Assembly: GCA_017936885.1 (NCBI GenBank)
Contig: JAGBEO010000013.1
Location: forward strand, 310,001-374,000
From: Lachnospiraceae bacterium
Lineage (GTDB): Bacteria; Bacillota; Clostridia; Lachnospirales; Lachnospiraceae
Length of the DNA: 64,000 nt
Direction of reading: 5' to 3'
Position 1 is the first letter of the stretch; every line of letters starts with the position of its first letter. Shown piece after piece: positions 1-64,000 of this stretch. Position numbers and translations under genes: made by a program. A model generated the notes under the pieces. That model made no database searches, was not told the origin of the DNA, and saw only the letters and a list, made by a program, of their open reading frames with translations.

Positions 1-941
1 CCTACTGTCATTACCGCCGTAATAACTTTTCCTGGCACATTAGATTTCGATAAAGCCTGTAAGAACTTTGAAGAACTACTAGACAAAGTATTAGATGCCA
101 CCATCAAACCGTCACTCATCACATACCCAGTAACAACCGCTTTCCCACCATCCTCTATCGTATCTGCAATCGCCTCCCCAGCCTCCTTTTCTCCTTTTAA
201 AACAGCCACTATATTCAAAATTCCTGACATTACTAATGTGAAAGTACCAGCCGATTTAGCCCCAGACATTCCAGCCTCATGACCATCATGCAGTATATTT
301 TTCCCCGTTTCTATAATTTCCCTACCTCGGGTATATACCTCAGCTCGCTTTCCATCCTCTAAAGCCTGTCTTTCACCTTTCTTAGTAAAAAAAACTCCTT
401 TCCTTTCGCGATAGTCTTTATCTTCCACATACTCTTTATTCGTCTTGCTACGTTTGGCATTATTTGTCTTACGTGAAATTACCTTTACATTTTCCTCTGC
501 ATTTCCTATATCTTTCACATCTTCCGTACTTAGCCAAGGATTATTTTTTGTCTCCTCATAAACTTTCTCCAACGGCTTAATATGATCAGTTTCAGCCAGA
601 TGTTTTGTCCAGTCATCACCATATAAAAGTTTCGCCTCCTTCTTTGTCAGTACAAGACGATCACCTGTATACGGGTCAAAAACTTCCGCACCATCCTTAA
701 ATAATTCCATTTTAGCATTTCTTTTTGCTATCCCGCTATCATATAAGTTGCGATTTCCTGTATATGTATCTGGTTTTGCATATTTTTGAATTGCTTTCTG
801 TGTGAAAACTCTTGCTGACTCAGCTGCCGCATATCCAACCGCTATATTGATACCTACATCTTTGTTTTGGTCATCCCCCTCTTCTTTTTTAGGCTCTATA
901 TTCATGACTAAATTATCTTGTGCATTTTTAAATATATCCAT
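1..941 (-). CDS. HNH-nuclease-domain protein with Gly/Ala-rich C-terminal region, partial (runs off left edge)
   Basis: The frame is open from an ATG at 941 through position 1, giving 313 codons; the C-terminus is outside the window. Residues about 85-168 look like an HNH/colicin-type nuclease: a DPYTGDRLVL entry strand (89-98), the ETDHIKPLEK motif with D119-H120, then N147, N151 and the RKTNNAKRSK segment (157-166), in the spacing of known DH...N...N HNH modules. Residues 229-250, 265-285 and 303-313 are hydrophobic and rich in Gly, Ala and Ser, as in membrane-inserting or glycine-zipper segments. No signal peptide is seen. It is the last visible gene of a three-gene minus-strand operon after ykgJ-like and terB-like genes, 25 bp behind the latter. 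A nuclease effector is inferred; a polymorphic toxin or a defence nuclease are both possible. Confidence 0.7.
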   Translation of the reverse strand, partial: MDIFKNAQDNLVMNIEPKKEEGDDQNKDVGINIAVGYAAAESARVFTQKAIQKYAKPDTYTGNRNLYDSGIAKRNAKMELFKDGAEVFDPYTGDRLVLTKKEAKLLYGDDWTKHLAETDHIKPLEKVYEETKNNPWLSTEDVKDIGNAEENVKVISRKTNNAKRSKTNKEYVEDKDYRERKGVFFTKKGERQALEDGKRAEVYTRGREIIETGKNILHDGHEAGMSGAKSAGTFTLVMSGILNIVAVLKGEKEAGEAIADTIEDGGKAVVTGYVMSDGLMVASNTLSSSSSKFLQALSKSNVPGKVITAVMTV

Positions 942-966
942 ATCGCTCCTCTTCTGTACTGCTGGA

Positions 967-1371
967 TTAACCTAAGACCAAAGTATTCATTTTGCCGTAC
1001 ATCTCAACATATTCTTTTAGTAGTATTTCACACTCATCTCTAAACTTATCCTGAAGTCCAAATATTTCTGTCATAGATACAATACTTTTTCTCTCTTTTT
1101 CATCGTAATTGCCATCAATCATCGCCAAGCCAATTATTTCAAAAAGAACAATTTTCTTTTCTCGTCCTTCCCACTCTTCCTTTATTGTTTCAATAATCTC
1201 TGCCATTGATCTTGCTCGAATGACTGGCGGAACGTTTATTTGCATTTCATTACAATAGCTTTCTATCATGAACTGCTCTTTCTCACCAAAATCATTGTCC
1301 AAAAAGGCCATCTCATAAGCTAATTCTAAAAAAACCCTTTTTTGTTCTTCTTTTAACAATGATAAATACAT
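967..1371 (-). CDS. TerB-like acidic helical protein
   Basis: This 134-residue protein is all-helical by composition and contains a twofold repeat of the TerB acidic metal-binding motif: DNDFGEKE at 25-32 and DGNYDEKE at 86-93. That arrangement is typical of TerB/tellurite-resistance-like domains, which bind divalent metal and sit in stress and anti-phage gene neighbourhoods. No tellurite genes are nearby. It lies 2 bp after the YkgJ-like gene and 25 bp before the HNH protein, so the three are almost certainly co-transcribed. A role as metal-sensing adaptor or immunity partner for the HNH protein is inference only. The family assignment is fairly firm; the function is not. Confidence 0.7.
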   Translation of the reverse strand: MYLSLLKEEQKRVFLELAYEMAFLDNDFGEKEQFMIESYCNEMQINVPPVIRARSMAEIIETIKEEWEGREKKIVLFEIIGLAMIDGNYDEKERKSIVSMTEIFGLQDKFRDECEILLKEYVEMYGKMNTLVLG

Positions 1372-1373
1372 GC

Positions 1374-1634
1374 TTACTTCCTCCTAAGTTTTTTTAATTT
1401 TCCACAAGCCTCATAATTTAGTCGATAATACTCTTCTTGGGATAGTTTGTCCCTAAAATACTCTTTATATGTCAGATCTACATTACACAGCAATGGCCTA
1501 CTCTGATAAATAATACACAATCTTGTCTCTTCATCAAAAAATTTGCAGACTCCATCCCCCCTATCCAATTCACTATATATTGATAATCCATTAAGCTGTG
1601 TACAGCACAAACCACATTTATCACATTTAAACAT
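1374..1634 (-). CDS. YkgJ-family cysteine-cluster protein
   Basis: An 86-residue protein opens with a CxxCxxCC cluster (C4, C7, C10, C11) and has further cysteines at 30, 40, 50 and 77, with the SRPLLCN segment (45-51) typical of the YkgJ/UPF0153 family, thought to bind zinc or an Fe-S cluster. It is short for the family but has the full motif set. It is the first gene of the minus-strand operon and is divergent from the Xre gene at 1839. The biochemical role of YkgJ proteins is poorly known. Co-occurrence with TerB and an HNH protein suggests a modification or sensing step rather than housekeeping metabolism, but that is inference. Confidence 0.75.
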   Translation of the reverse strand: MFKCDKCGLCCTQLNGLSIYSELDRGDGVCKFFDEETRLCIIYQSRPLLCNVDLTYKEYFRDKLSQEEYYRLNYEACGKLKKLRRK

Positions 1635-1747
1635 TCAAATATCCTAATCTGATCAAAGTTTTTTGATTTATATAAATCTTCTAGCCATTCTATCATTATC
1701 ACAATTTTATATAATTCCAATGATACATTATGTCATTCTTCAATCAT

Positions 1748-1798
1748 TATCCACCTTTAGATAATATCCATTTATGGCTAATATCCATTATAGGACAA
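1748..1798. repeat. three 17-bp imperfect tandem repeats beginning TATCCA
   Basis: TATCCA occurs at 1748, 1765 and 1782, exactly 17 bp apart, and each 17-bp unit ends in a TAA, TAA or CAA triplet. The array ends about 40 bp before the GTG start of the Xre gene, in the intergenic region it shares with the divergent ykgJ-like operon. Phased repeats at such a place are typical operators or small iterons. A role for the neighbouring Xre protein as ligand is inferred. Confidence 0.55.
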
Positions 1799-1838
1799 TA
1801 ATTGTATTATATCAATAAATAAATTTAGGAGAAGCACT

Positions 1839-2069
1839 GTGATTTCGTATGATCCATTATGGAAAACCATGAAAGAAAAGGGCATAACGCAGTACTCATT
1901 GATAAAGAACTTTCATTTTAGCGCCGGTCAACTGTCCCGACTAAGAAATAATTACTACGTTAGTACTCATACAATTGATATGCTTTGTAATATTCTAAAC
2001 TGTAATGTTGAGGATGTCTTACTACATATTAACGATTATCCTGAACCCCCGCAAAACGTATCCCACTAA
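1839..2069 (+). CDS. Xre-family HTH regulator (small, Cro/C1 type)
   Basis: A 76-residue protein consists almost entirely of one Cro/C1-type helix-turn-helix: GITQYSLIKNF is helices 1-2, the FSAGQLSRLRNN segment is the recognition part, and the end (TIDMLCNILNCNVEDVLLH) matches the common tail of short Xre repressors of plasmids and integrative elements. The start is GTG at 1839, chosen because AGGAGAAG at 1827-1834 is well placed and no ATG gives a full domain. It is divergent from the ykgJ-terB-HNH operon and follows the TATCCA repeat array, which is a plausible operator. Confidence 0.8.
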   Translation: MISYDPLWKTMKEKGITQYSLIKNFHFSAGQLSRLRNNYYVSTHTIDMLCNILNCNVEDVLLHINDYPEPPQNVSH

Positions 2070-2545
2070 TTCAAACGTTTTTCAGAATAGGAAAAATGCA
2101 ATTTTAGCCTTCCTCTCCGGTCAATCAATAATACCTTGCTACGACCTTATCGAGAAAACACCTCTATTCCATCGTCTCCAAAGGCCTTTTAATCGCCTAG
2201 TTTCGATGAAAAGTCCCTAATATACTTGCATAATTCGATGGTAGGATGACCTAATGGCCACAGATATCCAATCTTATCACAATACCACACAGATAAAATC
2301 TTCTTGCGGTATTATAATAAGATAAATTCTGTTTTCCTACTTTCCATCATACAAATATATCACCATGGATACGCGTCTCAATAGAAAACAGCCTATCGAA
2401 CAACATATCCGCCCTATTACCGTATCCAGTAAAATCCCCGGTTTCTTCAGAACATCACTATAATGTGCACTCACACTAACTTATCTTTTTCAATTTTCAT
2501 TTATGGTTGAAACTCAGGAAAAAAATTTTTATTGTGGCTGCCCGC
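2070..2545. other. 476-bp stretch without a supported gene
   Basis: No reading frame here has a plausible start, ribosome binding site and recognisable product. Minus-strand translation gives short stretches that look protein-like (around 2220-2290), broken by stops, so this may be a decayed gene next to the primase-helicase; it could not be identified. Confidence 0.4.
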
Positions 2546-5164
2546 CTACTCCCCTGCCTCATAATCCTGCAGGTAATCTTTTATATGTATCTTGGCCTGT
2601 TCACATGGGAAACAGGAAAACACATAAACACAACAGTCCTGTCGCAGCAGCCTTGCCCTCCCGACACACTGTTCCAGCTCGCTTTCTATGGAATACATCT
2701 GTACTTCCCTCAATACCTTATCCTTATATGTAGTAATCAGGAAACTATTCCCTTTGTACTCTATCCTACGAAGCGACGGTCTCTTATCCCCTTCCTGATT
2801 TACATCTGTCCCGAGGTAACAGGCTATCAGCTTATAGTATTCCTCCACCCGATAAGGTGTCCCTATCACTGCAAGATTATGTCCCTCCAGCCCGTTAAGC
2901 CCTGTACTGTTGCCAAAGTGAATCCCAGCAGCATTAAAGGGCTTTGTCCCGTCTTCCTCGAATTTTTTAAATGTAATGATATCCAGTTTCAGATTCCCAA
3001 CTATCTCCTTTGCAATAGAAAAGACCTGTTCCTTTTTCGACAGGTCTTTTCTCCCTAATGAATGGTAGGTATATTGTTCTATGTGCCCCCTGTATGCCAC
3101 TTTTTTCTCCGGATATATGTGTACCTCCATCCATCCGGCAAAATACTTCCTATAAATCTCATAATTAAAAGTTGCAGATAGTACAATATATTTCATTTCC
3201 GGCATATCCAGCGGGCAGAAATATTTTACAACCTCTTCTTCGCTTTCGTCATCCTTCATCCGCACATAAGCTCCTGCATGGATCAGGTCATTCAGGTTGT
3301 CATCTGCCGCAAAGGGCCCCAGCTTCTTCAATTCCTCTTCGGTAAGCGGTATTCCATACTTGATCGGTTTCATCTTCTTATATGTCTTTTCTTCTGCCTT
3401 AAGTATCTGGGCCGCCATATCAGAATAATCCCGCAGTTCTTTTTGTGCCAGCCCATCCAAGCACTTCACGCTGACTTTGTACATTCTGTTGAATACAAGC
3501 ATCTGTAGGAAATCCTCATCTATGATCACGGTATAGTTTTTAAGGAAATCCTTTTCAAGCTGTGCCAGATAGGCATGTGTCGTCACAATAACCCGCTCAT
3601 CTTTTACCGCTTTTATCCCCGCCAATATCTTTTCGCACTCCTCTTCTACGGCCCTTCGCTCAAGGGGATCTGCCCTGATTTTTTCATAATAATTGTTTAT
3701 GATCTCCTTCGTCATATTGTGGATGCCCCTGTTGTGCATTCCAGAGATCTGCGCCTGTATCTCTGCCGGGATAAAAGCATTGCCATGTACACTGGCCGTC
3801 ATAAAAATATCCCTTTCCAGAACTCCATTATCCATCAGTCTCTTCTTCACTTCCTCTTTCAGCCGGTTCGTTGGAAGTGCTATCAAAAATCTGTCTGTAG
3901 GGTGATCCGTTGCCAGCTTGACATACTCCCTCGTCTTTCCCAATCCCGTCTGTGCCTTGATCAGATGCATACCTGTGTCCGTACTGCAAAAAGCGTCCTG
4001 TAGGTTCCTCCTCAGGCATCTTTCTGCCTCATCAACCGTTACATACGTTTCTGTCCTAAGATGCACCTGCCTGTCCATCGCTAATGTATCAACAATCGTC
4101 CCCTCATGTTCGCATATATCAAAGTAGGGGCAGAAATCAGGGGAACATCTTTTCGCGCTGTAATCGTGTGTATACTTCATATCCCTTTTCCACTCCTGCC
4201 AGGTCTCATCTCCATAAAATCTCCTAGTTATCTTCAAAAATTTCTCTGTCCATCCGTGTATATTGAGACAATTTGTGTATATGGCAAATCGTTTATCATG
4301 GTGAAGCATGGTTCCTGCTTTAAAATCGTTTAGCAACTGGCACTGCGTACTGTCTTTCTCTTTGATTTTTCTCTTCTTTCCCTTTTTCCCGCTCCTGCAC
4401 GTATGGCCTTGGTGTATTCCCTCTCCTTTATCCTTACTCTCTGCAATAAAAAAAGGGGATTTTGTGGATTCACCTGTTTTATGTATAATAACAGAATCCA
4501 CGTTTTCCCCTAAAATTGCATCCATATCTTTCACTTCTCCAAGGGCCAGATGCTTTCCTACCAAAGCAATTTTGGTCTCTGAAGCAAACCTCCGCATCTT
4601 CTCTGAAAAATGATTTCCCACGTCAAGCACCTGCATTAACGGGAAAAAGAGTTGCACCAAGGCCATACGTGCTGACAGGTCTGTATAAAATAATCCCTTC
4701 CCGCCCAAGAATATTCTGTCCGGATTCTTACAGGCTGTATCGCATTCCGGAAATATCTTATGCAATATTTTGAGCACGGCCTGTATCATAAACAAATCGT
4801 CTATCACTTCTTTACAGACAAAAACCACCCTGAATCTTTCTTCCGTTTCAGAAGCACTGTATGTATGATAGGCATATGTGATCTTTAACCCGATATCGGC
4901 GCATTTTCTTTTTACCTGTGCAAATGTACATGCATGATCAAAATCGAGTACAAACAGCTGCATTGCCGTACAATGAATAGCTGACATTCCTCCGACAAGA
5001 TGTGCCGGGATGATCGCATGACCCTTATTTCCATTAAGATCCGCCAGCTCTTCCAGCTCAATCTCCTGCCAGAGATTAGCTGTTCTTCTCTTTATTACCG
5101 GAATCTTCTCTCCGGGAGGTTTTCTTCCGTATGATATTTTATCTACACTTACCTTTACTTTCAT
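2546..5164 (-). CDS. AEP-type primase fused to DEAD/DEAH-like helicase, mobile-element replication protein
   Basis: The N-terminus has features of an archaeo-eukaryotic primase: LDFDH (residues 75-79, the metal-binding DxD), TYSASE with ERFRVVF (103-117), and CKNPDRIFLGGKG (147-159). A Cys cluster follows (C343, C348, C354, in CSPDFCPYFDICEH). A helicase module comes next: Walker A in AQTGLGKT (407-414), a Walker-B-like VIIDEDF, motif III LSATF, and a C-terminal QCVGRARLLRQ arginine-finger motif VI. Such primase-helicase fusions replicate plasmids and integrative mobilizable elements. The longest frame begins with GTG at 5170; I chose ATG at 5164 because GGGGAAG lies about 7 bp before it (872 residues). 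Divergent from the excisionase-like gene at 5287. The family is clear; autonomous replication of this element is inferred. Confidence 0.75.
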   Translation of the reverse strand: MKVKVSVDKISYGRKPPGEKIPVIKRRTANLWQEIELEELADLNGNKGHAIIPAHLVGGMSAIHCTAMQLFVLDFDHACTFAQVKRKCADIGLKITYAYHTYSASETEERFRVVFVCKEVIDDLFMIQAVLKILHKIFPECDTACKNPDRIFLGGKGLFYTDLSARMALVQLFFPLMQVLDVGNHFSEKMRRFASETKIALVGKHLALGEVKDMDAILGENVDSVIIHKTGESTKSPFFIAESKDKGEGIHQGHTCRSGKKGKKRKIKEKDSTQCQLLNDFKAGTMLHHDKRFAIYTNCLNIHGWTEKFLKITRRFYGDETWQEWKRDMKYTHDYSAKRCSPDFCPYFDICEHEGTIVDTLAMDRQVHLRTETYVTVDEAERCLRRNLQDAFCSTDTGMHLIKAQTGLGKTREYVKLATDHPTDRFLIALPTNRLKEEVKKRLMDNGVLERDIFMTASVHGNAFIPAEIQAQISGMHNRGIHNMTKEIINNYYEKIRADPLERRAVEEECEKILAGIKAVKDERVIVTTHAYLAQLEKDFLKNYTVIIDEDFLQMLVFNRMYKVSVKCLDGLAQKELRDYSDMAAQILKAEEKTYKKMKPIKYGIPLTEEELKKLGPFAADDNLNDLIHAGAYVRMKDDESEEEVVKYFCPLDMPEMKYIVLSATFNYEIYRKYFAGWMEVHIYPEKKVAYRGHIEQYTYHSLGRKDLSKKEQVFSIAKEIVGNLKLDIITFKKFEEDGTKPFNAAGIHFGNSTGLNGLEGHNLAVIGTPYRVEEYYKLIACYLGTDVNQEGDKRPSLRRIEYKGNSFLITTYKDKVLREVQMYSIESELEQCVGRARLLRQDCCVYVFSCFPCEQAKIHIKDYLQDYEAGE

Positions 5165-5220
5165 AACCACTTCCCCGCTTTCCCTGGCTTTCGTGTAACC
5201 TTCTGCCAGTTTATTTTTTT

Positions 5221-5230
5221 ACTTATAAGT
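5221..5230. promoter_or_regulatory. 10-bp perfect palindrome in divergent primase/excisionase intergenic region
   Basis: ACTTATAAGT is a perfect palindrome, followed by a related GGTAAGTGTATAAC stretch, midway between the primase-helicase and the excisionase-like gene. Its position suggests an operator controlling one or both. Confidence 0.3.
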
Positions 5231-5286
5231 TGGTAAGTGTATAACATTTTAGTAACCATATAAATCATAGGGAGGAGAACTGACGA

Positions 5287-5472
5287 ATGTTTAATCACTA
5301 TCAAGATATCATGGACGTATATGATGTGGCCGAAGCTCTCTGCATCGGCAAAAACCGTGTTTATGAATTATTGGGAAATGGCACTCTAAAAGGTTTCCGA
5401 ATCGGCAGAATATGGAAAATTCCACGGGCCGCTGTAGAAGACTATATTTTAACGCAGAGTAGATTAATATAA
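5287..5472 (+). CDS. Excisionase-like HTH DNA-binding protein
   Basis: A 61-residue protein is a complete single-domain winged HTH of the excisionase/MerR-like type: DVAEALCIGKNRVYELLGNG is the helix-turn-helix (residues 13-32), followed by the GFRIGRIWKIPRAAVEDYI wing and last helix, the classic pattern of Xis-type proteins beside integrases. An unusually strong GGGAGGAGAA ribosome binding site precedes it. No integrase follows; the next genes are a toxin-antitoxin pair on the other strand. It may serve as directionality factor of the island or as regulator of the primase-helicase gene. Confidence 0.75.
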   Translation: MFNHYQDIMDVYDVAEALCIGKNRVYELLGNGTLKGFRIGRIWKIPRAAVEDYILTQSRLI

Positions 5473-5528
5473 ATCCTCTGTTGACAATTTATTCGGGAAA
5501 GTACAAAATAGCCAAAAGTCAAAAGAAT

Positions 5529-5550
5529 AGGGAGTCCTAACAGACTCCCT
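5529..5550. terminator. 8-bp perfect hairpin between convergent xis-like and toxin genes
   Basis: AGGGAGTC and GACTCCCT form a perfect stem with a 6-base loop. On the minus strand it is followed by a T-rich stretch (ATTCTTTTGACTTTT), so it best serves the toxin-antitoxin operon, and may also stop the 5287 transcript. Confidence 0.5.
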
Positions 5551-5590
5551 GCCCCAACCATAATCTCTATCCAAAAAGATCAATTAATTA

Positions 5591-5920
5591 CTACACCATA
5601 TTATCCCGATTCTGCCCATTATAAAGAAACCTTCTAACTTCCATAACCAAATCATTCGGGTTATCATCTATTACCACATAAAAAATAATATAATTATCCA
5701 CATAAATGCGATAATAAGAATATCTACGCTCTTGAACAGAATGATACGGTTCAAAAGATTCTGCCATTGAAAGCCGCTCCATAATAGCCATTTCCACCTT
5801 ATCCAATAAGTCATTTGCTGCTTTTGGATTCTTCAGCTTTTCCGCAATATAGGTTACTTTTTCATCAAGATCCTCATAAAAAAGCGGTAGATAACTGAGT
5901 CTGTACTTTTTACTGAACAT
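5591..5920 (-). CDS. RelE/ParE-family toxin
   Basis: The 109-residue product begins YRLSYLPLFYEDLDEKVTYI, the usual first strand and helix of RelE/ParE toxins, continues with an ANDLLDKVEMAI helix, and has the YRIYVDNYIIFYVVID beta strands and the VMEVRRFLYNG end of the family. It acts either as ribosome-dependent mRNA interferase (RelE branch) or gyrase poison (ParE branch); the sequence does not decide by eye. Its start overlaps the antitoxin stop by 11 bp, so translation is coupled. Confidence 0.85.
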   Translation of the reverse strand: MFSKKYRLSYLPLFYEDLDEKVTYIAEKLKNPKAANDLLDKVEMAIMERLSMAESFEPYHSVQERRYSYYRIYVDNYIIFYVVIDDNPNDLVMEVRRFLYNGQNRDNMV

Positions 5921-6170
5921 TTATTTTCCTCCGTAGTCCTCCAAAAACTTCCTCATGGCTCATCCGTGTATCTTTTTCCGCCGCAAACCTATCTGCTTTA
6001 TCTAATGCAGCTTCAACGCCATCCGTCAACTTTGAATACTCTTCAAGACTAAGCACCACCATCGCTCCATATCCATTTTTTGTTAAATATACCGGCTCAC
6101 CCGCATTTACAATTTTCTCAATATCAGGAAACTTATTTCTTAAATCTGAAACAGGTCTAATCTGTAACAT
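5910..6170 (-). CDS. Phd/YefM-family antitoxin
   Basis: This 86-residue protein has the classic Phd/YefM N-terminal DNA-binding fold: RPVSDLRNKFPDIEK, then AGEPVYLTKNGYGAMVVLSL and EEYSKL. The charged C-terminal tail is the usual toxin-binding part. It is the first gene of a two-gene operon with the RelE/ParE-type toxin and should autorepress through sites in the 6171-6300 region. Both genes look intact, unlike the second toxin-antitoxin pair at 8369-8811. Confidence 0.88.
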   Translation of the reverse strand: MLQIRPVSDLRNKFPDIEKIVNAGEPVYLTKNGYGAMVVLSLEEYSKLTDGVEAALDKADRFAAEKDTRMSHEEVFGGLRRKINVQ

Positions 6171-6298
6171 AGTCGTTCACTCCTTATCAATATTTTATCT
6201 CAATTTTATCATTATTTATATTATACTCTACTATTTAAAAAAAACAACCATTGTGAAAAAATCTTGACACTATCCATAAATAAAGCAGAAATAAAAGT

Positions 6299-6332
6299 AG
6301 CCGTTGTGGGAATAGTACCTCCTACAACGGCT
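6299..6332 (-). terminator. Rho-independent terminator of the AIPR gene
   Basis: AGCCGTTGTGGGA pairs with TCCTACAACGGCT (one mismatch) around an 8-base loop. On the minus strand it starts 21 bp after the AIPR stop codon and is followed by CTACTTTTATTTC. Confidence 0.65.
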
Positions 6333-6353
6333 GAGCCTATATAGTATGCCATT

Positions 6354-8072
6354 CTATGAAAAATCAAAATCAAATCTTTTTGTCAAATTACTAATTCTCG
6401 TTTGAACCTTATTAAATATAGCATTATTTTTAGTAAGCAAAGATGCGTTATTATCATCCTCTGATATAATAATTTCTCGAACAATAAAAATTGCATCCGT
6501 AATTATTTCCTTATCATTTATATCTTTTAAGTTCAATTTTTCATACTGCCGCTTAATGTTTGCAAACGCATTTAACAAGATAATATCTCCAGTATTCATA
6601 AAACGAAACTCTTCAATATGTTCAAGCAACCATGTCTGCGGAACTTCTATGTATTTAGAAAATTCGTCTTTACTACTATTCCGTCGAGTTTTTCTGTACA
6701 TAGTTAACACTTCAGATATAGAGTGATATATAGTATAAGCCTCAATAACTTTCTCTGCCGTAACCCCCGACAATAATTCTTCTATTTTATTTTTATCAAA
6801 TAATGCATTTTTCCCACGTTTGGCCAAACTTGCATTTTTGTTCACCCAATATCCAACATAATATTGAATAGTATCTTCTAACTGCATTGTTGTTTTCTCT
6901 TTAATTCCAATCCCCCGTTCTACCATATAGTCGAATTCATTAATCTGTCTCTCAAGAAAATAACCATGTCGCAATAATTTTTGTTGCAGATCTCTAACAA
7001 TTGGATGATTTGCAATAAAATAACTATCCCGAATAGGTGTCTGCGAATTTAAATATTCAGTTATTTTCATCCTTTCACTATAATCTGCAATTGAAATAAT
7101 TCTAACAAGAACATTTACAGAATCATTTAGTTTTCCCTTTTGCATTGCATTATAAAGAACATTTACTGTTTGACACCCATTAACAATAGATGCGCCTTGC
7201 AAAACTATCTCACTTGATGCCGGACTGTTTTCTGCTTTATCACAAATAAAAACAATCCCATTATTGTAAAAATAGAACATATCAGCTTGATCCGTTGATG
7301 TTGCTGTTCTATTAATGCCCGCATTAACATTTGAGCCATATTCATAAAGACGGATATTCTCATCGAAAATGGTTGCAATATGATTGGAGATAGATGTTAC
7401 AAGTTCTTTTCCATTTACAAATCCAACTAATGAATCTATTTGTCGCCCTTGTACATTATAAGCTGATTGCATTTGTTTATATTTTAAAGTTATCGAAATA
7501 TTGTTTTTTCGATTCAATTTCTCATAAATATTGGAAATAGCATCTCTTTCATGATAGATAATCTCTAAGTTGCTCCCTGTGTCACGCCTGAAACCATCTG
7601 CATTACTTTCCACAATATCTCTATTTGCTATAACTCCCTTATTATAACTCACAAAACATATTCTAAAGTTCGTAATAGTAACATCCTTCAACTGACGCTT
7701 AAATTCTCTAAATTTTTCATTTCTCCCCATATATTGTTTATCATTTGAAATCAGTGTCATAAAACCATTCCATGTTTTTAAGATATCTCCCTGATCTATT
7801 TCACTATTAATATTTTCCTTTTTAGCTGGTAATTTATATTGCATAATTGTCAAAGCACTGTTATCTTCATCTATAATAATTGAATCAATTCCAAGATCTC
7901 CATCGCCATCGATTATTGCTTCAGCAATATCTTGATTACTTAATCTATAATAACTTTCTAAATACCAATGGGCAAATGCAAGAGAATCTGTTTTATATTC
8001 ATTTTCTTCTTTTATTGATTTCAAATTTTCTAGTATTTTGTTATAATATGATTCGTATTTTGTAATTGCCAT
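6354..8072 (-). CDS. AIPR-family abortive-infection protein with PD-(D/E)XK-like N-terminus
   Basis: The 572-residue protein matches the AIPR (abortive infection phage resistance) family: YFYNNGIVFICD (267-278), the GASIVNGCQTVNVLYNAM block (293-310), then MKITEYLNSQTPIRDSYFIA and NHPIVRDLQQKLL. The N-terminus has a Mrr/PD-(D/E)XK-like pattern: GDGDLGIDSIIID (56-68, with D63) and, after a short hairpin, IMQYK (76-80) giving QxK. AIPR proteins are linked to phage defence and often lie near restriction systems; none is visible here. The gene is monocistronic with its own terminator, AT-rich like its neighbours, and appears intact. DNA cleavage activity is inferred from the motif. Confidence 0.85.
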   Translation of the reverse strand: MAITKYESYYNKILENLKSIKEENEYKTDSLAFAHWYLESYYRLSNQDIAEAIIDGDGDLGIDSIIIDEDNSALTIMQYKLPAKKENINSEIDQGDILKTWNGFMTLISNDKQYMGRNEKFREFKRQLKDVTITNFRICFVSYNKGVIANRDIVESNADGFRRDTGSNLEIIYHERDAISNIYEKLNRKNNISITLKYKQMQSAYNVQGRQIDSLVGFVNGKELVTSISNHIATIFDENIRLYEYGSNVNAGINRTATSTDQADMFYFYNNGIVFICDKAENSPASSEIVLQGASIVNGCQTVNVLYNAMQKGKLNDSVNVLVRIISIADYSERMKITEYLNSQTPIRDSYFIANHPIVRDLQQKLLRHGYFLERQINEFDYMVERGIGIKEKTTMQLEDTIQYYVGYWVNKNASLAKRGKNALFDKNKIEELLSGVTAEKVIEAYTIYHSISEVLTMYRKTRRNSSKDEFSKYIEVPQTWLLEHIEEFRFMNTGDIILLNAFANIKRQYEKLNLKDINDKEIITDAIFIVREIIISEDDNNASLLTKNNAIFNKVQTRISNLTKRFDFDFS

Positions 8073-8139
8073 TTTCTTCTCTCCTGTATGATTTTGTTAA
8101 TATAACGCCTTACTACTTTATTCTAAATCCTTCCTAATT

Positions 8140-8382
8140 TTACCTAACCATCCATTTTCCCTTTTGACCACTTCCTTCCCGCACAATCACTCCAGATAAG
8201 CGCAATATCCTCATATGGTACTTAATCGTATCGTATTTTCCCCCAAGCATTTCTGCAATCTGGCTTTGAGACAGTGTCAGATTATACTTGATAACTTTCA
8301 AAATCCGCATAGGAATTGAATTTTCAATAGCATTTCTATCAGCTTGAGTACTATTACTAGCAGCACTCTTAAATATTACCAT
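8140..8382 (-). CDS. Winged-helix fragment, resembles C-terminus of AlbA/Schlafen-AAA-type regulators
   Basis: Eighty residues, of which 25-80 form a winged helix: ILKVIKYNLTLSQSQIAEML, then KYDTIKYHMRILRLSGVI and a wing with REGSGQKGKWMV. This is the C-terminal domain usual in putative transcriptional regulators with an AlbA_2/AAA_4 N-terminal domain, which is missing here. An in-frame stop lies just upstream of the ATG, and the ATG sits inside the end of the truncated PIN frame, so this is most likely the tail of a deleted gene. It may still be translated as a small DNA-binding protein. Confidence 0.5.
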   Translation of the reverse strand: MVIFKSAASNSTQADRNAIENSIPMRILKVIKYNLTLSQSQIAEMLGGKYDTIKYHMRILRLSGVIVREGSGQKGKWMVR

Positions 8383-8539
8383 AATATCTTCTTTTTAACC
8401 ACATATTCCGGAATGGAACAACCAGCTCTTGATATACCGCCTCAGGAATAATCACCGTATGATATAATTTCTGCAACAGATCAAGCTGCCCCGCCTTTAG
8501 CAATGCAATAACAGGCGTTGTGTCAGAAACAACTATCAT
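8369..8539 (-). pseudogene. Truncated PIN-domain (DUF3368-type) toxin
   Basis: Starting at ATG 8539, which overlaps the antitoxin stop as ATGA, the frame reads MIVVSDTTPVIALLKAGQLD and then LLQKLYHTVIIPEAVYQELV, the unmistakable first third of a DUF3368 PIN toxin (first catalytic Asp at D6). After about residue 41 it leaves the family and stops at residue 56, instead of about 150. The loss of the remaining acidic active-site residues makes it inactive. The break lies near 8410, next to the winged-helix fragment, which points to a deletion joining two genes. Confidence 0.75.
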
Positions 8540-8811
8540 AACAGTTTCCCCGCAATCCTTTTAACCGTTTGCACCTCTTCCTCAAATTCTTCATCTGTCA
8601 TATTCAGATAAGGTATTCCCAACCTTCCATACAATTCAATAAGCTCCATCTTCGACATGCCAAGGAGTTCTGCCACCCTACCATGTGATATTGTATTATT
8701 CACTATACTCGGATACAGAAAAAGCGCATTCCGCACTTCTTCTGTTGTTTTATCCAGTACATATGTTTTGGCTTCTGTAGGAACCTTCTATTCAATACTT
8801 GTCATTGCCAT
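8536..8811 (-). pseudogene. UPF0175-family antitoxin with in-frame stop near the N-terminus
   Basis: The C-terminal part (GTG 8736 to 8536) is a clear UPF0175 antitoxin: SHGRVAELLGMSKMELIELY followed by GRLGIPYLNMTDEEFEEEVQ. The same frame continues upstream with KVPTEAKTYVLDKTTEEVRN, which fits the N-terminus of this family, but TAG at 8788-8790 cuts it off from the natural-looking ATG starts at 8811 and 8805. Either the gene is broken by a nonsense change or a shorter protein starts at GTG 8736. Its partner toxin is truncated as well, so the pair appears to be decaying. Confidence 0.65.
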
Positions 8812-8888
8812 AAAAGCCACCAACTTTTCTTAATCTATATTTTCATCATACTTGATTCCACCTAAAACCGCAATAGGATTCCACGTTT

Positions 8889-8962
8889 CCACCCACTCCA
8901 CCTTGTACAAATACCTATAATATGTGCATCATATATAGTTTATGACAGGTGGAATAGGTGGG
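8889..8962. repeat. imperfect inverted repeat of CCACC/GGTGG blocks
   Basis: The left arm (8889-8906, CCACCCACTCCACCTTGT) is nearly complementary to the right arm (8945-8962, ACAGGTGGAATAGGTGGG), with an AT-rich loop of about 38 bases. It lies 27 bp beyond the stop of the double-HTH regulator. Neither flank has a convincing T-run, so it may be a recombination, transfer or RNA structure rather than a terminator. Confidence 0.35.
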
Positions 8963-8988
8963 TTGATGGATTCAGCAAAACTATCGAC

Positions 8989-9405
8989 TCATTTGATCAA
9001 CTGATCAACATATGATCCATATAACTCTCGAAGTCTGAGATAGACCAAATAAGTCAATCGGCATTTACCTACTTCATACGATTTATACATGGCAAGAGTA
9101 ACATTCAGTTCTTCAGCGAACATTCTCTGTGTCATCCCTTTTTCCTGCCGCAATCTTTTCAATAGATTAACCACATCTACAGTATCTATAAATTTATGAT
9201 AATCATTACAGAAGTAGTAGGTATCTTTACCTAAATATTCCGCAAAAGATTTTAAGACTGAAATCTGCATAGACTCTTCGGAAAAGCTTGCTCTTGTATA
9301 GTTACCAACTAAATCTCTGCTCACTCCCACTTCTCTGGCAAGCCTTGACTTTGGTATCCTCCTGTCAAAAAGCTCATAATTGAGTCGACCACTGATCTTT
9401 GTCAT
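8989..9405 (-). CDS. Regulator with two HTH (Xre-type) domains
   Basis: The frame encodes two helix-turn-helix segments: RRIPKSRLAREVGVSRDLVG in the N-terminal half, and RQEKGMTQRMFAEELNVTLA with the MYKSYEVGKCRLTY continuation in the C-terminal half, the usual Xre pattern. I place the start at ATG 9405 (MTKISGRLNY) because GGA lies at good spacing; ATG 9423 or 9441 are alternatives, and the longest frame uses TTG at 9489. It is the last island gene before the broken ABC ATPase, and its promoter must lie within 9406-9490. A role as element regulator is inferred. Confidence 0.65.
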   Translation of the reverse strand: MTKISGRLNYELFDRRIPKSRLAREVGVSRDLVGNYTRASFSEESMQISVLKSFAEYLGKDTYYFCNDYHKFIDTVDVVNLLKRLRQEKGMTQRMFAEELNVTLAMYKSYEVGKCRLTYLVYLRLRELYGSYVDQLIK

Positions 9406-9492
9406 ATCAAATTCCAAAGGCATAGACAGAAAATATCTCATGCTTCTTACTCTGATTTTAATAATCAACATATATTCAAAAGTTTCCAAATA

Positions 9493-10155
9493 TGTACCAT
9501 CGGTAAATCAACTCTTCTGTCTATCATTGCCGGACTGCTTTCTCCAGAGTCGGGAACGATATACTACAGAGGACTTGCTTCTACCGATTATCGTCAGGAC
9601 TCCGTTCTTAAAATCGGATATATGCTGCAGCATGATCACTTGTTTGAATGGCGAACAATCTATCAGAATGTGATTCTCGGACTGGAACTAAACCATGCGC
9701 TGACAGAAGATAATATTGCTTATGTGGAAACCTTGCTTAAGGATTATGAACTGTATGCTTTCAAGGACAAAAAGCCATCGGAATTATCCGGAGGAATGCG
9801 CCAGCGTGCCGCCCTCATCCGCACCATGGCAATCCATCCGGAGCTACTTCTCTTAGATGAACCTTTCAGCGCACTGGATTTCCAGACCAGACTGAGTGTC
9901 TCGGCGGATATTGCACAGATTATCCGCCGAACCGGTAAGACAGCGCTGCTGATCACCCATGATTTGTCTGAAGCGATCACACTTGCCGACCGTGTGATCG
10001 TACTTTCCAGGCGGCCTGCAAGCATCAAATGTGAAATGCCGATTACTTATCCAATCGACCGCAGCGATCCGCTTGCTGTCAGATGTACGAAAGAATATCA
10101 GGATTACTTCAATCATTTATGGGAGGTGTTGACAGATGGACAGTCCGTTTGCTAA
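9493..10155 (+). pseudogene. ABC transporter ATPase, 5'-truncated (nitrate/sulfonate/taurine or thiamine-precursor type)
   Basis: Homology begins abruptly inside the Walker A loop (CTIGKSTLLSIIAG, from 9493) and then runs through the rest of the domain: Q-loop GYMLQHDHLFEW, signature LSGGMRQRAALIR, Walker B ELLLLDEPFSALD and H-loop ALLITHDLSEAI, ending WEVLTDGQSVC. About 35 N-terminal residues, including the first Walker A glycine, are missing; the sequence before 9490 belongs to the mobile island. The family matches SsuB/TauB/ThiZ-type importers. It overlaps the permease gene by 20 bp. The first internal ATG (9622) would give a protein without Walker A, so the ATPase is inactive unless completed from elsewhere. 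Confidence 0.8.
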
Positions 10156-10957
10156 AACGACCACGCAAATTTCCCCACAGCAGAAGCAGTTTCTGCTTGC
10201 CCACCACAAACATCATCATTTTGTCAGCCTGACAAGGCTGCTTCTTCTCCTTCTTTTTCTCGGTATATGGGAATTATCCGCCAGAATGGATTGGATTGAC
10301 ACGTTTTTCTTCAGCAGTCCGTCCGGCATCGTACAATATCTGTATAAAATGTTTGTAGATCATTCCATTTTCCAGCATATCGGAATCACCCTATTCGAGA
10401 CCATCTTAAGTTTTCTTCTGGTCACCGTCTTTAGTCTCGTTCTTGCCACCCTTCTCTGGTATAAAAACAGTCTGTCTGAGATTCTGGAACCCTATCTGGT
10501 CATTCTCAACGCGCTTCCGAAATCCGCACTGGCACCGCTTCTGATCGTGTGGCTCGGCACCGGAACCAACACGATTATCGTAGCAGGTATCTCTGTTGCC
10601 ATTTTCGGATCTATCATCAGCCTGTATACCGGATTCTGTCAGGCAGATCCCGAGACGCTGAAACTAATTTATACCTTGGGCGGCAGCCGCAAAGATGCGC
10701 TGTGTAAAGTGATTCTCCCCAGCTCGATTCCTCTGATCTTAAGCAACATGAAAGTCAATATCGGGCTGTCACTGGTTGGCGTTATCATCGGTGAATTTCT
10801 GGCTGCAAGACGCGGTCTTGGCTATCTGATTATCTATGGTTCTCAGGTATTCCAGTTGAATATGGTAATTACATCCATTCTTATCCTGTGCGGCATCGCC
10901 ATGATTTTCTATAAGCTGATCCAGAGTGCCGAACATTACTATCACAAAAAATATTAA
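10136..10957 (+). CDS. ABC transporter permease (SsuC/TauC/ThiX-like)
   Basis: A 273-residue integral membrane protein has about six hydrophobic segments and the EAA-type loop typical of binding-protein-dependent permeases: the YTLGGSRKDALCKVILPSSI stretch is followed by NMKVNIGLSLVGVIIGEFLA. Best fit is the nitrate/sulfonate/taurine or HMP/thiamine importer family. GGGAGG lies well placed before ATG 10136. Its partner ATPase overlaps it by 20 bp but is truncated at the island boundary, and no substrate-binding protein follows, so the importer probably no longer works unless expressed with other components. Confidence 0.85.
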   Translation: MDSPFAKTTTQISPQQKQFLLAHHKHHHFVSLTRLLLLLLFLGIWELSARMDWIDTFFFSSPSGIVQYLYKMFVDHSIFQHIGITLFETILSFLLVTVFSLVLATLLWYKNSLSEILEPYLVILNALPKSALAPLLIVWLGTGTNTIIVAGISVAIFGSIISLYTGFCQADPETLKLIYTLGGSRKDALCKVILPSSIPLILSNMKVNIGLSLVGVIIGEFLAARRGLGYLIIYGSQVFQLNMVITSILILCGIAMIFYKLIQSAEHYYHKKY

Positions 10958-10983
10958 GGAGCAAGCCATACAAGGCTTGCTCC
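10958..10983 (+). terminator. 10-bp perfect hairpin right after the permease stop
   Basis: GGAGCAAGCC and GGCTTGCTCC pair perfectly around a 6-base loop immediately behind the TAA. The T-run after it is poor, so it may be a weak terminator or an mRNA 3' stabiliser. Confidence 0.5.
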
Positions 10984-11097
10984 CGGTTATACAATCGCTG
11001 TCCTTCCTCTTGATATCAAATCATTGCGTGAAACATATGACTCCACAGACAGAACAGAAATCAGCTTCCTATCTGATGGATACGAGTCCGAATCACC

Positions 11098-11412
11098 TTA
11101 TTCTTGTTTTATCTCTGGTTTATGATAGCCGATTTCAATTTGGGGATTACGACTATGCAGTTCCTCCAGCATTGCTTTCACAATTTCCTTGGACTCTAAT
11201 TCGATTTTAAGCAGTCCTGACTCTGTTTTCAGCATCAGAAAATGCATGTCGAAACTGGCAACACCACAGCACAGCCGTCCGTTCACTTCCTCAATGCGCA
11301 TGTAAGCGTTGGTGATACTGCTATAGGGAACGGCATGCCATTTGAAGCCCTTTTTATATACCAGCTGCGATTCTTCCAGTTTGATCTTCTGTGTCTCTTT
11401 TCCTGTCGTCAT
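11098..11412 (-). CDS. Small conserved hypothetical protein, paralogue of the 15059-15418 product
   Basis: A 104-residue soluble protein of alternating beta strands and one C-terminal helix, without a family I can name. It shares a pattern with the 119-residue protein at 15059-15418: a V-P/A-Y-x-x-I-x-x-A-Y-x-R core (residues 28-39 here), then LMLKTESGLLKIELESKEIV matching LMIETRDGSLHKLRLERDVN, and an IEIGYHKP / IAIGFNRP end. The fold could be PH-like. The two paralogues flank the GNAT and nrdDG genes. Confidence 0.6.
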   Translation of the reverse strand: MTTGKETQKIKLEESQLVYKKGFKWHAVPYSSITNAYMRIEEVNGRLCCGVASFDMHFLMLKTESGLLKIELESKEIVKAMLEELHSRNPQIEIGYHKPEIKQE

Positions 11413-11460
11413 GATCCTTATCCTTGCTTTCTTGTTTATGTACTATTTTTATTGATTATA

Positions 11461-11478
11461 TAGACGAAAATCGTCTGA
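11461..11478. promoter_or_regulatory. short inverted repeat AGACGA-AAA-TCGTCT
   Basis: A perfect 6-bp inverted repeat with a 3-base centre lies about 50 bp upstream of the small protein gene starting at 11412, where an operator could sit. Nothing else was recognised in 11413-11611. Confidence 0.2.
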
Positions 11479-11611
11479 TAAGCTGGCACCACAAACAAGA
11501 CAATACAAACCATATCATAAACATAAGACAGCTTTATCTCTCCCGCAAATGAGCATTAGAGCTATCTTTTTGTTTGTTGGAAATACCCCAAGCCCTTTAG
11601 TAAACTAGAAT

Positions 11612-12094
11612 TTACAACTCAAGTAAAAAGAAATCACAATCCTTATAAGGATGACTGAATTTTATCGGTAAATCTTCTTCCTTCACTTCTCGGAATCCTG
11701 CTTTCTCATAAAATTTATGAGCCCTTTCCGTATTATGCGGGGTATCCAGCAAAATGGTTTTATACCCATTTTCTTTTACAAAAACTAAAAGCACATCATA
11801 AAGTTTTTTCCCAACATGGTTTGGCTTGCCTTGATAGCCTTCATACACAAAGAATTTCTTTAGCACAGCAATTTCTGTACTATAAGGCATAATTCCAATC
11901 GTTCCTATCAATGTTTCACCATTCTTAGCAATCCAGAAATTTCCGCCCTTATTTATATATTCATCAACAATATTCAATAAATCAGGTTGATCATCTACTG
12001 AAACAATTGGTCTTGTTCCATCATTTTGAAAATGCAAAACAATATCTATAACATCTTGCGTATATTTATCCTCAAATTGACTAATGGTAATCAT
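11612..12094 (-). CDS. GNAT-family N-acetyltransferase
   Basis: The product has the GNAT fold: FWIAKNGETLIGTIGIMPYS (strand 4), then EIAVLKKFFVYEGYQGKPNH and VGKKLYDVLLVFVKENGYKT, which carry the acetyl-CoA loop region and helix 3, and the HNTERAHKFYEKAGFREV end that marks the family. The longest frame starts at 12127, but GAGGAAGA just before ATG 12094 favours that start (160 residues). The substrate is unknown. It lies 110 bp behind nrdG; co-transcription is possible. Confidence 0.85.
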   Translation of the reverse strand: MITISQFEDKYTQDVIDIVLHFQNDGTRPIVSVDDQPDLLNIVDEYINKGGNFWIAKNGETLIGTIGIMPYSTEIAVLKKFFVYEGYQGKPNHVGKKLYDVLLVFVKENGYKTILLDTPHNTERAHKFYEKAGFREVKEEDLPIKFSHPYKDCDFFLLEL

Positions 12095-12204
12095 TTTATC
12101 TTCCTCTAAATTCATACTTTTCTGCATCAGAATCCAACTGAATGATTCTTACGCAGTTTCCTGAAATGCCAGACAACATTACGCATCCTGTCATATAGAT
12201 GTTC

Positions 12205-12732
12205 TTAAACACTCTCATCCCACAGAACGATCTTTCCTGTCCGAAGGGATTCCTGCACCAAGATAATACGCTGATTCTTAGACCCTCGAAACCGCAGACT
12301 GATATCCTTTTGTTCCAAAATAAATTCGCCGTCAACGATCACATCCAGATAGGATAAAAACTCTTTCATTTCCTTCCATCTGCCGCAAAAGTCTTCCAAA
12401 ATATCTTCATCAAACAGATATCCCGTATAACACCAGACATCCTTCTTCGGATATTTCTCCTTCACAGCCCTAAGAAGAGGCAGAAGTCCCTGCCAGTTCA
12501 CATATTCAAGCGGCTCTCCGCCAAGCAGGGTCAACCCTGTGATGTAATCCGGTGCAAGATACTGCAATATCTCCGAGACCGTCTTCTCCGTAAAAGGCTT
12601 TCCATACTGAAAATCCCACGTCATTTCATTAAAACAGCCCTCACAATGATGGGTACAGCCGCTGACAAAGATCGTCACCCTGACACCGGGGCCATTGGCA
12701 ATATCACAATTCTTGATTTCCGAATACTTCAT
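12205..12732 (-). CDS. nrdG: Anaerobic ribonucleotide reductase activating protein
   Basis: This is the radical-SAM activase that generates the glycyl radical on NrdD. The C-x3-C-x2-C iron-sulphur motif is visible in SGCTHHCEGCF, preceded by IANGPGVRVTIFV, and later TGLTLLGGEPLEY gives the SAM-binding GGEP. The frame can be extended to a TTG at 12753, but ATG 12732 with GGGA upstream gives the standard N-terminus MKYSEI and 175 residues, the usual length. It follows nrdD by 24 bp in the same operon. Confidence 0.95.
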   Translation of the reverse strand: MKYSEIKNCDIANGPGVRVTIFVSGCTHHCEGCFNEMTWDFQYGKPFTEKTVSEILQYLAPDYITGLTLLGGEPLEYVNWQGLLPLLRAVKEKYPKKDVWCYTGYLFDEDILEDFCGRWKEMKEFLSYLDVIVDGEFILEQKDISLRFRGSKNQRIILVQESLRTGKIVLWDESV

Positions 12733-12756
12733 GAGATCATTTCCCTTTTTCAAATA

Positions 12757-14919
12757 CTATAGATGCAACACCCGTTCCTTAATTTCCTGTGTACGCCCCT
12801 GATTCCAGAATTGGGTTCCGATATAGCCGCAAGTACGTCTTGCCACATTCATCTTATCCTGATCGGTATTGCCGCAATTAGGGCATCTCCACACAAGCTT
12901 ACCATGCTGATCCTCCACAATCTCTATCTCGCCATGATAATCACATACCTGACAATAATCGCTCTTCGTGTTAAGCTCCGCATACATAATATTATCATAG
13001 ATATACTGCATCACGGACAATACGGCATCCAGATTGTTCTCCATATTGGGAACTTCCACATAACTGATAGCTCCGCCCGGAGACAGTTCCTGAAATTGCG
13101 ACTCAAATTTTAATTTTTCAAAGGCATTGATGTCCTCTGTCACATGGACATGATAGCTGTTCGTAATATAGTTTTTATCCGTTACACCATCAATGATTCC
13201 AAATCGTTTCTGAAGGCACTTCGCAAATTTATAAGTCGTAGATTCTAACGGTGTTCCATAGAGACTGAAATCAATATTCGTCTCCTCTCTCCACTCTTGA
13301 CATGCATGATTCAGATACTGCATGACCTTAAGTGCAAAAGGCGTTGCCTCCGGGTCCGTATGACTCTTACCCGTCATATATCTGGTACACTCGCATAAAC
13401 CGGCATATCCGAGGGATATCGTCGAGTATCCGCCATACAGCAGTTTGTCGATCTTCTCGCCCTTCTTTAATCTTGCAAGCGCTCCGTTCTGCCACAGAAT
13501 AGGCGCCACATCCGAAGGTGTTCCTTTCAGTCTGTTGTGGCGGCACATTAACGCACGCTTACACAACTCCAGACGCTCGTCCATGATCTTCCAGAATTTC
13601 TGCATATCCCTGCCGGAGGAACATGCCACATCCACCAGATTTAAGGTAACAACACCCTGATTAAATCTGCCGTAGAACTTCGGTTTATCTTCTTCATCAT
13701 GATATACGGTCAAAAAAGAACGGCATCCCATACAGGTATAGCAGTTTCCGTCTTTTAATTTTTTCATAATCTTCTCGGAAATATAGTCAGGCACCATTCT
13801 CTTAGCGGTACATTTCGCCGCCAATTTCGTAAGATACCAATACTTACTGTCCTCATGAATATTGTCTTCTTCCAGCACATAGATCAGCTTTGGAAATGCC
13901 GGAGTGATGTAAACACCTTTTTCATTCTTGACACCCAGGATACGCTGGTTGAGCATCTCTTCAATGATCATGGCAAGATCATCCCTGAGCTGTCCTTCCG
14001 GTACTTCATCAATATACATAAATACGGTAATAAACGGCGCCTGTCCGTTAGTCGTCATCAGCGTGATAACCTGATACTGTATGATCTGAACACCGCGTTT
14101 GATCTCATCCTTAACCCGCTTCTCGGCGATCTGATTGACCTGTTCCTCAGATGCCTGCAATCCTGCCTCTTCCATCTCCCGTCTGATTTCCCGTCTGAAC
14201 TTCTCACGGCTGACCTGTACGAAAGGCGCCAGATGGGACAGGGAAATGCTCTGCCCGCCATACTGGGAACTGGCTATCTGCGCAATGCTCTGTGTGGCAA
14301 TATTACATGCCGTAGAAAAGCTCTTCGGCGTATCGATCATAGTCTCACTGACCACCGTACCGTTCTGCAGCATGTCCTCCAAGTTAACCAGACAGCAGTT
14401 ATGCATATGCTGGGCAAAATAATCAGCATCATGGAAATGTATGATTCCCTGTTCATGAGCATCCACAATATCCTGCGGCAGAAGGAATCTCTTAGTGATG
14501 TCCTTGCTGACCTCTCCTGCCATGTAATCCCTCTGCACACTGTTCACGGTAGGATTTTTATTGGAATTTTCCTGTTTTACTTCTTCATTATTGCATTCCA
14601 ACAGGCTTAATATCTGTTCATCTGTGGAATTGGACTTCCTGACAAGAGCTCTCTTATAACGATATGTGATATAATTTCTGGATATATTATAAGCCCGATA
14701 TTTCATCAGTTGATTCTCAACCATATCCTGAATCTCTTCCACACTCGGTGATCTCTTCATCTGCGCACAATGATCTGCCACAACTTTGGCAATTTCGTCA
14801 ATCTCTTCCTCTGTTAATTTTTCCTCTTCTTTTACACTATTATTAGCCTTACCAATCGCTGCAATAATTTTTTTTAAGTCAAATGTTACTTCCGCACCGC
14901 TTCTTTTAATAATTTTCAT
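12757..14919 (-). CDS. nrdD: Anaerobic ribonucleoside-triphosphate reductase
   Basis: This class III enzyme reduces ribonucleotides to deoxyribonucleotides without oxygen. The 720-residue sequence starts with an ATP-cone (MKIIKRSGAEVTFDLKKI onward, about 1-95), has the central GQAPFITVFMYID and YTCMGCRSFL regions of the catalytic barrel, a C-terminal four-Cys zinc site (CQVCDYHG and RCPNCGN), and the glycyl-radical loop RRTCGYIGTQFWNQGR. The family assignment is certain. The start at 14919 is the natural MKII start. NrdR-like boxes lie upstream, and nrdG follows, completing a standard nrdDG operon. Confidence 0.97.
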   Translation of the reverse strand: MKIIKRSGAEVTFDLKKIIAAIGKANNSVKEEEKLTEEEIDEIAKVVADHCAQMKRSPSVEEIQDMVENQLMKYRAYNISRNYITYRYKRALVRKSNSTDEQILSLLECNNEEVKQENSNKNPTVNSVQRDYMAGEVSKDITKRFLLPQDIVDAHEQGIIHFHDADYFAQHMHNCCLVNLEDMLQNGTVVSETMIDTPKSFSTACNIATQSIAQIASSQYGGQSISLSHLAPFVQVSREKFRREIRREMEEAGLQASEEQVNQIAEKRVKDEIKRGVQIIQYQVITLMTTNGQAPFITVFMYIDEVPEGQLRDDLAMIIEEMLNQRILGVKNEKGVYITPAFPKLIYVLEEDNIHEDSKYWYLTKLAAKCTAKRMVPDYISEKIMKKLKDGNCYTCMGCRSFLTVYHDEEDKPKFYGRFNQGVVTLNLVDVACSSGRDMQKFWKIMDERLELCKRALMCRHNRLKGTPSDVAPILWQNGALARLKKGEKIDKLLYGGYSTISLGYAGLCECTRYMTGKSHTDPEATPFALKVMQYLNHACQEWREETNIDFSLYGTPLESTTYKFAKCLQKRFGIIDGVTDKNYITNSYHVHVTEDINAFEKLKFESQFQELSPGGAISYVEVPNMENNLDAVLSVMQYIYDNIMYAELNTKSDYCQVCDYHGEIEIVEDQHGKLVWRCPNCGNTDQDKMNVARRTCGYIGTQFWNQGRTQEIKERVLHL

Positions 14920-14950
14920 CTCACAACACCCACCAATATATTTTCTCTCT

Positions 14951-15000
14951 ATACTACATCATGTATGACACTTTCACCTCGCGCATACTATATATTGTAT
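14951..15000. promoter_or_regulatory. pair of NrdR-box-like sites upstream of nrdD
   Basis: ATACTATATATTGTAT (14985-15000) is close to the NrdR consensus ACACTATATATAGTGT. A weaker second copy, ATACTACATCATGTAT, is at 14951-14966. Paired boxes upstream of nrd operons are the known arrangement for the NrdR repressor; the spacing here (34 bp centre to centre) is slightly longer than the usual 31-32 bp. Confidence 0.6.
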
Positions 15001-15058
15001 CACTGTTTGTTATGCTGTCAAGGTATTGTGCCTACTATTTTCAGGAATTATACAAGAA

Positions 15059-15418
15059 TTATTTTGACTGACCTGGTCGGTTAAAACCTATCGCGATATG
15101 CTCATAATGATTCTCTAGATATGCAAGCACCGATTTGGCATTAACATCCCGTTCAAGACGCAGTTTATGCAGGCTGCCGTCTCTTGTCTCGATCATAAGA
15201 TAATATTCCTTAAGCAGAAATTCTCCGCTCTCACCACTTTCTTCCCGCAGATATGCCTTCAAGATTTCCTCATAAGCAACATATCTGATTTTAATAAAAT
15301 AGCGGTAAAAAAAACATCCGGTTCCAAGTCTTACTTCCCCTTGTACCTTTGCCTCCTTATATTCTTTCTGTAATTCTTCTTTATCACGTTCCACGCCGCA
15401 AATACATGCAAACCACAT
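15059..15418 (-). CDS. Small conserved hypothetical protein, paralogue of the 11098-11412 product
   Basis: A 119-residue protein that I do not recognise by family. From residue 28 on it aligns by eye with the 104-residue protein on the other side of nrdDG: IRYVAYEEILKAYLREE, then YYLMIETRDGSLHKLRLERD, an LENHYEHIAIGFNRPG end. The N-terminus MWFACICGVERDKEEL is its own. Alternating strands and a terminal helix would fit a small PH-like or bacterial regulatory domain. No membrane segment or signal peptide is visible. The gene lies between the tRNA-Thr terminator and the nrdD promoter and is probably transcribed alone. Confidence 0.6.
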   Translation of the reverse strand: MWFACICGVERDKEELQKEYKEAKVQGEVRLGTGCFFYRYFIKIRYVAYEEILKAYLREESGESGEFLLKEYYLMIETRDGSLHKLRLERDVNAKSVLAYLENHYEHIAIGFNRPGQSK

Positions 15419-15456
15419 ATGCCGTTACTCCTTCTCTCCTCCGGTGCATAATGCAC

Positions 15457-15489
15457 AAAAAAAGTCAGACCTGACAGCCTGACTTTTCT
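15457..15489. terminator. Rho-independent terminator behind tRNA-Thr
   Basis: The strand reads AAAAAAGTCAG ... CTGACTTTTC around a small centre, and the complementary strand ends in seven Ts, so it terminates the minus-strand tRNA transcript; it could work in both directions. Confidence 0.75.
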
Positions 15490-15498
15490 CATGTTTCA

Positions 15499-15571
15499 AG
15501 CTGGAAAAGGGACTTGAACCCTCGACCTACTGATTACGAATCAGTTGCGCTACCGACTGCGCTATTCCAGC
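15499..15571 (-). tRNA. tRNA-Thr (anticodon CGU)
   Basis: The minus strand folds into a complete cloverleaf: acceptor GCTGGAA/TTCCAGC, D-arm GCGC-AGTCGGTA-GCGC, anticodon stem ACTGA/TCAGT with loop TTCGTAA (anticodon CGT, reading ACG), and T-loop TTCAAGT. CCA is not encoded. It reads threonine codon ACG. Confidence 0.93.
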
Positions 15572-15650
15572 ATGTTCCTTGCAACAAGGACTATTATACT
15601 GGCTTCTTGTCTTTTTTGCAAGGACGAAATTCATTTCTGTGAAAAAAAAA

Positions 15651-16550
15651 TTATTTTTCAGCCGGTGAATGCTGATGACTTATCTGTTCCAGATGCACAT
15701 CCATCTGTGGAAACGGAATCGAAATGCCGGCCTCATCCAGTGCGTATTTCACGTTCTCGGTAATACGCCACTTAGCCTCCCAATAAGCCTCATTCCGGCA
15801 CCAGCAGCGCATATTCAGATTAACGCTGCTGTCGCCTAATTCATTCACAAACACGATACAGTCTTTGTCTTTGATCACTGCCTCATCCTGCTGCATCACT
15901 TTAAGAAGTACCTCTTTGGCGGTTCTGATATCCGCATCGTAGGCAATACCCACCGTAATGTCAAGCCTGCGGTCTTCCAGCATACTCACATTGACAATAT
16001 TGGAATTACTGAGTGTTCCGTTTGGAATAATCAGCACATGATTATCCGCCGTGGCAAGCTTCGTATAGAACAACTGTATTTCCTTGATAGTACCTTGTCC
16101 TGTACCGTCTCCTATCATAATATAGTCATCGACTTTAAACGGTTTTAACAATAAAATCAATACACCGCCCGCAAAATTCGATAAGCTTCCCTGAATGGCA
16201 AGACCAATCGCCACACCCGCCGAACCAAGCAATGCTACAACACTGGTGGCATCCAGTCCAAAGCCGGATGCAATCATAAAGAGCAGCAGAATATATAAAG
16301 CCGCCTTGATAAAAGAATCCAAAAACTGCGTAACACCGGTGTCCGCACTTGCTCTTTTCAGGGATCTGCGCACAATCATGCGGATCAGCTTAATAATCTG
16401 TACACCGATCACAAAAAAGATAAATGCCAGCAGCACCCGGATGCCAAAACGTAATGCCTTATCCGGCAATTCCTGCAAATACATCTGAATCAGTCCCGGA
16501 TTGATTTCCTCTCCGGCTATCTCTTCTATCCTGATGATCTCGTTTTCCAT
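15651..16550 (-). CDS. Small-conductance mechanosensitive channel, MscS family
   Basis: A 299-residue membrane channel that opens on membrane tension to release solutes after osmotic downshock. Three hydrophobic segments are seen (about 35-57, 80-98 and the pore helix), the last with the Gly/Ala-rich LLGSAGVAIGLAIQGS pore stretch and SNFAGGVLILLLKPFKVDDY of the MscS beta domain, followed by IIPNGTLSNSNIVN and the C-terminal alpha/beta vestibule. Length and order agree with the YnaI/MscS short type. It is monocistronic, between glgB and tRNA-Thr. Confidence 0.93.
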   Translation of the reverse strand: MENEIIRIEEIAGEEINPGLIQMYLQELPDKALRFGIRVLLAFIFFVIGVQIIKLIRMIVRRSLKRASADTGVTQFLDSFIKAALYILLLFMIASGFGLDATSVVALLGSAGVAIGLAIQGSLSNFAGGVLILLLKPFKVDDYIMIGDGTGQGTIKEIQLFYTKLATADNHVLIIPNGTLSNSNIVNVSMLEDRRLDITVGIAYDADIRTAKEVLLKVMQQDEAVIKDKDCIVFVNELGDSSVNLNMRCWCRNEAYWEAKWRITENVKYALDEAGISIPFPQMDVHLEQISHQHSPAEK

Positions 16551-16623
16551 ACTTCATTCTCCGTTGCTATTGTTGCATTGTCACTATACTTATGCCAGCA
16601 TTCACTGTCACCTGCGCCGATTT

Positions 16624-19260
16624 CTATTTACGGTGTTTTTCCGGTTCCGCTTTCTTTCCGGCAGTTTTGGGGACTGCTGTCTTCTTATCAGCGGTTTTCT
16701 TTACAGCAGTCTTCTCCGGCGCAGTCTTCTTTACGACTTCTTTCTGCACTGCTTCTTGTGCTTTCCGTCTCTCCTGTGCCTTTTCCTGTTCTTCCGTGAT
16801 CCGCTGCAGATTCTTCGCCGCTTCCTCTGCTTTTTTCACCAGCTCTTCTGCCGCTTTGCTGCGCTCTTCTGCCTCTTGTGCGGCACGCTTCGCTAATTCT
16901 TTCGCCTCTTTGATTGCCTGCTTTGCCATTTCCTTAGCCTCAGCAGCCAACTGTGCCGTACGGTCGGCTTCCTCCTTTGCCAGCCGTCTTTCTTCGGCTT
17001 CTTTTGCCTTGCGCAGTTCTTCCGCACGTTTCCGCTCTATTTGGGCCTTTTCTTCCTTCGTATAAGGCGTATAGGAGAAAATACTTATGCTAAGCGGTGC
17101 GCTCACCATATCGATAGCGTAAGGCTTTCCGTCCCATTCTGTCTCTATGGCATCACAGATTTCCTTGTTTACTATGCCTTTTCCGCCGTATTCTCCGGCA
17201 TCTGAGTTAAAAATCTCTTTATATTTTCCTTCAAAAGGAACACCCACACGGAATTCCTGCTTCACATTGGCAAAGTTTGCTACTACCACAAGTGTATCCT
17301 TTTCTTTATCTGTCTTACGCAGATAAGAAAGCATACAGCGATCCGGCGTGATGCAGTTGATCCATTCAAATCCGTCCCATGATGTATCCTTGGCATATAA
17401 TGCCGGGCGGGACGTGTAGATATGGTTCATATCCGCAATCATCTGATTTAATTTCTTATGATCCTCATTCTCAAGCAGCTCCCATTCCACAGATCTGTTT
17501 TCGTTAAATTCATCATATTCACCGATATCCTGCCCCATAAAGAAAAGCTTCTTGCCGGGATGGGTCATATGATAAGCATAAGTCAGACGCAGATTAGCGA
17601 ACTGTTCCGGTCTCTCACCGGGCATCTTCCCTAAAAGTGTCGCTTTACCGTGTACCACTTCATCATGGGAGAATACCAGCATAAATTTCTCGCTGTAAGC
17701 ATAGATCATGCTGAACGTTAACTGGTTATGGCACCCTGATCTGAAATAGGGATCGGTCTGAATATAACCAAGATAATCGTTCATAAAGCCCATGTTCCAC
17801 TTTAAGTCAAAGCCAAGACCGTCATCGTCCAACGCTCCCGTAATCTTCGGCCATGCCGTAGATTCCTCAGCGATCATCAGCACGCCCGCATTACGCTTCT
17901 TCATAATGGAATTCAAATGTTTCATAAACTCTACGGCTTCCAGATTCTCATTGCCGCCGTAGATATTGGCAACCCATTCACCGTCCCGCTTGCCGTAATC
18001 CAGATACAGCATGGAAGCTACCGCATCGATACGGATTCCGTCCGCATGATACTGTTCTACCCAATACAGTGCATTGGCAATCAGATAATTTCTCACTTCC
18101 GGTCTGCCATAATTATAGATTAAGGTTCCCCAATGGGGATGCGATCCTTGTCTTGGGTCCTGATGCTCATACAGGCATGTGCCGTCAAACCCTGACAGAC
18201 CATGGGTATCTCTCGGGAAATGCGCCGGCACCCAGTCCAGAATGACCCCAATGCCTGCCTTATGCATCTCATTCATAAAGAACATAAAATCCTCTGCCGT
18301 ACCGTAACGGGATGTGGGCGCATAATAGCCTATCACCTGATATCCCCAGGAAGCGTCCAGCGGATGCTCCATAACCGGCATCAGCTCTATATGGGTATAT
18401 CCCATTCTCTTTACATACTCGATCACCTTCGGCGCCAGTTCTCTGTAGTTATAATAGGTTCTTCCGTCTTCGGGTTTTGCAAAAGAACCCAAATACATCT
18501 CATACACATTCATCGGTTCGTCTTCCGTCTGAAGACAAGCGCGGTTTTTCATCCACTTATTATCTTCCCATGCAAAACCGTTGATATCCCTGACAACAGA
18601 TGCATTATCCGGCCGAAGCTGTGCACCGAAAGCATACGGATCCGCCTTCATAAAGGTCATGCCGCCTTTCGCCTTAATCTCGAACTTATAGCAGTCCCCT
18701 GCCTTCACATCAGGAATAAAAAGTTCAAAGATACCGGAATCCCAAAGTCTTCTCATCTGATGAACTCTGCCATCCCAGCCGTTAAAATCACCGACCACAC
18801 TGACACGCAGTGCGTTCGGTGCCCAGACTGCGAAATTGACACCTTCCACCCCGTCTATTTTCATGGGATGTGCTCCCAGCTTCTCATAGATCATATAATG
18901 GATACCGGCATTGAATTTCTCCGTATCCTGTTTGGTAATCTGCGGTTCAAAATTATAAGCGTCCTTCACTTTCTTGAGGCTGCCGTCCTCTGCCTCGACG
19001 ATATATTCATAAGCAGGAATCGTTTTACCGGGAAGAAGCACTGCGAAATATCCTTCTTCATCCGCCATTTCCATCTTATAGCTTTTATCTCCGTCTAACG
19101 GCTGTAAACGAACACTTTTAGCGCCGGGCTGAAATGTCTGTACCAGAACAGAGCTGCCAATCACATGAGCTCCCAATAAAGCGTGAGGGTTATCCGACTC
19201 AGAATAAACAATTCCTTCTATTTCTGCCCAATTCATTAGTTTATATAACTTTTTGTTCAT
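16624..19260 (-). CDS. glgB: 1,4-alpha-glucan branching enzyme with long Lys/Ala/Glu-rich C-terminal tail
   Basis: GlgB forms alpha-1,6 branches in glycogen. The order is an N-terminal CBM48-type domain (YMIYEKLGAHPMKID, VWAPNALRVSVVGDFNGW), the GH13 barrel with DGIRIDAVASMLYLDYG (nucleophile Asp), LMIAEESTAW (acid/base Glu) and FSHDEVVHGK (third acid), and the all-beta C domain ending SIFSYTP. The protein then continues for about 146 residues with a KAKEAEERRLAKEEA-type coiled coil and a last part of repeated KKTA units (VKKTA, VKKTA, DKKTA), like a histone-H1-type tail; normal GlgB ends before this. The longest frame begins at 19290; I chose ATG 19260 (MNKKLYKL) with GGGAAAGA before it. It is 19 bp behind the DUF1015 gene. 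Confidence 0.93.
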   Translation of the reverse strand: MNKKLYKLMNWAEIEGIVYSESDNPHALLGAHVIGSSVLVQTFQPGAKSVRLQPLDGDKSYKMEMADEEGYFAVLLPGKTIPAYEYIVEAEDGSLKKVKDAYNFEPQITKQDTEKFNAGIHYMIYEKLGAHPMKIDGVEGVNFAVWAPNALRVSVVGDFNGWDGRVHQMRRLWDSGIFELFIPDVKAGDCYKFEIKAKGGMTFMKADPYAFGAQLRPDNASVVRDINGFAWEDNKWMKNRACLQTEDEPMNVYEMYLGSFAKPEDGRTYYNYRELAPKVIEYVKRMGYTHIELMPVMEHPLDASWGYQVIGYYAPTSRYGTAEDFMFFMNEMHKAGIGVILDWVPAHFPRDTHGLSGFDGTCLYEHQDPRQGSHPHWGTLIYNYGRPEVRNYLIANALYWVEQYHADGIRIDAVASMLYLDYGKRDGEWVANIYGGNENLEAVEFMKHLNSIMKKRNAGVLMIAEESTAWPKITGALDDDGLGFDLKWNMGFMNDYLGYIQTDPYFRSGCHNQLTFSMIYAYSEKFMLVFSHDEVVHGKATLLGKMPGERPEQFANLRLTYAYHMTHPGKKLFFMGQDIGEYDEFNENRSVEWELLENEDHKKLNQMIADMNHIYTSRPALYAKDTSWDGFEWINCITPDRCMLSYLRKTDKEKDTLVVVANFANVKQEFRVGVPFEGKYKEIFNSDAGEYGGKGIVNKEICDAIETEWDGKPYAIDMVSAPLSISIFSYTPYTKEEKAQIERKRAEELRKAKEAEERRLAKEEADRTAQLAAEAKEMAKQAIKEAKELAKRAAQEAEERSKAAEELVKKAEEAAKNLQRITEEQEKAQERRKAQEAVQKEVVKKTAPEKTAVKKTADKKTAVPKTAGKKAEPEKHRK

Positions 19261-19279
19261 ATCTTTCCCATCCTTTACA

Positions 19280-20521
19280 CTATTCTTCAATCTTATGAAT
19301 CAATATGCCGCTGCGAAGCTTCGGCTCAAACCAAGTCGATTTGGGCGGCATTAATTTTCCCGCATCAGACACTGCAAACAGCTCATGAATATCCGTAGGA
19401 TACATGGCGAAAGCCACTTTGGCATCTGTATGTACACGTCTTTCCAGTTCCTTAAGCCCCCTGATACCTCCTACAAAATCAATCCTTTGATCTACCTTAG
19501 GGTCAAGAATACCAAGTACAGGCTCCAACAGGTCTCGCTGCAAAACCGCCACATCCAGATCCGCCACCGGATCACCCGTATAACATTCCTCTTTGACAGT
19601 AAGACGGTACCAGGTATCTCTCAGATACATCCCGATCTCACCCTTATGCTGCGGATGATAAGGCTCACTTCCCATTCGCTCTGTGCCGAAGATCCCCTGT
19701 ACTTTCTCAAGAAACTCTGCCTCGGAATACCCGTTAAACGACTTAATCACCCGGTTATAGTCCATAATCATCAACTGATCATCGGGAAATAAAACAGATA
19801 AGAAATAATTAAACTCTTCCTCTCCCGTATAATCCGGGTGTGCTTCTCTTCTCATCTGTGACACACGGACTGCCGAAGCACACCTGTGGTGTCCGTCCGC
19901 GATATAGACAGAATGCACCTGTTCAAATTCCCGCTGTATCTTTTCTACACTGTCTGCATCATCGATGATCCACACTCTGTGTGTAATATCGTCCTCCGCT
20001 GTAAAATCATAAACAGGCGGAGTCTTCCTTATCTTGCATACCTCCTGCTCAATGCCTTCCCTCCGTCTGTATGCTAAGAAAATCGGCCCGGTCTGTGCAC
20101 TGCAGGCATCCACATGCCTGATCCGGTCAGCTTCCTTATCTGCTCTGGTATTCTCATGCTTCTTAATAATCTGATTCTCATAATCATCTACCGAAGCGCA
20201 GGCTCCTATTCCCACCTGAGACCGTCCGTTCATCACAAGCTCATATACATAATACGCTCTTTTTTCTTCCTGTACAAAATAACCTTCGCGTATCATGTCC
20301 CCCAGCATGTCCCGCGCTTTCTCATAGACCTCCGGCGCATACATATCATAATCTGCGGGGAATTGTGTTTCCGGTCTGTCAATTCTTAAGAAAGAATACT
20401 GATCATCCAACACCTTCTGATATGCTTCTTTCCTGTTATATACATCATAGGGCAGTGCCGCAATTTTATCAGCCAGATCTGCCCTCGGTCTGACTGCATA
20501 AAAAGGAATTATTTTTGCCAT
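19280..20521 (-). CDS. DUF1015 family protein
   Basis: A 413-residue soluble protein with the DUF1015 pattern: IIPFYAVRPRADLADKIAAL and PYDVYNRKEAYQ at the start, VYIADGHHRCASAVRV in the middle, and YPTDIHELFAVSDAGKLMPP with KSTWFEPKLRSGILIH at the end. DUF1015 genes are widely found near serA/serC in anaerobes, as here, but the activity is unknown; the DGHHR motif suggests a metal or phosphate site. ATG 20521 follows AGGAGAATAT and is preferred over the longer frame to 20551. It is first in a two-gene unit with glgB. Confidence 0.9.
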   Translation of the reverse strand: MAKIIPFYAVRPRADLADKIAALPYDVYNRKEAYQKVLDDQYSFLRIDRPETQFPADYDMYAPEVYEKARDMLGDMIREGYFVQEEKRAYYVYELVMNGRSQVGIGACASVDDYENQIIKKHENTRADKEADRIRHVDACSAQTGPIFLAYRRREGIEQEVCKIRKTPPVYDFTAEDDITHRVWIIDDADSVEKIQREFEQVHSVYIADGHHRCASAVRVSQMRREAHPDYTGEEEFNYFLSVLFPDDQLMIMDYNRVIKSFNGYSEAEFLEKVQGIFGTERMGSEPYHPQHKGEIGMYLRDTWYRLTVKEECYTGDPVADLDVAVLQRDLLEPVLGILDPKVDQRIDFVGGIRGLKELERRVHTDAKVAFAMYPTDIHELFAVSDAGKLMPPKSTWFEPKLRSGILIHKIEE

Positions 20522-20663
20522 ATATTCTCCTGTCCTTTGAAATGTTAACAAATTTTAACAGTTCAAAATGCTTAACTGTCAAAAAATATTTTAACATTTT
20601 AAACTATACAGCACAAGCGTGAAGTGATATGATATATTCATCAAAAAAAGAGGAAGTGTAATT

Positions 20664-20948
20664 ATGACACCTGAAAACAAGAAAATATTAGATCGCATCA
20701 ACACTTATGCCGAAGAGGTACTGGCTGATATCGATCCTCAAAAAACAAGAATTTCATTTCAGTTGGAGGCTTTGAAGCCCGTCATGCAGGAAATTGCCAA
20801 TGAAACCGGACAATCCCTGGAAGATGTCTTCATCCTCTACATGGACTTGGCAAGTGAAGCTTCTGTGGAAGCGGAGAACAATCTGCAGGCAACCCTCAAT
20901 GATGAAGAGGGCGCGGATTTCTCTTCGATCGCCAACCGTATCAGCTAA
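20664..20948 (+). CDS. Small conserved hypothetical protein
   Basis: A 94-residue acidic, all-helical protein without recognised motifs. It begins MTPENKKILDRINTYAEEVL and ends DFSSIANRIS. A good AGAGGAAG ribosome binding site stands before the ATG, and a hairpin terminator shared with serA follows, so it is a real single-gene transcript. It is divergent from DUF1015 and convergent to serA. The regular helices would suit a small protein-binding or regulatory role, but nothing in the sequence proves it. Confidence 0.65.
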   Translation: MTPENKKILDRINTYAEEVLADIDPQKTRISFQLEALKPVMQEIANETGQSLEDVFILYMDLASEASVEAENNLQATLNDEEGADFSSIANRIS

Positions 20949-20984
20949 CAGCTTTATACAGGCTGACTCCAAATAATTTTTGTA

Positions 20985-21020
20985 AAATAAAAAACGGCAT
21001 AAGCCGTTTTTTATTTTATG
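20985..21020. terminator. Bidirectional terminator between the small plus-strand gene and serA
   Basis: AAAAAACGGC-ATAA-GCCGTTTTTT is a perfect hairpin with an A-run on one side and a T-run on the other, placed between two convergent genes. Confidence 0.85.
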
Positions 21021-21026
21021 TCCACA

Positions 21027-22190
21027 CTATTTTACAACTCTTACTCTGAACACACCGTCAATGGACTGTAGTTTCCGAATAATATCCTCAGAAGCCGGTG
21101 TCTCAATATCCATCATGGTATAAGCAACCTCGCCCTTAGATTTATTCATCATATCAGAAATATTGATTCCGTTGTCACCGAAACATGCAGTAAATTTCGT
21201 AATCATGTTGGCAATATTTTTATGGAAGATCGCCACTCTGCCTGCCTGGGAACATACACCCATATCGCATTTCGGATAATTTACACTGTTGATAATATTA
21301 CCATTCTCTAAGTAATCCATCATCTCTTTCACTGCCATTACCGCACAGTTATCCTCGGATTCCTCTGTGGAAGCGCCCAGATGAGGAATGACGATACAGC
21401 CGTCCTGTCCTGCCGTAGTCGGATTCGGGAAATCGGACACATACTTGCGCACCTTGCCGGATTTGATACCGTCAAGCACGGCTTTTTCATCCATCAGAAG
21501 ATCTCTTGCAAAATTCAACAGAATCACGCCGTCTTTCATCTTATCGATAGCTTCTTTATTGATCATACCCTTGGTTGCATCCATAAGCGGTACATGAATG
21601 GTAATGATATCACATTCCTCATAGATTTCCTCTACATTCAGTACATGCTTAACATCCCGGCTTAAATTCCATGCCGCATCCACTGATACATAAGGATCAT
21701 AGCCGTATACTTCCATGCCTAAATGTTTCGCTACGTTCGCCACTTTAACACCGATGGCACCAAGACCGATGATACCAAGCTTCTTATTCTGAATCTCTGT
21801 ACCTGCAAAGTTCTTCTTCGCTTTCTCAGCAGCCTTGCCTACATTTTCATCAGCCTGATTCTCTTTCACCCACTCGATGCCGCCTACCACGTCACGGGAA
21901 GCCAGCAGCATACCTGCAATTACTAACTCTTTGACACCATTGGCATTGGCTCCGGGGGTATTAAATACTACGATACCCTTCTCCGCGCATTTATCAAGCG
22001 GAATATTATTGACACCGGCACCTGCTCTTGCAATGGCAAGCAGATTCTCCGGCAGCTCCATATCATGCATGGCAGCGCTTCTAACTAAAATACCGTCTGC
22101 TTCATTGACATCTTCCGTCTTAACATACTGATCGCTGAATTTCTCAAGACCTACTCCTGCGATCGGATTTAAACAATGATACTTAAACAT
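21027..22190 (-). CDS. serA: D-3-phosphoglycerate dehydrogenase
   Basis: First step of serine synthesis, oxidising 3-phosphoglycerate with NAD. The 387-residue chain has the NAD-binding KLGIIGLGAIGVKVANVAKH motif, the substrate and catalytic part with LLNFARDLLMDE and a PHLGASTEESEDNCA segment (active-site His), and a short C-terminal ACT-type domain (MMDIETPASEDIIRKLQSID). This is the short SerA form usual in Lachnospiraceae. It is 17 bp behind serC, in the same operon. Confidence 0.95.
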   Translation of the reverse strand: MFKYHCLNPIAGVGLEKFSDQYVKTEDVNEADGILVRSAAMHDMELPENLLAIARAGAGVNNIPLDKCAEKGIVVFNTPGANANGVKELVIAGMLLASRDVVGGIEWVKENQADENVGKAAEKAKKNFAGTEIQNKKLGIIGLGAIGVKVANVAKHLGMEVYGYDPYVSVDAAWNLSRDVKHVLNVEEIYEECDIITIHVPLMDATKGMINKEAIDKMKDGVILLNFARDLLMDEKAVLDGIKSGKVRKYVSDFPNPTTAGQDGCIVIPHLGASTEESEDNCAVMAVKEMMDYLENGNIINSVNYPKCDMGVCSQAGRVAIFHKNIANMITKFTACFGDNGINISDMMNKSKGEVAYTMMDIETPASEDIIRKLQSIDGVFRVRVVK

Positions 22191-22207
22191 ATGTATAGCC
22201 TCTTTTC

Positions 22208-23290
22208 CTATTTGTTATTTTTCTCGAACTCTCTCATGAAAGCAACTAATTTCTCAACACCTTCAACCGGCATAGCATTATAGATGCTTGCTCTCATACC
22301 GCCTACCGTCCTGTGACCTTTCAGATTAACGAAGCCTGCCGCAGTTGCCTCTTTGATAAACTTGGCATCCATCTCTTCATCTCCGGTTACAAACGGCACA
22401 TTCATAAGAGATCTGTCTTCTTTTCTGACGGTTCCCTTAAACAGCTCGCTCTCATCTAAGAAATCATATAATATCTTCGCTTTCTTCTCATTGACTTCTT
22501 TCATGGCCTCAAGACCGCCGTTCTTAAGAAGCCACTTGAACACCTTACCGCAGATATAGATACCATAGCACGGTGGTGTATTATATAAAGAATCATTATC
22601 TGCATGAATCTTATATTTCATCATAGTAGGTGTGCCCGGAAGTACATCATCTGTCAGCAGATCCTCCCTGATGATAACTACCTGTGTACCTGCCGGTCCC
22701 ACATTCTTCTGTACACCGGCATAGATCATACCATACTTAGTCACATCCATCGGCTCAGATAAGAAGCAGGATGATACATCAGACACTAAGATTTTACCTT
22801 TCGTATCAGGCAGTGTATGGAATTTGGTCCCATAGATCGTATTATTCTCACAGATGTAAACATAATCCATATCATCTGTGATCGGCAGATCAGAGCAGTC
22901 CGGAATGTAAGAGAATGTCTTATCCGCAGAAGAAGCAAGTTCAACTGCTTCACCATAAATCTTAGCTTCTGCAAATGCCTTCTTCGCCCACTGACCTGTC
23001 AGAATATATCCGGCTTTACGATTTTTCATCAGGTTCATCGGTACAGATGCAAACACTAAACTTGCACCACCCTGTAAGAATAACACTTTATAGTTATCGG
23101 GAATATTTAATAAGGTTCTAAGATCAGCCTCAGCCTCTTTGATAATGGTATCATAAGCCTTGGAACGATGGCTCATCTCCATAACAGACATACCTGTTCC
23201 CTTATAATCTAACATCTCTTCTGCAGCTTCTCTTAATACCTCTTCCGGTAACACCGCAGGTCCTGCTGAAAAATTGTATACTCTAGCCAC
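22208..23290 (-). CDS. serC: Phosphoserine aminotransferase
   Basis: Second step of serine synthesis, a PLP enzyme converting 3-phosphohydroxypyruvate to phosphoserine; it may also serve pyridoxal synthesis. The first residues are RVYNFSAGPAVLPEEVLREA, followed by LFLQGGASLVFASVPMNL (phosphate-binding cup) and IYAGVQKNVGPAGTQVVII with the PLP lysine, and HRTVGGMRASIYNAMP near the end. The start codon is GTG at 23290, following the strong GGAGGAGAG. A good sigma-A promoter lies upstream and serA follows. Confidence 0.96.
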   Translation of the reverse strand: MARVYNFSAGPAVLPEEVLREAAEEMLDYKGTGMSVMEMSHRSKAYDTIIKEAEADLRTLLNIPDNYKVLFLQGGASLVFASVPMNLMKNRKAGYILTGQWAKKAFAEAKIYGEAVELASSADKTFSYIPDCSDLPITDDMDYVYICENNTIYGTKFHTLPDTKGKILVSDVSSCFLSEPMDVTKYGMIYAGVQKNVGPAGTQVVIIREDLLTDDVLPGTPTMMKYKIHADNDSLYNTPPCYGIYICGKVFKWLLKNGGLEAMKEVNEKKAKILYDFLDESELFKGTVRKEDRSLMNVPFVTGDEEMDAKFIKEATAAGFVNLKGHRTVGGMRASIYNAMPVEGVEKLVAFMREFEKNNK

Positions 23291-23335
23291 TTTTCTCTCC
23301 TCCAGTTTTTATAGAAAATTTATAAACCAACAATC

Positions 23336-23364
23336 ATTTTACCTTCTTCAAACACTTTAGTCAA
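23336..23364 (-). promoter_or_regulatory. sigma-A promoter of serC-serA
   Basis: On the minus strand TTGACT and TAAAAT are separated by exactly 17 bp, about 45 bp before the GTG of serC. Confidence 0.75.
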
Positions 23365-23379
23365 TTACTACGTCAAACT

Positions 23380-23427
23380 TTTAAAAGAAAAATTACAGTT
23401 CAGCCCATATTGTGCGGCCAAACTGCA
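23380..23427 (-). terminator. Terminator of the L,D-transpeptidase gene
   Basis: Just behind the stop codon the minus strand forms an imperfect stem (CAGTTTGGCC with GGGCTGAACTG) and continues into AATTTTTCTTTT. It separates this unit from serC. Confidence 0.6.
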
Positions 23428-23428
23428 A

Positions 23429-24829
23429 CTAATAAAACATTACTACAGGGGTTCCTACCTCTGCCATATTGTATAACTGTTCCATGGCCGCCCGGGGCGT
23501 ATTGATACATCCGTGGGAACCGTTGGTCTGATAGATGGTTCCGCCATAATTACTTCGCCACGCTGCATCATGAATGCCGATATTCCCCTTCACAGGCATC
23601 CAGAAATCTACATGGGATGCGTAATTAGCACCGCGCAGAATTCTATTGGTCTGCTTTAAATATACATAATTAACCCCGGAAGGCGTTCCCATTCTGCGGG
23701 AAGTATTGCCGGTTACAATCGGCGTCTCTATCTGCATCACACCATCCACATAGTAGTACATCTTCTGTTCTCCCATATCTATTTCGATATAGGTGTCCCC
23801 GATATCATCCTTGCCCTGCACCCATGCCTTCTGCATATACGCCGGTTCGTGCACTTCCTTTTTCTTCGTCAGGAAAGCGTCTGTCAAATACTCTATTTCA
23901 GCCTGCTGATCCAGCTTATTACCGTAAATACCGCCTTCTACCGTAACTTCCTCTCCTCTGGTCGCCATAAATTTACGGCTTGCACCTACTGTATCATATT
24001 CTGCCGCAAGCTTCGCCACAAACTCTTCCACAGCATCTTCCCTAAGCTGTAATGCACCGTTTTCATCGAATAGAAAGCCTCCCGCCTCATCCAGTGCGAC
24101 CCAGTCACAGACTACCGAAGCATCCACCGGAATCTGTTCTTCTCCCATTTGATAGACAATTCCGCATTGCTGAAAATCATCCAGTTTCTCCCAAAGTGCT
24201 ATGGTATCCTGCATTTCTTCGGTCAGCTCCAAATCATGATAGCAGCCTTCTTCTTCCAGCAAAACCTCCGCCTTGGAATTTTCAATCGCTGTTATAATGG
24301 CAGTTCTTGCTTCCTCAAGATTAAGAACCGATGTCCGTTCATTTAATAATTCATATCCCTGATTTGTCTTTATAATGGCTACTTTACGGTTATCTTCTTC
24401 CTGCTCCTGAAACAGGAACGGTATCTTCGCAAAACATGTTTCAAACAGCTTAGGATCATAGGACACTACCGGCGTAAGCTCCGTATTTTCTCCATGAACA
24501 AGACTTTCAATCCACATCCATGAATTCTGTCTTTTCTGATAAATTTCCAATGCCGTTTCAAAATCAAACCGATATGCTATTTCCTCCGCAGAAATAGTAT
24601 AGGAATTACCGTCCTTGTCATAGATGGTAACTCCCTCATATGTGAAATCTTTCACAAGCTCTTCATTGACTTCCCGGATACTTTTTCCCGTACAATACAC
24701 TCCATTGATCCATGTACCGTATTCAAAGGCGTTGTGATAATAAACAGCCAGCCCGATGTAGGTTGCCATCAGGCTGACCATGATGATACATAACATAATC
24801 ATCAAATGCTTTACTAGATTTTTTCTCAT
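23429..24829 (-). CDS. L,D-transpeptidase (YkuD domain) with N-terminal membrane anchor
   Basis: A 466-residue cell-wall enzyme that cross-links peptidoglycan stems by 3-3 bonds. Residues 8-32 are one membrane segment, followed by an extracellular peptidoglycan-binding-4-like region (twice a NxLxxDFTYEG-type unit) and the C-terminal YkuD domain with YIEIDMGEQKMYYYVDG, IGIHDAAWRSNYGG and the catalytic NGSHGCINTPR motif (active Cys). It follows ilvB by 75 bp and may be the last gene of that long unit; the strong hairpin behind it marks the end. Confidence 0.93.
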   Translation of the reverse strand: MRKNLVKHLMIMLCIIMVSLMATYIGLAVYYHNAFEYGTWINGVYCTGKSIREVNEELVKDFTYEGVTIYDKDGNSYTISAEEIAYRFDFETALEIYQKRQNSWMWIESLVHGENTELTPVVSYDPKLFETCFAKIPFLFQEQEEDNRKVAIIKTNQGYELLNERTSVLNLEEARTAIITAIENSKAEVLLEEEGCYHDLELTEEMQDTIALWEKLDDFQQCGIVYQMGEEQIPVDASVVCDWVALDEAGGFLFDENGALQLREDAVEEFVAKLAAEYDTVGASRKFMATRGEEVTVEGGIYGNKLDQQAEIEYLTDAFLTKKKEVHEPAYMQKAWVQGKDDIGDTYIEIDMGEQKMYYYVDGVMQIETPIVTGNTSRRMGTPSGVNYVYLKQTNRILRGANYASHVDFWMPVKGNIGIHDAAWRSNYGGTIYQTNGSHGCINTPRAAMEQLYNMAEVGTPVVMFY

Positions 24830-24904
24830 GAGACGTTTCCTGTCATTTTAAATTCGATTCATCTTCCGTGAATTCAATTCCATGGGAACAATGCATATCA
24901 GGAA

Positions 24905-26581
24905 TTATTGTTTCTCCAAATCTCCGGCATCAAACGCCTCACTGATCGGTGCCCCTGCCGGAACCATAGGAAATACCTTATCATCTTCCGGAATAATACA
25001 CTCTAAAAGTACCGGTTTCTTCAGGGCAATAGCTTTCTCGATTGCCGGCGCCACCTCTTCATTCCTGGTTATGCGGATTGCTTCACAGCCAAGTCCCTCA
25101 GCCACTTTACAGAAATCAACACTGTCATTTAATACCGTCTGGGAATAACGCTGTCCATAGAACAGTGTCTGCCACTGTCTTACCATTCCAAGCACATGAT
25201 TGTTGATAACCACCTGTATGATCGGTATATTATAACGGCTGGCTGTGGCAAGCTCGTTCATGTTCATACGGAAACACCCATCCCCTGCAATATTGATGCA
25301 GATTTTATCGGGCTGACCCATCTTGGCGCCGATGCACGCGCCCAGTCCGTAGCCCATCGTGCCCAGACCGCCGGAAGAAAGGAAGGTACGCGGCATCGAG
25401 TATTTGTAATATTGTGCCGCCCACATCTGATGCTGTCCCACATCGGTAGTAATTAACGCTTCGCCTTTGGTTACACGATCAATTTCTTCCATAATATAAG
25501 GACAGGATAAAACGGAATGATCATAGTTGAGCGGATACTCCTCTTTCATATCCGCAATATGTGCCATCCACTCTCCATGATTCTGCTGCTCCAGCTTCTG
25601 ATTCAGTTTGGACAGGACTTCTTTCAAATCCCCAACAACAGAGACATCGGTCTTTATATTCTTATTGATCTCCGCAGCGTCAATATCAATATGCAGTACC
25701 TTGGCATTCTCTGCAAATTTCTTAGGATTGCCTACCACACGATCTGAGAATCTGGCTCCCAGCGCAATCAGAAGATCACATTCGCTGACCCCGAAATTAG
25801 AGGTCTTCGTACCGTGCATACCGATCATGCCCGTATATCTGGCATCATGCCCGTCGCAGACACCTTTGCCCATAAGTGTATCACAAACCGGCGCATCCAC
25901 TTTCTGCGCCAACTCTCTCACTTCCTGATAAGCCCCGGATATCACGGCACCGCCGCCCACATAGATAAAAGGCTTTTTCGCATTTCGAATCAACTCTGCC
26001 GCATTATCAAGATCTGCCTCTGTATAACGTGCTTTCTTCTCTGCTGCAACAGGTTCTTTTTTCTCATATTCATAGGTATTCGCCGTCACATCCTTGGTAA
26101 TATCCACAAGCACCGGCCCCGGTCTGCCGCTTCCCGCGATAGCGAATGCCTTGCGCAGCGTATCTGCCAGAATACTCACATCCTTCACAATATAGCTGTG
26201 CTTGGTAATCGGCATAACCACGCCTGCAATATCTACCTCCTGAAAAGAATCCTTTCCAAGTGCCGGCAGATTTACATTACAGGTAATGGCTACCACAGGC
26301 ACGGAATCCATATAAGCCGTGGCAATACCTGTCACCAGATTGGTTGCTCCCGGTCCGCTGGTGGCGAGACAGACACCTACCTTGCCGGTAGCTCTGGCAT
26401 AACCGTCCGCCGCATGGGCTGCCCCCTGCTCATGGGATGTTAAAATATGGTTTATTTCATTACTATGTTTGTATAGCGCATCATATACATTCAGGATTGT
26501 TCCTCCCGGATAACCGAACACGGTATCCACGCCCTGCTCTTTGAGGCATTCCACTACGATTTCTGCACCTGTCAATAACAT
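24905..26581 (-). CDS. ilvB: Acetolactate synthase, large (catalytic) subunit
   Basis: A thiamine-diphosphate enzyme that makes acetolactate or acetohydroxybutyrate for valine, leucine and isoleucine. It has 558 residues, with the N-terminal VFGYPGGTILNVYDAL and the catalytic-glutamate region ILTSHEQGAAHAADGYARAT, the central FAD/allosteric domain, and the C-terminal ThDP motif IAGDGCFRMNMNELATA with VVINNHVLGMVRQWQTLFYG. No small subunit (ilvN) lies nearby. It is 24 bp behind ilvD. Confidence 0.95.
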   Translation of the reverse strand: MLLTGAEIVVECLKEQGVDTVFGYPGGTILNVYDALYKHSNEINHILTSHEQGAAHAADGYARATGKVGVCLATSGPGATNLVTGIATAYMDSVPVVAITCNVNLPALGKDSFQEVDIAGVVMPITKHSYIVKDVSILADTLRKAFAIAGSGRPGPVLVDITKDVTANTYEYEKKEPVAAEKKARYTEADLDNAAELIRNAKKPFIYVGGGAVISGAYQEVRELAQKVDAPVCDTLMGKGVCDGHDARYTGMIGMHGTKTSNFGVSECDLLIALGARFSDRVVGNPKKFAENAKVLHIDIDAAEINKNIKTDVSVVGDLKEVLSKLNQKLEQQNHGEWMAHIADMKEEYPLNYDHSVLSCPYIMEEIDRVTKGEALITTDVGQHQMWAAQYYKYSMPRTFLSSGGLGTMGYGLGACIGAKMGQPDKICINIAGDGCFRMNMNELATASRYNIPIIQVVINNHVLGMVRQWQTLFYGQRYSQTVLNDSVDFCKVAEGLGCEAIRITRNEEVAPAIEKAIALKKPVLLECIIPEDDKVFPMVPAGAPISEAFDAGDLEKQ

Positions 26582-26605
26582 CTCTTAGTCCTCCTGTATA
26601 TCCTC

Positions 26606-28279
26606 TTAGTTATTCTTTGGAATCTCCAATATAGCACCTCTGTTGCCGCTTGTGACCATCTCACGGTATCTTGCCAGATAGCCGTTTGTAACCTTAGGCT
26701 CTCTGGGCTGCCACTTCGCTCTGCGGGCTGCCAGTTCTTCCTCGGACACCTTCACATCCAGTTTCATATTCGGAATGTCAATGCTGATGATATCGCCCTC
26801 TTCCACCAAAGCAATCGGACCACCTACAGCGGCCTCCGGTGATACGTGACCGATAGAAGCTCCGCGGGATGCACCGGAGAAACGTCCGTCTGTAATCAAT
26901 GCCACACTGGAGCCTAAGCCCATACCTGCGATGGCAGATGTAGGGTTAAGCATTTCTCTCATACCCGGTCCGCCTTTAGGTCCCTCGTAACGGATCACTA
27001 CCACATCACCTGCCACAATCTTACCGCCTTTGATCGCCGCGATGGCATCTTCTTCGCACTCAAAGACTCTTGCAGGGCCTTCATGCACCATCATTTCTTC
27101 TACCACGGCTGAGCGCTTTACCACACTGCCGTCAGGTGCCAGATTACCTTTCAATACGGCAAGACCGCCTGTTTTACTATATGGATTATCTACCGTTCTG
27201 ATGACTTCCGGATTCTTATTCACCGCATCTTTGATATTTTCACCGATAGTCGTTCCCGTGACTGTCATGCAGTCCGTATGAAGCAGCCCGATATCTGTCA
27301 GTTCCTTCATAACAGCATAAACGCCGCCCGCTTCATTCAAATCTTCCATATAAGTAGGGCCTGCCGGAGCCAGATGACATACATTCGGTGTCTTCTCACT
27401 GATCTCATTGGCAAAAGCAATATCAAAATCAAAGCCGACTTCGTGGGCAATTGCCGGAAGATGCAGCATGGAATTTGTGGAACATCCCAGTGCCATATCA
27501 ACCGTCAAAGCATTTAAAATCGCATTTTTTGTCATAATATCTCTTGGTCGGATATCTTTCTTCAAAAGCTCCATAACCGCCATACCGGCATGTTTTGCTA
27601 ATTTAATTCTCTCGGAATACACTGCCGGAATGGTTCCGTTGCCGCGAAGTCCCATACCAAGAGCCTCCGTCAGACAGTTCATGGAGTTCGCCGTATACAT
27701 ACCGGAGCAGGAGCCGCAGGTCGGGCATACCTTTTCCTCAAACTCACGAAGTTCCTCGTCTGTCATCGTTCCTGCCGCATGGGAACCTACCGCCTCGAAC
27801 ATGGAGGATAAGCTTCTCTTCTGTCCATGTACATGTCCCGCAAGCATCGGGCCGCCGGATACGAATACAGTAGGCACATTGATACGTGCCGCAGCCATCA
27901 AAAGTCCCGGCACGTTCTTGTCACAGTTGGGAACCATAACCAGTCCGTCAAACTGATGGGCAAGTGCCATACACTCTGTGGAATCGGCGATCAGATCTCT
28001 TGTTACCAGTGAATATTTCATACCGACATGTCCCATGGCGATTCCATCGCACACTGCAATCGCCGGAAATACTACAGGCACACCGCCTGCCTCTGCCACA
28101 CCCAGCTTAACCGCATTGACGATCTTGTCCAGATTCATATGTCCGGGTACAATCTCATTATAAGAACTAACAATACCGATCATAGGTTTCTTCATTTCTT
28201 CCTCTGTAAATCCCAGAGCATTAAACAAACTTCTGTGAGGTGCCTGCTGTACACCTGCTTTTACATTATCACTTCTCAT
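26606..28279 (-). CDS. ilvD: Dihydroxy-acid dehydratase
   Basis: Iron-sulphur dehydratase that gives the 2-oxo acid precursors of valine and isoleucine. The 557-residue chain has the cluster cysteines in [15 protein letters not shown] and [17 protein letters not shown], and the C-terminal [20 protein letters not shown] substrate-binding motif. Length and motifs are standard. It lies between the GT-C-like membrane gene and ilvB, in one minus-strand unit with leuB. Confidence 0.97.
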
Positions 28280-28340
28280 GACTTATTCTCCTTTATGTAA
28301 TATTAATAACATTCTTTTTACTCAGCCGGGAAGAATGCTG

Positions 28341-29996
28341 TTATCTGCGCACATACAATACAAACTGCCAGTTCTCATAAACCGGTTCCATCTCCTGCTC
28401 AAGATAGTCTGGCTGCATTTCTTCCTGCGTCAGGTAAAACTTCCATTCTTCCGGCATTTCACGATAATCATAGTCTCTGCCAAGCAGATATTTATCAACA
28501 AGCACCACATCTGCTTCTGAAATCTGACGGGTCACTCGCTCTTCTCCTATCCCATAAAGATACAGGAGAAGATATTCCTGATCACAATCCGTCACGGCTA
28601 TCGTTTCCATATTCTCTATATCAATCTGCTCATAGGCATCTTTTACCAGTTCATCCCGCATACTATAGGGTTGTGAATTCACACAGAAATCACCCAGACA
28701 CAGGATGCCGCTTACAATAATTGCTGTTATATAAATGTATTTTTTCAGTCTGTCTCCGGCACCTGAAATTTCTATCACACATTGTACCAGCCAGGTAATT
28801 AACAGCGCCACCATAACACCTGCAAAAGAAAATACCCTATAATAAGGTAATGTACACTGTATGATAAGAAACAACGGTAATAAAATGATCGTCAGAAGCA
28901 GATACCACACTGTAAATTTTTCATACCGTTTCCAGAGAATCGCTTCCAAAGCATCGTCTGACCTGTTCCCCGGTGCATATTTGTCAAATAAAGGATACTC
29001 TCTGTTTTTATACTGCCTGATAATTTTCCCGATCAAAAAAATAACACTTGTCATAAAAATAATGGCATAGACAATTCCTTTGTGTCCGCCTGATACATAC
29101 GCAAAATGGGTGCCGAACAATGTCTGCAGCCATTCCTTAAACTGACCCGAGAAACCGGTTCTTGAAACGCTTTGAATATAAGGAGTATCCAGCATATATT
29201 CAATTCCCGTCCGCATCGCTGCAAACGGTGCATGTAAAATAATATCAATATGTCCCTGTCCGTAACAGCCGTTATCCGGTGTCTTAGAAAGCAGATTAGA
29301 GCCGATCGCAAGCCAGATAACCGCATACAATCCCACTGTACATACAGCACTGATCAGAGACGTAATAACAAGCCCTATAAGCTGCTTATATTCTTTCTGC
29401 AGCAATGCCACCCATCCGCCAATCAGACAGATCGGCACAACCACATATACGCTGCTTGGAATCGCCCAAAGTGCTATCACAAGGGATATCCCGAACATCA
29501 TGTAATTTCCTGTCCGGTCTCTGCCTTCTGCCACGATGGACAGCAGTTCCCAAATGGCAATCAGATAACAAAACGTTACCAGAGCATAGCCCCTGCCCTG
29601 TACGGCAAGATTATTCACAAGATTTAATCCGGCAAAAAGGAACACCGGAATCAATGCCATTCCCGGTTCAAAGAGCTTCCGCCCTATCCGAAAAATGAAA
29701 ACCAGACTCCCCAGACTGCATAAATAGGATACACCTCTTAATGCCACTGCCGGACTTCCAAATATTCCAAGGCAGGCCGACAATGTTGAATATCCCACAT
29801 GATTGTTGGGAAGCGGCCAGTGAATCGCCGCATAAACCGGTCCTCTGCTGATAAAATAGTAATACGTATACAGTTCATCATACCATGGAATCAGTGCAAC
29901 CAACCGCCAACCGTAATAAACTGCCATGCCGATCAAAAAAAACAGGAAAACTGTTGTTTCTATATCTGGCTTTTTCCACTTATTATTATGTTTCAT
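28341..29996 (-). CDS. GT-C type membrane glycosyltransferase-like protein (GT39/ArnT-like)
   Basis: About 551 residues with roughly ten membrane segments and a first outer loop with PWYDELYTYYYF (an Asp-Glu pair) followed by HWPLPNNHVGYSTL, the pattern of polyprenyl-phosphate-sugar GT-C transferases of the GT39/PMT/ArnT superfamily. The C-terminal region after the last segment is soluble (YEQIDIENMETIAVTD). The frame extends to 30032, but ATG 29996 has GGAG 8 bp before it. The gene stands inside a leuB-ilvD-ilvB unit, an odd place for a surface-glycan enzyme. Donor and acceptor are unknown. Confidence 0.75.
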   Translation of the reverse strand: MKHNNKWKKPDIETTVFLFFLIGMAVYYGWRLVALIPWYDELYTYYYFISRGPVYAAIHWPLPNNHVGYSTLSACLGIFGSPAVALRGVSYLCSLGSLVFIFRIGRKLFEPGMALIPVFLFAGLNLVNNLAVQGRGYALVTFCYLIAIWELLSIVAEGRDRTGNYMMFGISLVIALWAIPSSVYVVVPICLIGGWVALLQKEYKQLIGLVITSLISAVCTVGLYAVIWLAIGSNLLSKTPDNGCYGQGHIDIILHAPFAAMRTGIEYMLDTPYIQSVSRTGFSGQFKEWLQTLFGTHFAYVSGGHKGIVYAIIFMTSVIFLIGKIIRQYKNREYPLFDKYAPGNRSDDALEAILWKRYEKFTVWYLLLTIILLPLFLIIQCTLPYYRVFSFAGVMVALLITWLVQCVIEISGAGDRLKKYIYITAIIVSGILCLGDFCVNSQPYSMRDELVKDAYEQIDIENMETIAVTDCDQEYLLLYLYGIGEERVTRQISEADVVLVDKYLLGRDYDYREMPEEWKFYLTQEEMQPDYLEQEMEPVYENWQFVLYVRR

Positions 29997-30075
29997 GGTG
30001 AAACTCCATCTGACTGCAAACTCTGACTTCAATAGTCATGCAAACTTATATCCTTTTCTCCTATTCGGAGTATTA

Positions 30076-31158
30076 TCAGATTCTCTCTGCCAGCAGATCT
30101 CCCATCTGCTTACAGCCTACCTGTGTACAGCCCTCGGACATGATATCCACAGTACGATAGCCGTCCTGAAGTACTCTCTTTACAGCCGCCTCAATATCGT
30201 CCGCCTCCTGATCCAAATCAAAGCTGTACCGAAGCATCATGGCTGCCGACAGAATCGTTGCAATCGGATTTGCAATATCCTTGCCCGCAATATCAGGCGC
30301 GGAACCGTGACTCGGCTCATATAAACCGAACTTGGAATCATTCAAAGATGCGGAAGCCAACATACCGATAGATCCGGTTACCATACTGGCTTCGTCGGAT
30401 AAAATATCTCCGAACATATTCTCGGTTAAGATCACGTCGAACTGTGCCGGATCTTTGACAAGCTGCATAGCACAGTTGTCCACTAACATATGTTCTAAAG
30501 TCACCTCCGGATAGTCCTTAGCGACCTCTTCTACAATCTTGCGCCACAATCTGGAAGAATCCAGCACATTGGCTTTATCAACACTTGTCACTTTCTTCTT
30601 GCGTTTCATAGCGATATCAAAGCCTTTTATAGCAATTCTTCTGATTTCATTCTCGTCATATGTTAAAGTGTCGACTGCCTTCATCACACCGTTTTCTTCA
30701 AATGTTTTGCGCTCGCCAAAATATAATCCGCCGGTCAGCTCACGCATCATCATCATATCAAATCCCGCTGCGGAGATTTCTTCTTTCAACGGGCAGGCTC
30801 CTGCCAGTTCTTCATATAAAACCGCAGGTCTTAAGTTTGCAAACAGATTAAGTGCCTTTCTGATCGCCAAAAGTCCCGCCTCCGGTCTTAAATTCGGCGG
30901 AAGCTTATACCATGGAGAAGTGGTCGTATTGCCGCCGATGGAACCCATCAGCACAGCATCTGCATTTCTGGCAGTCTCAATCGCCTCATCAGTAAGCGGT
31001 ACACCATGTACATCTATGGAGGCCCCTCCCATCAAGATATCCGTGTAGTTCATGGTATGTCCGTACTTCTTGGCTACTGCATCCAGAACTTTCTTTGCCT
31101 CTGTTATAATCTCCGGACCGATTCCATCGCCCGGAATGCATGTTATTTTTAATTCCAT
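30076..31158 (-). CDS. leuB: 3-isopropylmalate dehydrogenase
   Basis: Third step of leucine synthesis. The 360-residue chain has [36 protein letters not shown], the metal and substrate segment [19 protein letters not shown], and [19 protein letters not shown] at the cofactor site. The longer frame starts at 31170; ATG 31158 (MELKIT) matches the family start. It opens the unit leuB / GT-C gene / ilvD / ilvB, with a clear promoter and a palindrome in the short leader. leuA, leuC and leuD are not in the window. Confidence 0.95.
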
Positions 31159-31177
31159 ACTAATATCCATACCTTTC

Positions 31178-31191
31178 TTATGTTAACATAA
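31178..31191. promoter_or_regulatory. 14-bp perfect palindrome in the leuB leader
   Basis: TTATGTTAACATAA is a perfect palindrome between the promoter and the leuB start, where a repressor could block transcription. It is not a CodY box. Confidence 0.4.
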
Positions 31192-31211
31192 TCACAAAAT
31201 ATCACTTATCT

Positions 31212-31240
31212 ATCATAGACTATTCTTGTACAAATTTCAA
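31212..31240 (-). promoter_or_regulatory. sigma-A promoter of the leuB unit
   Basis: The minus strand reads TTGAAA, 17 bp, TATGAT, about 55 bp before the leuB start. The leader is too short for a T-box or an attenuator. Confidence 0.7.
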
Positions 31241-31253
31241 TACAAAGCAAACA

Positions 31254-31283
31254 AAAAAAGCCGAACCATTTCTGATTCAGCTT
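31254..31283 (-). terminator. Terminator of the DUF4854-type lipoprotein gene
   Basis: AGCTGAATC pairs imperfectly with GGTTCGGCT and is followed by seven Ts on the minus strand, 21 bp after the stop. Confidence 0.8.
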
Positions 31284-31304
31284 TCTTCTCTGCCTGTTCC
31301 AATC

Positions 31305-31889
31305 TTACTGTGCTGTATAAGACTGCTCTGCTAATACATTATCCTCCGGATCAAGGTAACGCATAACTACTGTACAAGCACCGCTCTCGCCGATAATCTC
31401 ATCAAACTGAGCTGCCTGCTCTTCAAAAGTAGATGCCTGCTGCTCTAAAGCTGCCTGAAGAACATCACCGATACCGTCTGTCATATAAGTATCATCCTCT
31501 AATTTAATGATAACTGTCATTGTGTTCTCTTTCATCTCGATCGCTGCGGACATACCATCCTCTGCAAGGCTTTCGAATGCAGCGTCCAGCATAGCTTTCA
31601 CTGTAGGATCGTTGTAATACTCCTCTAATGTTGTGAAGTCACCGGATGCAGTCTCTTCTGCTGTTTCCTCAACAGCCTCTTCTGCTTCTTCTGTTTCCTC
31701 TTCAACCTCTGCCTCAGCTTCTGCTTCAACTTCAGCCTCTTCCTCAACTTCTGCTTCTTCTGTCTCTGCTGTTTCCTCAACAGTTTCTGTTGTCTCTGCT
31801 GCAGCATCATCAGAACCACATGCGGTTACGGATAATGTCATTGCCATCATTGCTGCACAAGCTAATACTTTTAATGTTTTTCTTTTCAT
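31305..31889 (-). CDS. Secreted lipoprotein, DUF4854-like, with Glu/Ala-rich linker
   Basis: The N-terminus is a lipoprotein signal peptide (MKRKTLKVLACAAMMAMTLS, then VTAC with the lipidated Cys). A 55-residue, nearly pure Glu/Ala/Thr/Val linker follows, then a compact domain of about 105 residues (LEEYYNDPTVKAMLDAAFES ... GACTVVMRYLDPEDNVLAEQ) that matches DUF4854. The frame extends to 31976, but the GGAGGAGAAA ribosome binding site fixes ATG 31889. The linker codons make the two opposite-strand frames open by chance. Function unknown; it should be anchored to the outer face of the membrane. Single-gene unit. Confidence 0.8.
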   Translation of the reverse strand: MKRKTLKVLACAAMMAMTLSVTACGSDDAAAETTETVEETAETEEAEVEEEAEVEAEAEAEVEEETEEAEEAVEETAEETASGDFTTLEEYYNDPTVKAMLDAAFESLAEDGMSAAIEMKENTMTVIIKLEDDTYMTDGIGDVLQAALEQQASTFEEQAAQFDEIIGESGACTVVMRYLDPEDNVLAEQSYTAQ

Positions 31890-32089
31890 AATTTTTCTCC
31901 TCCCTTGACTCGTATCGAGTCCTTCTGTCTTTACACAAGAAGGAATTTTACATGATTCAGTTTCCCTTGTCAACACTTATCCGTACACTTTGCTCATTTT
32001 TGTGTAACTTTGTCAAAAAAGCATTAAATTATTAACATTTTATTTGCTTTTTCACAAGAAAATGCCTACAAGAAAATTGAGAGAAGAAA

Positions 32090-32118
32090 AAAGACCATGA
32101 AACGCATCATGGCCTTCC
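32090..32118 (-). terminator. Terminator behind yajC
   Basis: GGCCATGA and TCATGGTC form the stem, followed by TTTTTTC on the minus strand, 12 bp after the yajC stop. Confidence 0.85.
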
Positions 32119-32129
32119 TATCACACATA

Positions 32130-32444
32130 TTATTCCGCGTCTGATTTCTCAATCTGGGCAACTGCGGATTTCTGCATCGGGATTCTGCAGTTCTTATTGC
32201 TGCCAAACTCTACAATGATCGTATCATCTGTAATATCAATTACAATGCCGTAGAAACCGCTGGTTGTCAGAACACAGTCACCCACTGCCATCTCAGAAAG
32301 CATAGCTGCCATTCTCTTCTGCTCTTTCTTCTGCGGACGAATCATGATAAAGTACATAAACGCCACAATAATTACAATATAGAGAATCATGACAATACCG
32401 CCGCCTGCAGTAGCTGACTGGTCAGCCGTTAATAAAAGTCCCAT
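32130..32444 (-). CDS. yajC: Preprotein translocase subunit YajC
   Basis: A 104-residue protein with one N-terminal membrane helix (GIVMILYIVIIVAFMYFIMI) followed by RPQKKEQKRMAAMLSEMAVG, a DCVLTTSGFYGIVIDI hairpin and a positively charged end, the signature of YajC, an accessory part of the SecDF complex. It is 105 bp behind tgt, the usual neighbour, and ends at a strong terminator. Confidence 0.95.
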   Translation of the reverse strand: MGLLLTADQSATAGGGIVMILYIVIIVAFMYFIMIRPQKKEQKRMAAMLSEMAVGDCVLTTSGFYGIVIDITDDTIIVEFGSNKNCRIPMQKSAVAQIEKSDAE

Positions 32445-32549
32445 ATATTTTTCCTCCGTTATTTATTCATGAAATCTAAAGCATATCATACACAAATCAG
32501 GTCGGAAACACAACCCTTTTTGCATGATTTTACCATTTTTAGAGAATTT

Positions 32550-33677
32550 TTATGAATTCTGCATGCCTTCAAGTTTCCATTTCTTATAAGCAGCAAATTC
32601 GCCCCGATCCAACGCATCCCTGATTTCTTCCATCATGGTATTATAGAAATACAGATTATGAAGAACACAAAGTCTCATACCAAGCATTTCCTTCGCTTTC
32701 AGCAGATGTCTGATATAGGCTCTGGAATATCTCCTGCATGCCGGACACTGACATCCCTCTTCAATAGGGCGATCATCCAGTTCATACTGTGCATTAAAGA
32801 GATTAATCTTTCCGTGATTCGTATACAAATGCCCGTGGCGGCCGTTTCTGGTAGGATATACACAATCAAAGAAATCCACCCCCCGCTCCACTGCCTCCAA
32901 TATATTCGCCGGGGTACCGACTCCCATAAGATAAGTAGGTTTATCCTTCGGCAAATATGGAACGGTCTCTTCTATTACATGGTACATCTGTTCATGACTC
33001 TCACCCACTGCAAGCCCGCCGATGGCATAACCGTCACACTCCAGTTCGGATATTCGCTTCGCATGTTCAATACGGATGTCATCATAAACGGCTCCCTGAT
33101 TAATACCAAAAAGGAGCTGTTTCTTGTTAATCGTATCATCCAGCCCGTTCAACCTCTGCATTTCTTTCTTGCAGCGTTCCAGCCACCTGGCAGTACGTGC
33201 TACAGAATCTTCTACATATTTTCGTTCTGCCACGCTGGAAGGACATTCATCAAATGCCATGGCAATTGTAGATGCCAGATTCGACTGTATCTGCATACTT
33301 TCTTCCGGCCCCATGAAAATCTTCCTGCCATCCACATGAGAATTGAAATAGACGCCTTCTTCTTTTATCTTGCGAAGCCCTGCTAAAGAAAAAACCTGAA
33401 AGCCACCGGAATCTGTAAGGATCGGCTTATTCCACGACATAAACTTATGTAAACCACCAAGCTGTTTGATAATTTTATCACCTGGCCTTACATGAAGATG
33501 ATAAGTATTGGACAACTCTACCTGGGTCTTGATCCCCTCCAAATCCTCCGTGGAAACCGCTCCTTTTATCGCTGCCGCCGTACCTACATTCATAAATACC
33601 GGTGTCTGTATCGTCCCGTGCACCGTCTCGAATTCTGCGCGTTTTGCACTTCCTTCCTGCTTTAATATTTTATACAT
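32550..33677 (-). CDS. tgt: Queuine/preQ1 tRNA-guanine transglycosylase
   Basis: Exchanges guanine at the wobble position of GUN tRNAs for preQ1. The 375-residue chain has the TPVFMNVGTAAAIKGAV start, the catalytic LTDSGGFQVFSL, YAIGGLAVGESHEQM and the zinc site CQCPACRRYSRAYIRHL (with a later His). An upstream extension in frame to 33824 runs over the VanY gene end and has no support; ATG 33677 follows GAAAGAAG. It comes 56 bp behind the VanY-like gene and before yajC. Confidence 0.96.
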   Translation of the reverse strand: MYKILKQEGSAKRAEFETVHGTIQTPVFMNVGTAAAIKGAVSTEDLEGIKTQVELSNTYHLHVRPGDKIIKQLGGLHKFMSWNKPILTDSGGFQVFSLAGLRKIKEEGVYFNSHVDGRKIFMGPEESMQIQSNLASTIAMAFDECPSSVAERKYVEDSVARTARWLERCKKEMQRLNGLDDTINKKQLLFGINQGAVYDDIRIEHAKRISELECDGYAIGGLAVGESHEQMYHVIEETVPYLPKDKPTYLMGVGTPANILEAVERGVDFFDCVYPTRNGRHGHLYTNHGKINLFNAQYELDDRPIEEGCQCPACRRYSRAYIRHLLKAKEMLGMRLCVLHNLYFYNTMMEEIRDALDRGEFAAYKKWKLEGMQNS

Positions 33678-33733
33678 ATCTTCTTTCAACCTTCCTGTCA
33701 TGTAAATCGAATACTCCACTTGATGGGATACGC

Positions 33734-34780
33734 CTAGAGATACTTGTCCCAAAATTCTTCCAGGCAAATCCCTTCTTCTTTCATAATCGTAGCTGCTTCC
33801 TTCCCCACATACCGGAAATGCCACGGCTCATATTCGATGCTGGTAATATATTCTTTGCCGGAGGGATAACGCAATGTAAATCCGTACTCACAGCTATGCT
33901 CTGCCAACCATTTGCCCGCCTCGGTTTCCGCAAATCCTTCATCCAATGAAGTATATGTATCACAGAAAATATCCAGTGCAAGTCCTATCTGATGCTCACT
34001 GGCCCCCGGAACCGTAACTGCCTGCGATGCCAGTTTATAAGCCTCCATATAAGACATCCCCTGCCCCATATAGACCTTAATCTTCTTATTAAAAAGTACT
34101 TCCTGTCTGTTAAGATCACGATACGGAGAACAAATCGCCAGATTTACGCCGTCTACTTTGGCCGCCTGCAGCATTGCAAGCAGATCACTGATAATACGCT
34201 CATCACACTGCATACTACCTTTGATTGTTCCCAGAGTAAACTCATAGTCCTCCGGAATCGGATGCTGTTTGTTAATGAGCACAAGCCTCCAGTCCGATGA
34301 GTCAAATACATATTCCTCCGCGCTGTCCTCAGACGGAATATCATCTGTCTGATAATTCTCCTGATTCTCCAGAATATCATCTAATGTATAGGTATCTACA
34401 CCCTCAATATCTTCGGCCGCATCATACCCTGCATCTACGTCATCGTCATCCAACAGGATCTGATTCTCCAAATTAACTTCCTTTTCGACCGCCAACGCAA
34501 TATCAGAATCTTCCACAACGGCACTATATGCTTCCTGCGCATTAATAAATCCTGTCCGCTCCGCAAATACCGCAAAAGAAAAGCTGCAGCTGTTCATAAA
34601 GAAAATAATAACAAAAGCAACACTGGCATAGCGCTTGCCATTCGTCGCAAAATGTCTGCCGATATAATATATTCCCAGAATAAAAGAAAGCAATGCCAGG
34701 CATGGATATTTTAAAAATTTATGCTGCCTTGCCATATTTGTAAATCTGAATATGATTTTCTCCTTAAAAGTTTTTTTCAT
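33734..34780 (-). CDS. VanY-family D-alanyl-D-alanine carboxypeptidase, membrane anchored
   Basis: A 348-residue enzyme that trims the last D-Ala from peptidoglycan stems. Two closely spaced hydrophobic stretches (about 27-45 and 55-72) form the anchor, followed by an Asp/Glu-rich linker and the C-terminal VanY domain with RDLNRQEVLFNKKI, the zinc motif SEHQIGLALDIF (H and D), and EPWHFRYVG (second His). The frame extends to 34813, but GGGGATACAG before ATG 34780 supports this start. Upstream of tgt; 250 bp of divergent promoter region separates it from aroC. A glycopeptide-resistance role is not implied: no vanHAX is here. Confidence 0.9.
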   Translation of the reverse strand: MKKTFKEKIIFRFTNMARQHKFLKYPCLALLSFILGIYYIGRHFATNGKRYASVAFVIIFFMNSCSFSFAVFAERTGFINAQEAYSAVVEDSDIALAVEKEVNLENQILLDDDDVDAGYDAAEDIEGVDTYTLDDILENQENYQTDDIPSEDSAEEYVFDSSDWRLVLINKQHPIPEDYEFTLGTIKGSMQCDERIISDLLAMLQAAKVDGVNLAICSPYRDLNRQEVLFNKKIKVYMGQGMSYMEAYKLASQAVTVPGASEHQIGLALDIFCDTYTSLDEGFAETEAGKWLAEHSCEYGFTLRYPSGKEYITSIEYEPWHFRYVGKEAATIMKEEGICLEEFWDKYL

Positions 34781-35063
34781 CTGTATCCCCAAATCTAACA
34801 CATTTCTGTACAATACACCAAATTTATCATGATAATCATATCATAACACATAAAATTTATTTGTACACCTTTTTTATGTAAATCAATTGATTTTTTCTGC
34901 GATATTTATTTCTTTCCGTTAATGTGCTATACTACAATCAATGCAGAACAGGTTTTTGAAATATTAAATTCAAATTATATATTTCAATCGTTATTTAATT
35001 TTGCAAGTTGTCCTGCATATAATTTTCAGAATATTTCATGATATGTAAGAAAGGAATAGACAA

Positions 35064-36164
35064 ATGGCTGGTTCATCATTCGGAAACATTTTTCAAATTA
35101 CTACATGGGGAGAATCTCACGGTGCTGCACTGGGTGTTGTGGTAGACGGCTGTCCCGCAGGGCTTTCTTTAAGTGCCGACGATATTCAGCCTTATTTAAA
35201 CAGACGCAAGCCCGGACAGACTAAAATCGCCACCCCGCGCAAAGAAGCTGACGAGGTGGAAATTCTCTCCGGTCTCTTTGAAGGAAAGACTACCGGCACT
35301 CCTATCTCCATGCTGGTGCGCAACACTTCCCAGCACTCTGCGGATTACAGCGAAATTGCAAGCTATTACCGTCCCGGACACGCCGATTATACCTTTGATG
35401 CCAAATTCGGTTTCCGTGACTATCGCGGCGGTGGCCGTTCCTCCGGCAGAGAAACCATCGGCCGTGTAGCTGCCGGCGCCATTGCTTCCAAGCTGCTGTC
35501 CGAGTTTGGTATCAGTCTCACCGCATATACCAAATCCATAGGACCAATCAGCATTGATATGGCACATTTCGACAAGAGCGCCATTACAGAAACCCCTACC
35601 TGTATGCCGGATCGCGAGGCATCCGCCCATGCCGAGCGGTATCTCGCCGACTGCATGAAAGAATACGATTCTGTAGGCGGTGTAATTGAATGTGTAATTG
35701 ACGGAGTTTTTGCCGGGTTGGGCGATCCTGTATTTGAGAAGTTAGATGCCAATCTTGCTAAAGCGATTATGTCTATCGGTGCAGTCAAGGCTGTAGAGAT
35801 TGGTGACGGTATAGATGTAGCGAAACACCGCGGTTCTAAGAACAATGATCCCTTCCGTATGGAAAACGGACAGGTAACCAAGTCCACCAACCATGCAGGC
35901 GGCATTTTAGGCGGTATCAGCGATGGATCCCAAATTGTACTGCGGGCTTATATCAAACCTACGCCTTCCATCTTTAGCCCCCAGCAGACCGTAAATAAAT
36001 CAGGCGAAGACATCGAGATTTCTATCAAAGGGCGCCACGACCCCATCATCGTGCCGCGCGCAGTTGTAGTCGTCGAGTCCATGGCAGCACTCACCCTCTT
36101 AGATGCCCTGCTTGCCAATGCCGGTGCAAAGCTGGAGAACCTTAAGAAAATCTATGGTGTGTAA
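35064..36164 (+). CDS. aroC: Chorismate synthase
   Basis: Last step of the shikimate pathway, an FMN-dependent loss of phosphate from EPSP. The 366-residue sequence shows the family blocks in order: FQITTWGESHGAALGVVVDG, the RRKPGQTKIATPRKE flavin region, FRDYRGGGRSSGRETIGRVA and RMENGQVTKSTNHAGGILGG, with an R-rich C-terminal domain. AAAGGAATAG precedes the ATG. Single-gene plus-strand unit ending at a strong hairpin. Confidence 0.97.
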   Translation: MAGSSFGNIFQITTWGESHGAALGVVVDGCPAGLSLSADDIQPYLNRRKPGQTKIATPRKEADEVEILSGLFEGKTTGTPISMLVRNTSQHSADYSEIASYYRPGHADYTFDAKFGFRDYRGGGRSSGRETIGRVAAGAIASKLLSEFGISLTAYTKSIGPISIDMAHFDKSAITETPTCMPDREASAHAERYLADCMKEYDSVGGVIECVIDGVFAGLGDPVFEKLDANLAKAIMSIGAVKAVEIGDGIDVAKHRGSKNNDPFRMENGQVTKSTNHAGGILGGISDGSQIVLRAYIKPTPSIFSPQQTVNKSGEDIEISIKGRHDPIIVPRAVVVVESMAALTLLDALLANAGAKLENLKKIYGV

Positions 36165-36221
36165 TCCCACACCTCATAAGGCTGGATTTCAGATGTTTCC
36201 TTCAAAACTTTTCATTACATA

Positions 36222-36274
36222 AAAAGATACAGACTTCTCAAATTGACATCCTTGTGAGAAATCTGTATCTTTTT
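36222..36274. terminator. Bidirectional terminator between aroC and the DUF5722 lipoprotein gene
   Basis: AAAAAGATACAGA...TCTCA pairs with TGAGAAA-TCTGTATCTTTTT over a long stem, with an A-run on one side and a T-run on the other, between convergent genes. Confidence 0.85.
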
Positions 36275-36341
36275 AAATTTCTATCACGTACTGCTTATTC
36301 CCGCAGGCAAACTCAAGAGTGAGTATCTTTTTGTCTTCCTT

Positions 36342-38045
36342 TTATTTTGCCCATCCAAGTGCCTCTTCCAAGCTTTCCGCTCCCAGTATGTTCAGCATAA
36401 AATCTGTATATTCCGATGCCTCTTCTGTATCAATATAACTGAAAACATCCTTCAAATACTTTTCGGTATGGTCATACTCATAAATTCCAAAAGCAAGCCC
36501 TTGAAGCAATTCTTCCGGTGCATCCGTCTGCCGGTTCATGATAAATGCATCTATGTATGGATTAGCCTCTACGATATAATAACAATATGCAAAAGCTGCC
36601 GCCTGCAGCCGCTCACCGGATACGGAGGTAAACCCAAGCTCCGTAATCATAATGCTTCTGACTTCCCCTTTCCGATCCAGATACTTTTCCTGTTTCAGAA
36701 AATCCGTAAGCACCCCAAGATTCATGATGGAAAGGATCGGTGCATTCTGTGTCTTATCGTACTCCTGAGACCAGTAATTCACACGGGTAAGAGGGTCCGG
36801 GTAAGGATGTATGGCTATGCCCCAGTCATAATTGCCATGCTGTATTGCCGCATCCTGAAAGACCTCTACCAGATCCCTTGCGTTGAAATACTCTTTACTG
36901 TCGCCTTGGTTACTGTACCAGTCATGATCAATACTGAAATAAACCCGTGAATTTGCATAATTGCTTTTGGCAGCCTGATAGAAGATGCGAAATGCCTTTT
37001 CAAATTCCTGCGCATAATACGCGGCATCCTCCGTGTCCATATAGTTCCATGTTTTAAACTGATTGATCTCATTAGCGACTACCCAGTTATGCACGATACC
37101 GTATTCCCCGCTGGAATAACGTTCCGTAAGGAAACATGCTACTGCTTCAAGTTCCTTGACACCTTCTTCCTCCGCAGTGTTGAACATATAATAAAAAGCA
37201 CCGCTGTCTTTGTTCCTGGCATCCGGATGAATCATCTCTATATAATTGTCATTCCAGTCATTCAGCACGATTGCCGTGGAACACATATCCATACTTGTCA
37301 GATAGGTAAACAGACCGTCATATCCGTTAATCGCCGCCCCATTAAAATGATAACTCTTTCCCTTATAGGTATACACAATTGTGGGGAAGGTTTCATCCGT
37401 TGTATCTCCCATAATAATAGATAAGGGGATGTTATAAATAGCATGTTTTACTCCCAAATCGGTCAGTTCTTCCGTCCCCAGCATCGTAGGGTCAAGCAAC
37501 AGTCCTTTCTTGGAATCGGGCTCCGGATATTCTTCTTTATTATCTGCCAACGCCTCCGGATTCGAAAGATAAATGCCCTCTCCCAAAGACACATACTTTC
37601 CATCTATCTGAAGTGCCGGAATAAACTGTTCAAACAGATACTCTTCTTCATATGGGAAACAAATCTCACAATCCGTCCCTTTCAGGCCGGAGGCTGCCGG
37701 TTCCCCTGCCAGCGTTTGCACATCCTCATAGCATTCCATCGCAAACAGATACAGGTACGCATCATCACTTTGCGGTATCTGAGGCATTTCCAGCGAATAT
37801 ACCATCTGTTCCGACACATCCTCATAGCATAAAGCAAAACCGGAAGCATAATTCTCCAGCTTCTCTGCATCCAGACACACATCCCCCCGGGTGAGCCGCT
37901 CCAATTCTTTTTCCATGGAAAGCGCGCTGTCTTCTTTCTCTTCTATATTTCCCGTTTCCACTGCCTCTTTGCCGCTTCCGCAGCCATACAGGAGACCTGC
38001 AGGCAAAAGCATGCTGACGCTAAGCAGCAGAAACGCCTTTCTCAT
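36342..38045 (-). CDS. Secreted lipoprotein with DUF5722-like TIM-barrel domain
   Basis: The product starts with a lipoprotein signal (MRKAFLLLSVSMLLPAGLLY, then a GCGSG lipobox). The large mature part has clan-A glycosidase-like features: WVVANEINQFKTW, VYFSIDHDWYSNQGD, WGIAIHPYPDPLTRV and MITELGFTSVSGERLQ, which fits DUF5722. Sugar hydrolysis at the cell surface is inferred. The start is uncertain within a few codons; ATG 38045 has AGGAG at 10 bp and follows the BMP-like stop by 5 bp, so the two are co-translated. Gene order suggests a shared surface process with the BMP and GH25 genes. Confidence 0.75.
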   Translation of the reverse strand: MRKAFLLLSVSMLLPAGLLYGCGSGKEAVETGNIEEKEDSALSMEKELERLTRGDVCLDAEKLENYASGFALCYEDVSEQMVYSLEMPQIPQSDDAYLYLFAMECYEDVQTLAGEPAASGLKGTDCEICFPYEEEYLFEQFIPALQIDGKYVSLGEGIYLSNPEALADNKEEYPEPDSKKGLLLDPTMLGTEELTDLGVKHAIYNIPLSIIMGDTTDETFPTIVYTYKGKSYHFNGAAINGYDGLFTYLTSMDMCSTAIVLNDWNDNYIEMIHPDARNKDSGAFYYMFNTAEEEGVKELEAVACFLTERYSSGEYGIVHNWVVANEINQFKTWNYMDTEDAAYYAQEFEKAFRIFYQAAKSNYANSRVYFSIDHDWYSNQGDSKEYFNARDLVEVFQDAAIQHGNYDWGIAIHPYPDPLTRVNYWSQEYDKTQNAPILSIMNLGVLTDFLKQEKYLDRKGEVRSIMITELGFTSVSGERLQAAAFAYCYYIVEANPYIDAFIMNRQTDAPEELLQGLAFGIYEYDHTEKYLKDVFSYIDTEEASEYTDFMLNILGAESLEEALGWAK

Positions 38046-38050
38046 CACTC

Positions 38051-39325
38051 TCATTCTCCTATACACGTTTCTTCTCCTGACTGTTCCATAATCACTGTAA
38101 AGGATACCTGGGGCTGCACATCCGTTTCATCCGATATCATAATTTCTCCCGATCTAATCCGTCTACACACTTCGTTACACGTTTCCACCGTAACATTCTT
38201 AAATCTCCACTCCGTGTTCCATCTCGGGATTCCTGTGCAACCGCTCTCAATGCCATACCATTTCTCCTGTCCGGCAAACGCGTCAGACCACTGCATTCTT
38301 GCTGCATAATAGTTATCCAGAGAAATGACTACCGCATGGGAAACATCCTTTACAGCGCTTGTCAGAAAATGATCCGATAGCCCGCTTTGGTCAGAATCCA
38401 CACCGATCAGCAGCCCGTCCTCCTGCTCAGCGGCTTCCAGCACTGATTCATACAAAAACCCACCGCAGGAAAAGATCACTTCTGTTCCGTCAGCATACCA
38501 CTGAACCGCTTTGTCCCTGATCTTACTGTCAGGCACAAAAGATCCGGCATACCAATAGTTAACCGTCACATCTTCTGCACCGGTTTCCTGCACTGCATCA
38601 TTAATACCCTGCAAATATCCGTATCCATACCGTTTGACAGAAGGAGTCTCTTCTCCTCCGATAAATCCCAGTTTATGATATCCCTCTAAAATCGTCATAT
38701 ATCCTGCCAGATATCCCGATTCTTCTTCGTGAAAAGAAACACAGTGCACATTCTTTTCCATGGGTTTAGGATTTCCATCAGCGCCAACCGGAACACCATC
38801 AATCATTAAGAATGCCACCTCCGGATACTCTTCCTGCATGACTCCGACTGTCTCCTGAAAATCACAGCCTGCACAGACGATAATCTTCGCCTGATTAGAG
38901 ATTGCATCCTCAATAACCTCCTGACATCCTTTCTGCGTGTCTTCTTCCATAACATAATAAGAAAAAGAAGTTCCTGCCGCCAGCGCATACTTCTGGATTC
39001 CTTTATATATGGCTTCATTGTAACTTCCATCCATAACCGTGCCATGCGACACAAAGGCGATCTCCCCGCCTTTTTCCTTATAATCCCCATAAAGATCTAT
39101 CGACAATGCATCTTCCGAATCTGTCTTAGGATCATCAATCTGTACCTGCCATACATCCTCAGCATCCTCTGTGGTTTCCTCAATAACTTCCACAATAGCA
39201 GTCTCCGCGGCATTTTCTGCAGTATTTTCCGTTGATGTCGGTTTCTGCTCTCCTGTATCTGCACATCCTGTCAGCATTCCCATAATAAGCAGACTGACAA
39301 TATTGTATATAATCTTTTTCTTCAT
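38051..39325 (-). CDS. BMP/PnrA-like substrate-binding lipoprotein
   Basis: A signal peptide with lipobox (IMGMLTGCAD) is followed by a Thr/Glu-rich linker and a periplasmic-binding fold of the basic-membrane-protein type: GEIAFVSHGTVMDGSYNEAI, KIIVCAGCDFQETVGVM, GYLAGYMTILEGYHKLGFI, EVIFSCGGFLYESVLEAA and LLIGVDSDQSGLSDHFLTS. Such proteins bind nucleosides or autoinducer-like ligands, but no permease or ATPase is adjacent. The frame extends to 39349; ATG 39325 (MKKKII) starts the signal peptide. It lies between GH25 and the DUF5722 gene. Confidence 0.88.
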   Translation of the reverse strand: MKKKIIYNIVSLLIMGMLTGCADTGEQKPTSTENTAENAAETAIVEVIEETTEDAEDVWQVQIDDPKTDSEDALSIDLYGDYKEKGGEIAFVSHGTVMDGSYNEAIYKGIQKYALAAGTSFSYYVMEEDTQKGCQEVIEDAISNQAKIIVCAGCDFQETVGVMQEEYPEVAFLMIDGVPVGADGNPKPMEKNVHCVSFHEEESGYLAGYMTILEGYHKLGFIGGEETPSVKRYGYGYLQGINDAVQETGAEDVTVNYWYAGSFVPDSKIRDKAVQWYADGTEVIFSCGGFLYESVLEAAEQEDGLLIGVDSDQSGLSDHFLTSAVKDVSHAVVISLDNYYAARMQWSDAFAGQEKWYGIESGCTGIPRWNTEWRFKNVTVETCNEVCRRIRSGEIMISDETDVQPQVSFTVIMEQSGEETCIGE

Positions 39326-39359
39326 CCATGTATCCCTCTGTGGTTTCACATTTCCTGTG

Positions 39360-41000
39360 TCACTGTGTCAGATAACTGCTGATACAGTATAATGTCTGTC
39401 CGTTGTAATCTACCCGTGACCAGCCGTACTCCTCGTTGATACCGGTTCTTATCACGAACTCTCCGTTATGCAGCACTGTAACTACCGTGGCATCGGGATT
39501 CGTCACGCTGGGCAGAGCCCGCAGATTAACTTCAATCTTCGCAGTTACCTGCTCATTTCTGTCCGTGAACTTCGTTTTCAGCCCGTCACCGCTTCCTGAT
39601 CCTTCTTGTTCCGGTGCCTGGTAGCTTAAATCTGTGGTCAGATAACTGGAAACTGCATAAAGCGTTTGTCCGTTATAAGAGATTCGTGACCAGCCGCTGT
39701 CGCTGACACCGGTTCTTATCACATTCTCTCCGTTTCGCAGCGTATACACTACCGTACTGTCTTCGCCCTGACTCGGAATATTTCTGAGATTGGTGGAATC
39801 CTTCGCCGTTACAATCTCCTCAACATCGGTGAAATTCATCAAAGCTTCCACATCTGCATGAGCCTCCTCAGGCGCCGTATTGTTTTGTGCCTCTGCGGTT
39901 CCCTCATAACCAAAATACGCCACGTTCACATCCACCGGTTTGCTGATCCCCGCCACAGTACCCTGATTGGTATACTGCCACATGGCATGGGTTCCCGCAT
40001 AAGAGGACCTGACCGTTTGCGGATAAGGAGCTGACGGATACTGGGATACCCATATTTTGCAAATACTCTCTATCCTCCCAGTGTCCCATTTCGCACTCCC
40101 TGACAATTCTCCCATGGAAGCATAAAACATCGGTGTGTAGCCTTTGCTGTGTATTTCCTGCAAAAAGGCAATTGCAATATCTGTACGTTCCGCATTGGTC
40201 AGTTGATATTGTGCACTGTCCGGCTGATCAAATCCTTCACAGTCATATGCTACCGGGTAAGTAATCTGATATTGTGATATATAATCTGCCACCCAGTCAG
40301 CCTCTGCCACAGCTTCTTCCTTGCTGGCGGCTGTGGAAAAGAAATAGGCGCCTACCTTGATACCGTTCTTCTGTGCTTCCTGCATATTATACCTTGCATT
40401 GGTATCCGCACAGATTTCTCGTGATGTGTTAGTTCGGTATCCGACACGCACCATGGCAAAATCTATCCCTGACGCTGCCACCTGTGCCCAGTCAATAGTG
40501 CCCTGATATCTTGCCACATCAATCCCCATTGTAACCTGTGCTGTCTCTGCTGCATTCTCTGAAGACAGTAGCTCTACAACATCCACTTCCGAGCCCTGCT
40601 GTGTGCTCATCGTCCCATTCTGCGGGTCTTCCGTATCAGGCTGTTCATCTTCGGGCAGTTCTTGCACATCTTCTTCTGCTAATTCGTTCTTCTGTTCCGT
40701 TTCCTCTGTCAGCGGTTTATCCGGCTCCAAAGACTCTTCTGCGGGCTGCTCCGTTTCCAGATCTTCTGTCTGTTCTGCCACACTCACAGAAGTCTCCTGA
40801 ATCATATCATCCTTTGTACTGTTTTTCAGTATAAGCACTGCCGCAACAATTACGACAATGATTATAAGGGCAAGCGCCACCGGAATCAACAGACGGTAAT
40901 CCAGCCCTCTTCCATCCTCATAGTCTTCGTTATCATCATATTCACTATCATCTAAATCGATTTCCTCGAACTCATCGTCCCAATCATCTAAATGCTTCAT
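39360..41000 (-). CDS. GH25 lysozyme with two C-terminal SH3-type repeats, membrane anchored
   Basis: The first 40 residues are strongly acidic and intracellular (DEFEEIDLDDSEYDDNEDYE), then one membrane helix, a long Glu/Pro-rich linker, and a GH25 muramidase domain with MGIDVARYQGTIDWAQVAAS, MVRVGYRTNTS, VGAYFFSTAAS, VAYDCEGFDQP (catalytic Asp and Glu) and HAMWQYTNQGTV. Two SH3_3-type repeats close the protein (NLRNIPSQGEDSTVV..., NLRALPSVTNPDATV...). The GGAGGAATAT site supports ATG 41000. It trims or remodels peptidoglycan outside the cell. It lies 26 bp behind the aldolase gene. Confidence 0.9.
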   Translation of the reverse strand: MKHLDDWDDEFEEIDLDDSEYDDNEDYEDGRGLDYRLLIPVALALIIIVVIVAAVLILKNSTKDDMIQETSVSVAEQTEDLETEQPAEESLEPDKPLTEETEQKNELAEEDVQELPEDEQPDTEDPQNGTMSTQQGSEVDVVELLSSENAAETAQVTMGIDVARYQGTIDWAQVAASGIDFAMVRVGYRTNTSREICADTNARYNMQEAQKNGIKVGAYFFSTAASKEEAVAEADWVADYISQYQITYPVAYDCEGFDQPDSAQYQLTNAERTDIAIAFLQEIHSKGYTPMFYASMGELSGSAKWDTGRIESICKIWVSQYPSAPYPQTVRSSYAGTHAMWQYTNQGTVAGISKPVDVNVAYFGYEGTAEAQNNTAPEEAHADVEALMNFTDVEEIVTAKDSTNLRNIPSQGEDSTVVYTLRNGENVIRTGVSDSGWSRISYNGQTLYAVSSYLTTDLSYQAPEQEGSGSGDGLKTKFTDRNEQVTAKIEVNLRALPSVTNPDATVVTVLHNGEFVIRTGINEEYGWSRVDYNGQTLYCISSYLTQ

Positions 41001-41026
41001 AAATATATTCCTCCGAAACATTCCTT

Positions 41027-42004
41027 TTAGAAATTATCCAAAAGCTCCAGATAGAAATTATTGTAATCCTTTCTTTGTTCTTTTTCAAACTGAATTGCGG
41101 TCTTAGGATGCTGGTTTAAGATACCTGTCAGTAAATACGGTATATCGTACCCCCATACCACACCGGATTCACGCAACGGAATGATGTGATTCTCAATAAA
41201 CTGCAATAACGGATTAATGTTATATTTCGGGTTCTTCAGGAAACCAAGCAGTATCTCACTCGGACAGTTACCGCAGCCTCTTCCCATGCCGCTGACGGTT
41301 GCATCCAGATAGCAGACGCCTCTGATGACTGACTCTATCGTATTGGCAAATGCCAACTGCTGATTGTTATGCGCATGGATTCCGACCCTTTTACCATATT
41401 TATTGGCCACTTCCAGATATCTTTGTGCCAGTGAACCAACCTGCTCCGGATAGAGAGAACCGTAACTGTCTACCAGATAAATCGTGCCCACACTGCTTTT
41501 GCATAACAATTCCAATGCCGCATTAATATCCTCTTCATTTGACTTGGAAATAGCCATGATATTAACGGTTGTCTCATATCCCTTCTTCGTGCAGTCTTCA
41601 ATCATCTCAATCGCTGCCGGAATTGTATTGATATAAGTTGCAATTCTGATCAGATCAATAGGACTGTCCTTTTTATTCAGGATATCCTTCTTAAAATCAC
41701 ATCGGCCCACATCTGCCATAACAGAAATCTTCATGTCTGTTTTATTATCGCCTACGATTTCTCTGATGTCCTTGTCGTTACAGAATTTCCACTTTCCGAA
41801 TTTATTGACATCAAACAACTCTTTAGACGCTTTATAGCCAAATTCCATGTAATCTACACCGGCCCTGATATTTGCATGGTATAACGCTTTGACAAACTCG
41901 TCTGTAAAGAAAAAGTCATTTACCAACCCGCCGTCACGCAATGTACAATCCAGCACCTTAATATCCGGTGCATAAGACATCAATGTTCTTCCCTCTGCTC
42001 TCAT
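41027..42004 (-). CDS. DRE-TIM aldolase domain protein (HMG-CoA lyase / hydroxy-oxovalerate aldolase-like)
   Basis: A 325-residue protein with the DRE-TIM metal-binding start IKVLDCTLRDGGLVNDF, then VDYMEFGYKASKELF, SVGTIYLVDSYGSLYPEQV and KRVGIHAHNNQQLAFANTIE, in the order of the HMGL/4-hydroxy-2-oxovalerate aldolase family. The exact substrate cannot be read from the sequence. AAGGAGTACATT before ATG 42004 is strong. It sits 48 bp behind tyrS on the same strand, so the tyrosine T-box may also govern it. Confidence 0.85.
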   Translation of the reverse strand: MRAEGRTLMSYAPDIKVLDCTLRDGGLVNDFFFTDEFVKALYHANIRAGVDYMEFGYKASKELFDVNKFGKWKFCNDKDIREIVGDNKTDMKISVMADVGRCDFKKDILNKKDSPIDLIRIATYINTIPAAIEMIEDCTKKGYETTVNIMAISKSNEEDINAALELLCKSSVGTIYLVDSYGSLYPEQVGSLAQRYLEVANKYGKRVGIHAHNNQQLAFANTIESVIRGVCYLDATVSGMGRGCGNCPSEILLGFLKNPKYNINPLLQFIENHIIPLRESGVVWGYDIPYLLTGILNQHPKTAIQFEKEQRKDYNNFYLELLDNF

Positions 42005-42052
42005 AATGTACTCCTTTTCTTATGCTTATTTTTATAAAAATGGTTCTCAACA

Positions 42053-43279
42053 CTATTCAACTATTATCTTCTTAAAGTTCTTTTTGCCCTTTTTCACAAT
42101 AAACTCTTCGGCAGCAATATCTTCTTTGGTGTAGCATGTCTTGATATCTGCAACTTTTTCACCTTTCACTGATACACCGCCCTGCTCTACCGCACGACGC
42201 GCTTCGGAACGGGATGCGGCAAGTCCGCCGGCTACAAGTACGCCTAAAATATCAATCTTTTCCTCCATAAATTGCTCATCAGTAAGAACCACTGTGGGCA
42301 TATTTTCAGAACTTCCGCCGCCCGCAAAAAGTGCCTTGGCGGCATCCTGTGCTTTCTTAGCCTCTTCCTCACCGTGTACCAGATTGGTAAGCTCGTAAGC
42401 CAAAATCTCTTTCGCCTGATTCAACTGGCTGCCTTCCCAATGATCCATCTCGTCGATCTGCTCAAGCGGTAAGAAAGTAAGCATTCTCAGACACTTCAAA
42501 ACATCCGCATCATCTACATTTCTCCAGTACTGATAGAACTCAAACGGTGTCGTCTTATTCGGATCAAGCCATACGGCGCCTTTCTGTGTCTTGCCCATCT
42601 TCTTACCTTCGGAATTCATCAGAAGCGTAATCGTCATGGCATAAGCATCCTTGCCGAGTTTACGGCGGATCAGATCTGTACCGCCTAACATATTGCTCCA
42701 CTGGTCATCTCCACCGAACTGCATGTTGCATCCGTATCTTTCATACAACTGCATGAAATCGTAGCTCTGCATAATCATATAGTTAAATTCAAGGAAACTT
42801 AATCCCTTCTCCATTCTCTGTTTATAGCACTCTGCACGAAGCATATTATTCACACTGAAACATGCACCGATATCACGGATAAACTCTACATAATTAAGCC
42901 CTAAGAGCCAGTCCGCATTATTCACCATCAATGCCTTGCCATCGGAGAAATCAATAAATCTGCTCATCTGCTTTTTAAAACATTCACAGTTGTGTTCAAT
43001 CGTCTCCTTCGTCATCATGGTACGCATGTCACTTCTTCCGGAAGGGTCGCCGATCATTGCCGTACCGCCGCCGATCAAAGCGATCGGTTTATTTCCCGCT
43101 TCCTGCAGTCTCTTCATCAGGCATAGTGCCATAAAATGCCCTACATGCAGACTGTCTGCTGTCGGGTCAAAGCCAATATAAAAGGTTGCCTTTCCGTTAT
43201 TAATCAAATCACGGATCTCATCTGCATCCGTCAACTGTGCAAGCAATCCTCTTGCCTGTAGTTCTTCATAAATTCCCAT
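42053..43279 (-). CDS. tyrS: Tyrosyl-tRNA synthetase
   Basis: Charges tRNA-Tyr. The 408-residue chain has the TyrRS nucleotide-binding motif FDPTADSLHVGH (the HIGH equivalent), FLEFNYMIMQSYDFMQLYER, the FGGDDQWSNMLGGTDL site and GKKMGKTQKGAVWLD (the KMSKS equivalent), and ends with an S4 RNA-binding domain (DILGVLVAGGLAASRSEA ... GGVSVKGEKVADI). The frame extends to 43309; ATG 43279 has GAAAGGGAAACAG before it. Regulated by the T-box just upstream. Confidence 0.97.
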   Translation of the reverse strand: MGIYEELQARGLLAQLTDADEIRDLINNGKATFYIGFDPTADSLHVGHFMALCLMKRLQEAGNKPIALIGGGTAMIGDPSGRSDMRTMMTKETIEHNCECFKKQMSRFIDFSDGKALMVNNADWLLGLNYVEFIRDIGACFSVNNMLRAECYKQRMEKGLSFLEFNYMIMQSYDFMQLYERYGCNMQFGGDDQWSNMLGGTDLIRRKLGKDAYAMTITLLMNSEGKKMGKTQKGAVWLDPNKTTPFEFYQYWRNVDDADVLKCLRMLTFLPLEQIDEMDHWEGSQLNQAKEILAYELTNLVHGEEEAKKAQDAAKALFAGGGSSENMPTVVLTDEQFMEEKIDILGVLVAGGLAASRSEARRAVEQGGVSVKGEKVADIKTCYTKEDIAAEEFIVKKGKKNFKKIIVE

Positions 43280-43387
43280 ATCTGTTTCCCTTTCTTCTCT
43301 CTTTTTCATGCATAAACATACTTAGGCATTTTCGAAACTCATCACAACATTTCAACAACCCCGAGTGAGCTTCGCAATTACAATGCA

Positions 43388-43705
43388 TCAAAAAAACCTC
43401 GTCCCATTCCATAGGACGAGGTTCCATCTCGTGTTACCACCTAAATTCACAGACAACTCACATTATCTGCCTCACCAAGTACGATTTCAAAGGATTTCCT
43501 GTCATACACTTCGAAATGATACTCATCTGCTATAACGTGCAGCTTACGTCATGGCCTACTAGGATATCCATTCTGCCATGAAGCTCCAAGATGTATTCAT
43601 AGAAAACTTCCCGTGCGCCTCTCATCAGCCGGCAACTTTCTGTACGTTTCATAATCTACTACTTGTTCTTATCAACGCCTGAATTATGTTCGCAAATTTT
43701 AAACT
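43388..43705 (-). promoter_or_regulatory. Tyrosine T-box leader of tyrS
   Basis: On the minus strand the leader has a Stem I with a UAC specifier (43593-43595, inside GAATACATC), an AG-box-like AGTAGTAGA, the T-box GGTGGTAACACGAGATGGA (about 43424-43442), and a terminator with AACCTCGTCC paired to GGACGAGGTT (43395-43423) followed by seven Ts. Uncharged tRNA-Tyr should stabilise the antiterminator and turn on tyrS. The specifier and partner gene agree. Confidence 0.93.
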
Positions 43706-43711
43706 AACTCT

Positions 43712-43740
43712 AATTTATACGAAATCACATCTTTTGTCAA
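43712..43740 (-). promoter_or_regulatory. sigma-A promoter of the tyrS T-box transcript
   Basis: The minus strand reads TTGACA, 17 bp, TAAATT; transcription should start near 43705, at the head of the T-box leader. Confidence 0.75.
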
Positions 43741-43792
43741 CCACTAATTTCCGCCATATCAATATCTTCCGAGACCGATACAGCGCATATGC

Positions 43793-46570
43793 TCAGGAAA
43801 TCATTGACCCAATCATATCATTCAAAATAGCCTTTACCTGATGGAAATCAAACATCTCATAAGCTTCCTTAAGCTTTTTGATCTGTTGGTTCGCCTGGGT
43901 GCCGAAATTCTTAGAAGCAAATTCCGGTATCCTTTCATCTGTGACTTTCAGATTCATCCTGTCTAACTCTGACTTAAGTTCCATCAGCATCTCCATTGTC
44001 AGTTCTTCTACTTCTTTGTCTTCCAGATTATCCTCCTTCGCCGCTTCCTGCATCCTTCCGACACCAATCAGATATTCCTTCACAATATCCAGGATCTCCT
44101 TAAATTTCTCCATATAATCCGGGAATTTCCGACTGATTTCATCTACTCTGCCGTCTTTACCGGCAAATTCTAACTCCTTAAAAAGCGCAGACACCTCCAT
44201 AGCTCCTATGCTCGCGCTGGAACTCTTGATTCCGTGCACATTCGTTGTAAACAACTGAATATTCCCCGCTTCTAACAATTGCGGCAAAGTATCCAGATAT
44301 TTTAAGCCTTCGGAATAATAGGTATTTAAAATAGCTACATAAGCTTCCTGATTGAATCCTATATTCAATAATCCTTTCTCGATATTCAGACCGCTTTCCG
44401 TCTTTGGCCCTGAATCCAATGATCGTTCTGCTGTACTATCTTTTCCGCCCGATTTCTTATCTTCTACCTTAACCTTCTCAATCAGTTCCTCCGGCAAAAA
44501 TTCTAACAGACACTGTTCCAGATAACGTCTCCTGATCGGTTTCGACAAATATTCCTGAAATCCCAACCCAAGCATTTCTTCTCTGACATTAGCGCCATTC
44601 TGCGCTGTTAATGCCACAATCGGTACTTCTTTATAATATTTTTCCTCTTTCTCCCGGATCAGCTTAAGCACATCACTTCCGCTTATATCCGGCATGACCA
44701 TATCCATCAGGATCAAATCATACTGCTCGCTCTCGATCTTTTTGATACTGTCTTTCCCACAGGTGGCCACTGCAATATTAATCCCGTATTTACTAAAGAT
44801 ACCGGAAGCCACTTTCAGGTTCACTACATTGTCATCCACCACGAGAACCTTTGCTTTTTTGGCAGTGAAAGTCTCTGCTGTTGCACTCTTCCTATAATCC
44901 TCTTTCTTCCATTTATGATTCAGCACCTCTGCTATGCTGATGCTTGAAAAGGGCTTATGAATCAGGCGGCATTTGCCATAATCACCGTAAATCGCACTAT
45001 ACTCCGCTGTAACATAAGTATCTTCTTCGCACTGATACAAAGATATAATATTGGACAAGTTCTCGTATGCCGTATCAGGCACAAAAATAAAATCAAAATG
45101 TTTATCCTGTATCGCTCTGTCGAAGCCATAATAATTACGGCTATAAGTCGGTCTTACACCGAAACCTTCCATAATATTCTGCCACTTGTTAATCATGATT
45201 TCTTCTGATACATATATAAGAACATTCGGTTTTTTATTATCTTCGAGCGAAATCATAGATGTTTCATCAATAATTTCATTGCAGAAACTGAAATAAGTAC
45301 ACAACCCGATTCCTTCTATGCTCTCTACACGGATATCTCCCTGCATCATAGCCAAAAGCTCTTTACAGATAGAGAATTTCAGACCAATACCCTTTAGATT
45401 ACTGGATTGTCTGGAATCATAGGTATTATACATGCCAAACAATGACTGGATATCTATCTCAGACAACCCTCTTCCGGTATCCGCCACCTTACAGTGAAAT
45501 ACCGCCTTTTTGTTTTCACAATCATTATCACAGTTAATTTCCAGGGAAATGCGTCCGCTGTCAGTACTGTCAATGGAAATAAACAGCAGATATAAAAAGA
45601 TCTGGCGGATTACCACACTGTCTCCCATGAGTAATTTGGGAATATTATGATCTATCTTTACGTCTAAATACAGCTTCTTTTTCTGTAGTTCTTCCGAAAT
45701 AGTCCGCACAATTCCCTTCGCCAGTTTTTCAAAGCTATATGCCTCTTGAATCAAATGCATATTGCCCGAATCTATCTTTGCATAGGTAAGCACATCATCA
45801 ATAATTGCCAGCAGATCATAGGATGCGCCCCTGATCGTATTGACCTCTGTCTTAATCTCGCCATTTAATTCTTCCTTCAGCATAATTTCGGAAATATTAA
45901 TAATCGAGTTCATCGGCGTTCTGATTTCATATGACATATTAGTCAGGAACTGGCTCTTTGCCGTACCAGCCCGCTCAATTTTCTGGCTGCTGATCATAAT
46001 TTTATGATTCTGACAGAGATAGTATTTCTGCTGCACATACAAAATAATAAGAATAAACCCTATCGTCCCTGCAAAGGTAATCGCAAGATCCTTAAACTCC
46101 GGCCGATGATTTTGTACCATCTGCATAACCGTACTATCAAACAATATATCACTGTATAGATAACTGTATTCCAGTAAAAATACAGCCATCAAAACGAAAA
46201 AAATCAAACCGTCAAAGAGTGCATGGATCACAATAATACCGGCTGCAACCCACATCACCGCCACGGCATAATTTGCATGATCCGACAAGAGCATGAAAGG
46301 AAACACAATACCATACAGAAAAAGCATAGCAATAACAGCAGCCCCAACATACCATCTGTATTTTAAGCTGATCCATAGCAAAATTCCCGTTCCCGCTGCA
46401 AGTATAAACATAAACAAGGAGAACATGCCCTCTTTTCCGTCTGCTATCGCTACCGGTATCGCCGCAATCGCTTCAACCACAACCACGAGAAGAAAGAGGT
46501 TGGTCAAAACTTCCGGAAATTCCATTTCTTTTGATTTATGATCTAAATATTGCACGATTCTACTCTTCAT
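43793..46570 (-). CDS. Hybrid histidine-kinase-like protein with Tyr in place of the phospho-accepting His; REC and HPt domains
   Basis: 925 residues: six or so membrane segments (to about 180), a HisKA-like region where the H-box reads FLTNMSYEIRTPMN with Y214 instead of His, and a HATPase region with G1 (VADTGRGL, D364) and G2 (GIGLKFSICK) but an N-box (RQIFLYLLFISIDST) without either Asn. A receiver-like stretch without a clear phospho-acceptor follows, then a true REC domain (KVLVVDDNVVNLKVASG, DLILMDMVMPDISG, IVALTAQNG) and a C-terminal HPt (NVHGIKSSSASIGA). Its ATG overlaps the upstream kinase's stop by 11 bp. Autokinase activity is doubtful; a phosphorelay role via REC and HPt is possible. 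Confidence 0.85.
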   Translation of the reverse strand: MKSRIVQYLDHKSKEMEFPEVLTNLFLLVVVVEAIAAIPVAIADGKEGMFSLFMFILAAGTGILLWISLKYRWYVGAAVIAMLFLYGIVFPFMLLSDHANYAVAVMWVAAGIIVIHALFDGLIFFVLMAVFLLEYSYLYSDILFDSTVMQMVQNHRPEFKDLAITFAGTIGFILIILYVQQKYYLCQNHKIMISSQKIERAGTAKSQFLTNMSYEIRTPMNSIINISEIMLKEELNGEIKTEVNTIRGASYDLLAIIDDVLTYAKIDSGNMHLIQEAYSFEKLAKGIVRTISEELQKKKLYLDVKIDHNIPKLLMGDSVVIRQIFLYLLFISIDSTDSGRISLEINCDNDCENKKAVFHCKVADTGRGLSEIDIQSLFGMYNTYDSRQSSNLKGIGLKFSICKELLAMMQGDIRVESIEGIGLCTYFSFCNEIIDETSMISLEDNKKPNVLIYVSEEIMINKWQNIMEGFGVRPTYSRNYYGFDRAIQDKHFDFIFVPDTAYENLSNIISLYQCEEDTYVTAEYSAIYGDYGKCRLIHKPFSSISIAEVLNHKWKKEDYRKSATAETFTAKKAKVLVVDDNVVNLKVASGIFSKYGINIAVATCGKDSIKKIESEQYDLILMDMVMPDISGSDVLKLIREKEEKYYKEVPIVALTAQNGANVREEMLGLGFQEYLSKPIRRRYLEQCLLEFLPEELIEKVKVEDKKSGGKDSTAERSLDSGPKTESGLNIEKGLLNIGFNQEAYVAILNTYYSEGLKYLDTLPQLLEAGNIQLFTTNVHGIKSSSASIGAMEVSALFKELEFAGKDGRVDEISRKFPDYMEKFKEILDIVKEYLIGVGRMQEAAKEDNLEDKEVEELTMEMLMELKSELDRMNLKVTDERIPEFASKNFGTQANQQIKKLKEAYEMFDFHQVKAILNDMIGSMIS

Positions 46571-48656
46571 TTACTGCCTCTTTGTTCGTTGTAAATATAA
46601 TCTTATCCTCAGCCAGATATTCCCGCAGCACCCTCTCGAATTTATCCAGCTCAATAGGTTTGGAAATATATTCATCGAATCCGGCCTCCATGAACATCTC
46701 TCTGGCACCGCTGACTGCATTGGCCGTAAGTGCCACAATCGGAACATGGGTAAGCTCCGGCCTCTGAAGCGCTCTTATATTTCTCAATGTATCGATACCA
46801 TCCATCTCCGGCATCATATAATCCAGGAAAATGAAATCTACACTCTCATCCCGCAGGTAATTCAAACATTCTTTACCGCTGGTTACAAGTACCACCTGCG
46901 CTTCATATTTCTTCAGGATACCGGAAGCAACCTCTAAATTAATGATATTATCGTCCACCACCATGATCTTAGCTTTCGGACAAATAAATCCGCCGCGGTA
47001 TCCTACATGTCTGATGGAACTGTTTCTCCTGCCCTCAAGCAAAGCATCCATATTAAGACAATTAACCGGTCTGGCAAAAGTTGTTTTAATCAAAGCATCC
47101 TCATAGGTAATCATCCCGGAGCAAACCAAAATCACCGACTGCGGCTGCAGAAGCTGTACAAGTCTGTCTTTCATGTCTTCATACCGTTCTGAAGCTATCA
47201 TAATATGACTGTAGCATTCCTTCACACATTCCTCATAAAAATACTCATTGCCGGAAACCTGACAGAAACGCAGTCCCATGTCTCTTAAAACCCTGGCAAA
47301 AGCACTTCCCTGCATGATACTGTTTTCATAGAACAGAATATAAACATCTTCCCTATCCTTCTCCACAATAGACTTGGCATTTTCATAGCCTTGCCGAATT
47401 TCAAAACAATAGGTCCGTTCTTTCACCTTTTCTTCTATATCCAAAGTCCCGCCCAAAGCTTTAATCAATTGTTTTACTACTGAGCCGCCGTCTTTGTCCG
47501 TATAAGTAAGACTTCCGTTTCTCTCCTGCTGTAACTGCTCCATATAGGAATATTTAAAAGTTCCGCAACAGCATAATTCCACACAGAGCATAAGCTGCTG
47601 TTTCGACTGCTCATGACTTTTTACTTTGAAATGTACTTCTCCGTTTTCCACAGATTTAACCACACCAATCAAAAGGGCGGAAAGTATTTGTCTGAACTTC
47701 GCACTGTCTCCCCATAACCTTTCCGGTATATCCGGAGAAATATCGACAAACACCTCCACATTATAATCAGAGAGACGAATGGACAATAAATTAATCAGAT
47801 CATCCAATAGTTCTCCAACGTAATAGCAGTCTTCTTCCAGCCTGATATCACTGTAGTCGATTTTGGAGAAATCCATCAGATCATCCGTAATGGCCAAAAG
47901 TGCTTTACTGGAATTGGCAATATCAAATGCATTCTTCTTAACCTTGTCGTCTGCATCAAGATCAAGCAGCAGCTCTGATGTCCCGAGAATAGCATTCAAA
48001 GGTGTTCTGATTTCATGCGATACATTAACCAGAAACATATCCTTGGCAAAGTTAACTTGCTCCACCTGATGTTCCATCTCAGAACATTTATCTATCTCTT
48101 CCCGCAAAAGTCTGTTACGGTATGCAATAAGCAATCCGCAAATAATTCCAGACATAGCGATAGCTGTCATAATCCTGAAATACAATACGGGAGAATATAA
48201 CATCCTGTCTCCCTGTGCCGAAATGTCCGCAGTCATTTGATACATACAATATAAATCTACCGCTATTTCCATCAAAATCATGACAACAGCCTGCCGTCCT
48301 TTTAACAGGATGGCAGTAAAAATAATCCCCTCTATAAAATAAAGAGGAAAATCATACACTGAATTTTCACAGAAATACCCTAAAACAGGAATTAGTATAA
48401 TATGTAACACAAATAAATAGACAACCGATATCGCTGTTAAGTTATCAGACTTATAATGCATCCAGAGGGCTGCCGCAGAACCAAATCCACCCGCTAATAA
48501 CAGCAAAGATATGAGGGCAGATTCGCGCAGCATAACCGATACAATCGCCATAATAAAGCACTCTGCCCCTGAAAGACTTACTGCCATACGAAAAATCTGA
48601 TCATCAATGGGAAGTTCTGAAGAAAAGAATCGTTCAAATTGTTTTTTTAACAACAT
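46560..48656 (-). CDS. Histidine-kinase-like protein with degenerate ATPase domain and C-terminal REC
   Basis: 698 residues: about six membrane segments (25-180), a normal H-box FLVNVSHEIRTPLNAI with H214, but an N-box RQILSALLIGVVKS without Asn, no recognisable G1 (the place reads CVELCCCGTF), and a reduced G2 (GGSVVKQLIKALGG). A receiver-like stretch without clear acceptor follows, then an intact REC: KIMVVDDNIINLEVASG, DFIFLDYMMPEMDG, VPIVALTANAV, YISKP. It is a paralogue of the next gene, with the H-box at the same residue number, and follows the HD-GYP gene by 13 bp. It can accept a phosphoryl group by sequence, but probably cannot bind ATP well. Confidence 0.85.
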   Translation of the reverse strand: MLLKKQFERFFSSELPIDDQIFRMAVSLSGAECFIMAIVSVMLRESALISLLLLAGGFGSAAALWMHYKSDNLTAISVVYLFVLHIILIPVLGYFCENSVYDFPLYFIEGIIFTAILLKGRQAVVMILMEIAVDLYCMYQMTADISAQGDRMLYSPVLYFRIMTAIAMSGIICGLLIAYRNRLLREEIDKCSEMEHQVEQVNFAKDMFLVNVSHEIRTPLNAILGTSELLLDLDADDKVKKNAFDIANSSKALLAITDDLMDFSKIDYSDIRLEEDCYYVGELLDDLINLLSIRLSDYNVEVFVDISPDIPERLWGDSAKFRQILSALLIGVVKSVENGEVHFKVKSHEQSKQQLMLCVELCCCGTFKYSYMEQLQQERNGSLTYTDKDGGSVVKQLIKALGGTLDIEEKVKERTYCFEIRQGYENAKSIVEKDREDVYILFYENSIMQGSAFARVLRDMGLRFCQVSGNEYFYEECVKECYSHIMIASERYEDMKDRLVQLLQPQSVILVCSGMITYEDALIKTTFARPVNCLNMDALLEGRRNSSIRHVGYRGGFICPKAKIMVVDDNIINLEVASGILKKYEAQVVLVTSGKECLNYLRDESVDFIFLDYMMPEMDGIDTLRNIRALQRPELTHVPIVALTANAVSGAREMFMEAGFDEYISKPIELDKFERVLREYLAEDKIIFTTNKEAVNEE

Positions 48657-48669
48657 AATATTTCTCCAA

Positions 48670-49749
48670 TTAACCGGCTACATTATTAATGTCATTCTCA
48701 ACAGATAAGAATATATCAACGATTTCCGCATCAAAGCTGGTAAACTTCATAAACTTAATTTTCATACACGCTTCCTGATGACTCAGCACCTTGCCGCCCA
48801 CTGCAATATTGCGCAGATTGTCATACATATTGACAATAGCCAGCGCTCTGGCTTCGATCGGAATCTTCTCTCCCGCCAGTCTGTCCGGAAATCCGTTGCC
48901 ATCCCATCTCTCGTGATGACTGCGGCACATATTGTAGGCATAATTCATAAAATTGTTGCTGCCTGCACTTAACTGTGTCACTTTAGACAAGGTATCGGCT
49001 CCCAGTGTAGTATGCGTCTTAACCGCTTCTCTTTCAAATTCACTCTCTTTGTTGATTTTCACATTATTCAAATACTGGTCTGCGATGCAAAGCTTACCGA
49101 TATCATGAATTTTGGAGGCAAAACAAATCGTAATGCCGTCATCCGCTGTCAGACCGAATTTGCCGGAACGAATCATTGCGCTGATCAGGACATCCATATA
49201 TTTTTCCACCCGTCTGGCATGATCCCCGCTAAATCCGTCACGCTTAGCCATCAGATCTACAAACATTTCCACGATAGAATACTGCAATTCCACATTCTTT
49301 TTATTCTTATCCTGCACCAGGTTGTTCAATGATGCATTCATGTCCTCCAATTTGCGCTGCTGGGAAAGAAGCTGTATCTGAATATCCACACGTTTCTTCA
49401 AAAGATTCGCCGTGTAGGGCTTTCTGATATAATCCATCGCACCTAAGTTATAACTCTCAAGCTCCGTAGTATCATCGTCCTGTGCCGTCAGAAAAATAAT
49501 GGGAATATTCACAAGCTTCGGAATATTCTTCATCTCAGAGATCACCTGGAATCCGTTCACATTCGGCATATCTACATCCAACAGCACAAGATCCGGCAGT
49601 TCCGGCATATCATTTAAACACTCCAATGCAGAAATACCCGAAGAAACCGGGATGACCTCATACTCTTCTTCCAATGTCTTTCTTGCCATGATTAAATTAG
49701 CCATGTTATCATCTACGATCATTACTCGATACATCATATTATTTCCCAT
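48670..49749 (-). CDS. Response regulator with HD-GYP phosphodiesterase output
   Basis: 359 residues. An N-terminal receiver (RVMIVDDNMANLIMARKTL, DLVLLDVDMPNVNG with the Asp, IIFLTAQDDD, YIRKPY) is joined by a coiled linker (LLSQQRKLEDMNASLNNLV) to an HD-GYP domain: HARRVEKYMDV, the HD in KIHDIGKL, a second His in KTHTTLGADTL and HHERWDGNGFPDRLAG, the family's HHExxDGxGYP with Phe for Tyr. The likely activity is hydrolysis of cyclic di-GMP. It is the first gene of the operon with the two degenerate kinases, which are its likely phospho-donors. Confidence 0.92.
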   Translation of the reverse strand: MGNNMMYRVMIVDDNMANLIMARKTLEEEYEVIPVSSGISALECLNDMPELPDLVLLDVDMPNVNGFQVISEMKNIPKLVNIPIIFLTAQDDDTTELESYNLGAMDYIRKPYTANLLKKRVDIQIQLLSQQRKLEDMNASLNNLVQDKNKKNVELQYSIVEMFVDLMAKRDGFSGDHARRVEKYMDVLISAMIRSGKFGLTADDGITICFASKIHDIGKLCIADQYLNNVKINKESEFEREAVKTHTTLGADTLSKVTQLSAGSNNFMNYAYNMCRSHHERWDGNGFPDRLAGEKIPIEARALAIVNMYDNLRNIAVGGKVLSHQEACMKIKFMKFTSFDAEIVDIFLSVENDINNVAG

Positions 49750-49858
49750 ATTTCTCTCCCACCTGCGGTTTAATCCGCAGACTATATTTTCGCATAGATA
49801 CCCTTACGCATATTTTATTCTGTTTATCATCGCACCCTTTTCGTCTGTGCCTGTTCGG

Positions 49859-51055
49859 TTACCGATTCGTCATAAGCTTTATCATAGCCTGATTCAGCCC
49901 GTCTACCGTCAGCTTATACATCGGGAAAAGGCTCTTCACAGCCGTCTCCGCTTCCCGCCATGGTGCATGTCCCGGCGCCATCTTCGGATTCAGCCACACG
50001 ATCTTCTTATAGTGCCGTTTCATTAAGAGAAGCCAGTCCATTCCCGACAACCCGCCATTCGGCCCCCTGTAGTTTCCTGTGGTAGAATATAATTCCTCCG
50101 GTGCCATCGCCGCATCCCCGACAATAATTACCTTATAGTCGCTGTCCAGATTACGGAACATCCACTCTGTTTCAATCCAATCCCCATTCTCACATTCGGG
50201 GGTATTGTACAGATTGGCATAGATACAGTTATGGAAGAAATAAGTCTTCACATCCTTATAATGATTGGACTTGTGTACGGATTGAAACAACTCGCTTAAC
50301 AACGTCGTATAAGGAATCATGGTGCCGCCGGAATCCATCAGCAAAAGTAACTTTACCGCATTTTTCCTCGGTTTCTCCATCACAATCTGCAAACATCCGC
50401 CATTGTTGCAGGTAGCATCCACCGTGCCGTTAATGTCCAGCTCTGTTTCAGGAATATCCAGCTTAGTCGAAAACTGTCTCAATTTCCTAAGCGCCATCTG
50501 AAACTGCCTGTTATCTAACACCTTATCATTTCTGAAATCACGGTATTTTCTGGCACCTACTACCTGAAAAGCAGACTGATAGCCGGTCGTTCCGCCCACA
50601 CGGATACCACCCATGTTACCGCCCATATTACCGAAGGATGTTTTACCCATCGTACCAATCCAGTAACTTCCTCCGTTATGCTCTTCGTTCTGGTCACGCA
50701 GCCTGTCCTTGAACTTGTTCTCAATATCATCCTTGTCCATGGTGATCACTTCCTGATTCATCTCATGGCGCATTTCCTCAAAGACATCCTGCAGCTCTGG
50801 TTTATCCAGCCACCGAAGCATATTCTTGGTCACTTCATTCTCCGACTGGATTCCCTTGAACACTTCATCAAATGCCATATCAAATTTATCATATTCCGTC
50901 TCAGACTTGACAAGAATCATACGTGCCACGTAATAAAACTCCGTCAGGCTGCTTTGGCATAATCCCTGCTGCAGCGCTTCCTGAAGCGTCAGCCACTCGC
51001 TTAAGGATACGTCTAACCCTTTATCTTTTAATGTATAAAAGAATTTACTAAACAT
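49859..51055 (-). CDS. VWA-domain protein (CoxE-like), partner of MoxR ATPase
   Basis: A 398-residue soluble protein with a helical N-terminal half (GLDVSLSEWLTLQEALQQGL) and a C-terminal von Willebrand A-like domain in which the metal-site motif reads LLLMDSGGTMIPY instead of the usual DxSxS, then YFFHNCIYANLY and VIIVGDAAMAPEEL. Such proteins work as substrate adaptors of MoxR AAA+ ATPases in protein or metal-cofactor assembly; here the ATPase gene lies 10 bp upstream. The client is unknown. A Gly/Met-rich stretch (residues about 137-152) stands between the halves. Confidence 0.85.
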   Translation of the reverse strand: MFSKFFYTLKDKGLDVSLSEWLTLQEALQQGLCQSSLTEFYYVARMILVKSETEYDKFDMAFDEVFKGIQSENEVTKNMLRWLDKPELQDVFEEMRHEMNQEVITMDKDDIENKFKDRLRDQNEEHNGGSYWIGTMGKTSFGNMGGNMGGIRVGGTTGYQSAFQVVGARKYRDFRNDKVLDNRQFQMALRKLRQFSTKLDIPETELDINGTVDATCNNGGCLQIVMEKPRKNAVKLLLLMDSGGTMIPYTTLLSELFQSVHKSNHYKDVKTYFFHNCIYANLYNTPECENGDWIETEWMFRNLDSDYKVIIVGDAAMAPEELYSTTGNYRGPNGGLSGMDWLLLMKRHYKKIVWLNPKMAPGHAPWREAETAVKSLFPMYKLTVDGLNQAMIKLMTNR

Positions 51056-51065
51056 AAAGTCCCTC

Positions 51066-51890
51066 TTAGTAATCTGTTCTGTTTTTAACGGTCTCTAAAT
51101 CTTCATCTTTCTTAACCACCACACCGATAAACGGCAATTCTTTTTTCAGCTTATCTGTCGGGATACCGCCGATCTGCAGCGCATTAATCCAGTCGATCAG
51201 CTCCGAAGTGCTTGGTTTCTTGCGGATGTCTTTCATGGAACGAATCCAATAAAAGGTTTCCATCGCATCCTGTAAAAGTTTGTCTTCCACATTCGGATAA
51301 TGCGTCCTGACAATTTCCTCCATCAGCGCCTGATCCGGGAACTCTATATAGTGGAAAATACATCTTCTTAAGAAGGCGTCAGGAAGCTCTTTCTCCGCAT
51401 TGGATGTAATAATGACAATCGGCCTGTGCTTTGCCTTTACGGTTCTCTTCGTCTCGTGAATATAGAATTCCATCTGGTCTAATTCCCACAAAAGATCGTT
51501 CGGGAATTCCAAATCCGCCTTATCGATTTCATCAATCAGCAAAATCACCTGTTCATCCGACTCAAAAGCCTCTCCTAACTTGCCCAGTTTAATATAGCGG
51601 GCAATGTCATCTACCCCTTCCTCGCCAAACTGGCCGTCATACAATCTCTGAATAGTATCATACATATAAAGTCCGTCTTGGGCTTTCGTGGTGGACTTTA
51701 TATTCCAGATAATCAGTTTCTTGCCGAGAGATTTGGCAACAGCCTGTGCAAGCATCGTCTTACCGGTTCCCGGTTCTCCCTTAACCAGAAGGGGTTTCTG
51801 TAAAGCGATCGCCACATTTACACTCGCCAATAATTGTTCTGATGCCACATAGTCAGCCGTACTGTTAAATTTCGTTTCCTGTCCGTTCAT
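51066..51890 (-). CDS. MoxR-family AAA+ ATPase
   Basis: A 274-residue AAA+ protein with Walker A (LLVKGEPGTGKTMLAQAVAK), Walker B (VILLIDEIDKADLEFPNDLL), sensor 1 (IVIITSNAEKELPDAFLRRC, with the arginine finger) and the IHYIEFPD-type turn typical of MoxR proteins. They remodel client proteins together with VWA partners. The frame extends to 51923; ATG 51890 (MNGQET) has the AAGGAAACAAGG site. It is co-transcribed with the VWA gene 10 bp behind. Confidence 0.93.
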   Translation of the reverse strand: MNGQETKFNSTADYVASEQLLASVNVAIALQKPLLVKGEPGTGKTMLAQAVAKSLGKKLIIWNIKSTTKAQDGLYMYDTIQRLYDGQFGEEGVDDIARYIKLGKLGEAFESDEQVILLIDEIDKADLEFPNDLLWELDQMEFYIHETKRTVKAKHRPIVIITSNAEKELPDAFLRRCIFHYIEFPDQALMEEIVRTHYPNVEDKLLQDAMETFYWIRSMKDIRKKPSTSELIDWINALQIGGIPTDKLKKELPFIGVVVKKDEDLETVKNRTDY

Positions 51891-52073
51891 ACCTTGTTTC
51901 CTTCCAATCTTTATCTGTTTCAAATGATTTCATTTCTTGCCTATGATATGATTTTATGTTACGATATTTCAAGTATAAAAGCAAGAATTTGTTGCAAAGA
52001 TGGCTTGGTTCATTCTGGTGCACAAAGTTCTTGTCTGAAATAAAATCATGATCTACAGAAAGGAATTTATCAT

Positions 52074-52928
52074 ATGTCCCAGACTACCCCAAACGAGAAA
52101 AAAATGAGTCTTTCTTTTGAGATATTTCCACCTAAGAAAGACGACGAATTTGACAATGTCTTTAGTCTTTTGCGCGATCTTAAGAAATTAAACCCGGACT
52201 TTATCAGTTGTACCTATGGTGCAGGCGGTTCCAGAGCCGGTAAAACAATCGAGATTGCTTCTTTCATCCAGAAGGAACTTCAGATTGATGCCATCGCACA
52301 TATTACCTGTGTGGGATTTACAAAAGAGGATTTGGACAGAAACTGCTCAGCCCTGAAAGAGGCTGGTGTGAATCACGTGCTTGCGCTTCGCGGCGACAGA
52401 CCGTTATCGATGACAGATGAACAGTTCAACAGCCGTGAATTTTTCTATGCTGCTGATTTGGTACGTTACTTAAAAGAGCATACGGACTTACAGATTTCCG
52501 GCGCATGTTATCCGGAGAAGCATTTCGAATCTCCCAGCCTGGAGAGTGATTTGCAGCATTTGAAAGCGAAAGTCGATGCGGGTGTTACTTCTTTAGTGAC
52601 CCAGATGTTTTTTGATAATACATACTTCTACCGCTTCTTGGATAAGGCTCGCGCAATGGGAATTGAGGTACCGATCCATGCGGGCATCATGCCGATTACA
52701 ACTGCCAAACAGCTGGGCACGACTGTATCTCTCTCCGGCTCTTCCGTTCCGAAGAAGCTGGCTGACATCATCGCCACTTACGGAGATGATAAGGAAGATA
52801 TGCGTAAGGCCGGTATCGACTATGCCATCAGCCAGATCCGCGATTTGAAAGAACACGGTGTGGACGGTGTTCATATCTATTCCATGAATAAGTTAAAGAC
52901 GACTACGGAAATATGCAGTCAGCTTTAG
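52074..52928 (+). CDS. metF: 5,10-methylenetetrahydrofolate reductase
   Basis: Reduces methylene-THF to methyl-THF for methionine synthesis (or acetogenic pathways). The 284-residue TIM barrel shows SLSFEIFPPKKDDEF, DFISCTYGAGGSRAGKTIEI, HITCVGFTKEDLD, HVLALRGDRPL and the GVTSLVTQMFFDNTYFYRF to MPITTAKQLG flavin and folate regions. AGAAAGGAATTT precedes the ATG. Single-gene plus-strand unit, ending at a strong hairpin convergent with gpsA. Confidence 0.95.
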   Translation: MSQTTPNEKKMSLSFEIFPPKKDDEFDNVFSLLRDLKKLNPDFISCTYGAGGSRAGKTIEIASFIQKELQIDAIAHITCVGFTKEDLDRNCSALKEAGVNHVLALRGDRPLSMTDEQFNSREFFYAADLVRYLKEHTDLQISGACYPEKHFESPSLESDLQHLKAKVDAGVTSLVTQMFFDNTYFYRFLDKARAMGIEVPIHAGIMPITTAKQLGTTVSLSGSSVPKKLADIIATYGDDKEDMRKAGIDYAISQIRDLKEHGVDGVHIYSMNKLKTTTEICSQL

Positions 52929-52931
52929 AAA

Positions 52932-52985
52932 CGCAAAACAGTACATAAAGTAACATCATCTGTTACCTTATGTACTGTTTTCTTA
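52932..52985. terminator. Bidirectional terminator between metF and gpsA
   Basis: AAAACAGTACATAAAGTAAC pairs almost perfectly with GTTACCTTATGTACTGTTTT around a 7-base loop, between convergent genes. Confidence 0.9.
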
Positions 52986-52997
52986 ATTAATAGCTTC

Positions 52998-54014
52998 CTA
53001 CTCTTCGTCCCACGGCAACAGCGGATTCTCAATCTTCTTATCACGAAGCATCAGATTCTCCACCGCCTGTTTCGCAGGCTGTCCGTCAAATAACACCGCA
53101 TTAACCTGCTCTATAATCGGAAGCTGCACATTGTATTTTCTGGAAAGTCCCATGGCAGCTTTAGCAGAATACACACCTTCCACTACCATCTTCACTTCAT
53201 CCATTGCCTGTTCCATCGTATATCCCTTACCGATCAGAATCCCGGCGCGTCTGTTGCGGGAATGCATGGACGCACAGGTTACGATCAGATCACCAATACC
53301 TGTCAGTCCTGAGAATGTTTCAACCTTGCCGCCCATAGCCATGCCGAGTCTGGCAATCTCTGAAATGCCCCTGGTGATCAAAGCGGCCTTGGTATTATCA
53401 CCGAATCCCAATCCGTCCGCAATACCGGCTGCCAGCGCCACCACATTCTTAAGCGCCGCTCCCAATTCAATTCCAAGCACATCAGGACTGATATAGACGC
53501 GGAATACTTCATTCATAAAAATATTCTGTAAATACTCTGCTGTTGCCTTCTTCTTAGCACCTACAACGATAGTGGTCGGAATGCCTCTTCCTACTTCCTC
53601 TGCGTGAGAAGGACCCGATAGTACCGCCACTTCCGCCTGCGGAATCTCTTCTTCTATAATCTGGGAAAGAGTCATCAATGTATTCTCTTCCACACCTTTC
53701 GCTACATTGACAATAATCTGTCCGTCTTTCACATAATGTGCCATATTGTGTGAAGTACTTCTCGTATATGGAGAAGGCACTGCTAGCACAAGTACATCCT
53801 TATCTTTAACAGAAGCCTCCAGATCTGTAGTAAATTCCATATCATCCGGCAGTTTGACTCCCGGCAGCTTGTCTTTATGCTCATGTTCTTTCTTAAGCAT
53901 CTCTATTTCAGATTCAATCACGGACCATACAGTAACCTTATGTCCGTTTTTATAAAGCAGAAGCGCTAATGCTGTTCCCCAGCTTCCTGCCCCAATCACA
54001 CTAATATTTGCCAT
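52998..54014 (-). CDS. gpsA: Glycerol-3-phosphate dehydrogenase [NAD(P)+]
   Basis: Makes sn-glycerol-3-phosphate for phospholipids. 338 residues with the NAD fingerprint ISVIGAGSWGTALALLLYKN, VLAVPSPYTRSTSHNM, VLSGPSHAEEVGRGIPTT, the catalytic Lys region ELGAALKNVVALAAGIADGL, and NTKAALITRGISEIARLG. It closes the der-plsY-gpsA operon, the usual order in this family, and supplies the substrate for PlsY. Confidence 0.97.
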   Translation of the reverse strand: MANISVIGAGSWGTALALLLYKNGHKVTVWSVIESEIEMLKKEHEHKDKLPGVKLPDDMEFTTDLEASVKDKDVLVLAVPSPYTRSTSHNMAHYVKDGQIIVNVAKGVEENTLMTLSQIIEEEIPQAEVAVLSGPSHAEEVGRGIPTTIVVGAKKKATAEYLQNIFMNEVFRVYISPDVLGIELGAALKNVVALAAGIADGLGFGDNTKAALITRGISEIARLGMAMGGKVETFSGLTGIGDLIVTCASMHSRNRRAGILIGKGYTMEQAMDEVKMVVEGVYSAKAAMGLSRKYNVQLPIIEQVNAVLFDGQPAKQAVENLMLRDKKIENPLLPWDEE

Positions 54015-54040
54015 CCTAATACCATACCTTTCTGTTGTCC

Positions 54041-54709
54041 TTATTTGTTTTCCTGATCTTTGGATGCATCACTCTTATGAGTCAGATAAGTCTTTCTCTC
54101 CGTACCGCTTAACAGTCTCTTAATATTCTCTCTGTGCTTATAATATGCCATAATCGTAAGCAGTCCTGCGACTACATACATCTCAATCAGCAAAGGCTGG
54201 GACATGCCAAAGACTCCGTTTTGTCCCAACAGAATAAGTTCAATGAGAAATCCGGCATATACTAACAAGGAACCCAAAGATACATAATGGGTAATAAAGA
54301 AAGCTCCGAAAAACAATACAACGCCTACCGGAATCAAATATGGATGAAATGCAAGAATCAATCCGGCTGTTGCTGCAATTCCTTTGCCGCCTTTAAATTT
54401 CAAATAAAAAGGAAAGTTATGTCCAAGAATAGCGCCTGCCGCCGCATACATTTTCAACAGATATACCATATTCGGATGGGAATCCCTGAAAAGCAGATTC
54501 GTCACAACAATTGCCAGAATACACTTTAAAATATCTCCCAAAAGTACCAAAAGTCCGGCTTTCGTACCCAGCACGCGCATGGTATTCGTCGTACCCGCAT
54601 TGCCGCTTCCGTAATTTCTGATATCGATTCCGTGTAATCTTCCATAAATATAAGCGGTCTGAAACAAACCAAACACATATCCGATCGCAAGACAAATTAT
54701 CCGTTCCAC
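54041..54709 (-). CDS. plsY: Acyl-phosphate:glycerol-3-phosphate acyltransferase
   Basis: Adds the first acyl chain in phospholipid synthesis. 222 residues, with about five membrane helices and the PlsY motifs NYGSGNAGTTNTMRVLG, GHNFPFYLKFKGGKGIAATA and a charged C-terminus (GTERKTYLTHKSDASKDQEN). It starts 1 bp after the der stop and lies 26 bp before gpsA. Confidence 0.95.
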   Translation of the reverse strand: MERIICLAIGYVFGLFQTAYIYGRLHGIDIRNYGSGNAGTTNTMRVLGTKAGLLVLLGDILKCILAIVVTNLLFRDSHPNMVYLLKMYAAAGAILGHNFPFYLKFKGGKGIAATAGLILAFHPYLIPVGVVLFFGAFFITHYVSLGSLLVYAGFLIELILLGQNGVFGMSQPLLIEMYVVAGLLTIMAYYKHRENIKRLLSGTERKTYLTHKSDASKDQENK

Positions 54710-54710
54710 T

Positions 54711-56048
54711 TTACTTGTTTTCCTTTCTCTCTCTGATAATAAATTTAAGCGGTGTTCCTACAAAACCAAAGGTATCCCTGATCTGATTCTCCAGATATCT
54801 GGTATAGGAGAAATGCATCAGTTCCTTATCATTGACAAAGATAACAAACGTCGGCGGCTTAACAGCAACCTGCGTGATGTAATAAAGCCTCAGTCTCTTG
54901 CCCTTATCAGACGGCGGCTGCTGCATTGCCACTGCCTCTGTCATGATCTCATTCAAGACACCGGTTGCCACACGCATGGAATGATTCTCATTCACCGCAT
55001 CTATCATGTCATACAGCTTCGGCAGTCTCTGCCCTGTCAGTGCCGAGATAAACATAATCTCCGCATAACTCATAAAGGATAATACCTGTCTGACTTTCTG
55101 GGTAAACTCTTTCACTGTCTTATCATTTTTCTCAATCGCATCCCATTTGTTCACGGCAATAATAATCGCCTTACCTCTGTCATGGGCAATACCCGCAATC
55201 TTGGCATCCTGCTCAGTCACACCCTCCGTGGCATCAATCACAAGCACTATAATATCCGCACGTTCTACTGCCGCCACGGTACGAATGATCATGTACCGCT
55301 CCAGTTCCTCTTTGATTTTATTCTTTCTGCGAAGTCCTGCCGTATCAATAAAGACATAATCCTTGCCATTATGTCTGATCTCCGTGTCTATGGCATCCCT
55401 GGTAGTTCCCGCAATATCAGACACAATCACTCGATTCTCGCCGATCAGCTTATTGATGATGGATGATTTTCCTACATTCGGCTTTCCTACAATCGCTACT
55501 TTGATTCTCTCATCCTCTTCTTCCGCTGCCGCCTCCTTGTCAAAATAAGAAGTCACTTCATCTAACAGTTCTCCGAAGCCCAGACGATTGACAGAAGAAA
55601 TCGGATACGGCTCTCCAATACCCAAATTATAAAATTCATAGACATCCGCCATATATTTTTGAAAGCTGTCCACTTTATTAACGGCAAGCACTACCGGCTT
55701 CCTGGAACGGCGCAGCATATCTGCCACCTTGGAATCCGCATCCACCAGCCCCTGTTTGACATCCACCAGAAAAATAATCACATCCGCCGTGTCAATAGCG
55801 ATCTGTGCCTGTTCCCTCATCTGGGAAAGAATAATGTCTTTGCTGTCCGGCTCAATACCACCGGTATCAATCAGGGTAAAATTCATGTCCAGCCAGCTTA
55901 TATCCGCATAGATCCTGTCTCGCGTGATACCCGGCGTATCCTTCACAATTGATATATTTTCACCGGCCAAAGCGTTAAACAGTGTAGATTTTCCTACATT
56001 CGGCCGCCCTACCACTGCTACAATCGGCTTGGATTTTCTTTTACTCAT
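54711..56048 (-). CDS. der: Ribosome-assembly GTPase Der (EngA)
   Basis: 445 residues with two tandem GTPase domains: first P-loop [20 protein letters not shown] with [11 protein letters not shown] and NKVDSF, second P-loop [20 protein letters not shown] with [20 protein letters not shown] and [10 protein letters not shown], followed by the C-terminal KH-like domain with [21 protein letters not shown]. This is diagnostic of Der, needed for 50S subunit maturation. First gene of the operon with plsY and gpsA. Confidence 0.97.
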
Positions 56049-56193
56049 ACAAACTCCATTTCACTATATAAACCTTAAGTTCCTTAAACATTTCACACTA
56101 ATTACATCCGCTTGATTTTACAATATCCGTCCCCACTTGTAAAGTCTTTTGCACGTTGTAGCGTTCTATGATTTCTATTTTACTAGAATTTTC

Positions 56194-56222
56194 TTGACGT
56201 GTCACTAGCATAATGATATAAA
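56194..56222 (+). promoter_or_regulatory. sigma-A promoter of the PRPP-synthetase-like gene
   Basis: TTGACG, 17 bp, TATAAA, about 39 bp before the ATG, with a GGGAGG ribosome binding site in between. Confidence 0.75.
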
Positions 56223-56260
56223 ATAAATGACGCAGCAAGATAATACTAAGGGAGGTCATT

Positions 56261-57454
56261 ATGCCTAATACAGAACAACTGGAACATTCTATGCCGGTGG
56301 CACCGATCAAACTGCTGACTACCCGATCTGCCCTGCCATTAGCACACAAAGTCAACAATTATCTCGTAGATTTCCGTAAAACGCTTAACAACAACGTTAA
56401 AACGGACCCTGCTTTTCACGGCTATATGGAAGACAATTATATGATGGAGGTAGATTGTCCAAGATTCGGAACCGGTGAAGCCAAAGCAGTTCTCCACGAT
56501 TCTGTAAGAGGTAAAGATGTTTTCATTCTGGTAGATGTATGCAATCACAGCATCACCTATACTATGAACGGCTATACGAATCATATGTCTCCCGATGACC
56601 ACTATCAGGATTTAAAAAGAATCATATCTGCCATCAACGGTAAGGCACACCGCATCAATGTTATCATGCCTTTTTTGTATGAGGGCAGACAGCATAAAAG
56701 AAACGGAAGGGAGTCTTTGGACTGCGCCTATGCAATTAAAGAATTGATGGATATGGGGGTATCCAATTTCATCACTTTCGATGCCCACGATCCCAGAGTG
56801 CAGAATTCTGTCCCGATCAAGGGTTTTGATAATTTCACACCGCCTTATCAGTTCATTCGTTCTCTGCTGCGCATTGAGAAGGATCTGATCATTGATAAGG
56901 AGCACACAATCGTAATCAGTCCCGACGAGGGAGCTTTGGACAGAGCAGTCTACTTCGCTAACGTGCTGGGTGTAGACACCGGTATGTTTTACAAACGACG
57001 TGACTATTCTACCATCGTAAACGGTAAGAATCCCATCGTTGCACACGAGTTCTTAGGTGACAATATAGACGGTAAAGATGTCATCGTTATCGATGATATG
57101 ATTTCCTCCGGCGGCAGCATGATCGACACGGCCAAACAGCTGAAGAAAATGAATGCCAAGCGCGTCTTTATCTGCTGTACTTTCGGTCTGTTTACCGATG
57201 GTCTGGCTGCCTTTGATGATGCGTATGAGAAATGCTATTTTGATAAGATTGTGACCACCAATCTCTGTTACAGACCTCCTATGCTTTATGAAAAACCTTA
57301 TTATGTAGAGGCTGATATGAGTAAATTTATTGCATCCATCATTGATTTTATGAATCATGATGCATCCATGGCTAACATCTACACACCTACCGATAAAATT
57401 CATCAAATACTTGCCAAGTATAACAACCGCGAAATGAGCGGTCTGGATATTTAA
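56261..57454 (+). CDS. Ribose-phosphate pyrophosphokinase homologue (PRPP synthetase-like), long form
   Basis: The product resembles PRPP synthetase: GKDVFILVDVCNHSITYTMN (ATP-side loop), HRINVIMPFLYEGRQHKRNG, FITFDAHDPRVQNSVP (the metal His-Asp pair), VISPDEGALDRAVYFANVL, and the PRPP-binding loop VIVIDDMISSGGSMIDTAKQ. It has 397 residues against about 315 for ordinary Prs: the N-terminus is longer (MPNTEQLEHSMPVAPIKLLT) and the C-terminus carries about 40 extra residues. It may be the organism's PRPP synthetase or a specialised second form. Single-gene unit with a good promoter and terminator. Confidence 0.85.
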   Translation: MPNTEQLEHSMPVAPIKLLTTRSALPLAHKVNNYLVDFRKTLNNNVKTDPAFHGYMEDNYMMEVDCPRFGTGEAKAVLHDSVRGKDVFILVDVCNHSITYTMNGYTNHMSPDDHYQDLKRIISAINGKAHRINVIMPFLYEGRQHKRNGRESLDCAYAIKELMDMGVSNFITFDAHDPRVQNSVPIKGFDNFTPPYQFIRSLLRIEKDLIIDKEHTIVISPDEGALDRAVYFANVLGVDTGMFYKRRDYSTIVNGKNPIVAHEFLGDNIDGKDVIVIDDMISSGGSMIDTAKQLKKMNAKRVFICCTFGLFTDGLAAFDDAYEKCYFDKIVTTNLCYRPPMLYEKPYYVEADMSKFIASIIDFMNHDASMANIYTPTDKIHQILAKYNNREMSGLDI

Positions 57455-57501
57455 CTTACATAGTATTGAGACAATACACCTCGAATTACATTGCCATTGA
57501 A

Positions 57502-57535
57502 AACCCCGGCTCTTCAAAGAACCGGGGCTTATTTA
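57502..57535 (+). terminator. Terminator behind the PRPP-synthetase-like gene
   Basis: CCCCGG-CTCTTCAAAGAA-CCGGGG is a strong GC stem (further A-T pairs inside), followed by CTTATTTATT. Confidence 0.8.
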
Positions 57536-57586
57536 TTAATCGGCTTTGATGAATAATGTTAAGACATTATCCCATCGTTTGATATA

Positions 57587-60307
57587 TTATTTAGCAAGCG
57601 GAAATGTCAAATAGACTTTGAACAGATCTCCGTCTAACCGGATCTCAAAAGTACCTTTCTGCGCTTCCGTCAGATTCTTGGCGATGGAAAGTCCGAGTCC
57701 ACTTCCTTCCGTCGTCCGGGACACATCCCCTCTGATAAACCGCTCCGTCAATTCATCCGGATTGCAATTCAGCGCTGATGCCGAAATATTCTTGATCGAT
57801 ATCTCAATGCTGTCATCGTTATCCTGCAGACTGTCGATAGTCACATAGACTCTTGTACCTGTCATGGCGTATTTATAGATATTGTTAAACAAATTCTCCA
57901 TCACGCGCCATATTCTGCGGCTGTCTGCTTCGATCACGCTGTTTTGTACGTTCACATTCATAACGGTGGTCAGATTCTTCTGCTCAAACTTCTCGGAGAA
58001 CTCACCTATCGTCTGATTCATCAGCTCCGTCACATTGATCCGTTCAAAATTCAGACTGATATTACCGGAAGAAATCTTGCTTGCCTCCACCAGATCATCC
58101 GTCAGTTGTTTCAGACGCTGGGATTTTTCATCCAATACCTTAATATAATTCTGCACCTTTTCATTCTCTACATGCTCTCTCTTGATGAGATCCACATAGT
58201 TGATGATGGAGGTGAGCGGCGTCTTGATATCGTGGGAAACGTTGGTGATCAGATCTGCTTTCATGCGTTCATCCTTCATACTGATCTCCACCGCATCTTT
58301 GATGCCTTTGCCGATACTGTTGACGGAATTGGCCAGTGTCAGGTTATCACCATGCAGATTGGTTATTTCTACCTGATGCTCCAATTCTCCTGAGGCGATG
58401 GTTTCAATTCCCTCTACGATTCCCTGGCGTTCTTTGGCATCTCTGTAGAACAGAATACCTACCGCTGCGTCAACAAAGAGCACAACGATCACGGGAAGCC
58501 AGGAACCGGCTGTCTCTATTTCCCATACTACCATCATGAGATTAAAGAATAAGAAAATCCCGTAAGGCACCCATGTCCGGATAACAATGTTACCGTTATC
58601 ATATACTTTCCACGCAAATTCTTTTAATTTACAGCACAATCTGCGCAGATAGCTGTTCTTCCATAATGCCTTTGCCCTCATTCTTCTCACCAGACTGTAG
58701 AAGAAGAACATAACCACTATGTCAGCGGCGAATGTTCCGGCTACCAATAGGATCTTAAACCACTGTTCGTATACGACTTCACCGTAGGATAAAGATAAGA
58801 CATGGATATCCGCCAGTTCCAATACAACGATCAGGATCCATACCGCCAGCACTGCCACACCGAAGGCAATAAGCGCTGCCGCTTCCGTAGGTATTCTGTC
58901 GAAAGCATTCAGTCGAATACAAGCTTCTCCGTTCGCATCCACATCTCTGCCCGTAAAAATAATCTGATAGATGAACAGACACAGATATAAGATACCTGCC
59001 ACAATCGCCACGATGATCCACTGCCAGAAGTACGGCAGATAATTGCGGAAGCCTGCCGCTCCCTGTGTAAAGGCATCGCTGACCGGATAATCCGTATCCA
59101 CACCGATCCATATCTTGACAGTTTCCGGGTATGCATAGTCATATTCCTGAAGTATCTTGCGAATCGTTGTTTCTTCAATAGAAGTATTGGTTCGATATAC
59201 CATCTCCGACGGGCTGTAATAGATATATTTGTCTGATGCGAATCCGTTTTCAGTTATATCCCCTATTCCCATCATTGCTTCCAATATGTTCTCTTCTTCG
59301 TCCCCGTCCAGATTACTGTAGAACTGCGTATTCTCTCCTACCGTCTTGGCAATCAGATATCTCACATTGGAATTTTCTTTACTGTAATAGTCTCCATATT
59401 CCAAGTATTCGTTATAATTGTAGGATAAACTTTTGGCAGCATTTTCTACATTTTCACACAGGTTATAATATAAGTCCCAATCAGAAACATATTCTTCCAG
59501 ATTTTTCTCTTCCGCGGTCTTATAGCGGTTAATCAGAATATCATGGGAATATACCGGCGCATAATCAGAATCGTAAGATGCGTCTCCCTCTGTTACTTCC
59601 AGTGTAATCTCCTCTGTAGCGGAAACTGCTTGATCATTGTCCCCAACAGACAGATATCCCTCCACAAAACCATCATATTCCTGCGGATCAGAGTTATCAT
59701 AATTCTCTACCCATAGCTGGTTGGCAGACACATCATTTACAAAGGTATAGCTTCCGATATCGGATTTTAAGTAATTGGCATCGGAAGTATTGTAATACTT
59801 GCTCTGCGGATCTATGATCGTCACTCTTGTCCGATCCGATAAGAACTGACCCGCCTGCTGTTCTGTCATATCCGTAGTTGTATACTCAAAACCATAATTT
59901 GCCCATTTCAGCAAATCCTCCAGATGATACTCCGCTGTCACATACTGCTCCGGCAGACCGACATCTCGGTAATTGTAGGCAGTGACATCCACTATTTTGC
60001 TGCCGTCAAACACACCGTCTGTTTCCAACTGGCTGCTTACGACGCCATAGCGGATGATATCAGCCACCGCATATCCGAAAATAGTGCCGAATAAATCCGA
60101 ATCCTCATATTCTTTATTCTGATCAGAGGAATCCAGCATGTAACTTCCACCGGATCGAAAGCCCTGAATCCGCACTGTAGAACCGATCACTACCACAAAT
60201 ATGGAAAGCGCCATAACTGCCAGCGACACGTGCTGTAAAAAGCGCATAAATGTCCGAAATCCGTTTTTAGCTTTTTTAGGCTTTTGCTCTTTTCCTTCTT
60301 TTCCCAT
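57587..60307 (-). CDS. Membrane sensor histidine kinase of an OmpR-type two-component system
   Basis: 906 residues. One N-terminal membrane helix (about 24-48), a large outer region of about 370 residues, then several membrane helices (about 425-625), a HAMP-like segment, HisKA with NVSHDIKTPLTSIINYVDL, and a HATPase with N-box MENLFNNIYKYA and G2 EGSGLGLSIAKN. The G1 box lacks the DxGxG, which is normal for this clostridial VanS-like branch. Its 906 residues are longer than usual because of the outer domain, which probably senses a cell-envelope signal. It follows its response regulator by 47 bp. Confidence 0.93.
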   Translation of the reverse strand: MGKEGKEQKPKKAKNGFRTFMRFLQHVSLAVMALSIFVVVIGSTVRIQGFRSGGSYMLDSSDQNKEYEDSDLFGTIFGYAVADIIRYGVVSSQLETDGVFDGSKIVDVTAYNYRDVGLPEQYVTAEYHLEDLLKWANYGFEYTTTDMTEQQAGQFLSDRTRVTIIDPQSKYYNTSDANYLKSDIGSYTFVNDVSANQLWVENYDNSDPQEYDGFVEGYLSVGDNDQAVSATEEITLEVTEGDASYDSDYAPVYSHDILINRYKTAEEKNLEEYVSDWDLYYNLCENVENAAKSLSYNYNEYLEYGDYYSKENSNVRYLIAKTVGENTQFYSNLDGDEEENILEAMMGIGDITENGFASDKYIYYSPSEMVYRTNTSIEETTIRKILQEYDYAYPETVKIWIGVDTDYPVSDAFTQGAAGFRNYLPYFWQWIIVAIVAGILYLCLFIYQIIFTGRDVDANGEACIRLNAFDRIPTEAAALIAFGVAVLAVWILIVVLELADIHVLSLSYGEVVYEQWFKILLVAGTFAADIVVMFFFYSLVRRMRAKALWKNSYLRRLCCKLKEFAWKVYDNGNIVIRTWVPYGIFLFFNLMMVVWEIETAGSWLPVIVVLFVDAAVGILFYRDAKERQGIVEGIETIASGELEHQVEITNLHGDNLTLANSVNSIGKGIKDAVEISMKDERMKADLITNVSHDIKTPLTSIINYVDLIKREHVENEKVQNYIKVLDEKSQRLKQLTDDLVEASKISSGNISLNFERINVTELMNQTIGEFSEKFEQKNLTTVMNVNVQNSVIEADSRRIWRVMENLFNNIYKYAMTGTRVYVTIDSLQDNDDSIEISIKNISASALNCNPDELTERFIRGDVSRTTEGSGLGLSIAKNLTEAQKGTFEIRLDGDLFKVYLTFPLAK

Positions 60308-60354
60308 CTTTTCTCCATCCTTACATCTTTTTGCTGCTTATCCTTGCCGCCTGT

Positions 60355-61047
60355 CTATTGCTTCTCAACCTTATATCCGACGCCCCACACTACTTTAAGA
60401 TATCTGGGTTCCTTCGGATTGATCTCAATCTTCTCGCGGATATGTCTGATATGCACCGCCACCGTATTGTCGGCACCGATGGCTTCCTCATTCCAGATAC
60501 TTTCATAAATCTGGTCAATCGAGAATACTCTGCCGCAATTCTTCACAAGCAGTAATAAAATATTGTATTCGATCGGCGTCAGCTTCACGCTCTCACCGTC
60601 TACCGTCACTTCCTTGGTATCATCGTTGATACACAAGCCGCCCACCTGGAAAAGCGCATTATTTTCCGTATTGAGATTCCCCAGCGTGGTGTACCTGCGC
60701 AGGTTGGACTTAACTCTTGCCACCAGTTCCAACGGATTAAAGGGCTTTGTAATATAGTCGTCAGCACCGATGTTAAGTCCCAAAATCTTATCACTGTCCT
60801 CTGACTTGGCAGACAAAAAGATGATCGGGATGCTGGAATACTCCCTGATTTTCAGTGTCGCATGAATACCGTCCAGCTTCGGCATCATAATGTCTATCAG
60901 AAGCAGATGAATCTGCTGCTCCTTCAAAACCTTGATCGCCTGCTCTCCGTCATATGCCTTGTAGATTGTGTACCCTTCCTGCAACAGATAAATCTCGATC
61001 GCATCCACAATTTCCTTATCGTCATCACATACCAGAATATTCGCCAT
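60355..61047 (-). CDS. OmpR-family response regulator
   Basis: A 230-residue DNA-binding regulator: receiver domain with ILVCDDDKEIVDAIEIYLLQ, LLLIDIMMPKLDGIHATLKI (phospho-Asp), IIFLSAKSEDSDKIL and YITKPFNPLE, then a winged-helix Trans_reg_C with KLTPIEYNILLLLVKN, DQIYESIWNEEAIGADNTVA and VHIRHIREKIE. Co-transcribed with and upstream of the 906-residue kinase. Its targets cannot be read from the sequence. Confidence 0.95.
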   Translation of the reverse strand: MANILVCDDDKEIVDAIEIYLLQEGYTIYKAYDGEQAIKVLKEQQIHLLLIDIMMPKLDGIHATLKIREYSSIPIIFLSAKSEDSDKILGLNIGADDYITKPFNPLELVARVKSNLRRYTTLGNLNTENNALFQVGGLCINDDTKEVTVDGESVKLTPIEYNILLLLVKNCGRVFSIDQIYESIWNEEAIGADNTVAVHIRHIREKIEINPKEPRYLKVVWGVGYKVEKQ

Positions 61048-61173
61048 GTTTTCACCTCTTTCGTAACTTGGATAATACTATTAAAACAAAGAAACCTAAA
61101 GGAAAAGATGGGAAAATCTTTAAAGTTTTCTTAAGGTTCCAATTACGATTATCCAAGCTATCCTTATCATCCT

Positions 61174-62043
61174 TTATAATAATCCTAAAAATGCTCCCAA
61201 ATTTCCTCTCTTCCCCTGACTTGCCCGATGGGAAAAGAGATATTCACTGTTGTGGCAGGTACACAGGTCTGTTACCTGAATCTGCTCTGGCAATATCCCT
61301 GCCTCTGTCAGAATGATTTCATTGGCACGCCACAGATTCAACTGATACTTGCCACCGCCTTTCGGGGTCAGAATTTCCTGCGCCTGCCCCGGTTTCCGGA
61401 ATTCTTTCAGGAATGCCTCCGCCACATCTTCGCTGACTTCATAACAAGCCTGACAGATGGAAGGTCCGATCGCCGCCACAAGATCTTCGGCTCTCGTGCC
61501 ATAGACCTCTTTCATCTTCTCTACCACGCACCGACCCATACGGGCAACTGTCCCCCGCCATCCGGAATGTGCCAGACCGATGGCTTTATTCTTCGTATCC
61601 ACGAAATATAAAGGCACGCAATCTGCATAGAAGGTTGCAAGCACCAGACCCGGCTCGTCCGTCAGCAGCCCGTCTATGTCCGTGTAATCCTTAGGCGTTA
61701 CAATGCCTTTGCCGCCGTCGCTGCGCGTTACGATCCTGAGATTGGTGGTGTGGGTCTGATCGGAACAGACAATGTCCTCCGGCTGACATCCAAGAACCCC
61801 GGCAATCCGTCTGAAATTTTCATCCACGGCCTCTTTCCGGTCCCCTCTCGTATAGCTTAGATTCATACTGCTGTAGATACCCTCACTGACGCCACCGACT
61901 CTTGTAGAAAAGAGATGGCGCACAAGCCCGGTTTCTTCCAGTAGGGGAAAGGTCAGATATTCCACTTCTCCTGCCCGGTTCTGTTTCATCTGCATTCTGC
62001 TGTTATGTTTGTATAAATCTCTGAATTCTGTTTTACTATCCAT
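61174..62043 (-). CDS. pgeF: Peptidoglycan editing factor / multicopper-like laccase-domain protein (YfiH)
   Basis: 289 residues with YfiH/PgeF motifs: EYLTFPLLEETGLVRHLFST, CSDQTHTTNLRIVTRS, YADCVPLYFVDTKNKAIGLA, HSGWRGTVARMGR and SICQACYEVSEDVAEAF, with C-terminal DLCTCHNSEYLFSHRA. The conserved His-Cys-His site is intact. PgeF removes wrongly incorporated residues from peptidoglycan precursors. Upstream, 40 bp away, is yraN. The first residues (MDSKTEFRDLYK) are variable; start at 62043. Confidence 0.9.
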   Translation of the reverse strand: MDSKTEFRDLYKHNSRMQMKQNRAGEVEYLTFPLLEETGLVRHLFSTRVGGVSEGIYSSMNLSYTRGDRKEAVDENFRRIAGVLGCQPEDIVCSDQTHTTNLRIVTRSDGGKGIVTPKDYTDIDGLLTDEPGLVLATFYADCVPLYFVDTKNKAIGLAHSGWRGTVARMGRCVVEKMKEVYGTRAEDLVAAIGPSICQACYEVSEDVAEAFLKEFRKPGQAQEILTPKGGGKYQLNLWRANEIILTEAGILPEQIQVTDLCTCHNSEYLFSHRASQGKRGNLGAFLGLL

Positions 62044-62083
62044 TCTGCTGATTTCTGTTCCTCTCTGTTTTATAATTTCAAAT

Positions 62084-62443
62084 TTATCTCATACTGATAT
62101 AGTCAAACGCATCTTTGATCCACTCTACCCTGTCTGCCTCAACGGCAACCACGTCAAAGCGGATCGGTGTATCTTCCGTACAGTGATGTAGCATTCTGTA
62201 ATAATCCGCAACCCGGCAGATCTTCTTCTGCTTCGTAAACCCGACCGCTTCCGCAGCACTGCCTTTGCTATTACTGCTTCTGTATTTTACTTCAAAAAAA
62301 ACAAGGTACTCCCCGTCATAACCGATCAGATCGATTTCCCCCTGTCGGCAGCGGAAGTTCTGTTCTTTCATTTTAATACCCTTTGATACCAAATAGGCAC
62401 AGACCTGTTGTTCCTTCTGTGCCCCTGTTTGCCTGTTATTCAT
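62084..62443 (-). CDS. yraN: YraN family (UPF0102) nuclease-fold protein
   Basis: 119 residues with the restriction-like core of YraN: AYLVSKGIKMKEQNFRC, RQGEIDLIGYDGEYLVFFEV, KYRSSNSKGSAAEAVGFTKQ and KKICRVADYYRM. The E..D...E.K residues are in place. The family is widely conserved, and its substrate is unclear. It lies 24 bp behind the FlhB-like gene, probably in the same transcript. Confidence 0.93.
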   Translation of the reverse strand: MNNRQTGAQKEQQVCAYLVSKGIKMKEQNFRCRQGEIDLIGYDGEYLVFFEVKYRSSNSKGSAAEAVGFTKQKKICRVADYYRMLHHCTEDTPIRFDVVAVEADRVEWIKDAFDYISMR

Positions 62444-62467
62444 CTGTCCGTTTCGCTTTCCTCTTTT

Positions 62468-62764
62468 TTACTTCGCAGAAGCCATCTTCGCCTTGATCTT
62501 ATCCATGGAATCTACGAAAATAAGGATCTCCGCTACCACTTCATACAATTCCGGCGGTATCATATCACCTATCTCTAAGCGCGACAGTGTCTCTGCCAGT
62601 TTATCGTCCCTGTGAACCGGCACATCTGCCTCTTTGGCTTTCTCTATGATGCGTTCCGCCAGCGCTCCTTTACCGGAAGCAATGACTCTCGGCGCCTCCT
62701 CGGAAGGATCATACTCTAACGCGATCGCCTGTTTCGGCTTTTTATTCTTATCCTCCTGCATCAT
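62468..62764 (-). CDS. FlhB C-terminal-like protein (FlhX/YlqH type)
   Basis: 98 residues that match only the cytoplasmic C-terminal domain of the flagellar export switch FlhB: AIALEYDPSEEAPRVIASGK, then RIIEKAKEADVPVHRDDKLA, TLSRLEIGDMIPPELYEVVA and EILIFVDSMDK. The autocleavage motif NPTH is absent, as in the stand-alone FlhX/YlqH proteins of Firmicutes. Such proteins may modulate flagellar export. The GGAGGAGGATCAC site is strong. It is 13 bp behind the FliK-like gene. Confidence 0.88.
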   Translation of the reverse strand: MMQEDKNKKPKQAIALEYDPSEEAPRVIASGKGALAERIIEKAKEADVPVHRDDKLAETLSRLEIGDMIPPELYEVVAEILIFVDSMDKIKAKMASAK

Positions 62765-62777
62765 GTGATCCTCCTCC

Positions 62778-64000
62778 TTATGCTCTCATGTCAAAGGATG
62801 TCCTGCTTAAGACAGAAATATTTTTATCCTGATTTAAAATCGTCTGCATAATGCCTGCCGCATCCTTCTCATCCTCAGACTCCTTCATCTGAAACTGTGC
62901 TTTCAGATCATATCCCCGCTTCGCCAGTCGCTCATTCAGAAGATCGATATGCTGTTCGATCAGATCCATAGCGCTCTCGTCACGGAGAGTAAAATTCGTA
63001 TTCACCTTCTGGTTCTGCATGGTCACATACACATCCAAAGGACCTAAATGCTCCATATCGAGATGAAGAAGTGCGCTCACCTTTCCATCCTTAGCCGCCA
63101 GATTCTTCTTGTTCGTATAGACATACAAGTCCCCATGAGCATTATTTCCCGCCATTTTAAGCGGAAGCTGGATGTAAGTAAACACTTGATTCATCTTATT
63201 CATAAAATCCACATTATTCTGCAGATTCTGTACGCTTTTGGCTGCCGGATTATCTCCTTTTCCCGCAGCCTGTAAAGCTTCATGCAGCTTCGCGGTCTGC
63301 TCTTTGATCCGCTCATAGAGCTGTTCCACTTTATCCGGCTCTGCCACATTCTTCGGCTCAATCAGCCATTGTTTTTCTATTTCCGATCTTAACAGCGTTT
63401 GAAATTCCTTGCTGTCTAAGACACGCCCCAATTCATGAGGAAGCGCGCCTCCCGTATCTGCTTTCGGCATAAACGCTTTGATCAGGTTCAATATTTCTTT
63501 CGCCGGCATCTCCCCGTTTTTGATTTGCTCTGTCTGGGCCTCGTCTGCTCCCAGTTCTCTTAACAAGTCACCTAACGTATTCCATTGCTGCTTAGTCAAT
63601 ACCGGTGTTTCCATATTTCCGGCAACATTTCCATTGCCGTTTTGCAGACCGATTCCCGTTTCTGACTGCTCTGCTTTTCCAGATACCGTATTTTGCAAGA
63701 TACTGTCGGCAAGTTCTTCCATCCCTGCCTCCGCAGCCTGTTGCAGCGCTTCTCCGGTTACAGCTTCCTGCCCGGCAGCTTCACGCAGGATAACGGTATC
63801 CTCCTGCCCTGCTGCAAAAATATCCAATACACTTTGATAAAAGCTTACTGCCTGCTGTGTTTTCCCCTCACTCATCAGTTCTGCAAACACTTCCGGCAGC
63901 TCGTTCATAATAGTCTCTGCACTTCCGAGAATCTGATGATTCGAATTCATATACTGTTCAAACTGTTCAATATTCGCTTCGGTAATGGGAAGTCCCAGTC
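62778..64000 (-). CDS. FliK/YlqG-like flagellar hook-length-control-type protein, partial at right edge
   Basis: The C-terminal 200 residues show the hook-length-control (Flg_hook) pattern: YIQLPLKMAGNNAHGDLYVY, LLHLDMEHLGPLDVYVTMQN, NTNFTLRDESAMDLIEQHID and LNERLAKRGYDLKAQF. Although an internal ATG exists at 63950, the frame stays open to the right edge (LGLPITEANIEQFEQYM just before it is family-like), so the true start lies beyond 64000. The N-terminal part is Gln/Glu-rich and low in complexity, as in FliK. The position upstream of the FlhB-like gene equals ylqG-ylqH of Bacillus. Confidence 0.8.
   Translation of the reverse strand, partial: LGLPITEANIEQFEQYMNSNHQILGSAETIMNELPEVFAELMSEGKTQQAVSFYQSVLDIFAAGQEDTVILREAAGQEAVTGEALQQAAEAGMEELADSILQNTVSGKAEQSETGIGLQNGNGNVAGNMETPVLTKQQWNTLGDLLRELGADEAQTEQIKNGEMPAKEILNLIKAFMPKADTGGALPHELGRVLDSKEFQTLLRSEIEKQWLIEPKNVAEPDKVEQLYERIKEQTAKLHEALQAAGKGDNPAAKSVQNLQNNVDFMNKMNQVFTYIQLPLKMAGNNAHGDLYVYTNKKNLAAKDGKVSALLHLDMEHLGPLDVYVTMQNQKVNTNFTLRDESAMDLIEQHIDLLNERLAKRGYDLKAQFQMKESEDEKDAAGIMQTILNQDKNISVLSRTSFDMRA

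Follow-up and report, generated by a model that had tools for sequence, protein, structure and literature searches.

The window, by which we denote the whole 64,000-nucleotide stretch of Lachnospiraceae DNA that was analysed, begins with three genes that all lie on the minus strand within positions 1-1634 and are separated by intergenic gaps of exactly 2 and 25 bp, in agreement with the initial annotation, which had described three adjacent genes at this spacing with an HNH gene running off the left edge. The first gene of the operon, ykgJ (1374..1634, minus strand), encodes an 86-aa YkgJ-family CxxCxxCC protein (Pfam PF03692, E 1.2e-7; 32.7 bits against a cut-off of 23) that carries Cys 4, 7, 10 and 11 plus four further cysteines. 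All 8 Cys are among the 19 positions that are invariant in an alignment of seven sequences, the window's counted, which bears out the cluster with four additional cysteines noticed at first. The following gene (967..1371, minus strand) encodes a 134-aa TerB-like protein (Pfam PF05099, E 2.9e-7; 31.2 bits against a cut-off of 24.4) that is acidic, as had been claimed, with 28 D+E versus 17 K+R, and that is the single Pfam TerB match in the 3.57 Mb (36 contigs) of the window's genome. Upstream of ykgJ, a promoter-like site (1787..1815, minus strand) reads TTGATA-17-TATAAT with 11/12 consensus matches; it is a consensus match only, four such sites being found in the region versus 4.1 expected from shuffles.

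The third gene (1..941, minus strand; open frame 3..941) is represented within the window by the N-terminal 313 of 484 residues of an effector that is matched by the PADLOC model PDC-M09B. Its missing left part (309487-310000) could be read from the genome, in which the window corresponds to G000:C16:310001-374000; the gene in full spans G000:C16:309487-310941 and specifies a 484-aa protein. The Gly/Ala-rich hydrophobic parts that had been attributed to this protein are present, but they reach no more than borderline hydropathy, with two 19-aa windows at 1.7-1.8. At 12 bp past the HNH gene, and outside the window, lies a gene for a 465-aa Gly-zipper protein, here termed GlyZ (G000:C16:308077-309474), with a Gly/Ala-rich hydrophobic middle, two strong hydrophobic C-terminal segments (Kyte-Doolittle 2.4 and 3.3) and a weak C-terminal DUF4190 match that is below the Pfam cut-off. 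GlyZ is followed by a gene for a WYL-domain regulator (G000:C16:307006-308019). The operon is thus one of four genes (YkgJ, TerB, HNH and GlyZ), and the earlier count of three had stopped at the window edge.

The HNH head comprises about residues 73-172 (426..725, minus strand; D119/H120 codons at 582-587). Pfam HNH models do not match the window HNH protein up to E 0.1, whereas D89, D119, H120, N147, N151 and N160 (window numbering) are identical throughout two alignments of nine sequences each, which have three sequences in common and together hold 15 distinct sequences, the window's included. The HNH-domain call of the initial annotation is therefore sustained by the invariant DH...N...N pattern, though not by Pfam, and the protein is likely a DNA-cutting enzyme. 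A PDB sequence search with the HNH effector returned no match. Separately, a comparison of alignments A6 and A10 was discarded, as one sequence is common to both and the comparison proves nothing.

YkgJ relatives are found in 5/61 genomes, the window's own counted. Within the same genus, locus L008 contains genes for TerB, effector, YkgJ, GlyZ and WYL, locus L009 for effector, TerB, GlyZ and YkgJ (the window GlyZ aligns to that of L009 at 7e-35), and locus L010 has YkgJ next to a short GlyZ piece, plus WYL. Near this short piece (L010:251-9864), the same WYL regulator and YkgJ enclose what reads as a kinase / vWA / PP2C / HerA-like ATPase set, perhaps another cargo swap. When genome contigs were scanned with an alignment of GlyZ, 171 relatives were confirmed; the best 80 of these 171 loci, which derive from Lachnospiraceae, Oscillospiraceae, Bifidobacterium, Treponema and others and include some near copies, were analysed. 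TerB is present in 77/80 and an effector with a common C-terminal region in 76/80, contig ends accounting for part of the misses (e.g. L052, L062), and YkgJ is present in 10/80. Subtraction of the four seed loci (L037, L046, L099, L115) leaves TerB in 73/76 and the effector family in 72/76. The gene order in these best 80 of 171 loci is effector-TerB-GlyZ(-YkgJ) with gaps mostly <20 bp, and no immunity-type gene recurs: 22 of the 80 operons contain no gene besides those for the effector, TerB, GlyZ and sometimes YkgJ. As TerB and the effector family accompany GlyZ at 77 and 76 of the 80 loci, the grouping is not due to chance. YkgJ is distributed by effector class, at 10/19 loci with an REase-like effector versus 0/53 others (72 of the 80 loci usable; kinship uncorrected); L008, in which YkgJ accompanies BnzB, is an exception outside this table.

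The effectors themselves differ in their heads. Bunzi, which comprises BnzA and BnzB, is an anti-phage system reportedly described by Millman et al. (2022). Family scans covered 70 of 78 effector ORFs and that of the window, 71 in all (alignment A5), after omission of eight fragmentary or partial ORFs (L057, L060 twice, L065, L081, L088, L090 and L101). Among these 71, BnzB is matched by 43 and PDC-M09B by 10 (9 for a second model), and Pfam detects an M48 peptidase in 25 and a NUDIX domain in 2; by reading, other effectors have an REase-like head (GFxAE ... NDPxxD ... SGxQMKF) or are headless (278-280 aa). The M48 metallopeptidase is fused to the BnzB core in 25/71 effectors (e.g. L047:3811-6219), and a NUDIX domain is fused to it in L055 by reading and in 2/71 by scan. 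An enzyme head that varies while the rest stays constant, together with the Gly-rich hydrophobic regions, would also be in keeping with an exported polymorphic toxin directed against other bacteria. We regard this as highly improbable, for the toxin head is N-terminal, no immunity-type gene recurs beside the effector at the best 80 of 171 GlyZ loci, and no export gene recurs in the flanking families counted there.

When mapped onto an 88-row GlyZ tree, the effector classes, which were labelled by motif and length rules, need 17 changes, where the least possible is 7 and the shuffled mean is 49, and the starred branches force at least 3 changes for HNH and at least 5 for REase-like effectors. 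The tree has long branches (4.7 changes per column for the window GlyZ), for which reason the placement of the window GlyZ is unsure. The clearest effector swap is that between L008 and L155, which belong to the window's genus and are sisters on the GlyZ tree (support 99). Their shared proteins are 62% (YkgJ), 56% (GlyZ), 50% (WYL) and 38% (TerB) identical, whereas the effector is BnzB in L008 (PADLOC E 1.1e-130) and HNH in L155, with likeness only in the last 94 residues. This tail aligns ungapped at 29.8% identity, with a score of 127 versus 50 for the best of 50 shuffles. BnzB likewise gave no whole-length match to REase-like or HNH effectors, the likeness being confined to the tail. L155 additionally encodes YkgJ and GlyZ as a single 432-aa protein, in which the YkgJ model matches residues 1-83 (2.4e-32) and PDC-M09A matches residues 119-388 (3.2e-33). 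This fusion argues that YkgJ and GlyZ may act together; it is a single case, which a stop codon lost by sequencing error could explain.

HNH-type effectors are seen in L027, L029, L091, L153, L154, L155, L156 and L157, and on plasmids in L179, L180, L182, L183 and L184; the assignment in L182-L184 follows from the aligned residues, as the HNH profile model scored the first two of these at E 0.0011 and 0.011 and missed the third, and a 195-aa HNH fragment (L172) was left out of the counts. GlyZ is adjacent to the HNH effector or in the same short operon at 10/10 readable loci (L002, L027, L153, L155, L156, L179, L180, L182, L183, L184). L091 has a weak GlyZ-like neighbour, the neighbour in L154 is cut by the contig end and was not called GlyZ by the GlyZ model, and the L029 and L157 loci stop at the contig edge. 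The L091 locus (L091:2378-8304, [Clostridium] aminophilum) is a double-armed operon, with an HNH effector and then an REase-like effector plus single copies of TerB, full-length GlyZ and YkgJ; its GlyZ-like gene L091:2378-3157 was part of the model that later scored it, and that score is circular. Among the HNH loci that were not fetched by YkgJ, a cysteine-cluster gene is present in 5/5 readable cases. It is YkgJ in L155 (fused to GlyZ), L156 and L091, and a ferredoxin-like (4Fe-4S-like) gene takes the place of YkgJ in L027 and L153, directly after GlyZ in both (L027:8034-9068, Fer4_15 at 22.1 bits, marginally short of the 22.4 cut-off; L153:3398-4441, assigned by reading).

A metal-stress and DNA-processing role has been proposed for ter-linked genes, and the presence of TerB and CxxCxxCC domains, as well as the 4Fe-4S-like gene that stands in for YkgJ at two loci, might accordingly be read as a metal/redox stress system in which TerB and YkgJ would deal with metal stress, leaving DNA processing to the HNH protein. 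We consider this distinctly improbable: terC, terD, terE and terZ are absent beside terB from that part of the neighbours that was scanned with Pfam, and TerB stands alone in the genome; BnzB, M48 and NUDIX heads are accommodated in the effector slot as well; and the distribution is patchy, the effector family being matched in 10/77 same-genus genomes, with the HNH head in those of the window and of L155.

The surroundings of the window operon are mobile-looking. One flank holds Rad52, YqaJ, DUF932 and DUF5688 genes, and the other, at 4-5 kb from the operon, holds ParE/Phd and AIPR/AbiU genes, namely a ParE-type toxin with a Phd/YefM-type antitoxin (5591-6170, minus strand; Pfam) and, ~5 kb away, an AIPR-family protein that is likely a second defence gene (6354-8072, minus strand; Pfam 1.4e-32, PADLOC AbiU 3.9e-41). 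By reading, L008 has the same kinds of backbone genes as the window region with BnzB as cargo. To the left of the window, L002 contains a short ORF with a GlyZ-like piece (L002:10631-10936, E 2e-7) and a 137-aa ORF (L002:8712-9125) which, by reading, resembles the C-terminus of the LeoA-like GTPases at L008:12907-14625 (LeoA match 6.7e-10) and L091:35-1129; the two are perhaps remnants of earlier cargo at the site.

Relatives are also carried on plasmids. With the L155 fusion protein as query, 40 plasmid records were matched, and in the six that were opened YkgJ and GlyZ lie in one operon (6/6), with an HNH-type effector in 5/6 and, in the sixth (Acinetobacter), a 143-aa tail-only protein instead. 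The occurrence of YkgJ at these loci is by construction, as the query contained YkgJ; that of the HNH effector is not. A three-gene stretch from a Klebsiella plasmid is matched at the DNA level by 37 plasmid records, over at least 80% of its length in 28 of these, and is present at 98.5% identity in 3/5426 complete E. coli genomes, where it is chromosomal; one E. coli operon spans L185:14042-17985. At the two E. coli loci that were opened, a methyltransferase/helicase plus IS region lies to one side of the operon and, at tRNA-Sec, an integrase to the other, with a regulator upstream that matches the WYL model at 1e-6. The mobile island suspected in the initial annotation is hence consistent with both the window region and the E. 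coli setting. The GlyZ-HNH-YkgJ operon opens with a gene that some plasmid and E. coli records label 'cobalamin adenosyltransferase' or 'chemotaxis protein', names that are probably erroneous for GlyZ. No separate TerB gene is seen in the six plasmid operons or the two E. coli HNH forms opened, and for this reason TerB is placed outside the minimal core. The single conserved gene set that had been envisaged therefore holds in so far as a chance association clearly fails, but its constant partner is GlyZ, outside the window, rather than TerB.

The GlyZ of L009 had no match among plasmids, and the C-terminus of the window effector matched one plasmid record (Azospirillum), an REase-like effector with GlyZ and WYL adjoining. 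Scans of viral contigs with a single GlyZ, GlyZ alignment A4, HNH alignment A6 and the window HNH protein yielded no confirmed relative, and phage records contained no DNA match to the operon; BnzB is found in 2 phage records. For GlyZ, the PDB sequence search returned two TolQ chains at E 0.18-0.19, which are not credible.

Alternatively, the module might guard the mobile element that carries it (ICE, plasmid or island), either by keeping competitors out or by killing cells from which the element has been lost, rather than protect the host from phage. The Rad52, YqaJ and DUF932 genes that adjoin the window operon, the relatives on conjugative plasmids and beside an integrase, and the similar backbone of L008 with another effector in the slot would all suit such a role. 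Known defence systems occupy such elements too, however, so location fails to separate own-element from host protection, and no labile antitoxin-like partner recurs in the families counted around the best 80 of 171 GlyZ loci. We judge protection of the element itself to be unlikely.

On balance we lean towards the operon being an intracellular, membrane-associated suicide-nuclease module of the abortive-infection type, of the anti-phage or anti-mobile-element kind. The defence-type reading fits the Bunzi effector in a relative's slot, the AIPR/AbiU and toxin-antitoxin genes nearby, and the E. coli island setting. The sequences themselves show the gene order and its conservation, the modular exchange of effectors, the invariant HNH residues and the surroundings of mobile and defence type. 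We infer that GlyZ, which in the window operon has two additional hydrophobic segments at its C-terminus, would insert into the membrane as a scaffold, and that YkgJ (a metal or Fe-S cysteine cluster, fused to GlyZ in one relative) and the acidic TerB may serve as sensing or adaptor parts. The HNH effector would dock via its conserved C-terminal half and tail and be kept inactive, until infection, or a membrane, metal or redox change, frees the HNH head, which would then cut DNA and could in this way confer phage protection. Expression is probably controlled by the adjoining WYL regulator, and a WYL family has been linked to phage-defence islands (PMC9122601). A nuclease held by scaffold and sensor and released on infection would explain the variable head and constant tail, the lack of a recurrent immunity gene, the WYL regulator, the mobile placement and the exchange with BnzB.

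Among systems with TerB, the domain is listed for Bunzi and Shango in Table 1 of PMC10952713, and a review (PMC12926258) gives the mechanism of Bunzi as 'Unknown' and names Dionysus (van den Berg et al. 2025) as a further TerB system. Shango and Dionysus have a TerB domain in common with the window operon. The resemblance to Bunzi is broader, as the window has a TerB domain, BnzB occupies the corresponding operon slot in L008, and BnzB cores with the common tail occur in GlyZ-TerB operons; the window differs in its separate TerB and Gly-zipper genes, its HNH head and the added YkgJ. BnzB is absent from the window proteins by PADLOC, the effector matching PDC-M09B instead, and no window protein, TerB included, has a PADLOC match to BnzA. 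The window system is not Bunzi, since neither component is found in it. BnzA was likewise not detected in the window's genome at E 1e-8, where control genomes gave no match either, nor in 299 genomes of the phylum, again with no control matching. On two plasmids, BnzA is one protein of 549-562 aa. PDC-M09A scores 0.0014 on one BnzA, and Pfam TerB and the GlyZ and TerB profile models gave no hit to the two BnzA scanned; that BnzA is a fusion of TerB and GlyZ is an attractive idea but is not claimed, the profile comparison being weak (probability 1.9% and 30%).

Closer counterparts are found among the PDC systems, PDC standing for 'phage defence candidate' (PMC11514479). For PDC-M09 (A, GlyZ-like; B, effector), the B model matches the window effector (1.6e-13, residues 203-441) and the A model matches the GlyZ of relatives (1e-33 and 1e-31), whereas the window GlyZ is without a PDC-M09A match up to E 0.1 and the B match misses the HNH head. 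The window YkgJ matches no PADLOC model. PDC-M40, whose B component is an effector with an HNH-type head, is represented by PDC-M40B matches in L155 (3.8e-35), L179 (6.6e-37), L180 (5e-39), L182 (7.3e-29) and L184 (6.8e-35), in contrast to the window effector, which matches PDC-M40B only weakly (1.5e-4, residues 37-214). To judge from these profile scores, the window system appears to fall between PDC-M09 and PDC-M40. A literature search, with subscription papers and supplementary files outside its reach, found no paper that joins TerB, YkgJ and HNH, none that names PDC-M09, no phage experiment for any HNH/GlyZ member and, for Bunzi and phage, no mechanism paper by title. We know of no test of PDC-M09. 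The combination that the initial annotation could not name is thus absent from the papers found as a trio, but its parts match the named candidates PDC-M09 and PDC-M40.

The operon is probably a modular relative of the Bunzi anti-phage system and of PDC-M09/PDC-M40, not Bunzi itself. As a more speculative extension, which we put forward tentatively and hold to be rather doubtful, Bunzi, PDC-M09, PDC-M40 and the YkgJ-HNH plasmid operons could form one superfamily, defined by a Gly-zipper scaffold and an effector with a common docking tail and a swapped head (HNH, REase-like, M48 protease plus BnzB, or NUDIX plus BnzB), in the nuclease branch of which YkgJ or the ferredoxin-like protein would be an iron/redox trigger that frees a membrane-held nuclease during infection. 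The one YkgJ-GlyZ fusion, together with the two loci that have a ferredoxin-like gene in the same slot, raises the possibility that metal or redox state gates some immune nucleases, and the HNH, M48 and NUDIX active sites offer readable handles on what the scaffold controls. The E. coli copy, being nearly identical to the Klebsiella plasmid form, makes the system testable in a standard laboratory host. Bunzi, an anti-phage system already known, is tied to two candidate families by the operon scaffold and the effector tail that they have in common.
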